57,057 bases of DNA from an uncultured Alteromonas sp. (lineage in GTDB: Bacteria > Pseudomonadota > Gammaproteobacteria > Enterobacterales > Alteromonadaceae), in the NCBI RefSeq assembly GCF_913058315.1, contig NZ_CAJXQY010000015.1, positions 1-57,057 of the forward strand, in the 5' to 3' direction. The notes under the pieces were generated by a model. The model did no database searches and was not told the DNA's origin. It saw nothing but the letters and a program-made list of their open reading frames with translations. Shown here piece by piece: positions 1 through 57,057 of the stretch. Within the stretch, counting starts at the first letter, position 1, and each line of letters begins with the position of its first letter. The position numbers and the translations under genes were made by a program.

Positions 1-47
1 GAGATTTCTGCCTGTCTCGTGGGCTCGGAGATGTGTATAAGAGACAG
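1..47 (+). other. Nextera sequencing adapter at contig end
   Basis: Bases 14-47 match the Illumina Nextera Read 2 transposase adapter, including the 19-base mosaic end at 29-47. Bases 1-5 fit the end of the P7 oligonucleotide (GAGAT) and bases 6-13 (TTCTGCCT) fit the i7 index I know as N703, in the right order. This is library-construction sequence, not genome. Genomic sequence begins at about base 48. The matches to adapter oligonucleotides are from memory; the 34-base match makes chance implausible. Confidence 0.97.
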
Positions 48-49
48 GT

Positions 50-220
50 GGTGACGAAAGCCCGGCAAGTCGCCAACGCCGCAATGGTAAAAGCGCGGAT
101 AAAAGCGGCGCTAAAAACACCGGTAAAGCGCGACGCAAGCCGGCAGGAAAGGCCGGTGGTACAGCAAATAAGCGCGGCAGCACCAAGAAGGGCAAGCCGG
201 CAAAAGGTAAGCAACGTTAA
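50..220 (+). CDS. rnr: Ribonuclease R, C-terminal tail only (partial)
   Basis: The frame ending in TAA at 218-220 encodes a low-complexity, Lys/Arg/Gly-rich tail of about 56 residues ending in GKQR, with no start in the window because the gene is cut by the adapter. A basic tail after the S1 domain is typical of gammaproteobacterial RNase R, a 3'-5' exoribonuclease that degrades structured RNA. The downstream neighbour is rlmB, and rnr-rlmB is a conserved pair. The stop overlaps the rlmB start (TAATG), suggesting translational coupling. No catalytic domain is visible, so the assignment rests on the basic tail and gene order. Confidence 0.7.
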
Positions 221-960
221 TGGCACAGCAAGAATGGTTATACGGCCTGCACGCCATGCAGGCCGTTATTGAAAACGAACCCGAACGACTGATTGAAATC
301 TGGGTGTTGAAAGGGCGTGATGATGAGCGGTTGATTAACATTGTTAATCAGGCCCGCCGTTTCGGCGTATCGGTGCAGTTTTGCAACCGTAAAGTGCTCG
401 ACGACAAAGTGAAAGGTGAACAACATCAGGGCATTGTTGCTCGCGCTAAACCAGCGAAAGTGCTGGATGAAAGCGATTTGGACCGGTTACTGGAATCTAC
501 CCCTGCGCCTTTATTGCTGGTGCTGGATGGCGTAACTGATCCACATAACATCGGCGCCTGCCTGCGTACCGCCGATGCGGCCGGTGCCCATGCGCTGATA
601 GTGCCTAAAGACAAGTCAGGTGGTTTAACCGGTACAGCCCGGAAAGTCGCCTGTGGGGCGGCCGAAGTGGTGCCGTTTATTCAGGTAACGAACCTGTCAC
701 GAACCCTAAAACAACTGCAGGATAAAGGCGTGTGGATAATTGGCACCGCCGGCGAAGCCGAACAGCTGATTTATGACTGTAAACTCAGTGGCCCCATGGC
801 GCTGGTGATGGGGGCCGAGGGCAAAGGCATGCGCCGTTTAACCCGTGAAACCTGTGACGAATTAGTCAAATTGCCCATGGCGGGGAGTGTATCCAGTTTA
901 AACGTATCGGTGGCTACCGGGATCTGTTTATACGAGATTGTCCGCCAACGCGGCCTTTAA
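220..960 (+). CDS. rlmB: 23S rRNA (guanosine-2'-O)-methyltransferase RlmB
   Basis: A 246-residue SpoU/TrmH-family (SPOUT) methyltransferase, expected to 2'-O-methylate G2251 in the 23S rRNA peptidyl-transferase loop using S-adenosylmethionine. Residues 1-80 form the small substrate-binding domain. The knotted catalytic domain carries motif 1 ([11 protein letters not shown], 110-120), motif 2 ([10 protein letters not shown], 195-204) and motif 3 ([10 protein letters not shown], 226-235). Length equals the family norm. The start overlaps the stop of the RNase R frame, so the two are probably co-transcribed and coupled. Confidence 0.97.
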
Positions 961-971
961 GGTAGTAGCCG

Positions 972-1601
972 ATGCAGGATCTGGCCCAGCTCGAACGTTG
1001 GATGACCGCTATTTCTGAGCCTCATATTGTGCTGGGTTATGGCAGTCTGATGAACGGTGATTCCCGGAGTCGTCACTCCGGCATTCCCCACGACGGCGTT
1101 GAAGTCGAGGTCTATGGTTTTGAGCGCGGCTGGATAACCCGCTCTGAGCCTGAACGGCAAACTTATGTAGGGGCTTATCAAAAAAGTAACGGTTGGTTGA
1201 ATGCCCAACTGGTTCCCACCCACCTGGATCCTGCGCTGCAAAAACGCGAGCAGGATTACCGTTTTACAGCGGTGACTATTGACCAGTTAAATTTTGAGTT
1301 AAGTGACGATTTAACAGAACGGTTGATTGAGTGGTTAAAACAGCGGGATATCTGGATTTGTGAGTCGCTGAAAATTGAACCCTCCGAGCCGGACTACCCG
1401 GTGCACCAAAGTTACATTGATACCTGTCTGGCCGGTTGCCTGGAATTAGGCGGCGAGGCCGCTGCCAGGCGCTTTATTGCCTCAACGAATGGTTGGGAGC
1501 ACGATCGGGTTAACGATCGAACTGCGCCCAGATATCCGCGGGCAGCCAGGGTTAACCCGGAAGACTTCGTGGTGATAGACCAGTTGTTGAGTGAACGTTA
1601 A
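972..1601 (+). CDS. Gamma-glutamylcyclotransferase-like protein
   Basis: A 209-residue cytoplasmic protein. Near the N-terminus it has the YGSLM loop (residues 23-27, after VLG) that marks the gamma-glutamylcyclotransferase/BtrG fold; in that fold the loop binds the substrate gamma-glutamyl group. The C-terminal half (about 110-205) has no motif I can name and is longer than in minimal ChaC or GGCT enzymes. It starts 11 bases after rlmB and its stop overlaps the GNAT start (TAATG), so the three genes probably form one transcript. The substrate is unknown; the fold is fairly sure, the activity is not. Confidence 0.65.
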   Translation: MQDLAQLERWMTAISEPHIVLGYGSLMNGDSRSRHSGIPHDGVEVEVYGFERGWITRSEPERQTYVGAYQKSNGWLNAQLVPTHLDPALQKREQDYRFTAVTIDQLNFELSDDLTERLIEWLKQRDIWICESLKIEPSEPDYPVHQSYIDTCLAGCLELGGEAAARRFIASTNGWEHDRVNDRTAPRYPRAARVNPEDFVVIDQLLSER

Positions 1602-2122
1602 TGGGATTTGACTCAACCGGTCTTGAGTCTGAGCGTCTGAAATTACGACGCCTGTACCGCGATGATGTGGATTTTATTTTGGCGGTCACCAACGACGAAC
1701 AATGGCTGACCTACATCGGCGATCGTGGGATCCACGACAACGGACAGGCCAGTCAGTATATTTCAGTGACCAGCGATAGCTTTGCGGCCAAGGGTTATGG
1801 CTTATGGTTGGTCGAAGCAAAACAGGCCGATGGCGATCCGCGGATGGGATTGTGTGGCTTTATTCGCCGCCCTTTTCTTAGTTGCCCTGATCTGGGCTAT
1901 GCCTTCCTGCCCCGTGGCCGCGGTCAGGGCTACGCTGCAGAAGCGGTTAATCTGGTCCTGGCCTGGGCGGCGGACCAGAGTCATGAACGTCAGGTTAGCG
2001 CTATCTGCCGGCCAGACAACAGCGCTTCCCTGGCAGTCTTACAGCGAGCCGGTTTCCAGCGTATAGGGAAACTGTTTCAGCCAGAGCAACTTCCCCACGA
2101 TTTCTTCTTACGTCCCTTGTAA
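1601..2122 (+). CDS. GNAT-family N-acetyltransferase (RimJ/RimL-like)
   Basis: A 173-residue acetyl-CoA-dependent acyltransferase. The N-terminal LESERLKLRRLYRDD segment is typical of the RimJ/RimL branch. The acetyl-CoA-binding motif A region lies at about residues 103-120 (LGYAFLPRGRGQGYAAEA, with the R-G-x-G-Y pattern), followed by a segment containing NSASLAVLQRAGF, usual in this family. Translational coupling to the upstream gene through TAATG suggests joint expression. RimJ/RimL relatives acetylate ribosomal protein N-termini, but many act on small molecules, so the substrate is open. Confidence 0.85.
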   Translation: MGFDSTGLESERLKLRRLYRDDVDFILAVTNDEQWLTYIGDRGIHDNGQASQYISVTSDSFAAKGYGLWLVEAKQADGDPRMGLCGFIRRPFLSCPDLGYAFLPRGRGQGYAAEAVNLVLAWAADQSHERQVSAICRPDNSASLAVLQRAGFQRIGKLFQPEQLPHDFFLRPL

Positions 2123-2161
2123 GGTGCGAAGCCAGACACAACCTGCAGCACCATTTCGGCT

Positions 2162-2187
2162 TTGACTTATGAAGCATATGCTATACT
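2162..2187 (+). promoter_or_regulatory. Possible sigma-70 promoter of the diguanylate cyclase gene
   Basis: The sequence has TTGACT (2162-2167) and TATACT (2182-2187). The 14-base spacing is shorter than the optimal 17, although an overlapping TACTTT (2184-2189) gives 16. It lies about 50 bases upstream of the chosen TTG start. This is weak, single-site evidence. Confidence 0.25.
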
Positions 2188-2238
2188 TTAGTAGATATTA
2201 CTCTATGTAGTTCCATTCAGGCAGGGAGCAGGGACGTC

Positions 2239-3777
2239 TTGGGCTCGATCGCAGCAATTAAAAACCAGCTTACCCTTATCAGCCAGCGCTACGGCAGAAC
2301 GCTGACGCTTATGGCCGTCGTGTTGTTTTTGACTTTTGATTTCGTGGCACTGTCGCTCAATGTCTGGTTGTCTTACCGCATTGAGGCGGCGGCTATCAAT
2401 ATTAACCTGTCGGGCAGGCAACGGATGCTGAGTCAGCGCCTGGTTAAAAACCTGCTGATGATGGAAAACGCCTACACCAACGAAGAGGCTTACAGTACAG
2501 CGTTGGATGAGCTGAGAGAAACGTTTAAGCGCTTCGATCTCACTCTCGACAGCTTCCATCGCGGCGGACGAACATTTTCGGCCGATCACAATGTAATAGA
2601 AGTTGCCCCGCTAACCAGTGACACAACCACGCAAATCGTTCAGCAGGCGTTGTTAGAGTGGTCGCCCTTAAGGCAAAAGGTCAGACAGCTAATTGGTCGG
2701 GAATATGACCACCTGTTACTGCAACAGGCTATCGATGTGGCACAGCGAAAAAACCTGATTTTACTTAATTTGATGAATCAGCTTACCGTTGAACTTGAAC
2801 ACGAAACGCAGGCGGAAGCCATGTCGATTCGTTTTTATCAGGGGCTGGCTTTCTTCCTCGCCATTATTAATTTTACCCTGGCTATCGTGATGTACCGCTT
2901 ACGCGTACGCAAAGCTAATCACTCGGTTGATCTGGTAGATAACATAATGAACCAGGTGGCAACCGGTATTCTGGTGGCCGATGAAAGTGGCAAGATCATC
3001 AGGGCGAATAAACTGGTTGAAAGTATGAGTGATTACGCCATGAGCGAGTTGTTGGGTCGTAAAGTAGATACTTTGTGGTATGAGCACGAAGGGGAAATGT
3101 ACGGTGTACGTAAAATGGGCGATCAGTATCATTGTCAGGTCAAAGTCAGTGAAGTCATGATTGGCAGTCGTCCGGCCACGGTGTACACCATCATTGATGA
3201 CAGCCAGCAAAAAGCCCAGCAGCAGGAACTCACGCTGCTGGCTTATCACGATCAGTTAACCGATTTACCTAACCGTCATCTCTTTAACGATCGTTTGTCG
3301 CTGGAGATGAAGCATGCCTTACGCCGCAACGAAAAAATAGCACTGCTGTTTATCGATCTGAATGGGTTTAAGGGCGTTAATGACCGCTATGGTCACAAGT
3401 TTGGTGACTTGCTGCTTGGTCGCGTGGCAGTAAGGATGAAGCAAACGGTTCGTGATTCAGATACGGTCGCCCGCCTTGGCGGTGATGAATTTACGCTGCT
3501 GCTCACCGACATACAGTCTTATGCCATGTGTAAGTCGTTAGTGGAAAAAATCATTGATGGCATTTGCAAACCCTATCTCATTCAGGATGTGCTGGTTGAA
3601 ATTGGCGCCAGCATCGGAGTTGCCTGTTTTCCGGATGATGCAACCAATGAACAGGAATTGTTAAGTCTGGCGGATAAAGCCATGTACCGTTCGAAAGCCA
3701 CCGGCGAAAGCTGCATTACCTTCGCCAGTGACTGGCTGGTTCATAAGCCTGAGAAGCAACAGTTAGATCAAAACTGA
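2239..3777 (+). CDS. Membrane diguanylate cyclase with PilJ-type sensor and PAS
   Basis: A 512-residue inner-membrane protein expected to make cyclic di-GMP from two GTP. Residues 23-46 form TM1. A periplasmic domain of about 150 residues begins with NLSGRQRMLSQRLVK (56-70), the signature of the PilJ/NarX-type sensor helix. TM2 is at about 200-218, a PAS domain at about 228-325 and GGDEF at about 330-500. The active-site GGDEF is intact (414-418) and the RxxD product-inhibition site is present (RDSD, 405-408), so active, feedback-inhibited synthesis is predicted. The TTG start is chosen because AGGGA lies seven bases upstream and the first TM follows. Its 3' end overlaps the convergent cyclophilin gene by 10 bases. 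Confidence 0.93.
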   Translation: MGSIAAIKNQLTLISQRYGRTLTLMAVVLFLTFDFVALSLNVWLSYRIEAAAININLSGRQRMLSQRLVKNLLMMENAYTNEEAYSTALDELRETFKRFDLTLDSFHRGGRTFSADHNVIEVAPLTSDTTTQIVQQALLEWSPLRQKVRQLIGREYDHLLLQQAIDVAQRKNLILLNLMNQLTVELEHETQAEAMSIRFYQGLAFFLAIINFTLAIVMYRLRVRKANHSVDLVDNIMNQVATGILVADESGKIIRANKLVESMSDYAMSELLGRKVDTLWYEHEGEMYGVRKMGDQYHCQVKVSEVMIGSRPATVYTIIDDSQQKAQQQELTLLAYHDQLTDLPNRHLFNDRLSLEMKHALRRNEKIALLFIDLNGFKGVNDRYGHKFGDLLLGRVAVRMKQTVRDSDTVARLGGDEFTLLLTDIQSYAMCKSLVEKIIDGICKPYLIQDVLVEIGASIGVACFPDDATNEQELLSLADKAMYRSKATGESCITFASDWLVHKPEKQQLDQN

Positions 3778-4370
3778 GCCGGCAGCACGACGACTTTATT
3801 AATGATAACCGGCTCTACGGGCGCGTCGGCAAAGCCAATTGTGGCTTTGTATTCGGTTTCTACTTCGCCCATGGCGTCGACCACTTCATATCCTTCTACC
3901 ACAGCACCAAATACCGCGTAGCCCCACGTTCGGCCCGGATCGAGATTGTCGTTTTCATCCAGATTAAAGAAAAACTGGCGGGTTGCAGTATGCGGATCGT
4001 TTTGCCGTGCCATTGCGACTGAGTACATGGAGTTTTTGAGTCCATTGCCCGACTCATTAAAGATCTCAGGATAAGAAGACTTTTCTTCATAATCAACAGT
4101 ATAGCCACCGCCCTGGACAATATAACCGGGGATGATCCGCTGAAAAATCGTCCCTTCATAACTGCGTTTATCCACGTAACGCAGAAAGTTATTGACCGTG
4201 ATAGGCGCGCGGCGACGGTCGAGTTCTATGATGATATCGCCCATGGAGGTTTCCAGTTTTACCCTGGGATAATAGTTGTCGGGCTGAATTTGTGAACCGT
4301 CATCGGCCTTCTTCTCGGCCTGAGCAAACACTGAAAAAATAAGCAGTGAGAATAGCAAAGCTCTGAGCAT
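3768..4370 (-). CDS. Periplasmic cyclophilin-type peptidyl-prolyl isomerase
   Basis: A 200-residue protein with a cleavable signal peptide (hydrophobic 3-16, cut near AQA-E), so periplasmic. The cyclophilin domain (about 36-195) opens with the VKLETSMGDIIIELD strand. It keeps FQRIIPGYIVQGG with the catalytic Arg and the substrate-binding FFFN motif, as in PpiA/RotA. These enzymes catalyse cis-trans isomerisation of X-Pro bonds in envelope proteins. It lies nine bases downstream of rlmG on the same strand and is probably co-transcribed with it. Confidence 0.92.
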   Translation of the reverse strand: MLRALLFSLLIFSVFAQAEKKADDGSQIQPDNYYPRVKLETSMGDIIIELDRRRAPITVNNFLRYVDKRSYEGTIFQRIIPGYIVQGGGYTVDYEEKSSYPEIFNESGNGLKNSMYSVAMARQNDPHTATRQFFFNLDENDNLDPGRTWGYAVFGAVVEGYEVVDAMGEVETEYKATIGFADAPVEPVIINKVVVLPAQF

Positions 4371-4379
4371 GGGTTGTCC

Positions 4380-5543
4380 TTATCTTTTTGCTGCACTAAA
4401 AATAACAAACTTGTTTTGACTGGCCAGTGTGGTGACACCGCCAAACAAACGTTTAAGAGTATGGTAATAATCCAGATGCCGGTTGGCTACTACAATCAGA
4501 TGACCCCCCTTTTCGAGGAGTTCATAAGCATCATGAAACATTTGCCAGGCAATATGATCAGTAATGGTATTTTGCTGGTGGAACGGTGGGTTACACAATA
4601 CTTTTGAAAACGTAGGGCGAGCCGGCTGCTGAAGCAAGGTTTCAAGACAGTTACTGGCCACAAAGCGGCAGTGCTGCAATTGTTCGGGGAAATTAGTAGT
4701 CACATTGAGCTCGGCTGACGCCACCGCCATATACGATTCATCAACAAAGGTGACCTTGCAGCCCGGGGCCATACTCAGTGCATTCAGCCCTAAAACCCCG
4801 TTACCGCAACCCAGATCGAGCAAGCGGTCATGGTCACTGACCTGCATATGCTCGAGTAAAAAACGGGCGCCAATATCCAGTGACTGCCGGGAAAAAACAT
4901 TGGCATGGTTAGCCACCTGAACTGTCCGTCCATCAGGTAAACGGCACGGCCACACCGTGGGGAACGGGTTGTTAATCTCGCGATTAAGCACCTTAGAGTC
5001 AGGCTGACAAAATATCAGGCGCGATTTCTTTTTGGCCAGTGAGGTATTGGTTGGCCCGATTAGTCGTTCAAATAAGGAAAGTACTGAGCGTGTAACGGTT
5101 TTTACCTTAGCACCGGCAACGATTACCGTCTCGGGACTGACTACCTTGCGCAGCGCCAGCAACTGACTTTCCAACAGTGCCAGGGTACGGGGGATTTTTA
5201 TCACCACTAACGCCGGTGAGGAAGGTAAAGGTGTCAGGCAATCCTGTTTTTCCACTTCGGGCAGTTGGTTGGCTGTCAGGTTTTCAGCAAACGACAACCA
5301 GGCAATTTTGGAATCGGATACCCACACCGGCTGTTCTTCGGCAAACAGACAGCCGAGAGCGCCGAAATCATCGTTAAGGATTAACCAGGGTTTGTCACTG
5401 CCGGATAGTTCAGGGAGTGTCAGAATATGCTCGTTGAGCAATTCATCAGCGCTATCCCAGGCCTGCAGGCTTTTATGCTGATGTTTCGCCGGGTAGCGGA
5501 TCAGCGTAAATTTGCGGTCAAATAGTGTAAACTCGGTGTTCAT
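4380..5543 (-). CDS. rlmG: 23S rRNA (guanine-1835-N2)-methyltransferase RlmG
   Basis: A 387-residue RsmC/RlmG-type enzyme with a degenerate N-terminal Rossmann domain (about 1-190) and a catalytic C-terminal one. The SAM-binding LDLGCGNGVLGL motif and the N2-guanine methyltransferase motif NPPFH are intact. It methylates G1835 of 23S rRNA in E. coli. Length and two-domain layout fit RlmG (about 378 residues) better than RsmC (about 343). It is divergent from the AlkB-like gene with about 30 bases between starts, so the two promoters must overlap. Confidence 0.92.
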   Translation of the reverse strand: MNTEFTLFDRKFTLIRYPAKHQHKSLQAWDSADELLNEHILTLPELSGSDKPWLILNDDFGALGCLFAEEQPVWVSDSKIAWLSFAENLTANQLPEVEKQDCLTPLPSSPALVVIKIPRTLALLESQLLALRKVVSPETVIVAGAKVKTVTRSVLSLFERLIGPTNTSLAKKKSRLIFCQPDSKVLNREINNPFPTVWPCRLPDGRTVQVANHANVFSRQSLDIGARFLLEHMQVSDHDRLLDLGCGNGVLGLNALSMAPGCKVTFVDESYMAVASAELNVTTNFPEQLQHCRFVASNCLETLLQQPARPTFSKVLCNPPFHQQNTITDHIAWQMFHDAYELLEKGGHLIVVANRHLDYYHTLKRLFGGVTTLASQNKFVIFSAAKR

Positions 5544-5572
5544 GGTTTGTGGTTTGCCCGGTGTTATCGATA

Positions 5573-6214
5573 ATGCAATTTAACTTATTTGCCAGTCAGA
5601 CGTCTGCGCTGGCGCCTGTTTCACTGTCAGATGCTGACATCCGGTATCAGCCTGACTGGTTGTCTCCTGAACAGTCAGAAGACTTATTCCGCCAGCTTCA
5701 GCAAGAATTACCCTGGCGGCAGGATACTATCAAATTGTATGGCCGAGAGGTAAACATTCCGCGTCTACAGTCCTGGCACGGTGCGCCGCATTGCGAATTT
5801 ACTTACTCGAATTTACGCATGCTGCCGCATCCCATGCCCACTATTTTAACGCAAATTCAGCAGCGGTTAAGCGCTGAACTCAATGCGCCATTCAATTGTG
5901 TACTGGCAAACTGGTATCGAGATGGCAATGACGGCATGGGGATGCATGCCGATGATGAGCCGGAGCTTGGCCCCCGTCCGGTGATTGCTTCAATCTCTTT
6001 GGGCAGCGTAAGGCGCTTTAGTTTTAAACATTTACACAGCGGCGAGCGCCACGAATTAATGCTTGAGCCCGGCAGCCTGCTGGTAATGGCTGGCGATACA
6101 CAGCGCAACTACCACCATGGACTGAGCAAGACGCGTAAACCTATCGGTGGTAGAATTAACCTTACTTTTCGTTATATTCCCGGAGATGACAACTCCGATG
6201 CAGGTGAACCATAA
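5573..6214 (+). CDS. AlkB-like 2-oxoglutarate/Fe(II) dioxygenase
   Basis: A 213-residue dioxygenase of the AlkB family (ALKBH2/3-like branch), expected to demethylate alkylated bases oxidatively. The iron-binding H-x-D (GMHADD) and distal His (NYHHGLSKT) are present, as is the Arg motif RINLTFR that binds 2-oxoglutarate and substrate. The ATG at 5573 is chosen over a GTG at 5549, which would lie only six bases from the divergent rlmG start. It abuts the bolA gene directly. Confidence 0.9.
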   Translation: MQFNLFASQTSALAPVSLSDADIRYQPDWLSPEQSEDLFRQLQQELPWRQDTIKLYGREVNIPRLQSWHGAPHCEFTYSNLRMLPHPMPTILTQIQQRLSAELNAPFNCVLANWYRDGNDGMGMHADDEPELGPRPVIASISLGSVRRFSFKHLHSGERHELMLEPGSLLVMAGDTQRNYHHGLSKTRKPIGGRINLTFRYIPGDDNSDAGEP

Positions 6215-6535
6215 ATGATGCAGGTAAAACCCTTTATAGAGCAGCAACTGACGACTGAACTTGGGCCACAATATCTGGCAGTGCTGGATGAAAGTTATAT
6301 GCACAGTGTACCTGAAGGCGCGCAAAGCCACTTTAAGGTGACCGTAGTCAGTGAGGCCTTTGAAGGATTACGTCTGATTGCCCGCCACCGTCAGGTGAAT
6401 GCGTTGGTAGCAGAAGCGCTGGCCGGGCCGGTTCATGCTCTGGCCCTGCATACGTATACGCCGGCCGAGTGGCAAAAGCGTAATCAAACCTCAGTCGACT
6501 CGCCTGCTTGTCTGGGCGGCAGTAAATTCGATTAA
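6215..6535 (+). CDS. bolA: BolA family protein
   Basis: A 106-residue BolA/IbaG-like protein. The SHFKVTVVSEAFEGLRLIARHRQVNALV segment carries the helix-turn-helix-like core, and ALALHTYTPAEW matches the conserved C-terminal strand. BolA proteins partner monothiol glutaredoxins in iron-sulfur trafficking and affect morphology and stress gene expression. It starts immediately after the dioxygenase stop, suggesting coupling. Its C-terminus (about 92-106) is less conserved. Confidence 0.88.
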   Translation: MMQVKPFIEQQLTTELGPQYLAVLDESYMHSVPEGAQSHFKVTVVSEAFEGLRLIARHRQVNALVAEALAGPVHALALHTYTPAEWQKRNQTSVDSPACLGGSKFD

Positions 6536-6548
6536 GCTCCGGTTAGGC

Positions 6549-7493
6549 CTACAACAGTCCCTGCCCGGAGAGAAAGTCGAAAGCGGCGATAGTCAGCGGC
6601 AAGGATAAAACCGTAGTAATGGCGATGATACTGGCCGCCAGTCGATAGTCACCGCCGAGTGTACGTACCATCACATAACTGGCCGCTGCCGTGGGCGCTA
6701 TCGTCATTAGCAGCACAATGCCCAAGGGCATGCCACGCAGACCGGCCGCATAAGCCAGCCCCACCATTACAGCCGGATAAAAAATGCACTTGCTCAATGA
6801 GCTGAGACTAATATTAAACCAGTCGGCACTGAATGAACGAAACTGCAGCGAAGCGCCGGTACACAACAGTGCCAACGGTAAGGTTAGTTGGGCGAAGTAT
6901 TCGCCTGTGGTGGTTAACAATACCGGTAACTGCCAGTCGAAATAAGAAAACGGTAACGCAATAACGATGGCGATTATTAGCGGGTTCTTCACAATGCCTT
7001 TTACCTGTGAGGTAAGTGAGCGCTTGCCTTCCTGATAAAAGTTAAGAATGAAAACAGACAGCACATTAAACAGTATAGTCACCATACCAAGGTAAACCGA
7101 AGCGGCAGCCAGACCATCATTGCCGTAGGTCTGAGCGCAATAGGCCAGACCAATTATGCCCATGTTGGCCCTGAATCCGCCCTGGGTAACCACGCCGGTT
7201 GCTTGGCGGTTCGGTACCATCAGATGGCTGGTTAGCATCAACACCAGAAAATAGCCCAAGGTGCCGATTAGCCCGGTAATAATCAATACCGGATTGGCGG
7301 CTTTGCTAAAATCAGCCTGACTGATAGAAATAAACAGCAGCGCCGGCAGTGCTACGGTAAAAACCAGTTTGGAGCCGGTGGCCACGAACTCATCATTTAT
7401 GAGTTTGGCGCGCAGCAATAGATTACCCATGATAAGTAAAACGAGTACCGGGCCAATAACGGTAATGGCAAAATCAAAGGTGGATGCTTGCAT
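6549..7493 (-). CDS. AEC family transporter (auxin efflux carrier type)
   Basis: A 314-residue inner-membrane permease with about ten hydrophobic segments in the five-plus-five pattern of the AEC (BASS-related) family. The conserved central NMGIIGL motif sits in the crossover helix, and TGASLQ is in the second repeat. The family exports or imports small organic acids; the substrate here cannot be told. The start at 7493 (MQASTFDF) is chosen because the longer reading has a non-membrane, Cys-rich extension without family character. It converges on bolA with a 13-base gap. Confidence 0.88.
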   Translation of the reverse strand: MQASTFDFAITVIGPVLVLLIMGNLLLRAKLINDEFVATGSKLVFTVALPALLFISISQADFSKAANPVLIITGLIGTLGYFLVLMLTSHLMVPNRQATGVVTQGGFRANMGIIGLAYCAQTYGNDGLAAASVYLGMVTILFNVLSVFILNFYQEGKRSLTSQVKGIVKNPLIIAIVIALPFSYFDWQLPVLLTTTGEYFAQLTLPLALLCTGASLQFRSFSADWFNISLSSLSKCIFYPAVMVGLAYAAGLRGMPLGIVLLMTIAPTAAASYVMVRTLGGDYRLAASIIAITTVLSLPLTIAAFDFLSGQGLL

Positions 7494-7704
7494 AACGATT
7501 GAGAACCCCGAGAAGGCAGTGAAAGCGTTCTGAAAACAACAGCATACCACCAATTAACGGGAACCGGGCAAGGTTAATGTTGTCACCTGTGCGTCAGACG
7601 GTGGAAAAGTGAAATGGAAACCACACCAGTTTATGGATTTTTATATATAAGCTTTTATTAATTAGGCTATATTTTATCTAACCATGGATAAATAGAGTCT
7701 CGCG

Positions 7705-8799
7705 ATGATATTCAGACGTAGCCAGCCTGTAGCTGAACTAGCCGAAATAGAACGTTTAAAGGCAGAAAACGCCCGCCTGGAACAGAACCTGTCTAATATG
7801 GAGCAGCAACTGCATACCGCCTACGCCGATGCAGAAGTGCTGGCCAGTAAAATGGCAATGTAAAGAAAGCTGGTGGAAAACTTCTTCCATTCGCTGGAAA
7901 TGCTCGACTCAGTGCGTACGGATGTGGCCGCGTCGGCTACCGAGGTGGGGCATGAGAAAGACCGTCTGGAAAGCACGCTCAGCGAGTTTGCACTGATCAG
8001 TAGTACCCTGACTCACTGCGTGAATGTACTGCAAACCCTTGCGGGTAAGTCTGAGTCGATGAACCAGTCTATCGAAGAACTGTCTAACTCAGCCAGCGAA
8101 ATTCAAACCTTTGTAACCCAGATTCAAAGCATCGCTGAGCAAACCAATCTGCTGGCCCTGAACGCAGCTATTGAGGCCGCCCGGGCGGGAGAGCAGGGAC
8201 GAGGCTTTGCGGTAGTCGCCGATGAGGTCCGGGCTCTGGCGGCGCGCTCGGCAGACGCGTCGAAACAGATTTCTACTCTCACTCAGGCAACCAGTCAGCA
8301 AACGGATACCACGAAACAATATATCGCCCAGAGCCATACAGAAACGTTGGATGTGTCGGAGTCGGCCACTAAGATCAATCAGTCTGTACATGAAATATCC
8401 GCGATGGCGAGTGGGATGACGAAAGCGATTTCAACCGTGAGTCTGAGCACCTTTGTTCAAACAGTAAAGCTCGATCACCTGGTGTGGAAGGTTAACGTGT
8501 ACAAAGCTATCCGCACGGAAAATACCCAGCAGGCCGGGCAACTGGCGGACCACCACCAGTGTCGTCTGGGTAAATGGTACTACGAAGGCGATGGTAAGAA
8601 ACTCTACGCGTCTTTCCCTGAGTTTAAGAAACTGGAAGCCCCCCATGCGCGGGTGCATGAGTCAGGTATTGAAGCGCTAAAGGCCAGTGAACAAGGTGAT
8701 TCACAAACACTAATCAACAAGCTGCAAAACATGGAAGACGCCAGCGTTGATGTGTTTGACTGCCTGAATTCACTGAAGGCCAGAATTACTCAGATGTAG
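7705..8799 (+). pseudogene. Soluble CZB-type methyl-accepting chemotaxis protein, in-frame TAA
   Basis: One reading frame runs from ATG 7705 to 8799 with a single TAA at 7861-7863. The first 52 codons give an amphipathic coiled coil with no membrane segment. After the stop the frame continues as MCP signalling helices, with the hairpin tip [22 protein letters not shown] at about 140-162, and then a C-terminal zinc-binding CZB domain (about 255-350) with the expected His, His-x-x-Cys ([11 protein letters not shown]) and PHARVH residues. A GTG at 7873 could restart translation and give a 308-residue receptor without the N-terminal coil. A CAA or GAA codon would restore a 364-residue protein. 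It could be a real nonsense mutation, a base error or an N-terminally shortened functional gene. Confidence 0.8.
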
Positions 8800-9124
8800 A
8801 ACGGGCGGGTTCTTTTGCAAGAACCTGCTGTAACCCTTTTTGCATCAGCGCAGTTCTTCGCTGATTAATCATTTGCCGGGAGACAATCAGTCCCAGCAAC
8901 AAAGCCGCTATGGGTAACCAACTGCCGTAGCCCAAAAACGAATATAAAATACCACCCAGGCCAAAGACCATAAATACCGGTAACAGCCAGCAGTACATTT
9001 GAAACACGCGTTTAGCTGGTGGATTGAAACTGATATCGCGGGCTTTTTCCAGCAAGGTAAACTGCTCATGGCGTTCACGATCGGCGATTTCCGGAAATTG
9101 GTCGATGTATTCTTTTATATCCAT
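8786..9124 (-). CDS. Small membrane protein of unknown function
   Basis: A 112-residue protein with an acidic, hydrophilic N-terminus ([21 protein letters not shown]), two adjacent hydrophobic helices (about residues 43-63 and 68-83) and a basic C-terminal tail; both ends are probably cytoplasmic. I do not recognise the family. The ATG at 9124 is preferred to one 20 codons earlier because that extension looks non-coding. Its end overlaps the convergent chemoreceptor by 14 bases. Confidence 0.6.
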
Positions 9125-9186
9125 AACTGGCGGTTCAACGTTATTTTTGCTGCAAAGTGTAGGCGCAGCGAATTCACAATGCAATC

Positions 9187-9801
9187 CTAGGGCGGGCTAA
9201 CCTGATTAAGTAAGATATCCACGGCTTCAGAGACCCACTCTGCAATGGTGTTCTGATCGGGAATAAAATCAGGATGCAGTAAACAATACATCTGTGATTT
9301 GCCCCGCAAAACAGTAATAAAATCGGTCGCCAGACGCAGCGGTTCGCAACCGTTATCAGCCAGTTCATGCTTTTGCAGAGCGCGGTTAACTGCTTCGGCT
9401 ATCACCGGCAGGATGCTGGCGGGGCCGGCATCATAGAACGTTTTTGCCAGGCCTGGAAAGCGGGGGGCTTCGGCAACCACTGCCCGAAATAATGCCAGGT
9501 TCTCTGCGGCCAGTAATAGGGTAAGGTAAGCCTCACCAATACGGAACAGCGATGCCGAAAAGTGCGCATCAGGCAGGCCAATGGTTTTGACCTGTTCGAT
9601 AAAATATTTGCACTGGGTATTCACCACACAAGTAAATAAACTCTCCTTGGTAGGAAAATGATTATACAGGGTGGCCTTAGAAACGCCGGCGGCCTTCTGG
9701 ATCAGATCCGTGGTGGCGCCGGTATAGCCGTATTGCAGAAAATAATGCGAAGCCGCAGTGATAATAGCCTGAGTTTTTTGTTGTTTCTTACTGAGAGACA
9801 T
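9187..9801 (-). CDS. TetR/AcrR family transcriptional regulator
   Basis: A 204-residue one-component repressor. The N-terminal helix-turn-helix (about 10-55) includes TDLIQKAAGVSKATLYNHFPTKESLF, the canonical TetR DNA-recognition pattern. The C-terminal ligand domain resembles the TetR_C_7/AefR-like type. The start at 9801 (MSLSKKQQK) places the HTH at the usual distance from the N-terminus; an ATG at 9834 is possible. It is divergent from the SulP transporter gene, which makes that gene a possible target. The effector is unknown. Confidence 0.88.
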   Translation of the reverse strand: MSLSKKQQKTQAIITAASHYFLQYGYTGATTDLIQKAAGVSKATLYNHFPTKESLFTCVVNTQCKYFIEQVKTIGLPDAHFSASLFRIGEAYLTLLLAAENLALFRAVVAEAPRFPGLAKTFYDAGPASILPVIAEAVNRALQKHELADNGCEPLRLATDFITVLRGKSQMYCLLHPDFIPDQNTIAEWVSEAVDILLNQVSPP

Positions 9802-9992
9802 GAAGTTTTGATTACCGCAAGTGTTAACTATCATGTTAATGGCTACAGCAGGCTTAGCAATGCCGTACAGAGCAGGTTTGACCGTGTTTATCGCAGCGGG
9901 CGGCAGATTTTTACAAACTGTTAAAGGACAAATGATCCTGGTAATGGTAGGATCGCCGACCGATTTTTAACCACCTCAGTGCTGAGATAGTA

Positions 9993-11558
9993 ATGTTTGA
10001 TATCATCACGAGTAAAGAAAGTAACGTAAAAAATGACGTGCTCTCCGGAATAACCGTTGCCCTGGCTCTGGTGCCCGAAGCCGTTGCTTTTGCATTTGTT
10101 GCCGGCGTTGAGCCGATGATAGGCCTGTATGCGGCCTTTATGATGGGGTTGATTACCTCTGCCATTGGTGGCCGTCCGGGTATGATTTCCGGTGCAACGG
10201 GAGCTATGGCGGTTGTTATGGTTGCCCTGGTGGCCCAACATGGTGTGCAGTATTTATTTGCCGCTGTGTTACTGGCTGGCTTATTGCAGATAATGTGCGG
10301 TGTGTTTCGCTTAGGGAAATTTATTCGCCTGGTACCTTATCCGGTTATGCTGGGCTTTGTGAACGGCCTGGCCATAGTGATTTTCCTTGCCCAACTTGGG
10401 CAGTTTAAAGTAACCGGCGCGCTGGGTACCCAGGAGTGGATGAGCGGTACTATGCTCTACATCATGCTGGGATTGGTGGCGTTAACCATGGCAATTATTT
10501 ATTTACTGCCTAAGCTGACCAAAGCCGTCCCCGCGTCATTGGCGGCCATTATCACCATTACCCTGCTGGTACACGGGCTCGATTTGGAAGCCCGTACGGT
10601 TATCGACTTTGTGCGCGACATGCTGCCGGCTGACCAACGCGACAGCGCAACCCTTGCAGGCGAGTTACCGACTTTTGCCATCCCCATGGTACCGTTTACC
10701 TGGGATACGCTGATGATCATCTTACCAACCTCCGTTATTTTATGCCTGGTGGGTCTGATTGAGTCATTATTAACCCTCACGCTGATTGATGAAATGACCG
10801 ATACCCGTGGTCGTGGCAACAAAGAGTGTATTGGTCAGGGCGTTGCTAACACCGTTAACGGTTTCTTTGGCGGTATGGGCGGTTGTGCCATGATTGGTCA
10901 GAGTATGATCAACATTAACTCCGGCGGCCGTGGGCGTTTATCCGGGATTACGGCCGCTATCGTCCTGCTGGCGTTTATTCTGTTTGCCGCACCACTGATT
11001 GAAATGATCCCACTGGCAGCGCTGGTTGGTGTTATGTTTGTGGTGGTCATCGGTACCTTTGAGTGGGCCTCGTTCCGCATTATTCGCGGGGTTAATAAGG
11101 AAGATGCATTTGTCTTGTTCCTGGTGACAGCCGTGACCGTTATTGCCGACCTGGCGATTGCCGTGGTGGTTGGGGTAATAGTTTCTGCGCTGGTGTTTGC
11201 CTGGAAAGCTGCTCGCTACGTTGATTCGAAAACCCACATCGATGACGATGGCTGGAAGGTCTACGAACTGCGTGGCCCGGTATTCTTTGGTTCAGTAAGT
11301 CACTTTAAAGAGCTGTTTGATATCGCCAACGATCCGGATGATGTGGTTATCGACTTTAAGAACAGCCGGATCTGGGATTCATCAGGCATTGATGCGCTGG
11401 ATGGTCTGGCCGATAAATACGAGCAGGCGGGTAAGAAACTGCATATTCGTCACGTGAGTCAGGAATGCCAGAGCTTGCTTAACAAGGCCGGTAAATTCGT
11501 TGAGATAAACGTTAACGAAGACCCTCGCTACCGGATAGCAACCGACAAGCTGGCTTAA
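9993..11558 (+). CDS. SulP family anion transporter with STAS domain
   Basis: A 521-residue inner-membrane transporter. The N-terminal about 400 residues form the SLC26/SulP membrane domain, with the family-typical segments [17 protein letters not shown] and [14 protein letters not shown] cytoplasmic STAS domain follows (about 420-510), including the [19 protein letters not shown] stretch around the conserved D-S-S-G. Substrates in the family are sulfate, bicarbonate or other anions and cannot be decided here. A strong palindrome 23 bases after the stop probably ends transcription. No good ribosome-binding site is visible at 9993. Confidence 0.92.
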
Positions 11559-11581
11559 CCGGTTAGTTTTACAGGCAAAAA

Positions 11582-11639
11582 AATAAAGGGGTCAGAGTAG
11601 ATTATTGCTAAAGCGATAATCTACTCTGACCCCTTTATT
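11582..11639. repeat. Long perfect palindrome with GGGGTCAGAGT motif
   Basis: Arms of 24 bases at 11582-11605 and 11616-11639 are perfect reverse complements, and the 10-base centre (TGCTAAAGCG) extends the stem by a wobble pair and three more pairs. The arms contain AAAGGGGTCAGAGTAGATTA. From memory, GGGGTCAGAG palindromes are frequent near REP-associated (IS200-like) transposases in proteobacteria. It sits between convergent sulP and dsbA and could act as a two-way terminator. No transposase lies nearby. Confidence 0.85.
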
Positions 11640-11660
11640 ATTGCCCGGAGCAAAGTGCTT

Positions 11661-12287
11661 TTAGTCGCGTTTGGCTGCCAGGTAGTTAAACAGTTCTAAA
11701 CGTTCTGTTGGGGTTAAATCGCGGCCAATCTGAACTTTGTATTTACCGTTAACAATGAAGGTAGGTACCGAACGTACTTCACGGCGATAATCTTCGACGA
11801 GTTTATTGTTTTTGCCCAGCATAGACTTCACACCAAAGCTTTTAGCCAGCTTATCAAATTTTTCAGAATCCACACCGTTGATAATAAAGATGTTGCGGAT
11901 ATCTTTTATGCCGGTAATGGTGGCACGTTGTTTATGAATATAGTTAAAGATTGCGGCGCTCAGCTTGTCTTCCTGCTTTAACGCTTTCGCAATTAACATA
12001 CCCGTGGTCACTTCATCCTGCACTTCCTGGCTGGCGTAAGGCATAAAGTTAACGTGCGCTTTTTCAAACTTAACGCCTTCATCCAGGGATTTTTTCAGCT
12101 CAGCAACAAATGGCTCTGTGCGGTAGCAGTGCGGGCACCAGTAAGAGAAAAACTCAACGACCTGAGGTGAGTCACTTAATGGCTTATCGACTTCTTCATA
12201 ATGTTTACCTTCCTCCCACTTAACTGCGGCAGAGGCCTGTAATGGAATCAGCAATGCTAGTAAAACCCACAAAGCAAACTTCTTCAT
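11661..12287 (-). CDS. dsbA: Thiol:disulfide interchange protein DsbA
   Basis: A 208-residue periplasmic oxidase that introduces disulfides into exported proteins. A signal peptide (1-20, ending QASA-A) precedes a thioredoxin fold with an inserted helical domain. The redox motif CPHC lies in EFFSYWCPHCYRTEP at about residue 50, identical to the E. coli active site, and the cis-Pro loop VPTF is present near 175. Length is standard. In enterics srkA is next to dsbA; here srkA lies 12 kb away. Confidence 0.97.
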   Translation of the reverse strand: MKKFALWVLLALLIPLQASAAVKWEEGKHYEEVDKPLSDSPQVVEFFSYWCPHCYRTEPFVAELKKSLDEGVKFEKAHVNFMPYASQEVQDEVTTGMLIAKALKQEDKLSAAIFNYIHKQRATITGIKDIRNIFIINGVDSEKFDKLAKSFGVKSMLGKNNKLVEDYRREVRSVPTFIVNGKYKVQIGRDLTPTERLELFNYLAAKRD

Positions 12288-12336
12288 TCGAGTGTTTTCC
12301 TTTCTAATTCAAATAAACGTTGAGATTATCATACCG

Positions 12337-12374
12337 GTAAAAATTCGCCTAGTCAGCGACGACCAGGCGAATTT
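12337..12374 (-). terminator. Rho-independent terminator downstream of btuB
   Basis: A 10-bp perfect stem (AAATTCGCCT at 12341-12350 with AGGCGAATTT at 12365-12374) closes a 14-base loop. On the minus strand it runs into five T residues. It lies 16 bases after the btuB stop and before the dsbA promoter region. Confidence 0.65.
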
Positions 12375-12389
12375 AACGGCGATTAATGG

Positions 12390-14288
12390 TTAAAAACGAT
12401 AGCTGGTATGGGCCAGGATACGTCGCTGGGCACCACGATAGCCAATAATATCTTCATAGTCTTCAGACAATGCGTTATCTACTCGGACCCCGAATTGCCA
12501 CTGTTTGTTCCAGTCGTAGTTCACATTAATACTGGTTAACCAGTACGGTTCCAGGCTCAGGATTTCGCCACTGAATGAGGTCGGCGGATAAAAGACATCC
12601 TCACGAACCCCGGTGTAATCGGCTTTGATATAAACAGATAAACCCTGAACCGGCAATGAATGACGATAGGTTACAGAGCCTGTGTGATTGGGACGGCGTA
12701 GTTCAACTGCCTGATCGACACCGTCGCCGCTGGTCGCATCCAGGTAACTGTAGTGGGCCGTGATCTGCCAGGTATCAGCAACCCATTGCACCGATGCTTC
12801 AAAGCCGTCGCGGCGGGAATCCTGGCTGGCATTGGCCACTGAACTAAGGCCACTGGCGCTGTCCCACACACTGGTAATTTCATTTTCCAGCCGGGTAGTA
12901 TAAACGCTGAAATCTGCCGTTAGCTGGCGACCAAAGGTGGTTTGCAGGCCAATCTCAAATTCACGGCTTTGCTCTGGCTCAAGCTCAGGATTGCCAATAA
13001 ATTGCGCCGGGAAATAACCATAAAGCTCAGTAAAATTGGGGGTTTTCACCGCCTGACTGACACTGGCAAACAAGTTAACCTGACGGGAAATGGCGTAATG
13101 TGCGCCAGCGCGATAGCTCCAGGCTTTTTCAAACCGCTCGTTATCGTCGTAACGAGCACTGAACTGGGTTGTTAGTTCATCGGTGCCCAGCCCGGTTAAT
13201 TCAGCAAAGATGCTGGTGGTGCTGTCATCGCCACGGTAGTTAGGATCGCCCCAGTCAGCCGGCCCGCGCTGTTCGAATTCGCGACGGAGCAACTCAGTGC
13301 CAATGGCAAACTGGGCCACGTCGGTAGTGATAAACTGAGTCCAGTTCAGCTGCTTGCGCTCGCCGGTGGTACCGCCTGCATTCACCGCACCGGTCAGGTT
13401 ATCGTTATCATCTTTGTGATACTGCGCCTTGAGTTCGCTGGTATAGCCTAATGAGGGAATGGCATAGTTCCATTGTAAATAACTGGTCAACTGGTCGCCA
13501 TCGGTAACGTTATCGGCATCGGCTGGCAGGCCGGTGGTGAAGTCAGTAGCGTCATAGTCGTTGCGATAATCAACCATGCGCGCACCGGCCATAAAGACGT
13601 TGCTGGGAGTTGCCTGCCAGTTCAGCCCAAAACCGGCGGTGGTATTGCGATAGCCATCATCTTCGCCGCCGGTACGCGACACATTATCGCCATCGGTATT
13701 AAAATGATTAGCGTAAAGTGACACGTTCAGGTTTTTCAGCGACTGCTGTGTAGAGACAGAAGCTCGATAGGTGCTGGCATTACCAATACCAGTACTCAGT
13801 GATGTGCTGTCATTATTTTCACTGCCCGCTTTGGTGGTAATACTCAGCACGCCCGAAACGGCGCCGCTGCCCCACAGTGCACTTTGCGCGCCGCGAAGTA
13901 ATTCCACTCTGGCAATATTATCAGCAGTGAGATGCGCAAAATCTACCAGGCCGCCCTGGCTGAGGTCGTTCACAATCACGCCGTCGATCAATACCAACAG
14001 GTGATTGGTTTCGCTGCCACGCAGGCGCAGTTCGGTTAATGAACCGGGGCTGCCGGACTGACTCAGGCTAACGCCGGGCATGCCGCGTAATAAATCGGTT
14101 AACTGGGTAGCGCCGGCTGCCTGAATATCTTCTTCGGTAAGCACTGATACGGAGGCCGCCAGTTTGTCAAGGCTAACCGGTAAGCGAGAACCGGTAACGG
14201 TAATGGTTTCTACCGAAGATTGCTGGGCGCAGGCAAGGTTTGCAGTGCACGCAAGGGCTACCGCATAAGAAAGGGATCGAATTGTCAT
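12390..14288 (-). CDS. btuB: TonB-dependent vitamin B12 receptor BtuB
   Basis: A 632-residue outer-membrane receptor. The signal peptide is about residues 1-21 (cut after CAQ). A TonB-box-like ETITVTGSR follows, then the plug domain (about 38-150, with LLRGMPGVSL and VLIDGVIVND) and a 22-strand barrel ending in the expected C-terminal Phe (HTSYRF). Cobalamin specificity is inferred from the riboswitch immediately upstream, together with the BtuB-like size. The ATG at 14288 is chosen because it starts a proper signal peptide. Expression should fall when adenosylcobalamin is abundant. Confidence 0.93.
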   Translation of the reverse strand: MTIRSLSYAVALACTANLACAQQSSVETITVTGSRLPVSLDKLAASVSVLTEEDIQAAGATQLTDLLRGMPGVSLSQSGSPGSLTELRLRGSETNHLLVLIDGVIVNDLSQGGLVDFAHLTADNIARVELLRGAQSALWGSGAVSGVLSITTKAGSENNDSTSLSTGIGNASTYRASVSTQQSLKNLNVSLYANHFNTDGDNVSRTGGEDDGYRNTTAGFGLNWQATPSNVFMAGARMVDYRNDYDATDFTTGLPADADNVTDGDQLTSYLQWNYAIPSLGYTSELKAQYHKDDNDNLTGAVNAGGTTGERKQLNWTQFITTDVAQFAIGTELLRREFEQRGPADWGDPNYRGDDSTTSIFAELTGLGTDELTTQFSARYDDNERFEKAWSYRAGAHYAISRQVNLFASVSQAVKTPNFTELYGYFPAQFIGNPELEPEQSREFEIGLQTTFGRQLTADFSVYTTRLENEITSVWDSASGLSSVANASQDSRRDGFEASVQWVADTWQITAHYSYLDATSGDGVDQAVELRRPNHTGSVTYRHSLPVQGLSVYIKADYTGVREDVFYPPTSFSGEILSLEPYWLTSINVNYDWNKQWQFGVRVDNALSEDYEDIIGYRGAQRRILAHTSYRF

Positions 14289-14365
14289 AAAAGGCTCTTT
14301 TAACAGCACTCCCGCCGAGTGCCAAGATGGGTTAGAAGTGGCAACCAGCCCGTTGTGAGCAGTTG

Positions 14366-14550
14366 CCGACGCAGCACAGGCCGGTCTCCGGGCTTTCAGT
14401 CATGCCGGGGCATGAATTCCCGCCTTCCCGATAGTCGGTGGCATAGGGAATCGTATTGAAAACAACAATACGTGATTACCGTTGCGGGGGCAGCGTAAGC
14501 TTTTCACTTACTTCCCGATTATCCTGATGAATCTTCAACAGGCACCTGAG
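14366..14550 (-). promoter_or_regulatory. Cobalamin riboswitch
   Basis: Read on the minus strand it shows the conserved elements in order: AGGTGCC (14547-14541), the GCCCCCGCAACGG core (complement of about 14480-14492), GCCACCGA (about 14444-14451) and the 3' element AGCCCGGAGACCGGCC with its CTGTGC continuation (complement of 14374-14394). These are the landmark segments of the AdoCbl riboswitch. It ends about 75 bases before the btuB start, leaving room for an expression platform, though I did not resolve whether this is a terminator or an RBS-sequestering hairpin. Confidence 0.95.
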
Positions 14551-14644
14551 CGGGCGGGATTATAACGGGACCAACACCGGATAAATACCCCTGTGGCTAA
14601 AAATGCCCGCTGATCCGCGCTGTGCCCCCATGTTTTTCAGGCCT

Positions 14645-16969
14645 TTACTGATTCTCCCAGCGTTTTAAGGGCAGCATGAATTGTGTGTCGTTATGCCAGT
14701 TAAGGCGTAATGGCTCACCGGCATCCGCACTGCTTTCGGTATTCACCGGTTTGCCTGAACCATGATTAACCTGAGCATCCTGATTTTTATTCACGTTGAG
14801 CACTATTGCCAGCCGGCTGCCCGGTTCCAGCAACTTAGCTGTTACCCGCGCATTAACAATAGGCAGCGACGTTTTCTGGCCTGGGACAAGTAGCTGACGT
14901 TGTTGCATAGAGTGAGCGTAGCTGGCCCGGCTGCGATAAGTATTTAAGTGAAACACCTCACCTTCTGGCGATAGGGCATAAAAGTTATACCCAATATCAA
15001 CGTCTTGTTTGTTGGTGCTGATCACAATATTACCGGTAATGGCCCCGGCCAGTTCCATAGGTGATGCAAAAGGGTCGGTGACATAAACTAATCCGTTTTC
15101 ATCGCTAATTTTATCCTGAATCAGCGGCCAGGGGCTGACATTCCTTTGGGTGGTACGGTCGGCCATATCAACCGTCATTTCGATACTGGCTGGCAGATGC
15201 TCCTGACTGGTGAGTAAGCGGTATTGCCCGTTCGCCTCGGCAGTGGTACTCAGATAATACGGTGTGCCCTGAGTAGTTAGCGCGCTGAGCGATTGGGCAT
15301 GCCGCCACTGATTGCTGCCCATCAACTGATAGTTCACCGGGTGGCTCACCAGTTTGGGGATATCCTTATCGAACAACAGGTGATCAAACCAGCCAAATAC
15401 TACCTCTTCGGTGTCTTTGTCGAACGCCACCGGATCGAGTGTGTAATTACTGAAGCTTTCCCACACCTTACCCTGTGCAGTGCCGTGGGAGTATGGGCCA
15501 ATCAGTAATCGGTGATCGGCATCGGGGTTAAACTGCTGATGACGTTTCATGTAATCCAGTGCGGATATCTGACCGCCGTCAAAGTAGCCGGTAACTGTGA
15601 GTACCGGGATGGTGATATGGCGATATTCCTCGCCAACCGGGACCATAGACTGATAATAGCTGTCGAAGCTGGGGTGAGACATCCATTGTTGCCACCACGG
15701 GTTCGGCTTGCCGTCGATTTCCGGCAGTTTGGTTATCGGCAGTCCGCTTTCATAAAAACGGCTGAGCAGCTCATTGCGTTTGGCCCAGTCGGCATACACG
15801 GTGTCATCCATGGTGTTGTTATTGGTTACATGAAAGGCCCACTCATAGTTGCCGGTTAGCACAATATTGTTTTCGTAAGGCAGACCGGTGATCAGGCTGG
15901 CCGCTGTATAGGGGGCGATGGCTTTTAATGCTGCGGGCATATGTTTAGCCGCAGCCCACTGGGTAAAGCCGTTATAGCTGCCGCCATACATCACCACCTC
16001 ACCGTTACTCCAGGGTTGGTTGCTAATCCACTCGATCACCGCTGCGGCGTCTTCACCTTCGTGCTCCCAGGGGATAATCGCGTTGCTACTGAGCCGTTTG
16101 CCCCGGGAGTTCGCCACCACGCCAATGTAACCGTGGGCCGCAGCGTGAATTGCCGTAGTAAGGTGTGAGCGCTCGTCGGCGTAGATAGTAAATTGCATGG
16201 CGGTGGGTAAGGTAGCCGCAGATTGTTTGGGCTTAACAATGGTGAGCGTGAGCTCAACGCCATCGTCAAACGTGATCAGCCGAGCGGGTTCAATGTGATA
16301 ACGCTGGCGGTTTTCAGCGGCAATTATCTCACTGCTTACCGGGATAACAGACTTTAGAACATGATAGAGGTGAACATTAGTCACCAGCGATATCACCTGT
16401 TCCTCATCCAGCGAGGGGAGCGTCTGATAGTGCTTTAATAGGTTGATGACATAGTCGAGTGCTCGTTGTACTGACCAGCCAAGTGCCCCTTGTAGCTGAT
16501 ATAAATCTTCGTTACTGAGTTCACTGACCCGCTGTTTCAGATGCGCAGTGAGCTTACCGGTCAAGGCCGTTTGCTCCGCAGTGGAAGGTTGGAGCAGGAC
16601 TTCGTGATATAAGCGATAATGGCTGTACGATAAGCCATTTTTTTCCGTTTCCAGCAGCGTTAACAGTGCCTGATGCCGGTTTAATACTGAGAGCAGGGCA
16701 ACACGGTTAAATAATGTCTGGGTATTGATGGTGTCATCAGACAAATTCACAGTAAATTTCACAAGCTGTTGCTGAAAAACCTCATTATTCAACAGGCTTA
16801 ATGCCGCGCTTTGGCTGGTGAGCTGGCTTTCAGCTAACAGTAAAGGAACCGGCGTTTTTCCTTCATCTGCCACACACACCTGATGCAGACTCATCAGCAG
16901 TAAAAAGTAAAAACACGGTAGAATAGGCCACCGTTTGGTCAATTTATGGATACAGCAAGCTAACGTCAT
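14645..16969 (-). CDS. Secreted CocE/NonD family (S15-like) hydrolase
   Basis: A 774-residue exported alpha/beta-hydrolase. A signal sequence (about 15-35) precedes a helical N-terminal region of about 180 residues not found in minimal CocE. The hydrolase core follows, with nucleophile elbow GGSYNG and the YFDGG and YSHGT segments supplying the Asp and His. The C-terminal jelly-roll of X-Pro dipeptidyl-peptidase type completes it. These enzymes cleave acyl esters or X-Pro dipeptides. The ATG at 16969 has AAGGAG nine bases upstream, better than a TTG at 17002. It is divergent from a membrane regulator, the likely control gene. Confidence 0.88.
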   Translation of the reverse strand: MTLACCIHKLTKRWPILPCFYFLLLMSLHQVCVADEGKTPVPLLLAESQLTSQSAALSLLNNEVFQQQLVKFTVNLSDDTINTQTLFNRVALLSVLNRHQALLTLLETEKNGLSYSHYRLYHEVLLQPSTAEQTALTGKLTAHLKQRVSELSNEDLYQLQGALGWSVQRALDYVINLLKHYQTLPSLDEEQVISLVTNVHLYHVLKSVIPVSSEIIAAENRQRYHIEPARLITFDDGVELTLTIVKPKQSAATLPTAMQFTIYADERSHLTTAIHAAAHGYIGVVANSRGKRLSSNAIIPWEHEGEDAAAVIEWISNQPWSNGEVVMYGGSYNGFTQWAAAKHMPAALKAIAPYTAASLITGLPYENNIVLTGNYEWAFHVTNNNTMDDTVYADWAKRNELLSRFYESGLPITKLPEIDGKPNPWWQQWMSHPSFDSYYQSMVPVGEEYRHITIPVLTVTGYFDGGQISALDYMKRHQQFNPDADHRLLIGPYSHGTAQGKVWESFSNYTLDPVAFDKDTEEVVFGWFDHLLFDKDIPKLVSHPVNYQLMGSNQWRHAQSLSALTTQGTPYYLSTTAEANGQYRLLTSQEHLPASIEMTVDMADRTTQRNVSPWPLIQDKISDENGLVYVTDPFASPMELAGAITGNIVISTNKQDVDIGYNFYALSPEGEVFHLNTYRSRASYAHSMQQRQLLVPGQKTSLPIVNARVTAKLLEPGSRLAIVLNVNKNQDAQVNHGSGKPVNTESSADAGEPLRLNWHNDTQFMLPLKRWENQ

Positions 16970-17129
16970 CACGCTTTTCTCCTTCGTGGTAATTGCCGTC
17001 AAATGATGGCTAACAGCCTAAAGAGAATGGGAAAAAAGACATGACCGGGCGATGATTTCTGATGATTTATAATGATCTCATGCAAACCTACATGGTATTT
17101 TTAGCGAAACCGCAGAGCAGGGCACATCC

Positions 17130-19187
17130 ATGCGCTGGCAAATAGCCGACTTCCAATTTTGTGAACAACAACAGACCTTATCGTCGCCCACTGAGCAGTT
17201 ACAGCTTGAGCCGATGATGGTCGAGCTATTGGCGTATTTTTGTCGTCACCCTAATGAAATCGTCAGTGTTGATCAGTTGATTGCACAAGTCTGGCAGGGC
17301 CGGATTGTAACGGATAACGCTGTAAGCCGGTTGATTACCAAATTGCGCCGGGCTTTTGCTGATGATGCCAGACAGCCAAGGTTTATTGCCACGTTTCCTA
17401 AAAAAGGCTACAAATTTGTGGCGCGGGTAAAGGTGATTGGCGACAGTAATAAGCCGCCTTCAACCCCCGCAGCGCTGCCGGAAACGGTAACTGTTACTGA
17501 GCCTGCTTTGTCTGTGTCGGGCGGGGCTTTGCGTAAGCTGGCTGTTATTGGCTTTTTACTTGTTATCGCCGCGTTGGTGTTTATCTGGCAAACGCCTCAA
17601 CCCGCAGCCCGCTTCGCTCGCGCGCTCACCTCTATGGATGGCAACGAAGTATTCCCATCTTTCAGTGCAGATGGCAATCGCATGGCATTTATGTCGGTTA
17701 AAGAGCAGCGTTTACGCTTGGTGATCAAAGATTTGGCCAGCGGTAAAACCACAGAAATTGCCCATCCTGACGGGCTCAATACCGGGCCGGGCGACTGGAG
17801 CAAACAGAGTGATAAGCTGGTTTACCTTGCCGCATCAGCACAGCGCTGTGAATACTATATTATCGATATTAAAGGTTTAACCCCGGGCGAACCCCGCCTT
17901 ATCCACCGTTGTCCTGCCGGCAGTTACGGTAAAGTATTGTTTACCCATAATGATCAGCGTGTGGTGTTCAGTGAGAATGCTGGTCCGGGAACGCCTTACT
18001 CTATCTATGAGCTGGATTTAATGACCCAGCGTAAACGTCGGCTAAATCAGCCGGACCTTTATTTATCTGGCAACAGCCAGTTTGATTTGCACCCCCATAA
18101 AGATAAATTGCTTATTTCCTCGCCAGATAAGCAACAATGGGAGGGCTTTTATGCGCTGGATTTAACAACCAACAAACTCGATCTGTTATTTAAACAGGAT
18201 GCGTATATTTGTTGTGGAATTTGGGACCATACGGGAGAAAATGTCATCCTCATGGGTGAGCATCCTGCTTATCAATTACTTAGTTATGATTTAGCGGGAA
18301 AAAATAAGCAGGTTATCTTTTCAGGCAGTCGCCGCATAAGTTTACCCCGGCGTTTTAACAATCAAACCGACTACGTATTTTTGTCTGGCGATAAGCATAC
18401 AGACATTCAAATTCTTGATATAGAGAGTGGTGAAGTGGGCAGTATCGCGAACGATACAGTGGATGAGCTACTGGCCACTTTCGCTTCCAATCATCGGGCC
18501 ATCGCCTACATCAGCATGGCCTCTGGTAAAGAGCAGGTCTGGAAATACGATCTGGCCTCGGGAGAACGCAGAAAAATCACCGCGTTTACCGAGAGTCGCC
18601 ATTACCTGGATTTACACTGGTCTCCGGATGACCGTTATATAGCCGGGCTTACCTTTAACGAGTTGCACTTGATTGACTCTACTACCGGCGAGGTAACCAT
18701 TGTTGATTTTCCGCAAACTGAAATTCGCGGTGTGTCGTTTAAATCTGCTTCTGAGCTGAGCTTCAGTGCTAAAGAAGGCGAGCGCTGGCGCGTTTACACC
18801 TATCACCTAAGTTCGCAGAGTGTGACAGCAGAATCTCCTGAGTGGGCGTTTATTCAGTTTACCCCTGACCGCGACAACACCTTGTGGTTATCTGCCGACT
18901 ACACTCTTTACTATTCCGCGCAGCAAATAAAGGCCGATATTCCTGGTACTTCTTCAGCCATGTTGTTAAACGGCAGGCAATGGAATCTGCGCAAACAAGA
19001 CAGTTTATGGTACTGGTATGACCGTGAAGGCCCTGGACATATCAAACGCTTCCATGCACAAAACGGTAGTATCGAGAGCCTTGCTGAATCCGGCGTGGGT
19101 CATTTTGATGTTCATGGCAGGTCACTGCTGTTTATTAACAGCAGTGAGTCACAATCAAACCTGTTCAGAACTATTAGTCAGAACTAA
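17130..19187 (+). CDS. CadC-like membrane transcriptional regulator with PD40 propeller
   Basis: A 685-residue protein. An OmpR/CadC-type winged helix (about 1-105) contains the typical QVWQGRIVTDNAVSRLITKLRRAF recognition region and ends at FPKKGYKF. A linker, one TM helix (about 134-152) and a large periplasmic part follow. That part is rich in TolB/WD40-like PD40 repeats (for example FPSFSADGNRMAFMS and HWSPDDRYIAG). This layout suits sensing an extracytoplasmic signal and acting on DNA from the membrane without a kinase. The neighbouring divergent secreted hydrolase is the obvious target. Ligand unknown. Confidence 0.9.
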   Translation: MRWQIADFQFCEQQQTLSSPTEQLQLEPMMVELLAYFCRHPNEIVSVDQLIAQVWQGRIVTDNAVSRLITKLRRAFADDARQPRFIATFPKKGYKFVARVKVIGDSNKPPSTPAALPETVTVTEPALSVSGGALRKLAVIGFLLVIAALVFIWQTPQPAARFARALTSMDGNEVFPSFSADGNRMAFMSVKEQRLRLVIKDLASGKTTEIAHPDGLNTGPGDWSKQSDKLVYLAASAQRCEYYIIDIKGLTPGEPRLIHRCPAGSYGKVLFTHNDQRVVFSENAGPGTPYSIYELDLMTQRKRRLNQPDLYLSGNSQFDLHPHKDKLLISSPDKQQWEGFYALDLTTNKLDLLFKQDAYICCGIWDHTGENVILMGEHPAYQLLSYDLAGKNKQVIFSGSRRISLPRRFNNQTDYVFLSGDKHTDIQILDIESGEVGSIANDTVDELLATFASNHRAIAYISMASGKEQVWKYDLASGERRKITAFTESRHYLDLHWSPDDRYIAGLTFNELHLIDSTTGEVTIVDFPQTEIRGVSFKSASELSFSAKEGERWRVYTYHLSSQSVTAESPEWAFIQFTPDRDNTLWLSADYTLYYSAQQIKADIPGTSSAMLLNGRQWNLRKQDSLWYWYDREGPGHIKRFHAQNGSIESLAESGVGHFDVHGRSLLFINSSESQSNLFRTISQN

Positions 19188-19206
19188 AGCCGTTGGCGTA
19201 AATGCC

Positions 19207-19244
19207 GTCATCTGAGAGTTCATTTGTTTATGTTCTCAGATGAC
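19207..19244. terminator. Hairpin between convergent genes
   Basis: An 11-bp perfect stem (GTCATCTGAGA, 19207-19217, with TCTCAGATGAC, 19234-19244) encloses a 16-base AT-rich loop, between the convergent ends of the CadC-like regulator and the FucP-type symporter. No long T tract follows on either strand, so a rho-independent terminator role is plausible but not certain. Confidence 0.45.
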
Positions 19245-19263
19245 TGGCTAATAAGCGGTAGAA

Positions 19264-20583
19264 TTACTTCACCGTTACCGGAGCGGAGTTTGAGTTATTC
19301 GCTGTAGTGGTTCGGGTAGCCTTGTTTTTGATATCAAACAGGCCATAACCGGCGACTAGCAGGAAGCATAGGGCTGGCACTACATAGGACACGATTACGC
19401 TCCATGAGTCGATGATTGCAGCCTGAAATAATGGCAGGATTGCGCCGCCCAGAATCGCCATCACCAGACCCGCCGCGCCCAGTTTGGTATCTTCTCCCAG
19501 ACCTTCCAGCGCAATACCGTAGATAGTGGGGAACATCAGTGACAGGCAGGCAGAAATTGCTACCAGTGATACCACACCAACCATGTTTGGCGCCTGGGTC
19601 ATAACAATACACAATCCAGCTGCTATCAGTGACATGATCATCAGCAGTTTTGCCGGATACAAATACTGCATTAACCAGGTCATCACAAAGCGTGAGATAA
19701 GAAACACAATCATGCTGTACTGCAACACCTGGCCGCCATCTACTTCATTACCGCCAATCGCTGTCATGGCGTACTGGATGGTAAAAGTCCATACACAGGT
19801 TTGCGCCCCAACGTTAAAAAACTGCGCAAGGACGCCAAAACGATAGTGGCGGTTAAGCAATAAACGCTTAAGTGAGGCCCCAAACTGAATATTCTCGGCG
19901 CGCTGTTCTGTGGACTCATTCACCGGGGTTTTAATACAGGCAATGGCAATCCATACCACAACCAGCACAAAGGCCATCCCCACATAAGGCACCATAACCG
20001 CATCCAGTTCTGCGCCGATTATAGACTTGAGCTCGGCCGCAGACATGCTGGCGCGCTGTTCGGCAGAGGCCTGATTAAGGTTAGGCAGAATAAGCGTTGC
20101 GGCCAGAAATACCCCAAGGTTGGTACCCACCGGGTTAAATGCCTGAGCCAGGTTCAACCGGCGGGTGGCACTTTGTTCACAGCCCATAGCCATCACATAG
20201 GGATTGGCTGAAGTTTCCAGGATAGAGAGTCCGCCGGCCAGTACAAATAGCGCCAGCAGGAAGAAGCCGTAAGTCATGGTCTGACTGGCCGGATAAAACA
20301 AGAATGCACCGGCTGCGGCGCAACCCAGCCCGGTTAGAACCCCGGTTTTGTATGAAAATCGTTTATTGATAAAGGCCGCGGGAATCGCCAGGCAAAAATA
20401 GGCACCGTAGTAAGCAAATTGAACCAAAGCCGATTGCAGCGATGACATTGTAAAGATTTTACTAAACACTTTAACCAGAGGGTCCGTCATATTGGCGGCA
20501 ACACCCCAGGCAGCAAAACAGATGGTGAGCAGAATAAAAGGGAGCAGTGTTTCTCTGGAAACCAATGGCGCGCGTTTTTGCAC
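19264..20583 (-). CDS. FucP-type sugar:H+ symporter (MFS)
   Basis: A 439-residue permease with 12 predicted TM segments. It has features of the FucP/GluP branch of the MFS: an AAWGVAANMTDPL start, the ETSANPYVMAMG motif in TM4 and LNLAQAFNPVGTNLG in TM5. Family members carry L-fucose, glucose/galactose, fructose or similar sugars. Here a fructokinase, an OprB porin and a ROK regulator follow on the other strand, so a hexose, plausibly fructose, is likely. It shares a promoter region with the ROK gene. Confidence 0.9.
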   Translation of the reverse strand: MQKRAPLVSRETLLPFILLTICFAAWGVAANMTDPLVKVFSKIFTMSSLQSALVQFAYYGAYFCLAIPAAFINKRFSYKTGVLTGLGCAAAGAFLFYPASQTMTYGFFLLALFVLAGGLSILETSANPYVMAMGCEQSATRRLNLAQAFNPVGTNLGVFLAATLILPNLNQASAEQRASMSAAELKSIIGAELDAVMVPYVGMAFVLVVVWIAIACIKTPVNESTEQRAENIQFGASLKRLLLNRHYRFGVLAQFFNVGAQTCVWTFTIQYAMTAIGGNEVDGGQVLQYSMIVFLISRFVMTWLMQYLYPAKLLMIMSLIAAGLCIVMTQAPNMVGVVSLVAISACLSLMFPTIYGIALEGLGEDTKLGAAGLVMAILGGAILPLFQAAIIDSWSVIVSYVVPALCFLLVAGYGLFDIKNKATRTTTANNSNSAPVTVK

Positions 20584-20646
20584 GATAAGCCTCGTTATGT
20601 AAAAAATTAGTTAAGTGATTTAAGCAACAAAAATTTTTCGTGTCAA

Positions 20647-20674
20647 TAAATCAACAAAATTTATTTAATTTGTT
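20647..20674. promoter_or_regulatory. Candidate operator in symporter/ROK intergenic region
   Basis: AACAAA (20653-20658) and TTTGTT (20669-20674) form an imperfect palindrome around an AT-rich centre. The overlapping TAAATCAAC (20647-20655) recurs as its reverse complement GTTGATTTA at 20754-20762 and at 22002-22010, just ahead of the porin gene. ROK regulators bind AT-rich palindromes near their own and target genes, so these shared words are candidate operators. Evidence is limited to motif recurrence. Confidence 0.3.
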
Positions 20675-20783
20675 TTCTTTTGATTCAAGGGGGGGGTTAA
20701 GCCTGATGTTCAGCAGGGCTTTGCACCGGGCTTCTGAAGGACTACTATACATTGTTGATTTAAGGAAAAATAAGAGAAGTGTT

Positions 20784-21983
20784 ATGTCTGAAACCATTCA
20801 AGCAACATCGAATGAGCCTCTGCCGGTATGGCAAAGAAGTGCTGTACCCAAGGGCCAGTCAGGTTTGCGAGCGCTGAATGAAAGACGAATTCTGACTCTT
20901 ATCCGCCAGCACCAACAACTCCCTAAAGCACAGATTGCCAAACAAACCGGGCTGTCAGCCCAGGCTGCCACGGTGATCATCAACCGGCTCGAACACGATG
21001 GCTTGTTGCAGCGCGGTGAACCCCATCGTGGCAAGCGTGGTCAGCCCAGCGTGCCGTTCTCGCTGCGAGCCAACGGCGCTTTCGGGCTGGGTATTAAAAT
21101 TGGCCGTCGCAGTATGCAGATATCGCTGATTGATTTTCTGGGCAATGTGCGAGCTTCACTGTGTGAGCACTGGGATTTCCCGGCTATTGAAGCGATGCAG
21201 CGCTTTACCCAAAAAGGGTTACGAGCCATTTTGTCGGCCCTCGATGAAGAGGAAGTCAGCAGAGTCAGTGGTGTCGGGGTGGCCATGCCTTTTGAGATAT
21301 GGCGCTGGAGTGAGCAGGCCGGCGCGCCGGAAGATGAACTTACGCGCTGGAAAGAGTTTGATGTATTGGCCGCGGTGCAGGAGTTTACCGAGCTGCCGGT
21401 GTATCTGTGTAACGATGATATTGCCGCCTGTGCTGCAGAGCTTTGGTTTGGGCAGCACCGCGAACTTAGCGACTATTTGTATTGCTTTGTGGGCACCTTT
21501 ATCGGTGGTGGCATGGTGCTTAACCGCAAGCTCCATGTTGGTCGAAGCGGCAATGCCGGCGCGGTGGGGTCTCTGCCGGTACTGGCTGGTTCAGGCAACG
21601 CTCAGTTACTCGATAGTGCTTCACTTCACCGACTGGAAAAAACGCTTAAACAAACGGGTGTTGATACCGCTTTTTTACACGGCCGGCATCCCATCTGGCC
21701 GGAGAATTTGCCCGAGGTGGCCGATTGGCTGGACGTGGCGGCCGAGGGAATTGTGCAGGCTGCCATCAGTGCTCATGCATTTCTTGACCTGGATGCAGTG
21801 GTGATTGAAGGCGCTGTCCCCGATGCTGTTAAGCAGGCGTTGTTACATAAATGTGAGCAATTACTGGCGAAAGCAGATTGCCGCGGATTATCGCCACTAC
21901 GGCTATTGTCGGGCTCTGTGGGCGCCGATGCAAGGGCCCTTGGCTGTGCAAATCTCCCCTTACTGGCCCAATACAGTTTGTAA
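20784..21983 (+). CDS. ROK family transcriptional repressor
   Basis: A 399-residue NagC/XylR-type regulator. A winged helix (about 35-90) includes LPKAQIAKQTGLSAQAATVIINRL and is followed by GKRGQPSVPFSL. A ROK sugar-kinase-like domain then follows with VGTFIGGGMVL and GRSGNAGAVGSLPV. The usual zinc Cys motif of NagC-type ROK proteins (CxCGxxGC) is not evident, so zinc binding and kinase activity are doubtful. The ATG at 20784 has AAGAGAAG upstream; an open frame reaching back to 20640 crosses a G8 run and lacks family character. It presumably controls the divergent symporter and the downstream porin and kinase. Confidence 0.9.
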   Translation: MSETIQATSNEPLPVWQRSAVPKGQSGLRALNERRILTLIRQHQQLPKAQIAKQTGLSAQAATVIINRLEHDGLLQRGEPHRGKRGQPSVPFSLRANGAFGLGIKIGRRSMQISLIDFLGNVRASLCEHWDFPAIEAMQRFTQKGLRAILSALDEEEVSRVSGVGVAMPFEIWRWSEQAGAPEDELTRWKEFDVLAAVQEFTELPVYLCNDDIAACAAELWFGQHRELSDYLYCFVGTFIGGGMVLNRKLHVGRSGNAGAVGSLPVLAGSGNAQLLDSASLHRLEKTLKQTGVDTAFLHGRHPIWPENLPEVADWLDVAAEGIVQAAISAHAFLDLDAVVIEGAVPDAVKQALLHKCEQLLAKADCRGLSPLRLLSGSVGADARALGCANLPLLAQYSL

Positions 21984-22104
21984 ATTTAATAAATAAATAA
22001 AGTTGATTTAATATTTAAGCTGCATTAAATTGCGATCCCCTGACTTGCTGTTAACAGGGTGTGATCGTGGTGTTTGTAAAATCTCACCCCCATGAGGGAC
22101 ATAA

Positions 22105-23433
22105 ATGCGCTTAAAAAATATCGACTTATCCTGGTCCTTACCGCGCGGCGGGATCGCCAAATCGGTTTATGGTGCCATCACCAGTGGGCTCCTGGCATGG
22201 TGTATCTCTGTGCCAGCACAGGCCGCAGAAAAGGATTATATCGACTGGTTGGCCAGTTATACCGGCGAAGCGGCGGCAAATGTGAAAGGCGGCAAGCAGC
22301 GCGGAAGCGCTTATGCCGGTCAAATATTTGTTGGCGCAGATATCGATATGGACAAAGCGGCCGGGTGGGACAACACCCGCATTCACGTTGCTTTTACTAA
22401 CCGACATGGCCAGAACCTGGCGCAGAATTACATTGGTAACAGTACCTCCGTGCAGGAAATCTACGGTGGCCAGAATTCTCGCTTGGCCCGCTTTACCATT
22501 GAGACGTCTTTCTTTGACGGACAGTTGCAGGTAGAAGCCGGCAGAACGGTAGCCAACATCTCGTTTTTAGGCTCCGAGCTTTGCCAGTACTTCCAGACTA
22601 ACTCCGCCTGTGGCAACCCCACCTTTGTGTTTCGTACCAGTAATTTTACCTGGTGGCCGGTGTCGAGCTGGGGCGGGCACGCCAAGTTCTGGTTCAATGA
22701 TAAAGTGTATTTACATGCCGGCGTCTATGAAGAGAATACCGCTCATCAGCGTGATGGCGATCACGGCTTTGACTGGGGTATTGCAGACTCCACCGGCGTA
22801 GTGGTGCCCGTAACGCTGGGTTATAAAACCTCCTGGGATAATGACGACTATCCACGCCGATATGAAGTGGGTGGTTGGTACGATGGTGCTGACTACGCGG
22901 ATCCGTCCCGTGATGCTGAGGGCAACCTCGCAGCCATTAGTGGCGAGAACTATGTCACCCAAAACGGCCGCTCTGGTGTATTTGCCCGGTTTGAGCAAAC
23001 CGTCCTGCGCCGGGATTTAAATTCCCGTCGCCGCCTGACGCTATTTGGCGCGGTACTAACTGGTATTGAGGGCGAGCTAACTCAGGATTATTACCTGAAA
23101 GCCGGTTTTGTTAAACATGGTACCTTTGCCGGTCGCGATACCGATACCATTGGCTTTGTGATCACCCGTCAGGACTACAGTGATGAAGCACTAGAGGACC
23201 AGACACTGCTGAGACGGAGCAACGGCGGCATCGGTCTGCCAGCGGGCTATCAGCTTATGATGGAGCTGAGCTATGGTATGCAGTTTGGCGATCACATTCG
23301 CGTGCAGCCGAATATCCACTACATTGTAAATCCGGACCAGTTTAATGACAGAGGGCGTGTTGAAGACTTAGACAATGCCTGGGTGGCTGGTTTACGCTTC
23401 GACGTGGATCTCGCCGGGTTACTTTTTGACTAA
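22105..23433 (+). CDS. Carbohydrate porin, OprB family
   Basis: A 442-residue outer-membrane beta-barrel. Residues 20-40 form a signal peptide (cut near AQAAEKD) after an unusually long positively charged N-region. The mature part alternates aromatic and glycine-rich strands typical of OprB, including the GRTVANISFLGSELCQYFQTNSACGNP segment with two Cys residues that may pair. It would let mono- or disaccharides into the periplasm for the FucP-type symporter. AGGGA lies seven bases before the ATG. It is 121 bases after the ROK gene, with candidate operator words in between. Confidence 0.88.
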   Translation: MRLKNIDLSWSLPRGGIAKSVYGAITSGLLAWCISVPAQAAEKDYIDWLASYTGEAAANVKGGKQRGSAYAGQIFVGADIDMDKAAGWDNTRIHVAFTNRHGQNLAQNYIGNSTSVQEIYGGQNSRLARFTIETSFFDGQLQVEAGRTVANISFLGSELCQYFQTNSACGNPTFVFRTSNFTWWPVSSWGGHAKFWFNDKVYLHAGVYEENTAHQRDGDHGFDWGIADSTGVVVPVTLGYKTSWDNDDYPRRYEVGGWYDGADYADPSRDAEGNLAAISGENYVTQNGRSGVFARFEQTVLRRDLNSRRRLTLFGAVLTGIEGELTQDYYLKAGFVKHGTFAGRDTDTIGFVITRQDYSDEALEDQTLLRRSNGGIGLPAGYQLMMELSYGMQFGDHIRVQPNIHYIVNPDQFNDRGRVEDLDNAWVAGLRFDVDLAGLLFD

Positions 23434-23469
23434 TTTCACACTTCTCTGACATCCAACAGGAGAAAACAA

Positions 23470-24453
23470 ATGCAGGTTTTATGTATGGGCGAAGCATTAA
23501 TAGATATGCTTTCAACTAAAGAGCTGGATGCTACAGGCGCTACCGAGAGTTTTAAAAAATTCGCCGGTGGGGCACCTGCCAATGTAGCGGTTGCCGTCGC
23601 CAAGCTGGGGGGCAACAGCGGGTTATTCGGTAAGCTCGGCAAGGATCAATTTGGCGAATACCTGTATCGCACGCTGGCAGAGTTGGGTGTTAGTACCCGG
23701 TTTACCGGCTTTTCTGAACAGGGTAAAACGGCACTGGCTTTTGTTGGGCTGGATGATAGCGGAGAACGTTCTTTCGATTTCTATATTGATAACGCTGCTC
23801 ATACTGATTTATCCGAGGCCGACCTGGAGCCCTCGCTGTTTGCCGAGCCTCGTATTATCAGTTTTTGTTCAGGCTCGATAAGTACGCCGGGATTGCGCAA
23901 GGTAACCGAAAATGCGCTGAGCCAGTTTCGTGATGCCGGCAGTATTTTATGTCTGGATATCAATCTGCGCCCGGCTTTCTGGGACGATGCCGCCCTGGCG
24001 CCGGCACTCATTAGTGAGACGGCTGCCAAAGTAGATATGATTAAAGCCAGTCATGAAGAGCTGGTGGAGTTATATGGCGAAGCCAATGTAGAGGCGAGCA
24101 TACAAAGCTGGCTGGATAATGGCGTATCGCTGATCCTGGTTACCGACGGTGCTAACCCGGTAGCGTTTTATACCCGGGACACTGATGGTACCTATCCCAC
24201 ACTGAAAACTTCGGTGGTCGATACTACCGCGGCAGGTGATGCTTTTGTGGGAGGCTTTTTATTTACTTTGGCCGCCGAAGTACAAGATAAAGCATCGTTT
24301 ACTCACTGGGTGGCAAACTTTGAGAATATTCTGGCGTCTTTGCGCTTTGCTACGCAGTGTGGTGCTATTGCGGTGTCTCGCTACGGCGCTTTCGATGCGC
24401 TGGCGAATAAACAGCAAATTGAAGCGCTCAGCAATAAAAAAGCCGGGGAATAA
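23470..24453 (+). CDS. Fructokinase (PfkB family)
   Basis: A 327-residue ribokinase-superfamily sugar kinase. Near the N-terminus are GEALIDML and the first PfkB signature (GGAPANVAVAVAKLGG, about 38-53). Near the C-terminus is the ATP-site/catalytic signature DTTAAGDAFVGGFL (about 250-263) with the catalytic Asp. It most resembles bacterial fructokinases (ScrK-like), giving fructose 6-phosphate. AGGAG is close upstream. Being 36 bases after the porin gene, it should share its transcript. A terminator for the convergent srkA overlaps its stop codon. Confidence 0.88.
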   Translation: MQVLCMGEALIDMLSTKELDATGATESFKKFAGGAPANVAVAVAKLGGNSGLFGKLGKDQFGEYLYRTLAELGVSTRFTGFSEQGKTALAFVGLDDSGERSFDFYIDNAAHTDLSEADLEPSLFAEPRIISFCSGSISTPGLRKVTENALSQFRDAGSILCLDINLRPAFWDDAALAPALISETAAKVDMIKASHEELVELYGEANVEASIQSWLDNGVSLILVTDGANPVAFYTRDTDGTYPTLKTSVVDTTAAGDAFVGGFLFTLAAEVQDKASFTHWVANFENILASLRFATQCGAIAVSRYGAFDALANKQQIEALSNKKAGE

Positions 24454-24464
24454 TTCTCCGGCTT
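24434..24464 (-). terminator. Rho-independent terminator of srkA
   Basis: AAGCCGGGGA (24440-24449) pairs with TCTCCGGCTT (24455-24464), with one G-T wobble around a short AT loop. On the minus strand the stem is followed by a run of T residues (the A run at 24436-24441). It serves the minus-strand gene ending at 24509, yet lies across the last codons and stop of the plus-strand fructokinase. Confidence 0.7.
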
Positions 24465-24508
24465 GTGTATTGTTCGAGCTTATTGATTGCGCCTTGTTGG
24501 TAGTGTGC

Positions 24509-25483
24509 TCAGTAAGGCACCAAGGACAATGGCGGTTCCTGCAACGTAGCAAACTGCTCTTTGAGAGCCAGGATCTGCTGCTCCCAGTAACGATGTTCCG
24601 CAAACCAGGGAAAAGCCCGGGGAAATGCCGGGTCCTGCCAGCGATCGGACAACCACGCCATATAATGCACCATTCGCATAGCGCGTAAGGGCTCCATGAG
24701 CGCCAGTTCTTTGTTGTCGAACTCACAAAACTCCTCATAGGATTCAATCAGAGTTTCAAGCTGCATCTGCTGCTGCGCACGATCGCCGTTTAACATCATC
24801 CACAAGTCCTGCACAGCCGGGCCCATGCGGCTGTCGTCCAGGTCGACGAACATCGGGCCATCGCGCCACAGAATATTCCCGGCATGGCAATCGCCGTGCA
24901 GCCGAATGAGCTTACCCGGCTTGTATTGCTCCTTGGTTAGCTCAATGACCCGGTCGAGTATGGTGAAAAATGCGGTGTGCAGTGATTCGGGTAACAGTGA
25001 ACTGTTGGCCAGAGTTTGGCGGGGTTTGTTGAGAAAACTTTCAATATCCATGGTGGGACGATGCGTGAAGGGCGCACTACTGGCCACCTTGTGCATCCGG
25101 CCGATAAACCGGCCCATCCATTCCAGGTGGTCGAGGTTATCGAGTTCAAACTGGCGGCCGCCCACCGAATTGAACAGGGCAAAGCGATACTGTCCGGCAA
25201 AATGCAGGGTTTCGCCTTGCTGCGCAAGGGGGGCGACAACCGGGATTTCTGCATCGGCCAGCGCCTGACTGAATGCATGTTCTTCGAGGATTTGCTCGTT
25301 AGTCCATCGTTGCGGGCGATAGAACTTCACTACGTAACGCTTTTGTTCGTCACTTAAAAACTGGTAAACCCGGTTTTCGTAGCTATTTAAGGCAAGGAGT
25401 CCTGACTGAGGAAAAATGCCGCACTGTTCCAGTGCGGCAAGGATCATATCGGGTGACAGTTCGGCAAAGGTAAAGTCACTCAC
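24509..25483 (-). CDS. srkA: Stress response kinase SrkA (YihE)
   Basis: A 324-residue protein kinase of the YihE/RdoA family (aminoglycoside phosphotransferase fold). The catalytic loop LHGDCHAGNILW and metal-binding DLDDSRMGP are intact, and the N-terminal ENRVYQ segment and VVKFYRPQRW (nucleotide-binding Lys) match the family. In E. coli it phosphorylates Ser/Thr and counters MazF- and ROS-linked death. It starts 12 bases after the ccoG stop on the same strand, so they are probably co-transcribed. Confidence 0.94.
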   Translation of the reverse strand: MSDFTFAELSPDMILAALEQCGIFPQSGLLALNSYENRVYQFLSDEQKRYVVKFYRPQRWTNEQILEEHAFSQALADAEIPVVAPLAQQGETLHFAGQYRFALFNSVGGRQFELDNLDHLEWMGRFIGRMHKVASSAPFTHRPTMDIESFLNKPRQTLANSSLLPESLHTAFFTILDRVIELTKEQYKPGKLIRLHGDCHAGNILWRDGPMFVDLDDSRMGPAVQDLWMMLNGDRAQQQMQLETLIESYEEFCEFDNKELALMEPLRAMRMVHYMAWLSDRWQDPAFPRAFPWFAEHRYWEQQILALKEQFATLQEPPLSLVPY

Positions 25484-25495
25484 ATTAAGGCCTGT

Positions 25496-26929
25496 TTATC
25501 GATAAAGGAATTTCGATGGCTCGCTAACCTCTACAACAGTGCCGTCTGCTTCGGTGGTGGAAACATTAAAGTATATTTCAGTGACCCGGCCAGACAGGTT
25601 GTAGGGATCAGTTGCGACAGATACAGGCAAGCTGTATACCTCGCCGCCACCCACGGTAACAACTTGTTCGCCAATGTACTCGTATTCAGGCAAACCTTCT
25701 ACCTTAATTGTATAAGTGTGCTCACTTTGTGACTTATTGAGTACCTTGAGGGTATAGACATTTTCAATATCGCCGTTCATATTTTCGCGATACAGCGAGT
25801 TACGGTCGCGAATAATATCCACTTCCAGGGGCACCCGGGTCACGATATCGGCTACCAACAGACCGCACATTACCAGCAGTACCACCAGGTAGCCTACCAG
25901 TTTGGGACGCACGATATGGGTGGTACCGCCGGCCAGTTCATGCTCTGAGGTAAAGCTGATAAGGCCTTTGGGGTAATCCATTTTTTCCATCACGCCATTG
26001 CAGGCATCGACACAGGCACCACAGTTGATGCACTCGTACTGTAAACCATTGCGGATGTCGATACCGGTAGGGCATACCTGTACACACAGGTTACAGTCGA
26101 TACACTCACCCAGGCCTTTGTCAGCCAGATTTTCATGGGCCAGTTTACGAGAACGTGGCCCGCGCTGCTCGCCGCGGCTGGCATCGTAGGATACGGTGAA
26201 AGTATCTTTGTCAAACATGGCCGACTGAAAGCGGGCGTAAGGGCACATGTGAGTACACATGATTTCGCGCATCCACCCGGCGTTACCATAAGTACATACA
26301 GTGAAGAAAATAATGGTGAAGCCAGCCCAGAAACTGGTATTCAAGGTGAAAACGTCAATGTAAAGCTGCGCAACCGGCGTAAAGTAACCAACAAAGGTCA
26401 TTGCGGTGAGTAGTGCAACCAGTACCCAGGCCGTATGTTTAGCAGTTTTGCGCCAGAACTTGTCGAAGTCCATCGGGCGCTCGTCCAGTTTGATGCGCTT
26501 GTTGCGGTTGCCTTCGAAAAACTCTTCAAACCACACATATATGTAGGTCCAGGTGGTTTGCGGACACATAAACCCACACCACACACGGCCGGCAAAGGTG
26601 GTGATAAAAAACAGCGCAAAGGCAGAAACAATAAAAATGTACGCCAGCAGCGTTAGATCCTGGGGCCACAGGGTCAGTGAGAAAATGGTAAAGCGCTGAT
26701 CGACGATATTCAGTAATACAGCCTGATGACCGTCATACTGGATCCACGGAATGGCGACGAACAAGGCAATAAAAAAGAATCCGAAAAAACGGCGGAAATT
26801 TTCCAGCGGGCCTTTTACCGAACGCACATAAATTCGGTCCCGTGCCGTGTAGCGTTTCGACTCATCGAGTTTTTCGGGTTTGTGAACTTTGACCGGAGTA
26901 ACATTTTTCACCGGGATCTGATCGTTCAT
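25496..26929 (-). CDS. ccoG: Cytochrome c oxidase accessory protein CcoG
   Basis: A 477-residue membrane iron-sulfur protein (RdxA/FixG type) needed for copper handling during cbb3 oxidase assembly. Several TM helices are present, with the early membrane motif GRVWCGFMCPQTTW and CTHMCPYARFQ. Two ferredoxin clusters follow (CIDCNLCVQVCP and CINCGACVDAC), then a C-terminal Ig-like periplasmic domain. The ATG at 26929 has AAGG upstream. It is usually next to ccoNOPQ, which is not in this window. An FNR-like box upstream suggests induction at low oxygen. Confidence 0.95.
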   Translation of the reverse strand: MNDQIPVKNVTPVKVHKPEKLDESKRYTARDRIYVRSVKGPLENFRRFFGFFFIALFVAIPWIQYDGHQAVLLNIVDQRFTIFSLTLWPQDLTLLAYIFIVSAFALFFITTFAGRVWCGFMCPQTTWTYIYVWFEEFFEGNRNKRIKLDERPMDFDKFWRKTAKHTAWVLVALLTAMTFVGYFTPVAQLYIDVFTLNTSFWAGFTIIFFTVCTYGNAGWMREIMCTHMCPYARFQSAMFDKDTFTVSYDASRGEQRGPRSRKLAHENLADKGLGECIDCNLCVQVCPTGIDIRNGLQYECINCGACVDACNGVMEKMDYPKGLISFTSEHELAGGTTHIVRPKLVGYLVVLLVMCGLLVADIVTRVPLEVDIIRDRNSLYRENMNGDIENVYTLKVLNKSQSEHTYTIKVEGLPEYEYIGEQVVTVGGGEVYSLPVSVATDPYNLSGRVTEIYFNVSTTEADGTVVEVSEPSKFLYR

Positions 26930-26995
26930 GGGACTACCTTCATTGAAGCTAAACATGATTACGGCAGCAGTATACCTGTCATATATTAATTTTAC

Positions 26996-27009
26996 TTAAT
27001 ATAGATCAA
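26996..27009 (-). promoter_or_regulatory. FNR/Anr-like binding site upstream of ccoG
   Basis: On the minus strand the site reads TTGATCTATATTAA, matching the FNR consensus TTGAT-N4-ATCAA at nine of ten defined positions. It is centred about 73 bases upstream of the ccoG start codon. Control of cbb3 oxidase assembly genes by FNR-type regulators is well established, which supports the call. Confidence 0.5.
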
Positions 27010-27214
27010 TCGCAGTCTGATTCGCCGCGGCGACAGTGTAACGCATTTTTTCGGTGTACACACTTGGTGCCATGGAAGCGACAAAGGGTTTAGATTAAAA
27101 ATCGAACTACTTTGTACAGCTATAACTCTTAATAACCAGGTATAAAACACATACCTTATTAACCGGTTAGACGTGGGGTAAACTTAGCTCAATAGTTTGG
27201 GAGAAGTATAAAGC

Positions 27215-27589
27215 ATGTTTCGTTCAATCGCTGTTATCATTGAAATCGCTATTTTGGTAGTGGTATTACAGCTACCTTTTGTTCAGTATTTGCTATCTGA
27301 CGTTCAGGCTACCCTGAGCGACTGGATGGAAGAGATAGCTACGCGTGAAGAGCGCCAGCAGCTGGCTGAAATTAAAGACAACCTGGCAGTTCAGTACTCG
27401 GCAATGCGTCCGTACCAGAAAGATTACCTCGATACGGTATTGTCTTCGCGGGTTCGCACGTTGCAATTTTATGATGCATATTGTGAAAACTCAGACCGAA
27501 ATCCGTACATCCATGGTGTAACGTTACACTCGTTTTGCTCTGAAATTCGCCGCTCACCGGTTTTGTATTCAGACACGCAAAATAGTTGA
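27215..27589 (+). CDS. Small membrane-anchored protein of unknown function
   Basis: A 124-residue protein with one N-terminal hydrophobic helix (about residues 5-26), a charged helical stretch (about 35-60, TREERQQLAEIKDNL) and a C-terminal region with two Cys residues (YCENSDRNP and SFCSEIRR), probably periplasmic and able to pair. GGGAGAAG lies ten bases upstream of the ATG, supporting translation. I do not recognise the family. It sits alone between divergent ccoG and the DUF3016 gene. Confidence 0.65.
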   Translation: MFRSIAVIIEIAILVVVLQLPFVQYLLSDVQATLSDWMEEIATREERQQLAEIKDNLAVQYSAMRPYQKDYLDTVLSSRVRTLQFYDAYCENSDRNPYIHGVTLHSFCSEIRRSPVLYSDTQNS

Positions 27590-27736
27590 TACCCCTGTTC
27601 ACCCCCGGTTCAGGTAAAGATTGCTAGGTTGTTACACAGGACATACGGTTAAACTTTTTGCGGTTTAGTTGTTCTAATCAGTCTAACAGTACGTATATAC
27701 TTTGATTTCGAACTAAATCCTCGGGGGGATTCTGCA

Positions 27737-28279
27737 ATGCGAAATAAATCAGTGTCGTGGTTGCTTGTACCTGCGCTAATGGCGTTTTCTGGCGTCAGCA
27801 TGGCACAGCAAAGCACCGTTGAGTCGACTGAAGCGCCGGCGAAAGTCGAAATTACCTGGCAAGATCCCAAGTCGTATACCGATGTCAGACCCAGTAACGA
27901 ATCACGCAAAGGTTTTCGTAATCGTGTCTTTAACTCGCTGGACAAATACTTCAACAAATTGGCTGAAGCGCTGCCGGAAGGGCAAACTCTACAAGTAACC
28001 GTTACCGATCTGGATTTGGCCGGAGAAGTGTGGCCGACCATGCGCGCGGGTGCTTTTGATATTCGTATTATTGATACGGTGTATATCCCGCGGATGGAAT
28101 TTAGTTATCAGCTGAAAGAAGGTAACAAAGTGGTGAAGTCTGCCGAGGTTAACATTAAGGAAATGGCTTTTATGAACCGTATCAGCCGCGCACGCAGCAG
28201 CGATCCTTTCCGTTATGAGAAAGACATGATCAAGCGCTGGTTTGATGACGAGTTTGAAGACTCTATTGCCAGAAATTAA
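27737..28279 (+). CDS. DUF3016 domain secreted protein
   Basis: A 180-residue exported protein with a signal peptide (about 1-23, cut after SMA). Its DUF3016 core includes WQDPKSYTDVRP, the LQVTVTDLDLAGEV strand and the DIRIIDTVYIPRMEFSYQL stretch. The function of DUF3016 is not known. The ATG follows a G6 run that forms the ribosome-binding region, and a clear terminator follows the gene, so it is likely monocistronic. Confidence 0.85.
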   Translation: MRNKSVSWLLVPALMAFSGVSMAQQSTVESTEAPAKVEITWQDPKSYTDVRPSNESRKGFRNRVFNSLDKYFNKLAEALPEGQTLQVTVTDLDLAGEVWPTMRAGAFDIRIIDTVYIPRMEFSYQLKEGNKVVKSAEVNIKEMAFMNRISRARSSDPFRYEKDMIKRWFDDEFEDSIARN

Positions 28280-28285
28280 TCGCTG

Positions 28286-28310
28286 AAGGCCGCATAAAGC
28301 GGCCTTTTTT
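28286..28310 (+). terminator. Rho-independent terminator of the DUF3016 gene
   Basis: An 8-bp GC-rich stem (AAGGCCGC with GCGGCCTT) closes a 5-base loop (ATAAA) and runs into a T tract (28305-28310), seven bases after the stop codon. Confidence 0.9.
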
Positions 28311-28326
28311 GTGCGTTAAATCAGGC

Positions 28327-30087
28327 TCAGAGGTAATCGAACTCACTACCCTGCAACGCTAGCAAAGTCGCGGCAGGCGCTAACATTGCGGCCTTATGAG
28401 CGGATGTACGCGGCAGGATTCGTTGCAGATAAAAGTCGCAGGTTTTCTGTTTGCCTGCTGCCAGTACCGGGTTATCGCTTTGCGCCGCGCAATCTGCCAT
28501 GGAATACCACAAAACCCCCAGCAAACAGTAACCGCTGTAGGCCAGGTAATCACAGGCACCGCCCGCAGCCTCTACCGCAGAGAAGGTTTTTACCTGCAGT
28601 GAAGTTTGATACCACTCGTTAAGCAATGCAGAGGCCTGTTGCTGCGCTTCGCCATCAGCCATCGCCTCCACCAGTTCCGCCAAAGCATTTCGGGTGACAC
28701 CCAGCATATCGCCCCGGTCGCGGGTTAGCTTACGGCCAATCAGATCGAGTGACTGAATACCATTGGTGCCTTCATATAACATAGCTATACGCACATCACG
28801 CATGAGTTGTTCCATGCCCCATTCGCGAATATAACCGTGCCCGCCAAATATCTGAATCCCCAGGCTGGTAGACTCCAGTCCGGTATCGGTCATAAAAGCC
28901 TTACAGATAGGGGTTAGAAATTGCAGGATCGCCTCTGCATCATCATGGGCCTTGCCTGATGAGTTATGGGCAATATCCATGTATTTGGCATACAGCATCG
29001 CTAAAGCCCGGTTGCCCTCAGTCAGTGCTTTCTGGGTGAGTAGCATTCGCGCAATGTCGGGTTGATAAACAATTGCATCAGCTTTGGAATCCGGTTGTTG
29101 TACTCCCTGTGGTGCGCGGGATTGCAGGCGCTCGCGAGCATAAGTTAAGGCACCCTGAAATGAAGCTTCTGAAGCGCCAAGGCCCTCAAGGCCAACCTGA
29201 AAACGGGCGTCATTCATCATGGTAAACATACAGGCCAGACCACAATGTGGCTCGCCAACCAGCCAGCCTTTGGCACCATCAAAATTCATCACACAGGTGG
29301 GGCTGGCCTTAATGCCCATTTTTTTCTCCAGCGCGCTGGGCGAGAGAGCATTGCGTTCGCCCGGAGTGCCGTTATCATCAAGCAGAAATTTGGGCACCAG
29401 AAACAGGCTGATGCCTTTCACACCGGCAGGCGCATCGGGTAACCGGGCCAACACCATATGAATAATATTGTCAGTCCAGTCATGATCGCCGGCAGTAATA
29501 AAAATTTTACTGCCGGTAATGATGTAGCTACCGTCTTCAGCGGGTTCTGCCTTTGTGGCAAGCAGGCTTAAATCACTGCCAGCCTGTGGCTCGGTAAGAT
29601 TCATTGTACCGGTCCATTGGCCGCTAACCAGCTTTTCCAGATACAGCGCCTTGAGTTCATCGGAAGCATGTTTGGTGACGGCAAGCACCGCGCTCTCGGT
29701 GAGCATGGTGGTTAAGCGCCAGCTGAGGTTCGCTGAGTTAAGCATTTCGTGTACGGGCACGGCCATGGAATAGGGGAGTCCTTGTCCGCCATATTCAATA
29801 TCGCCGAGCATGGCATTCCAGCCATTGTCTACGTAACTTTGATAGGCGGCAGCAAATCCATCGGGGGTTACTACCTGGCCGTTATTCAGTTTACAGCCCT
29901 GTTCGTCGCCTTCCCGGTTCAGCGGTGCAACCACATCGGTTGCAAATTTACCACCTTGCTCAATAACTTCCAGCGCCAGTTCGGCATCAAATTCCTCGAG
30001 CCCTAACGACTGATAAAGCGAGTCGATGTTGAGCCAGTCTTTAACTAAAAATGTAAAATCAGCGAGCGGCGGGGTGTATGCCGGCAT
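28327..30087 (-). CDS. Acyl-CoA dehydrogenase (DmdC-like, C-terminal extended)
   Basis: A 586-residue flavoprotein, longer than classic acyl-CoA dehydrogenases (about 380). It has the ACAD N, middle (TGTMNLTEPQAGSDL) and C domains, with catalytic-base motif YEGTNGIQSLDLIGRK, plus the extra C-terminal domain. This architecture is shared with 3-methylmercaptopropionyl-CoA dehydrogenase (DmdC) and long- or branched-chain relatives. It dehydrogenates an acyl-CoA at the alpha-beta position, passing electrons to ETF. AAGGAG precedes the ATG. Size alone does not separate DmdC from general beta-oxidation, and no other DMSP genes are nearby. Confidence 0.9.
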   Translation of the reverse strand: MPAYTPPLADFTFLVKDWLNIDSLYQSLGLEEFDAELALEVIEQGGKFATDVVAPLNREGDEQGCKLNNGQVVTPDGFAAAYQSYVDNGWNAMLGDIEYGGQGLPYSMAVPVHEMLNSANLSWRLTTMLTESAVLAVTKHASDELKALYLEKLVSGQWTGTMNLTEPQAGSDLSLLATKAEPAEDGSYIITGSKIFITAGDHDWTDNIIHMVLARLPDAPAGVKGISLFLVPKFLLDDNGTPGERNALSPSALEKKMGIKASPTCVMNFDGAKGWLVGEPHCGLACMFTMMNDARFQVGLEGLGASEASFQGALTYARERLQSRAPQGVQQPDSKADAIVYQPDIARMLLTQKALTEGNRALAMLYAKYMDIAHNSSGKAHDDAEAILQFLTPICKAFMTDTGLESTSLGIQIFGGHGYIREWGMEQLMRDVRIAMLYEGTNGIQSLDLIGRKLTRDRGDMLGVTRNALAELVEAMADGEAQQQASALLNEWYQTSLQVKTFSAVEAAGGACDYLAYSGYCLLGVLWYSMADCAAQSDNPVLAAGKQKTCDFYLQRILPRTSAHKAAMLAPAATLLALQGSEFDYL

Positions 30088-30219
30088 AACATTCTCCTTT
30101 GTTCAATCTGCTCTGATTGTTTGCTATCGATACCATACAACGCCTGTATGAAATGCAAAATCACAGTCTGTCATTAACTTGAGCCAGCGCAATAAAGCCA
30201 CTTCCGGCTGGCTGGTCAG

Positions 30220-30777
30220 TCAGGGTTTTTCTGCTGCCTGCACGAACGCATTTCTGAGCGGAATCAGATCATCTTTAAAACGTAATGCGTCATCCGTTAT
30301 TTCAAACGGGTTTACCCGCAGCAGTTCTTCGGCCTCAACGGTAGCCCACGCCGGTGCGGGCACCCGCTCGGCAAGGGCTGTCAGAGAATCATCGCCCTGA
30401 CAATGAAAGATCGGCATCCCCGAAGAGGAGTAAGTCAGCAACCTGCCTACTTCGAGGTTGAAGCCGGTCTCTTCCCAGGTTTCCCGGTGTGCTGCACAAC
30501 GGGCAGATTCGCTGCCCTTAACGCCTCCCGCCGGGAAGTCGAGTTTGCCCGACAGGCGGTGTCGAATCATCAGAATACTGTTTTCAATTCTGATCAGACA
30601 GGCGGCAGCTTTAACATTCTCTGCAGAAGGTATTTGGCTCGCGGTCTCAGAAACTCGGCAGCTTGGAGCAGACGGGGAGAGAGGTTGGCAACCCAAAAAC
30701 GTTAAAACACAGATTATTACTGTTAAACGCGCTCTCTTAACGAGGTTATCGGGTAAAATTAAGCCGTTGGTTAACAT
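30220..30777 (-). CDS. Exported or membrane-anchored NUDIX hydrolase
   Basis: A 185-residue protein with a perfect Nudix box (G-x5-E-x7-RETWEETGF at about 88-110), which binds the metal and hydrolyses nucleoside diphosphate-X bonds. Unusually, the N-terminus has a hydrophobic stretch (17-30, TVIICVLTFLGC) ending at a Cys in a weak lipobox-like context, so it may be exported or anchored. The ATG at 30777 has no clear ribosome-binding site. It is divergent from the RND adaptor gene with a short gap. Substrate unknown. Confidence 0.8.
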   Translation of the reverse strand: MLTNGLILPDNLVKRARLTVIICVLTFLGCQPLSPSAPSCRVSETASQIPSAENVKAAACLIRIENSILMIRHRLSGKLDFPAGGVKGSESARCAAHRETWEETGFNLEVGRLLTYSSSGMPIFHCQGDDSLTALAERVPAPAWATVEAEELLRVNPFEITDDALRFKDDLIPLRNAFVQAAEKP

Positions 30778-30842
30778 TTATTATTAAATTCCGGTGCCCG
30801 CTGATGACAACAAGGTTGGGTTCCAGTATAGCAGGATTGATT

Positions 30843-31910
30843 ATGGCATTGGGTAAAAAGCTGTCGCCGCTGTTTTTTGGTTTGGTGTTACTGGTAGGGT
30901 TGCTGGCTTTTCTTAACTGGCCTCAGGAGCAAGCCGGTCAGACAATGGCCAAAAAGCTCACGCCGGTTAAAGTGTACGAAGCTTCTAATAAGTTGTTTCC
31001 GGTTACCATTGATGCACTGGGCACTGCCACGGCCAATGAATCCGTTACGCTAACGGCCCAGGTGGCCGATACGGTTACCCGCGTTTTGTTCGATGATGGT
31101 GATAAGGTCGAGGCTGGCCAATTGCTGGTACAACTGAACAACAAAGAAGAAGTGGCCCGTGTCGCTCAGTTACAGGTAAGTTTGGAAGAAGCGAAACGTC
31201 AGCTTAGCCGAATTAAAAACCTGGCCAAAACCAGTGCAGCTTCAGAGCAATTGCTGGATGAGCAACAGGCGCTGGTAAAATCGCTGGAAGCGCAAATTGC
31301 GGTGGCCAATGCGCAGCTGGATGATTTGCAAATTAAAGCCCCATTTAATGGCCGTCTTGGGATCCGCCGGGTGAGTGTGGGGTCGTTGGTGCGTCCTGCC
31401 GATGAAATCACAACACTTGATGATATCAGTGTTATCAAGGTCGACTTTAACGTGGCTGAAAATCACCTGGCCAGTATGGCACTGGGCCAGAAAGTAACAG
31501 CAACGTCAGTGGCCTATCCAGGCCGCGAGTTCAGCGGTGAAATTACCGCTATAGACTCGCGTATTGATCCGGTGACCCGCTCTATTTTATCCCGCGCAGT
31601 AATTAATAATCCGGAGTCTGAATTGCGCCCGGGCATGTTAATGCAGGTCACTATCGAAAAGCAGGTACTTGATACCCTGGTGATCCCCGAAGAAGCACTG
31701 GTGCCCAATGCCGACAAGCAGTTTGTTTACGTAGTCGCCGAGAATAATGTGGTCTCTGAGCGGGAAGTCATTGTGGGAGAACGCCGTCCGGGCTGGGTGC
31801 AAATTGTGAAAGGTCTGAATGCGGGCGAACAGATTATTGTTGAAGGGACGTTGCGGGTACGCGACGGATCTGAGGTGAGAGTCCTTAATCGCGATACGCT
31901 GGAGAGCTAA
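30843..31910 (+). CDS. RND efflux periplasmic adaptor (membrane fusion protein)
   Basis: A 355-residue HlyD/AcrA-family adaptor. An N-terminal membrane anchor (about 7-27) is followed by lipoyl half-motifs (VLFDDGDKVEAGQLLVQL and IKAPFNGRLGIRRVSVGSLV), a coiled-coil hairpin (about 95-150), a beta-barrel and a membrane-proximal domain. It links the inner-membrane pump to an outer-membrane channel, not encoded here. The ATG at 30843 has AGGA seven bases upstream; an earlier ATG at 30804 has none. The pump gene follows after three bases. Confidence 0.92.
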   Translation: MALGKKLSPLFFGLVLLVGLLAFLNWPQEQAGQTMAKKLTPVKVYEASNKLFPVTIDALGTATANESVTLTAQVADTVTRVLFDDGDKVEAGQLLVQLNNKEEVARVAQLQVSLEEAKRQLSRIKNLAKTSAASEQLLDEQQALVKSLEAQIAVANAQLDDLQIKAPFNGRLGIRRVSVGSLVRPADEITTLDDISVIKVDFNVAENHLASMALGQKVTATSVAYPGREFSGEITAIDSRIDPVTRSILSRAVINNPESELRPGMLMQVTIEKQVLDTLVIPEEALVPNADKQFVYVVAENNVVSEREVIVGERRPGWVQIVKGLNAGEQIIVEGTLRVRDGSEVRVLNRDTLES

Positions 31911-31913
31911 ATC

Positions 31914-34900
31914 ATGTGGTTATCAGACGTATCGGTAAAACGGCCGGTTTTTGCCTCGGTAGTTAACTTGCTGCTGATTATTTTTGGCATTGTGTCTTTT
32001 TCTATGTTGTCGCTGCGTGAGTATCCGGATATCGATCCGCCTATCGTTAGCATCAATACCAACTACCCGGGGGCGTCGGCCAATATCGTTGAAACCCGGA
32101 TTACCCAGTTGCTCGAAGATCGTATCAGTGGCATCGAGGGCATAAAAAACATTACCTCAACCAGCCGTAACGGGCGCTCCGATATCACCATCGAATTTGA
32201 ATTGTCGCGGGATATCGATGCGGCGTCTAATGATGTGCGGGAAAGAGTGAGTCGAGCGTTAAACAATCTGCCCGATCAGGCCGATCCGCCGGAGGTGTCG
32301 AAGTCCAACTCCGATGAACAGCCGGTAATGTGGTTTAACCTGCGTAGCACCAACCTCAACACCATGGAGCTAACCGATTACGCCGAACGGTATCTGGTCG
32401 ATCGCCTGTCGATTGTTAACGGCGTGGCCCGGGTGCGCATTGGTGGCGGCAGAACCTACGCCATGAAAGTGTGGCTCGACAGAACTGCCATGGCTGCCAG
32501 AGATGTCACGGTGGCCGATGTGGAGTCGGTGATCCGTTCTGAAAACGTTGAGTTACCGGCCGGTCAGGTTGAGTCGTTAAACCGTGATTTTGAGGTGCGG
32601 GTAGCGCGAAGCTTCCTGACCCCGGAAGACTTTGCGGCGCTTACCGTAGCCATTGGCGCCGACGGCTACCTGGTGCGTTTAGGTGATATCGCTAAGGTTG
32701 AGCTTACCGCGGTGGAGGATGAAACCGAGTTTCGTGGTGACGGCGTTAACATGATAGGCCTCGGTATTATCAAGCAGTCTAAAGCCAATACGCTCGAAGT
32801 CGCCCGGGCTGCGCGTGAGCAAATAGCGCGCATCGAGCAAAGTCTGCCGGATAACATCTTTATTGTGCCAAGCTATGACTCGTCGGTGTTTATCGAACAG
32901 TCTATCTCCGAGGTATACAACACGTTGGGGATTGCCATGTTGCTGGTGGTAGTGGTTATCTACTTATTTTTAGGGAATGTCAGTGCCACCCTTATCCCGG
33001 CGGTTACCGTGCCGGTTTCTCTGATTGCTGCGTTTATCGTTATGCTGGCACTGGGCTTTTCCATTAACCTGTTAACCCTGCTGGCGATGGTACTGGCCAT
33101 TGGTTTAGTTGTGGACGACGCTATCGTGGTGCTGGAAAACATTCACCGGCGTATCGAAATGGGTGAGCCTGCCATTCTGGCCGCTTATCGGGGCACCCGA
33201 GAAGTAGGGTTTGCCGTAATTGCTACCACCCTGGTGCTGATTTCGGTGTTTGTTCCGCTGGTTTTCTTAGAAGGTAATGTGGGGCGCTTATTTACTGAGT
33301 TTGCCCTGGCCATTGCCGCTGCGGTGGCTTTCTCCAGCGTAACAGCACTAACCTTATCGCCTATGCTGGGCTCCATTTTACTTAAGAAAAGTGAGCGTTC
33401 GGGGTTTGGCAGCTGGCTGGATAACAGCTTCAAAAAGCTCGAAGCCGGCTATTTTAACAGCCTGGGTAAAACCATTCACCAGCCCATTGTGATGATGCTT
33501 TTACTGGCCGTCGCCGTAGGTCTGATTTTCCAGTTACAGCAACGTATACCTGCAGAGTTTACCCCTAAGGAAGACCGCAGTAATTTCTTTATAATTATGC
33601 AGTCTCAGGAAGGCGCAAGCTTTGAGAGTAACTCCCGCAACCTCAAACAAGTTGAAGACATTGTGATGGAATACCGCGAAGCCGGTGAACTCGACCGCGT
33701 GCTGGTTCGTGCGCCGGGCTGGGGTGGCCGTGCCGGTATTGTGGTGGTGGGCGTAGTGCCCTGGGATCAAAGGGATCGCAGCTCCTTTGAGATCATGGAT
33801 GAAATCAGTGAACGGCTGAATGTTATTCCTGATGTACGTGCCTTTGCCATTATGCGGGCTGGTATCGGGGGCGGCGGCTTTAGCCGGCCGGTACAGTTTG
33901 TATTGCAGGGCGATACCTATGAAAACCTCGCTGAATGGCGCGATACGCTTATCGAAAAAGCCTCAGAAAATCCTAAACTGGTGCGTATAGACTCCGATTA
34001 TAAATCCACTTCGCCACAGCTGCTTATCGAGATTGATAGAGATCGTGCTGCCGATTTAGGCGTTTCTATCAGTGATGTGGGCCGCACTCTGGAGACCATG
34101 TTGGGTCAGCGCCGGGTATCTACCTTCCTCGACCGTGGTGAAGAATACGACGTCATCATGGAAGGGGTTGAGTCGGAATTCAGAAGCCCTAACAGCATTG
34201 ACAACCTCTACGTTCGCTCCGGTTACACCGGTAAGCTGATCCCGCTGGATAACCTGCTATCCTTCAAGGAGCAGGCAACGTCTGCCCAGCTTAACCGTTA
34301 CAACCGCATGCGCTCGGTGACCATTTCTGCCAACCTGGCGGAAGATTATTCGCTGGGAGAAGCGCTGGCCTATCTGGAAAATATTGTAGAAACCGAGCTG
34401 CCCGATTCGGTGTCGATTGATTATAAAGGCGAGTCGCAGTTGTATCAGGAGTCCGGTAATTCATTTGTGTTCGTCTTCTTACTGGCACTGTCGATTACTT
34501 ATCTCATTCTGGCCGCGCAATTTGAAAGCTGGGTGCATCCTTTGGTCATTATGATGACCGTTCCGCTGGCCCTGCTGGGGGCGTTTATCGGGCTGTATTT
34601 TGCCGGTATGACGCTCAATATCTACAGTCAGATAGGACTGGTAATGCTCATTGGTCTGGCAGCTAAAAACGGTATATTAATTGTTGAGTTTGCCAATCAG
34701 TTGCGCGATGCCGGTGAGGAGTTTGAACAGGCTCTACGCAAAGCCTCAGCCATGCGTTTACGGCCCATCGTGATGACCGGTTTTACCACTGTATTCAGTA
34801 GTATCCCGCTGGTAATAGCCAGCGGCGCCGGGGCGGAGAGTCGCATGGCTATTGGTATGGTGATCTTCGCCGGTGTGCTGGTCTCGGCTTTCTTAACTTT

Positions 34901-35015
34901 ATACATAGTGCCCACCGCCTATTACTGGATGGCTCGACACACCGGCTCACCACTTAAGCGTACGCACAAGCTGGAAGATCTGGATGAAGAAATTCCTTAT
35001 GTGAAAGGGGAGTGA
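31914..35015 (+). CDS. RND multidrug efflux permease (HAE1 family)
   Basis: A 1033-residue proton-driven pump with the 12-TM, two-large-periplasmic-loop layout. Family markers include the N-terminus SVKRPVFASVVNLLL, TM4 GLVVDDAIVVLENIHRR with the proton-relay Asp pair, and the C-terminal GLAAKNGILIVEFANQLRD with its essential Lys. Length is typical. It forms a two-gene operon with the adaptor; no TolC-like gene or local regulator is seen. The gene ends just upstream of a repeat-filled intergenic region. Confidence 0.96.
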   Translation: MWLSDVSVKRPVFASVVNLLLIIFGIVSFSMLSLREYPDIDPPIVSINTNYPGASANIVETRITQLLEDRISGIEGIKNITSTSRNGRSDITIEFELSRDIDAASNDVRERVSRALNNLPDQADPPEVSKSNSDEQPVMWFNLRSTNLNTMELTDYAERYLVDRLSIVNGVARVRIGGGRTYAMKVWLDRTAMAARDVTVADVESVIRSENVELPAGQVESLNRDFEVRVARSFLTPEDFAALTVAIGADGYLVRLGDIAKVELTAVEDETEFRGDGVNMIGLGIIKQSKANTLEVARAAREQIARIEQSLPDNIFIVPSYDSSVFIEQSISEVYNTLGIAMLLVVVVIYLFLGNVSATLIPAVTVPVSLIAAFIVMLALGFSINLLTLLAMVLAIGLVVDDAIVVLENIHRRIEMGEPAILAAYRGTREVGFAVIATTLVLISVFVPLVFLEGNVGRLFTEFALAIAAAVAFSSVTALTLSPMLGSILLKKSERSGFGSWLDNSFKKLEAGYFNSLGKTIHQPIVMMLLLAVAVGLIFQLQQRIPAEFTPKEDRSNFFIIMQSQEGASFESNSRNLKQVEDIVMEYREAGELDRVLVRAPGWGGRAGIVVVGVVPWDQRDRSSFEIMDEISERLNVIPDVRAFAIMRAGIGGGGFSRPVQFVLQGDTYENLAEWRDTLIEKASENPKLVRIDSDYKSTSPQLLIEIDRDRAADLGVSISDVGRTLETMLGQRRVSTFLDRGEEYDVIMEGVESEFRSPNSIDNLYVRSGYTGKLIPLDNLLSFKEQATSAQLNRYNRMRSVTISANLAEDYSLGEALAYLENIVETELPDSVSIDYKGESQLYQESGNSFVFVFLLALSITYLILAAQFESWVHPLVIMMTVPLALLGAFIGLYFAGMTLNIYSQIGLVMLIGLAAKNGILIVEFANQLRDAGEEFEQALRKASAMRLRPIVMTGFTTVFSSIPLVIASGAGAESRMAIGMVIFAGVLVSAFLTLYIVPTAYYWMARHTGSPLKRTHKLEDLDEEIPYVKGE

Positions 35016-35079
35016 TACTTTCATCCCGGCCCTCGAGCCGGAATGTCGAGTATGTTCTAGGGCTAAAATACTCCCGGTT

Positions 35080-35325
35080 ATCCCGGAAGGTCTAACGGAC
35101 CTATCCGGGATCTCCTCAAAAGTCAGACTGCCTTAAATTAGTCGAGCTATCCTATTTTCCTGTCATCCCGGAAGGTCCAACGGACCTATCCGGGATCTCC
35201 TAAAAAAGTCTGACTGCTTTAAACTAGGCGAGCTATCATATCTCTCTGTCATCCCGGAAGGTCCAACGGACCTATCCGGGATCTCCTAAAAAGTCTGACT
35301 TTCTTAAACAAGGCGAGCTATGGAT
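35080..35325. repeat. Three tandem REP-like units (about 85 bp each)
   Basis: Three 32-base palindromes at 35080-35111, 35165-35196 and 35251-35282, each with a related 50-base tail (CTCCT, A-rich, GACT, TTAAA, GCGAGCTAT), giving periods of 85 and 86. Each palindrome has an 8-bp outer stem (ATCCCGGA/TCCGGGAT), a 6-bp inner stem (AGGTCC/GGACCT; the first copy has a G-T wobble), a 3-base loop and one unpaired A on the 3' side. A GC palindrome at 35026-35041 (CCGGC-N6-GCCGG) may be a degenerate relative or the pump-operon terminator. The same element family recurs at 56801-56981. Confidence 0.92.
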
Positions 35326-35335
35326 GATTTATCAG

Positions 35336-35534
35336 CTTTTTGTCGGGGTGCCGACAGCACCCAGGGGTGGCAGTGAGGCCACCCCTGGACCCCGCTCAGT
35401 TCTACGTGTCGAAAAGCATACTGGCTGACAAAAAGGTAAAACCTAACGAGGCAGAGCGGGCGTCCTGCCCGCGCTGCCCTGGCTCGTCGTCCTTGACGAG
35501 CCTACGCTTTCCCTGATCTTTTTGTCAGCCAGTA
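35336..35534. repeat. Composite of nested hairpins bounded by CTTTTTGTC motifs
   Basis: CTTTTTGTC (35336-35344), its complement GACAAAAAG (35427-35435) and CTTTTTGTC again (35518-35526) divide the stretch in two. The right half has 17-bp perfect terminal inverted repeats (35419-35435 with 35518-35534). Hairpins inside: GGGTGC/GCACCC (35346-35362, alternative to TGTCGG/CCGACA at 35341-35356), an 11-bp perfect stem (35361-35388), a 12-bp stem with one mismatch (35450-35478, loop GTCCT) and an 8-bp perfect stem (35481-35502, loop GTCCTT). There is no open reading frame of note. It could be a small non-autonomous element or a structured RNA. Confidence 0.8.
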
Positions 35535-35726
35535 ATTCGCCACAACAGAACCACAGTAAAAGCAGGTAGTATACGAGCCAATTTGCTTTTCAAGTAGATA
35601 TTGGCTCCTCCACAGCGGTTGTTTTAGTCGTAGTCCCCCACTTTATACAGCCAGTAATTCGCCACAATAGAACCACAAAAAGCAGGTTGTTTATAATCCC
35701 GTTGCCTTTCACAGAGATACCGGCTC
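35526..35726. repeat. Degenerate direct duplication, period 122 bp
   Basis: The segment at 35526-35607 recurs at 35648-35726. The first 20 bases are identical (CAGCCAGTAATTCGCCACAA), then both read AGAACCACA, AAAAGCAGGT, TTGC, TTTCA, AGATA and GGCTC with small changes and one 3-4 base indel. Copy 1 carries an 8-bp hairpin (GAGCCAAT at 35575-35582 with ATTGGCTC at 35600-35607); next to copy 2 there is ATACCGGC/GCCGGTAT (35717-35738). The first copy overlaps the terminal repeat of the preceding composite element. Confidence 0.8.
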
Positions 35727-35773
35727 ATGGGCCGGTATGACTGTACTTTTTTTGAGGATGGTTATAGCTGTCA

Positions 35774-37336
35774 TCAGGCCAGCCAGTCGGATAAATTGAA
35801 ACAGATAAAAATAAGCACGGCAGTCCAGCTCAACAACACCACTACCATTCGGGTATTCAGTCCGGCATAACTGGCTTGTGGTGTGGCTTTATTGCTGGTG
35901 GGGATTAAACGGTTTACCAGGTGGCCGCTGATAACTGTGACCGCAAAGCCAATGGCATTCCACCAAAACCAGAATATGGGGTTGTCGCTAAGCCACAAAA
36001 AGGTATTACTGAATACGCCCAGTAACAGGCCGATGTTAGCTGCTTTTGCGGTAATGGTTTTACTGTGGATACCCAGTAAAAAAATTGCCAGCACCGGGCC
36101 GTAAAACACCGAGCCGATTTTATTAATGGCTTCAATGATAGTGGGGGCGATATCACCGGCGAATAAACTTAATACCAGTGTTACCAGTCCCCAGCCAATA
36201 CCGGCTGTGCGGGCAAAGCGCATATATTCATGGTCGCTGGGTTCATGGCCCTTGTAGCGACAAAAATCTTCGGTGGTCACTGCCGCCAGGCTGTTTATCG
36301 CGGAACTGAGCGAAGACATGGCCGCCGCCATAATGGCGACTACCAGCAGCCCAATCACGCCGGGTGGTAAATAATTAACAATGAAAATGGGCATCATCCA
36401 GTCGGGCTGGTCTGTTGGTATTTGCGCCTGCAGCGATGGGGTATTGAGTACCAGTGCGCCTATTACTAACCCAGTGGTGCAATAAATTACCGTGATGGGG
36501 AAGCGGCTGAGCGCGACGGTATACATCACCTTGCGCAGGTCTTTTACGCTATGAGCAGACAGCGAACGCTGAGCTTCTGACTGGTCGCAGCCATAATAAG
36601 AGGCATAAAGCACAATGCCACCAAATAACATGGGCAACAGCCCAAAATCGTTGCCGGTTAAACCCCATGAGCTGGTGTTTATGGCTTCCATGCGATCACT
36701 ATCGATGAGTGCAAGTGCAGCATCCACACCGCCTATAACATCCACAGCGACAAACAGGCAGGTGAGGGCACCGGCCAGAATAATCACCATTTGTACCGCA
36801 TCACCAAATACCACCGCTTTCATTCCCCCCACGGCAGAATAAATCAGGGTGATTACGCCAATCAACACAATGCTGTGCCATTGCTCCAGTCCCATCGTGC
36901 CTTGCAGAATCAATGATATGGCATAAATCATAATGGCGGTGGCGAAGGAGCGGTTGAGCTGAAATACAAAGCTTATCAGCAGGCGGGTGGAGCGTTCGAA
37001 ACGGCGCTCGAGGAAATCGTACACACTCACCACACCGCTTTGGTGCAAGGTGGGCAATAATCGCCATAACATGAGCAATACCGCGATGGGCAACGCCAGT
37101 TCGTAAGACAACCAAATCAACCCGCCGCCTTCGCGTAACCCAACAAAAGCAGGAGCAGAAATAAAACTGATCGCGGAGAGTTGGGTTGCCATAACCGACA
37201 GGGATAACGCCGGCCAGGGGATGGTGCGCCCGCCCAGAAAGTATTCCCTGCTATTGTGCTGGTGGCGAAATGCCAGTCCCATGGCGAGTAAACCTACGAG
37301 GTAAATCGCGATTATTGCGTAGTCAATCCAGCCCAA
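35774..37336 (-). CDS. Sodium:solute symporter family (SSS) permease
   Basis: A 520-residue SSS/SLC5-type transporter with about 13 TM helices. Family markers are the N-terminal YFLGGRTIPWPALSLSVMATQLSAISFISAPAF segment and the central MAAAMSSLSSAINSLAAVTTEDF motif around the Na+ site. It brings in a solute with Na+; the exact substrate (sugar, acid or other) cannot be assigned. A gap of about 180 bases separates it from the divergent DUF3750 gene. Confidence 0.92.
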   Translation of the reverse strand: MGWIDYAIIAIYLVGLLAMGLAFRHQHNSREYFLGGRTIPWPALSLSVMATQLSAISFISAPAFVGLREGGGLIWLSYELALPIAVLLMLWRLLPTLHQSGVVSVYDFLERRFERSTRLLISFVFQLNRSFATAIMIYAISLILQGTMGLEQWHSIVLIGVITLIYSAVGGMKAVVFGDAVQMVIILAGALTCLFVAVDVIGGVDAALALIDSDRMEAINTSSWGLTGNDFGLLPMLFGGIVLYASYYGCDQSEAQRSLSAHSVKDLRKVMYTVALSRFPITVIYCTTGLVIGALVLNTPSLQAQIPTDQPDWMMPIFIVNYLPPGVIGLLVVAIMAAAMSSLSSAINSLAAVTTEDFCRYKGHEPSDHEYMRFARTAGIGWGLVTLVLSLFAGDIAPTIIEAINKIGSVFYGPVLAIFLLGIHSKTITAKAANIGLLLGVFSNTFLWLSDNPIFWFWWNAIGFAVTVISGHLVNRLIPTSNKATPQASYAGLNTRMVVVLLSWTAVLIFICFNLSDWLA

Positions 37337-37514
37337 AATACGCTCCCTGATTGTGATTTTGTTTATTCAGTATGCTGATTTCACACTACAAATTCCAGTT
37401 GTGCTGGTTAATGTTTATCCTGAGCCTGAGTTATTTGGTCGGCACTGGCTTGCATATCCTGATCCGGACTGATTAGATAGTTGTCATTCATTTAACGGAT
37501 AAAAGGGTCTCATT

Positions 37515-38048
37515 ATGGGCAAGCGTTTGGCCGGTATTGTATTAATGCTATTTGCCTTGGCGTCCTGTAGCAACAGTGACTGGCGCACGGCAAGCCGAGA
37601 GCCAGCAGGAATCGCACCCTCACCAGACCTGGTGCAGGATGCGGTTATTGAGATCTATGCGGCGGATGCTTTTAGCTGGCGCGGCTGGTTTGCTGTACAT
37701 ACCTGGCTGGCCTTTAAAGAGGAAGGCGCAGAGGAATATCAGGTTTACGAAGTGGTCGGCTGGCGCGTCAAAAATGGCTATCCAGCCTTACGTCATTATA
37801 AAACCGAGAGCCCGGACCGCTACTGGTACGGCGCCAGACCAGAAAAGGTCTTATCTATTCAGGGTGACAAAGCCCGCCGACTGATCCCCGAGGTTGTGGC
37901 GGCAATTGATAAATACCCCTGGGCTAACGAATACACTGTGTTTCCGGGGCCCAACAGCAATACCTTTCCGGCCTGGATTGGCTTGCAGGTGCCGGAATTA
38001 GAGCTGGATATGCCATTTAATGCCATAGGAGCCGGGTATGCGGATTAA
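37515..38048 (+). CDS. DUF3750 domain lipoprotein
   Basis: A 177-residue predicted lipoprotein with signal peptide and lipobox LASC (Cys at about 18). The DUF3750 core includes FSWRGWFAVHTWLAFK, RYWYGARPE and PGPNSNTFPAWI, with conserved His, Asn and aromatic residues that could form a site. The family has no known function. It lies 31 bases ahead of the MFS gene, so they are probably expressed together. Confidence 0.87.
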   Translation: MGKRLAGIVLMLFALASCSNSDWRTASREPAGIAPSPDLVQDAVIEIYAADAFSWRGWFAVHTWLAFKEEGAEEYQVYEVVGWRVKNGYPALRHYKTESPDRYWYGARPEKVLSIQGDKARRLIPEVVAAIDKYPWANEYTVFPGPNSNTFPAWIGLQVPELELDMPFNAIGAGYAD

Positions 38049-38079
38049 ACTAATTGGTGCTCAGCAGGATGACGCGTAG

Positions 38080-39306
38080 TTGAATACCCAGGTTAGGTTA
38101 ACCCTGATAGCGTTTTTAAGCTATATGATTATGTCTGGCCTGTTAACCCAGGCCGGAGTCATTCTTAACGCCATTGCCGCGCAACTGGAAATGACGGCGG
38201 CCCAGGCGGTCAGTATTTTTTCCTGGCTAACCGGTGGTGCCTTAATCGGTACGCTGATGTCCATGTACCTGTATACCCGATTCAGTTTGCGGCGGTTGCT
38301 GATCATCACGTATCTGTTTTTACTGATTCTGGGCGTAGTGCTGCCGTTATTAACCGACGCCGGCTATCCTCTGCTGGCCGCTGTGTTTCTCGGTCTGGGA
38401 GTGTGTTGTGGCTGTGGTTTATCCGGTGGTGCGGTGATTATTTCCCGTATCTACCGGGCGCAACGGAGGGCCTCGGCTTTTATTGCTACCGATTGTGCTT
38501 TCAGTGCGGCCGGGTTTATTTTTCCAACGCTGGCGGGTTGGTTGCTGGTTAAAGAACTGGACTGGACATTAAGCTATCTGGCCGTTGCCTCTCTGGCGGT
38601 GATTATACTGATACTGGCTGTTACTACGGTATTTCCCGACGTGCATCGGGCCGTTTCATCAGAAAGCGCCGGGCAAAAGGAAACCGCTCTGGCGCAATTT
38701 AAGCGCATCCTCACCCCTCGGGTGGTGTGTTTTGCGGTGGGGGTATGTCTTTATCTTATTGCCCAAACGACCTTCTTAACCTGGGCGCCCAATTATCTGA
38801 TGGCTTATTTTGACGCCCGGCAGGAAGTGGCTGGTCAGGTAGTGGGGAATTACTGGGGCTTCTCCATTTTTGGATTACTCACCTCGGTGGTGCTGGTGAA
38901 TTTTATTCCTACCCGCCTCATGTTGCTGGTGGTCTCAGGTATCGCTATTACCTGCACTACGTTATTTTTACTTATCGACTCGGTGGCGGCATTTCTTACA
39001 CTCGGACTGGCCTTTGGTTTACTGACTACCTGCATTTATAAAATTGCGATTTCAGTTGGCACCCAACAAATTGCGGACTCACCGCCCATGCTGGTTACCC
39101 TGATGTTATTCAGTGGCAGTATCGGTAGTACGCTGGCACCGGTTATATCCGGGTGGGTAGTAGAGAGCAGTGATGAAAAAGGCGCGCTGATGCTGGCACT
39201 GGCGGGCTTTATTATGATGCTGGTACTGTTTATTGTGGCAATGGTTCTGGAGCGTAAGGCAAAGCGTCAAACACTCCCTGATCCTGTTCAACCAGAGAGT
39301 GTTTGA
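38080..39306 (+). CDS. TsgA-like MFS transporter
   Basis: A 408-residue permease with 12 predicted TM helices. Its overall character matches the TsgA group: a short LTLIAFLSYMIMSGLL start, R-R-x-S-x-F-I-x-T-D-x-x-F-S in TM5 and FIFPTLAGWLL. TsgA function is unclear (linked to tellurite/selenite sensitivity in Salmonella). The start is a TTG at 38080; no ATG would retain the first helix, and AGGA lies rather far upstream. Convergent with the oxidoreductase operon, 13 bases away. Confidence 0.85.
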   Translation: MNTQVRLTLIAFLSYMIMSGLLTQAGVILNAIAAQLEMTAAQAVSIFSWLTGGALIGTLMSMYLYTRFSLRRLLIITYLFLLILGVVLPLLTDAGYPLLAAVFLGLGVCCGCGLSGGAVIISRIYRAQRRASAFIATDCAFSAAGFIFPTLAGWLLVKELDWTLSYLAVASLAVIILILAVTTVFPDVHRAVSSESAGQKETALAQFKRILTPRVVCFAVGVCLYLIAQTTFLTWAPNYLMAYFDARQEVAGQVVGNYWGFSIFGLLTSVVLVNFIPTRLMLLVVSGIAITCTTLFLLIDSVAAFLTLGLAFGLLTTCIYKIAISVGTQQIADSPPMLVTLMLFSGSIGSTLAPVISGWVVESSDEKGALMLALAGFIMMLVLFIVAMVLERKAKRQTLPDPVQPESV

Positions 39307-39319
39307 GACCTAATGGCAT

Positions 39320-40060
39320 TTACTGCTGATAGGCGTAGTCGCTCAGGCCGAGCTCATCGAGGACATCATCGAGATGAGCCATGGCCTCTGGTGTAGGCCC
39401 CGGATAATCACCACTGATAGGGACATTACCCTGGTAGCCAATTTCGCGGCTACCGGCCTCAGAGCAGAAGTAAGCCGCTAATACCAGCGAGCGCAAACGG
39501 TTAAATACCGCTGCCGGCTGCTGTAAGCGGGCGTCGATATTGTCCCTGTCATAGGCAATATCATCCAGCAGGACTAATTGCTGAGCTTCGCTGAGCATCA
39601 GGAACGGCTGACTGTAGCGTCGTCCCGACTCATCGTCGAGCCAGATAAGTAAGCGCAGAATGCCGTCTCTATCCCGCTGTTGTTGACCGTAGGGCGCACT
39701 GACCCATTCGTCAATTACATCCACTGCGCCTATTTGCAGGGCGCCGGGCTGGCCATTCTGGGCTGGCACTAAGATGTCAGTTAAACGGGACAGCCGGGCA
39801 ATTTGCTCCGTGGTCAACGTTTTTGGCCAGGGCGACGGTGGAGGCATGATCAGGTTGGGATCCTGCCCGTACCCTGCCACGCTAATGGGCTCTATCTTAA
39901 GGGTTGGCCAGTCTGAGGCTGAACCACTGACTTGAGGTGTGCTGGCGGCACAACCGGTAATGGCGGGCACAGCTGCGCTGGCCAGCATCATACCAAACAA
40001 TTTTAACGACTGGCGACGGCTTAAGCCGTGCGGGTTACTCAGAGCTTTAGGGTCAGTCAT
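39320..40060 (-). CDS. Tat-exported gluconate 2-dehydrogenase subunit 3 family protein
   Basis: A 246-residue small subunit for a GMC flavoprotein. The N-terminus carries a twin-arginine motif (SRRQSLKLFG, 14-23), a hydrophobic region and an ITGCAAS stretch that may be a lipobox. The subunit-3 domain (about 80-235) begins at LTTEQIARLSRLTDILVPA. In this family the small subunit bears the Tat signal and carries the catalytic partner across the membrane. It starts one base after the GMC stop, the third gene of a tight operon. Confidence 0.9.
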   Translation of the reverse strand: MTDPKALSNPHGLSRRQSLKLFGMMLASAAVPAITGCAASTPQVSGSASDWPTLKIEPISVAGYGQDPNLIMPPPSPWPKTLTTEQIARLSRLTDILVPAQNGQPGALQIGAVDVIDEWVSAPYGQQQRDRDGILRLLIWLDDESGRRYSQPFLMLSEAQQLVLLDDIAYDRDNIDARLQQPAAVFNRLRSLVLAAYFCSEAGSREIGYQGNVPISGDYPGPTPEAMAHLDDVLDELGLSDYAYQQ

Positions 40061-40061
40061 C

Positions 40062-41735
40062 TTACAGTACTCCCTGTTGGATCTGGCCGGCCAGCCAGTT
40101 AGCGTTGCGCATGGCCAGCGTCATGATGGTGAGCGTGCAGTTTTTATGCGGGTTGGAAGCAAAAACGCCGCCGTCCATCACAAACAGGTTCGGACAATCC
40201 CAGGTTTGTCCCCACTGATTGGTCACGGAATCTGCAGGCGAGCTGCCCATTCTTGCGGTGCCCACTTCATGAATGATTTGGCCGCCTTTAGCGATGGCTT
40301 GTTCGGGGGCAGGCAGATCGCCTACGGTTGCTCCCATGGTTTCTAAAAGCGTTTTAGCGGTTTGCAGACCATGAGCTACCTGATTCAGCTCGTGTTCTGA
40401 CCACTGCCAGTGGAAGCGTGCCACCGGGATGCCCCATTTGTCGGTGACGTCAGGGTCAATATCCATATAGCAGTTGTCATTGGGCAGCATTTCGCCGCGC
40501 AGTGCAAAATACACGCTGGCACCGTAATTGGCTTTGGCTTCGTCTTTTAATGACTCGCCATAGCCTGCAAAATCGCCGGACACCCAGGCGCCGGGTTCTC
40601 TGAAGCCGGTCCCCAGTTCAAAGTGATATCCCCGTGGAAAATTCAGATTATGTTGTGCCTTATGGCCCCACCAGGGAATAAACAAATGGTTAGCGGTATG
40701 TCCGTCTTCGTTATATCGCGGGCGGTTCTTTAACGCCGGGATAGTGGCACCGATACCGGCACCAGTAGAGTCCATCAGGTTGCGGCCTAACTGACCACTT
40801 GAATTGGCGAGGCCGTCAGGGTGTTGGGCAGATTTCGAGTTAAGCATAATCCTGGCCGACTCACAGGCACTGGCTGCCAGAATAACCACCGGTGACGCAA
40901 TAACCACTTCTTCACCGCTGGCTTTATCAATGTATGTCAGACCGGTGACTGTGCCTTCATCACTGGTATTTACCTGTTTGACCATGGCATCAGTAATGAG
41001 CTTAAAATGACCGGTTTGCCGAGCCATGGGAAGTAAAGACGTAGTGGTTTGAAATGCCGCACCAATGGAACAGCCGTGGCCGCAAGGGGTGGCATAAAAA
41101 CAGGCTGCCCTGTCGTCTTTTGGCTGGGTCAGAACCGCGCGGTGCATGGGAACCGCAGTAATACCATGTTTTTTCGCGGCGGCAGCCACCAACAATTCAG
41201 GGACTCTTGGGGTTGGTGGGTGTTGCAGTACGCCGGGCGGTGAGTCGGGCATGTCATCCAGCCCGGTATTGGTGCCACATACACCGACCAGACTCTCGGT
41301 TTTATCGTACCAGGGGGCAATGTCACCGTATTCAAATGGCCAGTCTGCGCCGAGCCCATCGCGGCTTTTGCCTTTAAAGTCGTGCTCACTGAAGCGCAGT
41401 GAATAGCGCCCCCAGTGGTTAGTGCGTCCACCGAGCATACGTGCCCGCCACCAGAGAAAATCGGAATCATCGTCGGTGGTGTACGGTTCGTCAGGCACCG
41501 ACCAGCCACCATCAACCGTCGCATCATAGTAGCCAAAGTTTTTATCTGAGGTGGCGGCCCCCATAAGTGGTGCGTCGGCATTGCGTTTAAACATGGGCGT
41601 TTCAGTTTTGGGATCGTAGTCGCGGCCCGCTTCAAGCATTAAAACGTTAATCCCTGCTTTGGTCAGCTCATAGGCTGCCATGGCCCCGCCAGCGCCGGAG
41701 CCAACAATCACTACCTGATGAATAAAGTCGGCCAT
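40062..41735 (-). CDS. GMC-type FAD oxidoreductase (probable glucoside 3-dehydrogenase)
   Basis: A 557-residue flavoprotein. The FAD-binding GSGAGG is at 12-17 (VVIVGSGAGGAMAAYELTKAG), the GMC segment LGGRTNHWGRYSLRF at about 101-115, and C-terminal HEVGTARMG and ASNPHKNCTLTIMTLA supply the catalytic His/Asn. It has no signal peptide of its own, fitting co-export with the Tat-tagged small subunit. GMC enzymes paired with subunit-3 proteins include sugar and glucoside 3-dehydrogenases. With a DUF1080 gene overlapping it by one base (TAATG), 3-oxidation of a glycoside is the best guess; substrate and acceptor are unproven. Confidence 0.88.
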   Translation of the reverse strand: MADFIHQVVIVGSGAGGAMAAYELTKAGINVLMLEAGRDYDPKTETPMFKRNADAPLMGAATSDKNFGYYDATVDGGWSVPDEPYTTDDDSDFLWWRARMLGGRTNHWGRYSLRFSEHDFKGKSRDGLGADWPFEYGDIAPWYDKTESLVGVCGTNTGLDDMPDSPPGVLQHPPTPRVPELLVAAAAKKHGITAVPMHRAVLTQPKDDRAACFYATPCGHGCSIGAAFQTTTSLLPMARQTGHFKLITDAMVKQVNTSDEGTVTGLTYIDKASGEEVVIASPVVILAASACESARIMLNSKSAQHPDGLANSSGQLGRNLMDSTGAGIGATIPALKNRPRYNEDGHTANHLFIPWWGHKAQHNLNFPRGYHFELGTGFREPGAWVSGDFAGYGESLKDEAKANYGASVYFALRGEMLPNDNCYMDIDPDVTDKWGIPVARFHWQWSEHELNQVAHGLQTAKTLLETMGATVGDLPAPEQAIAKGGQIIHEVGTARMGSSPADSVTNQWGQTWDCPNLFVMDGGVFASNPHKNCTLTIMTLAMRNANWLAGQIQQGVL

Positions 41736-42430
41736 TAGCGTAACTCCCGTATTTTAATATTTTTAAACCACACTTTATCACTGTGATCCTGCAAACCGAT
41801 ATGGCCTTTAGCTTGTTCGCCAAAGCCATCCCATTTGGCAAACTTACTGGCGGCAACCAGTTTTTCCCAGGTCGAGGAGTACATCACTATATGCACGGTC
41901 ATCACGTCATTTTGCCAGACCTCCAGCACGTCATTGTGAAGACGGATCCGCAGGTTATTCCATTCGCCAGCTTCTTTATAAGCGGCCGCCGGCGCCACTA
42001 CCATGTCATAGAGCGAGCCTGAGCGGTGTGAGTCGAGCTTACTGTCGGGGTGTTTTTCATTATCAATAATCTGGATTTCAGGGGCATGGAAGTAAATGTA
42101 CTGCTCACTCTCATCTGCCAGAAAGAAAACACCGCTGTTCCCGGCTTCAGAAATCTTCCAATCCAGACTCAGTTCAAACTCGGCATACTGTTTCGCTGTA
42201 ATCAGGTCGCCACTGCCCTCTTTGGTAAGGGTGATGGTACCGTTAGTGACCTGCCAGTTGCTGCCGGCTTCGTCCTTTTGATAGTTACGCCAACCCTTAA
42301 GTGACTCGCCGTCGAATAAGCTTTCCCAGCCCTGTTGCTGTTCTGTGGCTGAGAGAGTGTTATCGCTGGCGAGTACCGCTGTGGAAGCGCTTACAAGTAA
42401 TCCTGCCAAAAGTGTAATCAGTGTTTTCAT
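41735..42430 (-). CDS. DUF1080 (3-keto-disaccharide hydrolase domain) secreted protein
   Basis: A 231-residue exported protein with signal peptide (about 1-22, cut after VLA). The jelly-roll DUF1080 domain shows WESLFDGESLKGW, WKISEAGNSGVFFLADE, APEIQIIDNEKH and EWNNLRIRLHNDVLEVWQND, all typical. Members cleave 3-keto-glycosides after oxidation of the sugar C3. The ATG at 42430 follows AGGA by eight bases; an upstream alternative adds 12 residues without a site. First gene of the three-gene operon with the GMC enzyme and its small subunit. Confidence 0.9.
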   Translation of the reverse strand: MKTLITLLAGLLVSASTAVLASDNTLSATEQQQGWESLFDGESLKGWRNYQKDEAGSNWQVTNGTITLTKEGSGDLITAKQYAEFELSLDWKISEAGNSGVFFLADESEQYIYFHAPEIQIIDNEKHPDSKLDSHRSGSLYDMVVAPAAAYKEAGEWNNLRIRLHNDVLEVWQNDVMTVHIVMYSSTWEKLVAASKFAKWDGFGEQAKGHIGLQDHSDKVWFKNIKIRELR

Positions 42431-42460
42431 TGTTGTTTTCCTGTTGAAATAGACTGCTGA

Positions 42461-42486
42461 GCACACAGGCCACAGGGCCTGTGTGC
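42461..42486 (-). terminator. Strong hairpin between the S9 peptidase and DUF1080 genes
   Basis: An 11-bp perfect stem (GCACACAGGCC at 42461-42471 with GGCCTGTGTGC at 42476-42486) with a 4-base loop lies nine bases after the S9 peptidase stop. No immediate T tract follows on the minus strand, so it may be a partial terminator or an mRNA-stabilising processing hairpin. Confidence 0.5.
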
Positions 42487-42494
42487 CGCAGGAG

Positions 42495-44909
42495 TTACTT
42501 AGCCTTTACGTGCTGTTCCAGCCATTGATCCTGTTCCCAGAGCATGTGTAAGATGCTTTCCTTGGCTCGGTATCCGTGAGACTCCTTGGGTAACATTACC
42601 AGTCGTGCCGTGGCACCAAGGCCTTTAAGCGCATTAAAATAGCGCTCACTTTGCATGGGGTAGGTACCACTGTTGTTATCAGCCTCGCCATGAATAAGCA
42701 GTAACGGGGTTTTCATTTTGTCGGCATGCATAAAGGGCGACATGGTGTAATACACCTGGGGGGCTTCCCAGTAAGAGCGCTCTTCCGACTGGAAGCCAAA
42801 TGGCGTGAGGGTGCGGTTATAGGCACCGCTGCGAGCAATTCCGGCCGCAAATAAGTCAGAATGGGAGAGCAGATTAGCCACCATAAAGGCACCATAGCTA
42901 TGACCACCCACTGCCACACGCTGCCGGTCGATAAGCCCGCGAGCGTCAACAGCATCAATAGCAGCCTTAGCGTTGGCCACTAACTGGCTGCGGAAGCTGT
43001 CATTGGGCTCTTCATCGCCTTCACCCACAATAGGGAAGGCCGCGCCATCGAGTACCACATAGCCTTTGTTTACCCAGTAAATAGGCGAGCCCCAGTACGG
43101 ATAGGTAAACTCATTGGGGTTACTGGTATTCTGCGAGGCGCTGTTTTGATCTTTATACTCTCGTGGATAAGCCCACAGGATCATTGGATATTGCTTACCT
43201 TCCTGGTAGCCAACCGGCAAATAAAGCGTGCCGGAAAGCTCCAGCCCGTCATCACGCTTATACGTGATGACTTCCTTTTTGACGCTCTGAATGGCTTTAA
43301 ACGGATTTTCAAAGTCTGTTAACTGCGTGAGTGACTGGTTGCTTAAGTGCCTGAAGTAGCGGTTAGGGTATTCACTTTTCGATTCGATACTCACAGTGAG
43401 TTTTTGCTCATTAACTTTGTAATCGTATAGCTCTTCCAGTTTATCGGTATAGGCAGACTGATAAAGGCGCTCTTTTTCGAGCGTTTTAAGATTAAGACTG
43501 TCGAGGAAAGGAAATTGTCCTTTATCTGAATAGCCATCGCCAAGTAAAAAGACCTTCGCGCCATCCATCGCCAGTACGCTCTGACCAAATTCATTGCGCT
43601 CAGTCACGAACGAACCCGGATCGCTGTAGGCATCCTGATAATTGCGATCGAAAATAACCGCAGGCGCAACAGTGCTATCGCCTGGAGTAAACGCATAGGC
43701 TTTAGTATTGCGGGTATTCCACCAGTAATCCTGAGCAATCGCATAGTTGTCGTTACCCCACTTAATGCGTGAAAAGCGATTATGGGTTTTAAGTAGCAGC
43801 GACGGAGTGCCATCGAATGGCGGTTCCAGCGTGTAAACCGCATCGCGATATTCAACTTCAACAGCCGGATCGCCTTTATCCTGCGCTTCGGCAAAAACCA
43901 GCGTCGCCGGTTTATCGTCACGCCACTGTATAGAGCGTCTGCCCTCTCGAGTGGCCATAAAGCCTTTGGGCAGATCTTCAATTAGCGGTACCGACACAAT
44001 CTTGTTGATGAACTCACCTTGTTTGCTATACACACTGGTCACTGAGGGAAAACGGTTATACTGCACCAGATAGCTGAACGGCTTTTCATACTGGGTGACC
44101 AGCACATACTCACCGTCAGGCGACACATTAATATTGCCGTACATAGCTGGCGGCAGCCAGCGTGAGGCTTTGCCATTCAAATTTACTTTCATGAGTGTAG
44201 AGCGGGTTAGCTGCTCAAAGTTGAATTCGTCATTTTTGTTTTTCAGCAGATCCTGATAGGTGCGGTTCTGGGCTTTTTTACCGTCACTCTCCGATACCGT
44301 CGGGCCGGTCGGGGTGGCGGTTTCGGTGTTAATCAGCGCCTGGCGGTCCTCTGGAACCACTTTCACCAGCAGCGCGGAGCCGTCAGCAAACCAATTAATC
44401 ACATCGCGCATGTTGGCGTTAAGGATGGCTTTGGTAAGGCGTTTGGCCTTGGCGGTTTTTAAATCTAAAACCCATAACTCAATGCCGTTAGGGGTCTTGT
44501 GGGTCATTGCCATTTTCTTTTGATCCGGGGACCAGGCAAAATTGGATAAGCGGGGGTTATCGGGTAATCCGGCGATTTCTACCGTTTGCTGGCTGTTAAT
44601 TCGCTGAATTTTTAAATCGTTATAAAAGGTATCACGACTGCCGATATTCGCTTTGGGATCAATACGTAACCCCCCCAGTCGCAGCTCCTCCTCGGATAAC
44701 TCGGCAATAGTTTTATAGGTATCGCGGTACAGCATCAACGCAGTATCCTGACTATCATTCATCAGAAAATAGGGGGCGCGATTTACATCGACGAGCTGGA
44801 GAATTTCCTCTGCCGGTTTTTGATATTCAGTGGCAGCGGGTACCGTTGGCGAGAGTATAACCGCAAAACAGAGTGCAGCAGCTCGCAGTCCTAACCAGTG
44901 ATATTGCAT
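42495..44909 (-). CDS. Secreted S9 family (prolyl oligopeptidase-type) peptidase
   Basis: An 804-residue exported serine peptidase. A signal peptide (about 1-26, cut near PAA) precedes a beta-propeller region (about 30-540) with PD40-like repeats (LSNFAWSPDQKKMAMTH, INVSPDGEYVLVT). The C-terminal alpha/beta-hydrolase has nucleophile elbow GGHSYGAF (Ser at about 658), an acidic region LLIHGEADNNSG and catalytic His in PKESHGY. It is likely periplasmic or secreted and acts on oligopeptides. It precedes the DUF1080 operon on the same strand, separated by a strong hairpin. Confidence 0.93.
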   Translation of the reverse strand: MQYHWLGLRAAALCFAVILSPTVPAATEYQKPAEEILQLVDVNRAPYFLMNDSQDTALMLYRDTYKTIAELSEEELRLGGLRIDPKANIGSRDTFYNDLKIQRINSQQTVEIAGLPDNPRLSNFAWSPDQKKMAMTHKTPNGIELWVLDLKTAKAKRLTKAILNANMRDVINWFADGSALLVKVVPEDRQALINTETATPTGPTVSESDGKKAQNRTYQDLLKNKNDEFNFEQLTRSTLMKVNLNGKASRWLPPAMYGNINVSPDGEYVLVTQYEKPFSYLVQYNRFPSVTSVYSKQGEFINKIVSVPLIEDLPKGFMATREGRRSIQWRDDKPATLVFAEAQDKGDPAVEVEYRDAVYTLEPPFDGTPSLLLKTHNRFSRIKWGNDNYAIAQDYWWNTRNTKAYAFTPGDSTVAPAVIFDRNYQDAYSDPGSFVTERNEFGQSVLAMDGAKVFLLGDGYSDKGQFPFLDSLNLKTLEKERLYQSAYTDKLEELYDYKVNEQKLTVSIESKSEYPNRYFRHLSNQSLTQLTDFENPFKAIQSVKKEVITYKRDDGLELSGTLYLPVGYQEGKQYPMILWAYPREYKDQNSASQNTSNPNEFTYPYWGSPIYWVNKGYVVLDGAAFPIVGEGDEEPNDSFRSQLVANAKAAIDAVDARGLIDRQRVAVGGHSYGAFMVANLLSHSDLFAAGIARSGAYNRTLTPFGFQSEERSYWEAPQVYYTMSPFMHADKMKTPLLLIHGEADNNSGTYPMQSERYFNALKGLGATARLVMLPKESHGYRAKESILHMLWEQDQWLEQHVKAK

Positions 44910-45257
44910 GTCTTTCCCTTTTCTTTATTAGTATTTTGCTATCTGTCGTTATAAATGGGGTCGAAATAAGTTCAACCGCTCTCCATATTAGCCTGATTTG
45001 TAAAGTCAGGTGAATAGGGCAGGGCTGAATAACATTTACATACGGTTAACTTCTAGCAGCCTTATACGTTTTGTATGAGGTAGACGACAATGAAATGGTA
45101 AGTGCTTGTCTGAAATGAGAAATAATCTGTAAGTGTGGTTTGTGAAAGGGGCGACTGTGGGTTTGAATAAAGATAACAGAGTGAGATAGCCGCTTTGCAT
45201 AGAGTGACAATCAACCCGGTTCTTCACCCGAAGTATGGGTAAGCGGTACTTTGAGCC
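44910..45257. other. Intergenic region, no gene seen
   Basis: About 350 bases between the S9 peptidase start and the rpoD terminator. It must hold the S9 peptidase promoter (minus strand). I see no RNA gene, repeat or credible short open frame; the longest frame, 63 codons on the minus strand at 45036-45227, has no ribosome-binding site or recognisable features. Confidence 0.5.
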
Positions 45258-45286
45258 AAAAAAAAGCCAGTCCCGGAGGACTGGCT
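45258..45286 (-). terminator. Rho-independent terminator of rpoD
   Basis: An 8-bp stem (AGCCAGTC at 45265-45272 with GACTGGCT at 45279-45286), loop CCGGAG, followed on the minus strand by eight T residues (the A run at 45258-45265). It lies 27 bases after the rpoD stop. Confidence 0.92.
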
Positions 45287-45313
45287 TATTATAATCGTGC
45301 CATGCGAAACGGC

Positions 45314-47152
45314 TTATTCGTCGAGGAAGCTGCGCAATTGTTCTGAACGGCTTGGGTGGCGAAGTTTGCGTAATGCCTTGGCTTCAATCTGACGGATACG
45401 CTCACGGGTAACATCAAACTGCTTACCAACTTCTTCCAGCGTGTGGTCGGTATTCATGTCGATACCAAAGCGCATACGCAGTACTTTGGCTTCACGAGCC
45501 GTAAGGCCTGCAAGGACTTCCTGCGTGGCGTCTTTCAGGCTGCCGCCGGTTGCTGAATCGAGGGGCTGAATAATGGTGCTGTCCTCGATAAAATCACCCA
45601 GATGCGAGTCTTCATCATCACCGATGGGCGTTTCCATCGAGATAGGCTCCTTGGCAATTTTCAGTACCTTACGGATCTTGTCTTCTGGCATCAGCATGCG
45701 TTCAGACAGTTCCTCTGGCGTAGGTTCGCGACCCATTTCCTGTAGCATCTGACGAGAGATACGATTCAGTTTGTTAATGGTTTCAATCATGTGTACCGGG
45801 ATACGGATGGTCCGCGCCTGGTCCGCGATTGAACGGGTGATTGCCTGACGAATCCACCATGTGGCATAAGTTGAGAACTTATAACCGCGACGGTATTCAA
45901 ACTTATCAACCGCTTTCATCAGACCGATGTTACCTTCCTGGATAAGGTCCAGGAACTGCAAGCCACGGTTGGTGTATTTTTTCGCGATTGAAATTACCAG
46001 ACGCAGGTTAGCTTCCACCATCTCTTTCTTGGCGCGACGGGCTTTTGCTTCACCAATCGACATCCGGCGGTTAATGTCTTTAATGTCGGCAATAACCAAG
46101 CCGGTTTCTTGCTCAACCTGAGAAATCTTGCCAACACTACGTTCGATTTCTTCTTTGTACGACTTTAATGCCTCAGCATAAGCGGCACTGCCAGAGAGGA
46201 TAGTGTCTAACCATGCTGTTGAGGTTTCATTACCGGCAAACGCTTTGATGAAATCCTTTTTCGGCATTTTGGCGTGCATCACGCAGTATTTCATAACCAG
46301 GCGTTCCTGGATACGAACGCGGTCCATCATCTCGCGCATGTTACGCACCAGACGATCAAACTGTTTCGGAACCAGGCGGAATTCTTTGAAGATATCGCTT
46401 AATGCATTGATTTCCTTGCGGGAATCAGCATGTGTACGACCTTTGGTTTCAATGACGTCGCGGGCTACCTGATATTGATCACGCAATTGACCAAACTTCT
46501 GACGGGCTTCTTCCGGATCAACACCCGTATCGTCTTCGTCGTCATCATCGTCGTCGTCATCATCGTCATCATCTTCGTCGTCCAGTTCTTCCTGAGAAAG
46601 TTCTGAACCAACGTGAGTAGCGGTGGGGGCGAGGTCTTCTTCGTTATTCGGGTCAACGAATCCGGAGATGATATCGCTTAAGCGGATTTCTTCGGCTTCG
46701 TATAAGTCCCACTGATCGAGCAGGTAAGTAATGGCTTCAGGGTATTCAGCAACAGAACACTGCACCTGATTAATACCGTCTTCGATACGCTTGGCGATTT
46801 CGATTTCGCCTTCACGGGTAAGAAGTTCAACGGTACCCATTTCACGCATGTACATGCGAACCGGGTCTGTCGTTCGTCCAATTTCGCTTTCAACGGTTGC
46901 CAGCGCTTGCGCTGCCGCTTCTGCAACTTCTTCGTCAGTGGTGGTTTCCTGCATTAACAGTTCATCGGAATCCGGTGCAGATTCTGCTACCTGGATACCC
47001 ATGTCATTGATCATGCGGATGATATCTTCTATCTGATCCGAATCGACAATGTCTTGAGGCAGATGGTCGTTGACTTCAGAAAACGTCAAATAACCTTGTT
47101 CTTTACCTTTCGCAATCAGGAGTTTAATCTGAGACTGCTTGCTTTGCGCCAT
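45314..47152 (-). CDS. rpoD: RNA polymerase primary sigma factor RpoD (sigma-70)
   Basis: A 612-residue housekeeping sigma factor. In order: region 1.1 (about 1-80), region 1.2 ([11 protein letters not shown], 96-106), a non-conserved insert with an acidic run of about 18 Asp/Glu residues (about 190-208), region 2 ([25 protein letters not shown] and the -10 binding [15 protein letters not shown]), region 3 and region 4 ([32 protein letters not shown], -35 binding). Length equals the E. coli protein. A gap of about 390 bases separates it from dnaG, suggesting its own promoter as well as read-through from rpsU. Confidence 0.99.
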
Positions 47153-47545
47153 ATACCCTACACTTTTAAAAAATTAACCATTGCAATATGCCCCGCCTGA
47201 ATGTCAATCTATGGCGGACCGAGGTAATAACGTTACACTTTACCTACGTCAGACTGCTTTTGTTGGTTTACGTTTAATTGCCTGCCCATTGCGACGACGG
47301 CAGCGAATTACACAGTATAACAGAAACACGGTTATTTTGACTACTACGGCGGTTACTTTTACCGCATCTAATTTTGCTGATAAGCCTTTCAAAACTTACC
47401 GAATCTGCTTGAATCGTGCTGTTAACTCGCGCGCCTTTGTTCGCTATTTGTCAGCCTCCTGAACAACGGCTTAAGCCCGCAGGCCAATCCTGTAAACCGC
47501 TGCTGTGAATAAAACACATCACTGCGAGTTTAAATGAACGCAGAC
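47153..47545. other. Intergenic region between dnaG and rpoD
   Basis: 393 bases without a convincing gene, between dnaG and rpoD, both minus strand. AGGG six to seven bases before the rpoD ATG is its ribosome-binding site. Secondary promoters for rpoD are expected here by analogy with other gammaproteobacteria. I could not identify a clear sigma-32 or sigma-70 match. A 93-codon plus-strand frame (47181-47462) shows no family features and runs against the operon. Confidence 0.5.
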
Positions 47546-49336
47546 TTAGCTGCTTTGCCGCTCCCGCATGAGCATGTTTAATTCCTGTTTTTCGTCACTG
47601 CTGAGCGCCTGAATTCTTGATTTTGACAACAATTGGTCAATGCGGCTATCGAAATGCCAGTCTAACAAGCGGGCAAAACAGTCACGAAATACTCTTTGTG
47701 AGTCGGCTTCGTCAATAAAATGCTCTTGCACCAGTAACCGACCCAGACTCTTTGAATAAGGGTGCTCACGGAAGTTTTCAACCACCTGTGCGGTGTTAGC
47801 CTGCGGATGAGTGGCACAAAAACTGAACACATCCTGTAAAACATTCAATCCGGCAATACCTGAACCATTAAGAAATTCAGGCTGCACCGAGTCGGCACAC
47901 TCCGCTGCCAGTGACGGGTGTTCCAGTAACAACCTAATCATTACGCTTATCGGCGATAAGCGGGTTTTATTAACATTGCCTACCGGATTTTTTTGCTGCT
48001 GGGGCGTGGCCGGTCCGGGGCCGGCATTAGCAGCCCGGATATCGCGGTCGAGTTTAAAGCGGTCGTACTCACCCACGTGTTTGCTCAGCTCTTCGCCTAG
48101 CATCAGTTTTTGCTGTTCACCGGCTACCTGGTCAATGAGCGGCTTGGCGGCCGACTTTAACGCAATTTTCCCCTCGGGGGTGCCAACTGAATGCTGCTTG
48201 AGTAATGCGTCAAAAAAGAAGGTGGATAGCGGTGTGGCCTTTGCCACTAGCTCTTCAAACGCCTCCTGACCAATTTGTCGTATCATGGTATCGGGATCTT
48301 CACCGTCTGGCAGAAACAGAAATTTCAGCTGAACACCGTCTTTCAGCGCTGGCAGGGCATTTTCTACTGCTCGCCAGGCGGCGTCACGGCCGGCCCGGTC
48401 ACCGTCGTAACAACAGACGATTTCCTGGGTACCACGCATCAGCATGCTCATGTGATCCTGGGTGGTAGCTGTACCCAAAGCCGCTGTCGCATACTGAATG
48501 CCATACTGACTCAGCGCCACAACATCCATATACCCCTCAACCACCATGATGCGCTGTAAGTTGCGTTGCTGACGGGTCTGGTAGTAGCCAAACAGCTCGT
48601 AGCCTTTATGGAAGATACGGGTTTCCGGTGAGTTCAGGTATTTGGGGCCGTTGCCTTCCATAATCCGACCACCAAAGCCACAAACCCGACCCCGTTTATC
48701 GCGTATGGGAAACATGATCCGGTCGCGAAAAAAGTCATACTGTTTGCCGTTGTCGTTCTGATTAACCAGTTTCAGGTCGAGCAGCTGTTTTTTAAGGGCG
48801 TTGTCGGTACCAAAGGTTTTTAGTACAGCGTCCCAGTCGGGTGGCGCGTAGCCAATCTCCCACTGTTTTACGATCTCGCCTGACAAACCCCGTTGCTTCA
48901 GGTAATCCACCGCTTTACTGCCCTGGGCATGGTGCTTTAACTGATGCTGAAAGAAGCGTGTGACTTTTTCCATTAACTGAAAGTCAGACTCGTTTTGCTG
49001 TTTGTTCTTGTCACTGGTAAAGCGACCTGAACCTTGTTCTCTGGGAACGTCAAGGCCGTGCAGTTTTGCGAGTTCTTCAATGGCTTCAACAAACTCAAGG
49101 CGATCGTAATCCATCAGAAACGAAATGGCGTTACCGTGTTCACCACAGCCAAAGCAATGATAGAACTGCTTATCCTGACTGACGGTGAAGGAAGGTGTTT
49201 TTTCGTCGTGGAACGGACAACAGGCTGAATAGTTTTTTCCCGCTTTTTTTAGCCGCACCCGGCTATCAACAATTTCGACAATATCGGTACGGGCCAATAA
49301 GTCGTCGATAAATTCGCGAGGGATCTTACCTGCCAT
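47546..49336 (-). CDS. dnaG: DNA primase DnaG
   Basis: A 596-residue primase that makes RNA primers for replication. The N-terminal CHC2 zinc ribbon (CCPFHDEKTPSF and YHCFGCGEHGN) is followed by the TOPRIM catalytic core (MVVEGYMDVVAL, CYDGDRAGRDAAWRA, FLPDGEDPDTMIR) and a C-terminal helicase-binding domain (about 450-596). The ATG at 49336 (MAGKIPREFIDDLLARTDIVEIVDSRV) fits the family start; upstream in-frame sequence is not conserved in character. It lies between yqeY and rpoD in the macromolecular synthesis operon. Confidence 0.98.
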   Translation of the reverse strand: MAGKIPREFIDDLLARTDIVEIVDSRVRLKKAGKNYSACCPFHDEKTPSFTVSQDKQFYHCFGCGEHGNAISFLMDYDRLEFVEAIEELAKLHGLDVPREQGSGRFTSDKNKQQNESDFQLMEKVTRFFQHQLKHHAQGSKAVDYLKQRGLSGEIVKQWEIGYAPPDWDAVLKTFGTDNALKKQLLDLKLVNQNDNGKQYDFFRDRIMFPIRDKRGRVCGFGGRIMEGNGPKYLNSPETRIFHKGYELFGYYQTRQQRNLQRIMVVEGYMDVVALSQYGIQYATAALGTATTQDHMSMLMRGTQEIVCCYDGDRAGRDAAWRAVENALPALKDGVQLKFLFLPDGEDPDTMIRQIGQEAFEELVAKATPLSTFFFDALLKQHSVGTPEGKIALKSAAKPLIDQVAGEQQKLMLGEELSKHVGEYDRFKLDRDIRAANAGPGPATPQQQKNPVGNVNKTRLSPISVMIRLLLEHPSLAAECADSVQPEFLNGSGIAGLNVLQDVFSFCATHPQANTAQVVENFREHPYSKSLGRLLVQEHFIDEADSQRVFRDCFARLLDWHFDSRIDQLLSKSRIQALSSDEKQELNMLMRERQSS

Positions 49337-49447
49337 AGAATGTGCTACGCTGCCATGAAGTATTGTGGTTGCGGATACTTTATCAGGATATGTGGTTAGC
49401 GCAATGATCTGCGCTACAACCATAAATGCCAGCGGGTGAGGGGGAAA

Positions 49448-49891
49448 TTACCCTAAACGCTGTTTGATTTGGGCGCTCAATGCACCCATATCGGCCCGGC
49501 CTTGTACCTGGGGTTTTAACACACCCATTACCTTGCCCATGTCCTGCATGCCACTGGCACCGGTTGAAGCCATGGCTTCATCGATTAGGGCTGCAATTTC
49601 CTCTTCGCTAAGAGGCTGGGGTAAGAAAGACTCGAGTTCGACAATCTCTGAGCGCTCAGTTTGCGCCAAGTCATCACGACCTGCCGAATCATACTGCGCG
49701 GCAGCATCCTGGCGCTGTTTAACCATTTTAGTTAACACTGCCAGGATATCAGAATCGCCTAAAGTTACCTGCTCATCGATTTCTTTTTGCTTAATTGCTG
49801 CTAACGCCATGCGAATAGTGCCAAGGCGGACTTTATTTTTAGCCCGCATAGCATCTTTTTGTGCATTTTTTAAATCGTCAATTAGCGCCAT
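49448..49891 (-). CDS. GatB/YqeY domain protein
   Basis: A 147-residue helical protein of the YqeY family, related to the tail domain of the GatB amidotransferase subunit. Conserved features are the LKNAQKDAMRAKNKVRLGTIRMALAAIKQKEID N-terminus and a C-terminal helical domain with DMGKVMGVLKPQVQGRADM. The precise role is unknown; it may act on tRNA-dependent processes. It sits between rpsU and dnaG, as in many gammaproteobacteria. Confidence 0.94.
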   Translation of the reverse strand: MALIDDLKNAQKDAMRAKNKVRLGTIRMALAAIKQKEIDEQVTLGDSDILAVLTKMVKQRQDAAAQYDSAGRDDLAQTERSEIVELESFLPQPLSEEEIAALIDEAMASTGASGMQDMGKVMGVLKPQVQGRADMGALSAQIKQRLG

Positions 49892-49967
49892 AAGTTACTC
49901 AGTCGATGATTGCTTACAGGTTTAACGCTGCAATAAAATAGTGCAGCTAAAACTGAACTAAATTAAA

Positions 49968-50183
49968 TTAGTACAGTTTTACGCGACGTGCGTTTTCGCG
50001 AGCCAGCTTTTTCAGGTGACGTTTTTTAGCAGCAGCTTTCTTGCGCTTACGTTCCCAGGTTGGCTTTTCGAAAAATTCACGACGACGAACTTCTGACAGA
50101 ACACCGGCTTTTTCACAAGAACGCTTAAAACGACGCAGTGCAACGTCAAATGGCTCGTTTTCTCTAACTTTAACGATAGGCAT
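49968..50183 (-). CDS. rpsU: 30S ribosomal protein S21
   Basis: A 71-residue, very basic protein identical in length to E. coli S21 and nearly identical in its recognisable features: [25 protein letters not shown], then the Lys/Arg-rich [19 protein letters not shown] tail. It binds the 3' minor domain of 16S rRNA and helps initiation. AGGTGA precedes the ATG. It leads the rpsU-yqeY-dnaG-rpoD operon and is divergent from tsaD across about 250 bases that must hold both promoters. Confidence 0.99.
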
Positions 50184-50432
50184 TAAAAATTCACCTCAAA
50201 ACTTAACAGGATGTCCGGGATAAAATCGGTACTTTTAAACCACCCGGGTTAAAAATGGTGCGAAATTCTAATCATTCACGCCCACGATGTAAAGTCCTAG
50301 TGTTAAAAAAATAGCCAAAATGACGGTTATGATTCACTTCTCTGCGCCGCAGTGGCCTGAATTCACCAATTCGGGTAAACTTCGCAGCCATTATCCCGGC
50401 TTAATTTGAAGAAACAAGGTAAACAGAACACT

Positions 50433-51449
50433 ATGCGCGTATTAGGAATTGAGACATCCTGTGATGAAACCGGTATAGCCGTTTATGATGATGAACAGGG
50501 GCTTTTGTCTCATACCTTATACAGCCAGGTAAAACTGCACGCCGACTACGGTGGTGTTGTGCCGGAGCTGGCCTCTCGGGACCACGTGCGAAAAATTGTT
50601 CCCCTGATCCAAAAAGCACTGAGCGACGCCGGTTCAACCTCGGCAGATATCGATGGCATTGCCTACACGCGAGGCCCTGGTCTGGTAGGCGCCTTACTGG
50701 TGGGAGCTTCAGTAGGCCGGTCGCTGGCCTATGCCTGGGATGTACCTACCATTGGGGTACATCATATGGAAGGTCATCTGTTAGCGCCCATGCTGGAAGA
50801 TAATGCGCCGCCCTTTCCATTTGTTGCGTTACTGGTGTCTGGTGGCCATTCAATGCTGGTGCGGGTTGATGGCATTGGTAGCTATGAGCTCTTAGGGGAG
50901 TCTATCGACGATGCCGCCGGTGAAGCCTTCGATAAAACGGCTAAATTGCTGGGGCTGGATTATCCGGGTGGGCCTTTGCTGGCAAAACTGGCAGAAAACG
51001 GCGAGGGCGGACATTACCGCTTCCCACGCCCGATGACCGATCGTCCCGGACTGGATTTTAGCTTTAGCGGCCTTAAAACCTTTGCCGCCAATACCATTCG
51101 CGATGCCGACGACAGTGAGCAAACCAAAGCCAACATCGCTTTTGCTTTTCAGGAAGCGGTTATTGATACGTTAAGCATTAAGTGTAAGAGAGCACTTAAA
51201 CAAACCGGCCTGAAACGGTTGGTCATCGCTGGAGGTGTGAGTGCCAATACGTCACTGCGCGCTGCCATGACAAAATTGATGCAGGACATTAACGGCGAGG
51301 TGTACTACCCGGGGTTAAATTTTTGTACCGACAATGGGGCAATGATAGCGTACGCCGGGCTGCAACGACTCAAAGCGGGCGAAACCACTCCTCTGTCAGA
51401 ATCGGTGGTTCCTCGCTGGCCGCTTGATTCATTAACACCAGTGTCATAA
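50433..51449 (+). CDS. tsaD: tRNA N6-threonylcarbamoyladenosine transferase TsaD
   Basis: A 338-residue ASKHA-fold enzyme that transfers the threonylcarbamoyl group to A37 of ANN-decoding tRNAs, with TsaB and TsaE. It has the N-terminal [19 protein letters not shown], the metal-binding HHMEGH (about 110-115) and phosphate-binding LVSGGHSM. The ATG at 50433 is the standard family start; an in-frame TTG at 50406 would add nine residues. Divergent rpsU-tsaD is the conserved arrangement. Confidence 0.98.
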
Positions 51450-51493
51450 AAAGGGTGTTATCTTATGCTTTTTAATTGATATCAAAGCCTTTT

Positions 51494-52708
51494 ATGAAAT
51501 TTTTTCGTTGGCGCAGTCTGGTTGGCTGCCTGATTCTTGTTAGTCTGAATGTACATGCTGAACGCCCGGAACAGCATGTGGTATTAATCTCAATCGATGG
51601 CTTCCGCCACGACTATATCGAAAAGCATCAGGCCCGGGCGATAGCCGGCATTGCTGCGAGGGGGGTGCGCGCTGAAAGCATGCAGCCCGTTTATCCGGCC
51701 AATACGTTTCCCAATCATATTTCACTACTCACCGGTTTATTGCCGGTCAATCACGGCATTGTGAATAACCGCTTTTATGACAAGTCGCGCCATGCTTATT
51801 ATTCGATGGGCGAAGCGTATAAAGACAGCACCTGGATTACGGCAATGCCATTCTGGAATCTGGTGGAAAGCCATGGGTACCCGGCGGCTACGTATTTCTG
51901 GCCGGAATCCGATGCACGCATCGGTGGGCAGTTGCCTTCTTATCACTTTCATTATTCCAAATACTCAGATTATCAGCAGCGGGTCGATCAGATCATTGAA
52001 TGGCTGACCTACCCTGATACTACCCGGCCGGTGTTTATTGCCGGCTATTTTTCGCTGGTTGATACCGTTGGGCACGATTTTGGCCCGGATGCACCACAGA
52101 CGTTTGCCGCAGTACAAAAAATAGATGCATTGATAGGCCAGTTGGATGAGCGCTTACAAGCCTTACCGATAAAGGTAAACCTGGTTCTGGTGTCTGACCA
52201 CGGTATGAATGCGGTGGATACGAGCCGGATTATCTATCAGGATGAACTGAATATCAGCGAGGATTTTCTGGTCCTCAACGAAGGTGAACAAATACTGTTG
52301 TATGCCAAAGACGGCGTGAGCGAAGCCGCGGTGAAAGCGCAGGAAAAAGCCCTGCGGGCGCTGGCCCTGCCGGGTGTCAGAGTATTTGATGAATATCAAC
52401 GAAAGCATTATCACATGCCGCGCAATCCGCGAACCGGTGATATTATAGTGACCATTGATGCGCCAGCCCGGTTTGCCAAAAATAAAGACAGTCGTATCGG
52501 GCCCGGCGGTCATGGCTATCTGCCTGAACATCCTGATATGGGCGCTACCTTTGTGGCGGTGGGACCTGCTTTCAAGCAGGGTAAATTACTCCCGCGCTTC
52601 AGCAATCTGGAGGTTTATCCGGCATTGGCTGAAGTGCTGGGGCTTGAGTTGATTCGCCCCATCGACGGTCAACTGGACGTACTCAATCAGGCGCTGGCGG
52701 AACATTAA
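51494..52708 (+). CDS. Exported nucleotide pyrophosphatase/phosphodiesterase
   Basis: A 404-residue alkaline phosphatase-superfamily enzyme of the NPP/autotaxin type with a signal peptide (about 1-23, cut after VHA). The two-metal site is recognisable: ISIDGFRHDY (metal Asp), PANTFPNH (nucleophile Thr), DTVGHDFGP (Asp/His), VLVSDHGMN (Asp-His) and a distal His in GGHGYLPEH. It probably hydrolyses phosphodiester or pyrophosphate bonds in periplasmic nucleotides. The ATG at 51494 gives a proper signal peptide. No obvious operon partners. Confidence 0.92.
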   Translation: MKFFRWRSLVGCLILVSLNVHAERPEQHVVLISIDGFRHDYIEKHQARAIAGIAARGVRAESMQPVYPANTFPNHISLLTGLLPVNHGIVNNRFYDKSRHAYYSMGEAYKDSTWITAMPFWNLVESHGYPAATYFWPESDARIGGQLPSYHFHYSKYSDYQQRVDQIIEWLTYPDTTRPVFIAGYFSLVDTVGHDFGPDAPQTFAAVQKIDALIGQLDERLQALPIKVNLVLVSDHGMNAVDTSRIIYQDELNISEDFLVLNEGEQILLYAKDGVSEAAVKAQEKALRALALPGVRVFDEYQRKHYHMPRNPRTGDIIVTIDAPARFAKNKDSRIGPGGHGYLPEHPDMGATFVAVGPAFKQGKLLPRFSNLEVYPALAEVLGLELIRPIDGQLDVLNQALAEH

Positions 52709-52725
52709 CCAAAGAGGTTTTGAAT

Positions 52726-53076
52726 ATGAGTAAGTCTTACCCCGAAATCACCCAACGCATTTCCAGTAACCTAAAAGCTTTACGCAGTGACATCAGCGAT
52801 ACCATGCAGGGTTTTTCTGCCATGGCTCAGGCCGCTACCAAAGACGGCGTTCTGGATAAGAAAACCAAGGAGCTTATCGCGCTGGCTATCGGCGTCTCTA
52901 CCCGTTGTGACGGTTGTATTGGCTTTCACGTTAAAGCACTGGTTGAACTGGATGCGACGAAACAGGAAATAGAAGAAACGCTGGGCATGGCCGTGTATAT
53001 GGGCGGTGGCCCGTCATTGATGTATGCGGCTGATGCGATGCTAGCTTACGAGCAGTTCAGTGAAGCGAAAGCTTAA
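52726..53076 (+). CDS. Carboxymuconolactone decarboxylase (AhpD-like) family protein
   Basis: A 116-residue all-helical protein of the CMD/AhpD superfamily. The redox motif C-x-x-C-x-x-x-H (CDGCIGFH, about 66-73) marks the AhpD-like peroxidase-partner branch rather than the decarboxylases. AAAGAGG at 52711-52717 is well placed for the ATG at 52726. It lies 17 bases after the NPP gene and 23 before the TlpA fusion gene, so a redox-related mini-operon is possible. Confidence 0.9.
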   Translation: MSKSYPEITQRISSNLKALRSDISDTMQGFSAMAQAATKDGVLDKKTKELIALAIGVSTRCDGCIGFHVKALVELDATKQEIEETLGMAVYMGGGPSLMYAADAMLAYEQFSEAKA

Positions 53077-53099
53077 TTTCTGTAGCAGGCAGCCCCGGT

Positions 53100-53918
53100 T
53101 TGCATAGTTTGTCGATTGGCCCGGTCGGCCTGGCCATCGATTATGCGCTGGTGTGGGGAGCGTTGCTCCTGGCGCTGCTCTGGCTGCGCGTAATAGAAAA
53201 AGACAAGCCATTACGCGCACAAGTGGAAAACACGTTGTTTAGTGTTTTTGTGGCGGCCTTGCTTGGGGCCCGTGCCGGCTTCGTGTGGCGCATGTGGCCC
53301 CAATATCAATCTGACTGGCTGGCCATGCTGGATATTCGCGATGGCGGTTTTTTACCCCAGGCTGGCTTTGTGGCCGGGGCAATCCTGTTAGTCTGGCGAA
53401 TACAAAAATTCCCCGCGACACGCAGTCCGACGGTAAAGGTGCTTGTGCTCACCGCGGGGTGTATGTTGCCGGTTTACATCTGGATAAACTGGGTGAACCG
53501 CAGTGAAACCATGCCATTGCCGGTAGTACAAAATAGCACTTACCAGGCGGTAGACTTCGCCGATTTTAATGATAAACCCATCGTATTAAATGTGTGGGCA
53601 ACCTGGTGCCCACCTTGTCGGCGTGAAATGCCAGTGCTTGAAAAGGCTCAGCAAAAATATCCCAATCTGCATTTTATCTTTCTTAATCAGGGCGAGTCAG
53701 CAGCGCGGATTAATGGTTTTCTTAATGAAGAGGGGTTGAAGCTTAACAATGTGCTTTTGGATCCCAGCGGTGAAATTAGTGAAGCCTTCGGTGTGGCTGT
53801 ATTACCCACAACATTGTTCTATTCCACGCAAGGTGAACTGCTATACCGACATGTTGGCGGGGTATCGCCTGCCAGTCTGGACTACGCATTGGAAAAGTTA
53901 ACCGATCCCGCACAGTAG
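53100..53918 (+). CDS. Lgt-like membrane domain fused to TlpA/ResA-type thioredoxin
   Basis: A 272-residue protein. The N-terminal half (about 1-130) is hydrophobic with four to five TM helices and resembles a shortened prolipoprotein diacylglyceryl transferase fold (SIGPVGLAIDYALVWGALLL, ALLGARAGFVWRMW, DGGFLPQAGFVAG). The C-terminal half (about 145-270) is a TlpA-type thioredoxin with WATWCPPCRREMP and cis-Pro VLPTT, expected to reduce periplasmic disulfides. The Lgt-like part lacks a clear full catalytic set and may only anchor the thioredoxin. TTG start. Confidence 0.82.
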   Translation: MHSLSIGPVGLAIDYALVWGALLLALLWLRVIEKDKPLRAQVENTLFSVFVAALLGARAGFVWRMWPQYQSDWLAMLDIRDGGFLPQAGFVAGAILLVWRIQKFPATRSPTVKVLVLTAGCMLPVYIWINWVNRSETMPLPVVQNSTYQAVDFADFNDKPIVLNVWATWCPPCRREMPVLEKAQQKYPNLHFIFLNQGESAARINGFLNEEGLKLNNVLLDPSGEISEAFGVAVLPTTLFYSTQGELLYRHVGGVSPASLDYALEKLTDPAQ

Positions 53919-53928
53919 CGGATAACCG

Positions 53929-54552
53929 TTATTCGTTGGCTTTACCTTTATCCCACACTTTACTTTCTTCGCCCCTGAGTAGCCGCTGAATATTTTCTTT
54001 GTGCCTGAAAATGATCAGCACCGACAGCATGGCCACCGGTATGGTATACATGGGTTTTATAAACCAGGTAAATACCGGTGCCAGCAGCACGGTTACGATA
54101 GCGCCCAGAGACGAATAGCCCCAGATAAACACCACAACCGCCCAACTGGCTACCAGCGAGCCAGCCAGCGCCGGACCAATAGGCAACATGGCGCCAAAGG
54201 CTGTGGCAACGCCCTTGCCGCCGGCAAAATTAAAATACAGCGGGAAGATATGGCCCAGACAGGCAGCTATAGCAATAAAGCCGAGCGCTACCGGAGGCAG
54301 CCCCATAAAATAGGCAGAATAAACCGGAACGGTGCCTTTCAGTACATCGACGAGTAATACCAGTAACGCCGGGACCCGGCCACCGAGGCGATAAACATTC
54401 GTAGCGCCGGGGTTTCCTGAGCCATGGCGGCGGGGATCCGGCAATCGAAAAGCACGGCTAATTAATACTGCACTGCTAACAGAGCCTATCAGGTAGGCAA
54501 CGCCAATCATTAACAGACTGAGTGCAAGCACGCCAATGCTCCAAAAGTGCAT
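53929..54552 (-). CDS. plsY: Acyl-phosphate:glycerol-3-phosphate acyltransferase PlsY
   Basis: A 207-residue inner-membrane enzyme making lysophosphatidic acid from acyl-phosphate and glycerol 3-phosphate. Conserved motifs are [12 protein letters not shown] (about 43-54), [15 protein letters not shown] and the late [16 protein letters not shown]. It has about five TM helices. The ATG at 54552 is chosen, since the earlier part up to 54609 is Ser/Arg-rich and not membrane-like; a further Met 14 residues on would also fit. Divergent from folB, a conserved pairing in gammaproteobacteria. Confidence 0.96.
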
Positions 54553-54718
54553 GAAAAGTGTGCACACACTACTAGAAGATCGCCTGTAAAGCCAGTCATT
54601 GTGACGCACAGGGTGACAGTAACCGGCAGACTCTCATAGTGGCCGGACTGGCCAAGTCTGCGCTGATCGCGTAATCTTCAGCGCCAGGGCTATACTCGCA
54701 TAAAAAGGTGTTTTCACT

Positions 54719-55075
54719 ATGCAGCAAATATTTATCGAAGGGTTGGAAGTCCCTACGCTGATAGGCGTATATGACTGGGAGCGCACCCAAAATACCGTAT
54801 TGGTGATCGATTTGTTGATTAATGCCGATTTAACCGCAGCAATGCAGTCAGATGATGTCGCTCACACTATCGACTATGCGGCGGTAGCGGAAACGGTAAA
54901 ACAGGTGGGAAGTGAATCGACCTTTGAATTACTCGAGGCCTTCGCCAATGCCATCATTGCCGCAGTGTGCGATACCTTTGCAGTGCAAAAGCTGGTACTG
55001 ACTATTGAGAAACCCGGCATATTACCCGATGCCCGAAAAGTTGGGATCCGGATAACACATCAGGTAAGCCAGTAA
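54719..55075 (+). CDS. folB: Dihydroneopterin aldolase FolB
   Basis: A 118-residue enzyme converting dihydroneopterin to 6-hydroxymethyl-dihydropterin in folate synthesis. IFIEGLEVPTLIGVYDWER starts the T-fold, the conserved Glu region is in FELLEAFANAI, and the C-terminal IEKPGILPDARKVGIRI holds the catalytic Lys. It lies one base ahead of folK, the next enzyme of the pathway. Confidence 0.96.
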   Translation: MQQIFIEGLEVPTLIGVYDWERTQNTVLVIDLLINADLTAAMQSDDVAHTIDYAAVAETVKQVGSESTFELLEAFANAIIAAVCDTFAVQKLVLTIEKPGILPDARKVGIRITHQVSQ

Positions 55076-55076
55076 A

Positions 55077-55583
55077 GTGAGCCTGCATCAGGTCTATATT
55101 GGCATTGGCTCAAATATTGAGCGTGAGTTTCACACTCGTGAAGCTTATCGGGTACTTCATCAGTATTTTGAAAATGTTGTGGTCTCTCCGGTTTATGATT
55201 GCCCGGCAGAAGGCTTTGACGGCCCCGGTTTTTATAACTGGGTGGCGAAAGTTGATACCAGCTTATCGCTGGATGCAATTTATCAGTTATTCAAACAATT
55301 AGAAGCCGAATACGGGCGAAAAGACTGGTATAAAAAGCACTGTTCACGCACAATGGATCTCGATTTATTGTGCTTCGATCAAAAGGTGTGTGATGCACCG
55401 GTGACGCTGCCCAGAGCGGAAATTTTACAGCGAGCGTTTGTGTTGCGACCATTGGCCGATATTGCACCCGCAATGCGCCATCCGGTTGTCGGAAAAACAT
55501 TCTCGCAACTCTGGCAGGAATTTGATCACAGCAAGCAGCCAACCACGCCAATCGATTTTAAATGGAGTTCACCCCAGGGATGA
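55077..55583 (+). CDS. folK: 2-amino-4-hydroxy-6-hydroxymethyldihydropteridine diphosphokinase FolK
   Basis: A 168-residue pyrophosphokinase that activates 6-hydroxymethyl-dihydropterin with ATP. It has [12 protein letters not shown] near the N-terminus and the active-site [12 protein letters not shown] (about 96-107, canonical RTLDLDLLLY) with metal-binding Asp residues, followed by [21 protein letters not shown]. Start is GTG at 55077. Its last bases overlap uppP. The Met and Cys in the active-site strand are conservative departures from consensus. Confidence 0.95.
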
Positions 55584-56380
55584 CGCTTTTCGAGATTATT
55601 ATTTTAGCCATTATTCAGGGGCTAACCGAATTCTTACCCATCAGTAGTTCTGCACATTTGCTCTTGCCTGCCGAAGTGCTCGGCTGGCGCAATCAGGGGC
55701 TGGCATTCGACGTAGCCGTGCACGTAGGTAGTTTGTTGGCGGTAATGATTTACTTCCGTAATGATATCCTGCAAATGACCGGGGCCTTTTTTAAGCACGG
55801 GTTCAGCCAACAACAAACCACCGACAGCAAGCTTGCCTGGTTTGTAGTAATCGGCACTATACCGGCAGTAATCGCCGGCTTTTTACTGAAAGACCTGATC
55901 GAAACCCATGCGCGTAGTGCCGCGGTAATTGCTACCACAACAATCCTGTTTGGTTTACTACTGTGGTACGCCGATGTAAAAGCTAAGCATGTGCAGAAGC
56001 TGGAACAACTGACACTGCGTCAGACCATTATCATTGGTCTGGCCCAAATGCTGGCGTTAATTCCGGGGACATCCCGTTCTGGTATTACGATGACAGCGGG
56101 TTTAATGCTGGGCTTAAACCGCGAAAGTTCGGCACGTTTTTCGTTTTTATTGTCTATTCCGGTGATCCTCGGTGCCGGATTATTAGCAGTAAAAGACCTG
56201 CTCGAAGCAAATGAAGCGGTCGATTGGTCGGCATTAATTTACGGTGCCGGCTTTTCTTTTGTCAGTGCTTATCTGTGTATCTTTTTGTTCCTTAGCTGGA
56301 TTAGCCGAATTGGTATGTTACCGTTTGTGATATACCGCTTACTGCTTGGCGCCGTGCTGATTGCCTTTATATTCTGGTAA
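55580..56380 (+). CDS. uppP: Undecaprenyl-diphosphatase UppP (BacA)
   Basis: A 266-residue inner-membrane phosphatase recycling undecaprenyl diphosphate for peptidoglycan synthesis and giving bacitracin tolerance. The two signatures are [16 protein letters not shown] (about 14-29) and the [10 protein letters not shown] loop in the second half. The ATG at 55580 overlaps the folK stop as ATGA, suggesting coupling, and gives the usual [14 protein letters not shown] start; an ATG at 55562 is the alternative. About eight TM helices. Confidence 0.96.
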
Positions 56381-56409
56381 GCCCTGTATCGAATTTATGG
56401 AGAGTACAA

Positions 56410-56778
56410 ATGGCTGAAACTATATTTGATAAGATTATTGATAAGTCTATTCCTGCAGATATTTTGTATGAAGATGACAAAGCGCTGGCCTTTAAAGACA
56501 TAAATCCCCAGGCGCCTATTCACTTTTTAGTGATCCCGAAAAAGCAAATTGCCACCATTAACGACATCACCGAAGAAGACGAAGCGCTGGTCGGTCATTT
56601 ATATACCGTCGCGGCCAAGTTGGCTGTTGAGATGGGCTTTGCCGAAGAAGGTTACCGCGCGGTAATGAACTGTAATGAGTTTGGTGGCCAAACCGTTTAC
56701 CACATTCATCTGCACGTTTTAGCCGGTAAGTTGATGGGCTGGCCTCCCTACACAGATAAACCCAAGCATTTAGAGTAA
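56410..56778 (+). CDS. hinT: HIT family protein (HinT-like)
   Basis: A 122-residue purine nucleoside phosphoramidase-type protein. The histidine triad HIHLHVL is at about 98-104, with IFDKIIDKSIPADILYEDD at the N-terminus and FKDINPQAPIHFLVIPKK. It hydrolyses AMP-N-linked compounds. GGAGAG lies eight to nine bases before the ATG. The stop codon is the start of a hairpin and of a repeat cluster. Confidence 0.95.
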   Translation: MAETIFDKIIDKSIPADILYEDDKALAFKDINPQAPIHFLVIPKKQIATINDITEEDEALVGHLYTVAAKLAVEMGFAEEGYRAVMNCNEFGGQTVYHIHLHVLAGKLMGWPPYTDKPKHLE

Positions 56779-56801
56779 CAAAAAGCTAACGCTTTTTGTT
56801 A
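56776..56801 (+). terminator. Hairpin at hinT stop codon
   Basis: An 11-bp perfect stem (TAACAAAAAGC at 56776-56786 with GCTTTTTGTTA at 56791-56801), loop TAAC, starts on the hinT stop codon. The T run lies within the stem. Its right arm (CGCTTTTTGTTA) also precedes the third REP copy, so it may belong to the repeat unit rather than be a dedicated terminator. Confidence 0.5.
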
Positions 56802-56981
56802 TCCCGGAAGCGCCAAAGGCGCTGTCCGGGATCTCCTGAGAAGGCTGACTAGTCTAAACAGTATCGCGTTCGTTATCCCGGAAGCGCCAAAGGCGCTGTC
56901 CGGGATCTCCTGAGAAGGCTGACTAATCTAAACGGTATCGCTTTTTGTTATCCCGGAAAGTACGCAGTACTTATCCGGGAT
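56801..56981. repeat. Second REP-like cluster, three copies
   Basis: Palindromes of exactly 32 bases at 56801-56832, 56875-56906 and 56950-56981 (periods 74 and 75). They have the same outer stem as the 35-kb cluster (ATCCCGGA/TCCGGGAT) but different inner stems: AGCGCC/GGCGCT in the first two and AAGTAC/GTACTT in the third. All keep a 3-base loop and one unpaired purine on the 3' side. The tail CTCCTGAGAAGGCTGACT plus TCTAAAC is related to the tail at 35 kb. The last 76 bases of the window hold nothing I recognise. Confidence 0.92.
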
Positions 56982-57057
56982 CCCCATCGTGCAATTGTAG
57001 AGTGTAAAAGTGCACTAGCTCAGTCATTGAAGCGTCAAAGAGACACTTACTCCACTA

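Follow-up and report, generated by a model that had tools for sequence, protein, structure and literature searches.

A conserved and selected fold in long, bulged hairpin repeats of Alteromonas that resemble CGTC-tagged REPs

Results

Two groups of hairpins in the window

The window, which is the whole stretch of 57,057 nucleotides analysed here, contains six copies of a 32-base hairpin, all located on the plus strand; the pattern had no match in 100 dinucleotide shuffles. The first three copies form head-to-tail units of about 85 bases each and lie between convergent genes for an RND pump (31914-35015, plus strand) and a sodium:solute symporter (35774-37336, minus strand). Copy 1 (35080-35111) has the inner stem AGGTCT/GGACCT, the loop AAC and a bulged A, is preceded by GGTT and is followed by the tail CTCCT (35112-35116, plus strand). 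Copies 2 (35165-35196) and 3 (35251-35282) are identical, with the inner stem AGGTCC/GGACCT, the loop AAC, a bulged A and the tag TGTC. The inner stem AGCGCC/GGCGCT, the loop AAA and a bulged G are shared by copy 4 (56801-56832), located directly 3' of a HIT-family gene, and copy 5 (56875-56906), preceded by CGTT, and copy 6 (56950-56981), preceded by TGTT, has the inner stem AAGTAC/GTACTT, the loop GCA and a bulged A. The 3' flank of copy 6 is closer to that of an array on another contig (C1) than to those of copies 4 and 5.

As the first-pass annotation had described, all six copies can be read as 8 bp, 6 bp, a 3-base loop, 6 bp, an unpaired purine and 8 bp, and the three copies that were folded (35165, 56801 and 56950) were predicted to form this structure whether DNA or RNA tables were used. 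Four copies have A as the unpaired purine and two (56801 and 56875) have G; the tag TGTC is carried by two of the six, and exactly CGTC by none. The inner stems had been called fully paired, which is true of five copies, whereas one pair in copy 1 is a T.G wobble. Likewise, the outer stem was thought to be invariant and is so inside the window, but elsewhere it covaries (ATACCGGA/TCCGGTAT, ATCCCCGA/TCGGGGAT and GTCCCTGA/TCAGGGAT).

A perfect hairpin, AACAAAAAGC-TAAC-GCTTTTTGTT (56777-56800, plus strand), abuts copy 4 and occupies the place of the CGTC tag; judged from its sequence, it looks like the terminator of the HIT gene. Tag-less copies on contigs C34, C181 and C220 likewise adjoin perfect hairpins. 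At the HIT-gene site of two compared genomes (G061 and G072), another perfect hairpin, AACTTCGCGC/GCGCGAAGTT, replaces AACAAAAAGC/GCTTTTTGTT, indicating that most of the stem has been exchanged with pairing kept.

Abundance and genomic context

The exact hairpin pattern occurs at 35 places in the genome that contains the window (G000; other G numbers denote compared genomes), which is assembled in 254 contigs. A covariance model based on 29 real copies matched 69 places at E <= 5.8e-5. With the threshold at E <= 0.05 there were 81 rows, and 10 of the 12 weaker ones were reverse readings of copies already counted. Since many copies are located at contig ends, the true copy number is likely higher. 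Model matches were obtained in 9 of 60 genomes in a first draw of relatives and in 23 of 276 gammaproteobacterial genomes at the class level, in both cases including the genome itself, and at least 110 were found in G002; per-genome counts such as 110 or 148 are lower bounds, because the model searches scored at most 23, 110 or 150 candidates in each genome. The arrays thus represent a widespread but patchy family. Two stretches of viral contigs contained the exact pattern, and a similarity search with the array and an adjacent 240-base element gave no match in phages.

Neighbours within 200 bp were oriented head-to-tail in 122 of 161 cases, and runs comprised up to 15 copies. The commonest context was between convergent genes, which accounted for 48 of the 101 runs with frames called on both sides; the total of 136 runs also includes 27 located at edges and 8 located within frames, which were excluded from this count. 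At the level of single copies, 266 of 402 were counted, 84 being located inside mechanically called frames of >= 90 aa and 52 having no frame on one side (one copy may be counted twice owing to an overlap of 500 bases between the stretches L025 and L294).

At the HIT-gene site, each of the 8 repeat-rich Alteromonas genomes compared had a first hairpin copy in the same position, with the stem AGCGCC/GGCGCT in 7 of these, a T.G in G068, and AAA, ACA or ACC as the loop. Visual inspection of about 260 bases at this site in each of 22 other relatives revealed no such array; a CGTC-like stretch is present there in G063, but without this fold.

Compensatory changes in the stems

Pairing was observed in 97.8% of the 406 cells of the 29-copy alignment. 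A statistical test of the proposed covariation yielded a score of 0.417, as compared with 0.106 in shuffles (sd 0.015) and 0.02-0.08 when partners were slid. Cells changed on both sides numbered 64 against 17.9 expected, a count reached in none of 500 shuffles, so that inner stems devoid of compensatory changes are not what the genome contains. Two weaker measures, the number of pairs with double changes (7 versus 4.4 expected) and of further pair types (17 versus 14.9), were reached in 9 and 72 of the 500 shuffles, respectively. A single origin followed by plain duplication is not the case either, since a tandem array on contig C1 displays the stepwise series C-G, T.G and T-A at one stem pair. 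The diversifying subfamilies that had been suggested were borne out by 60 distinct 6-base inner arms in the four Alteromonas genomes with the 6-bp form and the wider set.

Because the structure was derived from the same 29 copies, a freer test was made on public genomes by scanning for the outer stem with 13 free bases. This identified at least 116 stretches, of which 80 loci were analysed, mainly from alpha- and gammaproteobacteria as judged by their titles, with one Phycisphaerae bin and at least seven from Alteromonas or Alteromonadaceae. Among the matches listed, these loci contained 93 copies with 66 distinct inner stretches, in which 297 of the 330 free stem cells were Watson-Crick pairs and 43 stretches were perfect; sliding the partners by one or two bases reduced the number to 70-98 of 330 cells (21-30%). 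Of the 66 stretches, six from Photobacterium and Vibrio tapetis, with TCGAG...CGAGA or a similar sequence, did not fit and may have a separate fold. Eight loci from these taxa (L148, L158, L166, L172, L185, L195, L202 and L208) kept the outer stem and the 32-base length, but not the 6-bp upper stem.

Geometry and conserved bases

A structure-only scan of 772 kb of Alteromonas loci gave 158 hits for the geometry 8-6-3-1 (lower stem, upper stem, loop and bulge), as compared with 16 for no bulge, 1 for a bulge of 2 and 3 for an upper stem of 7. Twelve hits had a 4-base loop (8-6-4-1), and the geometry is thus not absolute. Seven of nine alternative geometries yielded 1-16 hits, and the remaining two (136 and 168 hits) are shorter or looser readings of the same elements. 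In the stretches examined, there were 38 hits of 8-6-3-1 in G000, 69 in G002, 13 in G023 and 16 in G034, whereas G009 yielded 112 hits of 8-5-3-1, with 8-6-3-1 not among the classes listed for it (those with >= 5 hits). The geometry is set per genome, being mainly 8+6 bp in four Alteromonas genomes and 8+5 bp in the fifth. At the class level, 24 of 31 hairpins among the matches listed were 8-6-3-1 with a purine bulge, a share that is less independent because the covariance model favours that geometry; these hits carry other outer stems, such as ATTCCGGA and ATCCCGTA.

The tag was CGTC in 31 and TGTC in 4 of the 41 copies in the examined stretches of G000 (35 of 41 with either) and CGTC in 124 of the 133 copies in G009. 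The stem starts with AT in 38 of the 41 copies and in 92 of 96 of the wider set, and with GT in 125 of the 133 copies in G009. The bulge was a purine in all 134 distinct Alteromonas elements (A in 128, G in 6). A set of 200 distinct elements was assembled from all sources after removal of 15 of 215 with two or more mismatches; the loop was GNA in 133 and the loop-closing pair C-G in 181 of these. In the tail of the 29 aligned copies, bases 1 and 3 were always C, with C-N-C-C in 27 and CTCT in two. Short forms with the same CGTC tag coexist with the long form in genomes that hold it. In G027 there were 47 short forms, whose loop can be read as GNA closed by a C-G pair; the 92 short forms in G009 have 4-base loops, GAAA in at least 50. 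A single copy in G016 (L292, C74:81842-81869) has a similar bulged stem followed by a T run, as if it had been turned into a terminator.

Selection on the fold in tandem arrays

To the covariation, which agrees with the original proposal of selection on structure, can be added a comparison of adjacent units in the tandem arrays of five Alteromonas genomes, made on 87 pairs with similar flanks. Differences were observed at 659 of 3654 sites in the flanks (18%), 41 of 261 in the loop (15.7%), 32 of 950 in the inner stem (3.4%) and none of 87 in the bulge; the search pattern fixed parts of the outer stem, tag and tail, for which rates are biased low, and left the inner stem, loop and bulge free. 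In the 49 pairs with flanks >= 80% alike, the corresponding numbers were 170/2058, 23/147, 12/532 and 0/49. For flanks >= 85% alike, the p-value of the stem contrast was 7e-5, whereas the bulge contrast alone was no longer significant (p 0.11). The contrasts of the stem with the flanks and with the loop persisted under the stricter filters. Since the stem and the bulge change more slowly than the loop and the flanks, the fold is under selection. A purely parasitic element would have no need of stems that evolve so slowly once duplicated in tandem, and this counts against the interpretation as long-form CGTC-tagged REPs given below.

The 28 changed inner-stem pairs comprised 24 one-sided and 4 two-sided changes (12 and 0 in the >= 80% set), and this excess of one-sided changes is indicative of purifying selection on the helix rather than simple copying of one arm. 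The distinction matters for the possibility that there is no selection at all, and that hairpin-templated repair by template switching matches the arms and makes the compensatory changes. Matched arms with free loops are the expected product of such repair, and loop base 2 indeed changes faster than the flanks in pairs >= 90% alike (7/35 versus 75/1470), which would suit a loop that is exposed and mutable, or one swapped between subfamilies. However, repair of this kind should copy about as often as it erases, whereas two-sided changes made up only 4 of 28, and 0 of 12 in the closer pairs. Such repair would further be apt to eliminate the bulge, yet the bulge was unchanged in 87 of 87 pairs and a purine in 134 of 134 elements, and repair leaves the GNA loops and the arm length unexplained. 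We consider this explanation improbable.

Strand and nucleic acid

The selected fold could also be that of an RNA. If the hairpins act as 3'-end elements that stop transcription, or that protect or process the mRNA, they would be selected via the preceding genes. That convergent genes are the commonest context (48 of 101 runs) is consistent with such a role, as is the stability of the predicted RNA fold, which is equally possible for the three copies folded. G.T pairs are tolerated (31 versus 15 A.C), and the G016 copy with its T run could be a terminator. Yet, the transcribed strand is not preferred, with 18 runs along and 23 against co-directional genes (54 and 60 copies, respectively), and the tail of the 29 aligned copies is C-rich and lacks the T run that is a feature of intrinsic terminators. 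Neither the runs of up to 15 copies nor the position of the HIT-gene array after an apparently complete terminator is easily reconciled with a 3'-end element. Moreover, the preferred loop, GNA with a closing C-G pair, is that of a DNA mini-hairpin, GNA and GNNA loops having been described as unusually stable in DNA (PMC4686876), although loop energies were nearly all alike with DNA and RNA tables and the DNA tables give GNA loops no bonus. No Rfam family matched the hairpins at the curated score, the only such match within the window being a cobalamin riboswitch (14362-14564, minus strand); at an E-value limit of 10, the surroundings of the array gave four matches (best E 0.57), each far below its curated score. 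Taken together, we consider a role as an RNA 3'-end element doubtful.

Among distinct copies with no more than two mismatches, G.T pairs outnumbered A.C pairs by 31 to 15 (p 0.026; 34 to 19 unfiltered), as expected if one strand folds. The recent single changes displayed no such excess (10 G.T versus 8 A.C), which makes the strand argument weak, and the copies are also not independent. A hand count of runs in G009 gave no clear excess on either replication strand (26 versus 19).

These numbers also bear on the idea that the arrays are structural sites in the chromosome, such as cruciforms or clusters bound by proteins (gyrase, IHF or similar), kept for the benefit of the host. Stems that change slowly inside arrays and a HIT-gene site kept in 8 of 8 repeat-rich relatives would suit such sites, but their very patchy occurrence (9 of 60 and 23 of 276 genomes, own included) would not, and a cruciform needs both strands, in contrast to the excess of G.T over A.C among distinct copies. 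Structural sites thus seem to us an unlikely explanation. With more signs for DNA than for RNA, a single-stranded DNA form is favoured.

Search for a transposase

The first-pass annotation had pointed to an IS200/RAYT-type gene flanked by the same hairpin. We searched for the Y1_Tnp domain (PF01797) in the genome itself, in a set of 60 made up of it and its relatives, and in 22 genomes chosen among those with the repeat, and inspected seven Y1 loci; no gene flanked in this manner was found in the stretches examined. The 7-11 kb stretches around these seven Y1 genes contained no long hairpin, and a single short CGTC word was located 2.2 kb from the Y1 gene of G009. A RAYT gene flanked by the hairpin could be missed in G000 since its assembly is in 254 contigs.

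Another reading is that a resident RAYT or IS200-type Y1 transposase mobilises the hairpins today, as for GTAG REPs. The anatomy of the hairpin maps well on TnpA-REP substrates, Y1 genes were present in 18 of the 22 chosen genomes, and long Y1 frames were found in G000 (262 aa for one of its three Y1 genes) and, at >= 232 aa, in G009, G023, G034, G061, G068, G072 and G079. However, the RAYT genes of G000, G023, G034 and G050 are located between their own GGGGTCAG-type inverted repeats, and the seven inspected loci are without the long hairpin. G002, despite at least 110 repeat matches, has only short Y1 genes of the IS200 type, and in G027, G060, G076 and G145, all four of which carry the repeat, PF01797 had no match. 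Conversely, nine genomes of the genus (G008, G017, G018, G020, G024, G026, G028, G029 and G032) have a long Y1 frame but no repeat match. Present-day mobilisation by such an enzyme has a low probability in our view. The RAYT-like gene of G000 at L036:560-1445 lies between inverted repeats (GATCAAGGGGTCAG..) and forms an element of its own.

We also clustered 525 proteins encoded within 1.5 kb of the hairpins, and inspection by eye revealed no shared mobile gene among these neighbours. Of the clusters with >= 4 members, the widest looked like ordinary chromosomal genes that different species conserve, and one like a spurious frame.

A second structured repeat

A repeat of about 240 bases (35325-35570) starts 43 bases 3' of the third hairpin, and a partial copy of its end is located at 35648-35690 (bases 202-246 of the element, 91%). 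The folding z-score was -9.2, and in an alignment of 17 copies double compensatory changes were observed for 21 of the 50 predicted pairs. Inspection by eye suggested a possible pseudoknot, GGGTGC/GCACCC, changing to GGTCG/CGACC. The repeat was present in 8 of 98 genomes (own included), the same eight that are rich in 32-base hairpins, and absent from G009, which has the 30-base form of the hairpin. There was no match in plasmids and no credible match in Rfam. Possible identities for this repeat are a new structured RNA and a non-autonomous mobile element. The intergenic mosaics thus hold a second, larger structured repeat in addition to the 32-base hairpins.

Discussion

A proposed reading of the hairpin as single-stranded DNA

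The hairpins have a conserved fold that is under selection. What is maintained in the upper stem is the helix and not the sequence, and within a genome the length of this stem hardly varies. We interpret the family as long-form CGTC-tagged REPs, the selected fold of which is that of single-stranded DNA read by a trans-acting enzyme, a reading that we think has about an even chance of being correct. The element would consist of the tag, a nearly fixed 8-bp lower stem, the 3' purine, an upper stem that varies but stays paired, a loop of 3 bases and the C-rich tail, with an upper stem of 6 bp here and 5 bp in the sister species and a loop that is commonly GNA closed by C-G. The relevant form would be the tagged strand, exposed as single-stranded DNA during replication or repair. 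An enzyme acting in trans on single-stranded DNA may contact the tag, the lower stem, the bulge and the loop, with the upper stem as a spacer, and by analogy this would resemble the manner in which TnpA-REP reads GTAG REPs. Such an enzyme could have spread the copies in the past, and the present arrays would owe their growth chiefly to the head-to-tail duplication of units that are about 75-300 bases long.

More speculatively, the hairpins might be read by a widespread enzyme encoded by proteobacterial hosts, which measures the distance from the tag and the bulge to the GNA loop; this is no better than a tentative suggestion. If true, the ruler would be 5 or 6 bp long depending on the genome, explaining a fixed geometry with a free sequence, and the enzyme would be the missing mobilising factor of the CGTC REPs.

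The long form provides a sharp signature for searches, consisting of the tag, 8 bp, the purine bulge, a covarying stem of 5-6 bp and the GNA loop, and this signature predicts the bases that a factor must contact. For finding that factor, a natural contrast is offered by genomes of a single genus that have the 6-bp form, the 5-bp form or no match.

Comparison with known repeat families

At the level of abstracts and passages, the literature on bulged and triloop REPs, stem-loop families, CGTC/dRS3 repeats and RAYTs gave no description of the long bulged CGTC form, and stem words of eight to ten bases retrieved only off-subject titles among the matches listed; passages in PMC12306157 had no bearing on this form. 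The closest relatives are the CGTC-tagged REPs of Di Nocera 2013 (PMC3733652), where the families CGTC-1 to CGTC-4 are presented as lacking a dedicated transposase. The text of that study gives stems of 8-9 bp with loops of 4-5 bases, arranged in head-to-head dimers, with clusters being rare and head-to-tail dimers negligible, and mentions that bulged types may have escaped the survey. Its section on GTAG REPs already notes sub-families with alternative complementary stem residues, and compensated stems are for this reason not new as such. As judged from these descriptions, the hairpins studied here share with the CGTC REPs the unpaired CGTC or TGTC tag, the A-T pairs at the start of the stem (in this genome), the C-rich tail, the intergenic location, the presence of several stem subfamilies per genome and the lack of a transposase nearby in the stretches examined. 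They differ from CGTC-1 to CGTC-4 as described in having 8+5 or 8+6 bp, a 3' purine bulge and a loop of mostly 3 bases, and in that head-to-tail neighbours dominate.

The dRS3 repeats of Neisseria correspond to CGTC-1 in PMC3733652 and, compared by description, belong to the same superfamily and form large clusters mixed with other repeats. They differ in that CGTC-1 is described there as having an 8-bp stem and a 4-base loop.

For the GTAG REPs, BIMEs and TnpA-REP (REPtrons), passages in PMC8266576 describe a bulge that is required in the REPs of E. coli, the upper stem having a structural role only, and a first loop base G that is essential in S. maltophilia. The search model for GTAG/GTGG REPs given in PMC6006769 includes long hairpins in which a bulge of 1-3 bases connects to a second stem. 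Compared with these accounts, the Alteromonas hairpins have a CGTC tag, a single purine bulge instead of the two mismatches of E. coli and no flanking RAYT among those found, but they share the tag at the foot, the conserved lower stem, an irregularity in the stem (as in E. coli) and a preferred loop base (as in S. maltophilia). Drawn by analogy, the likeness to a TnpA-REP substrate is one of working rather than of membership.
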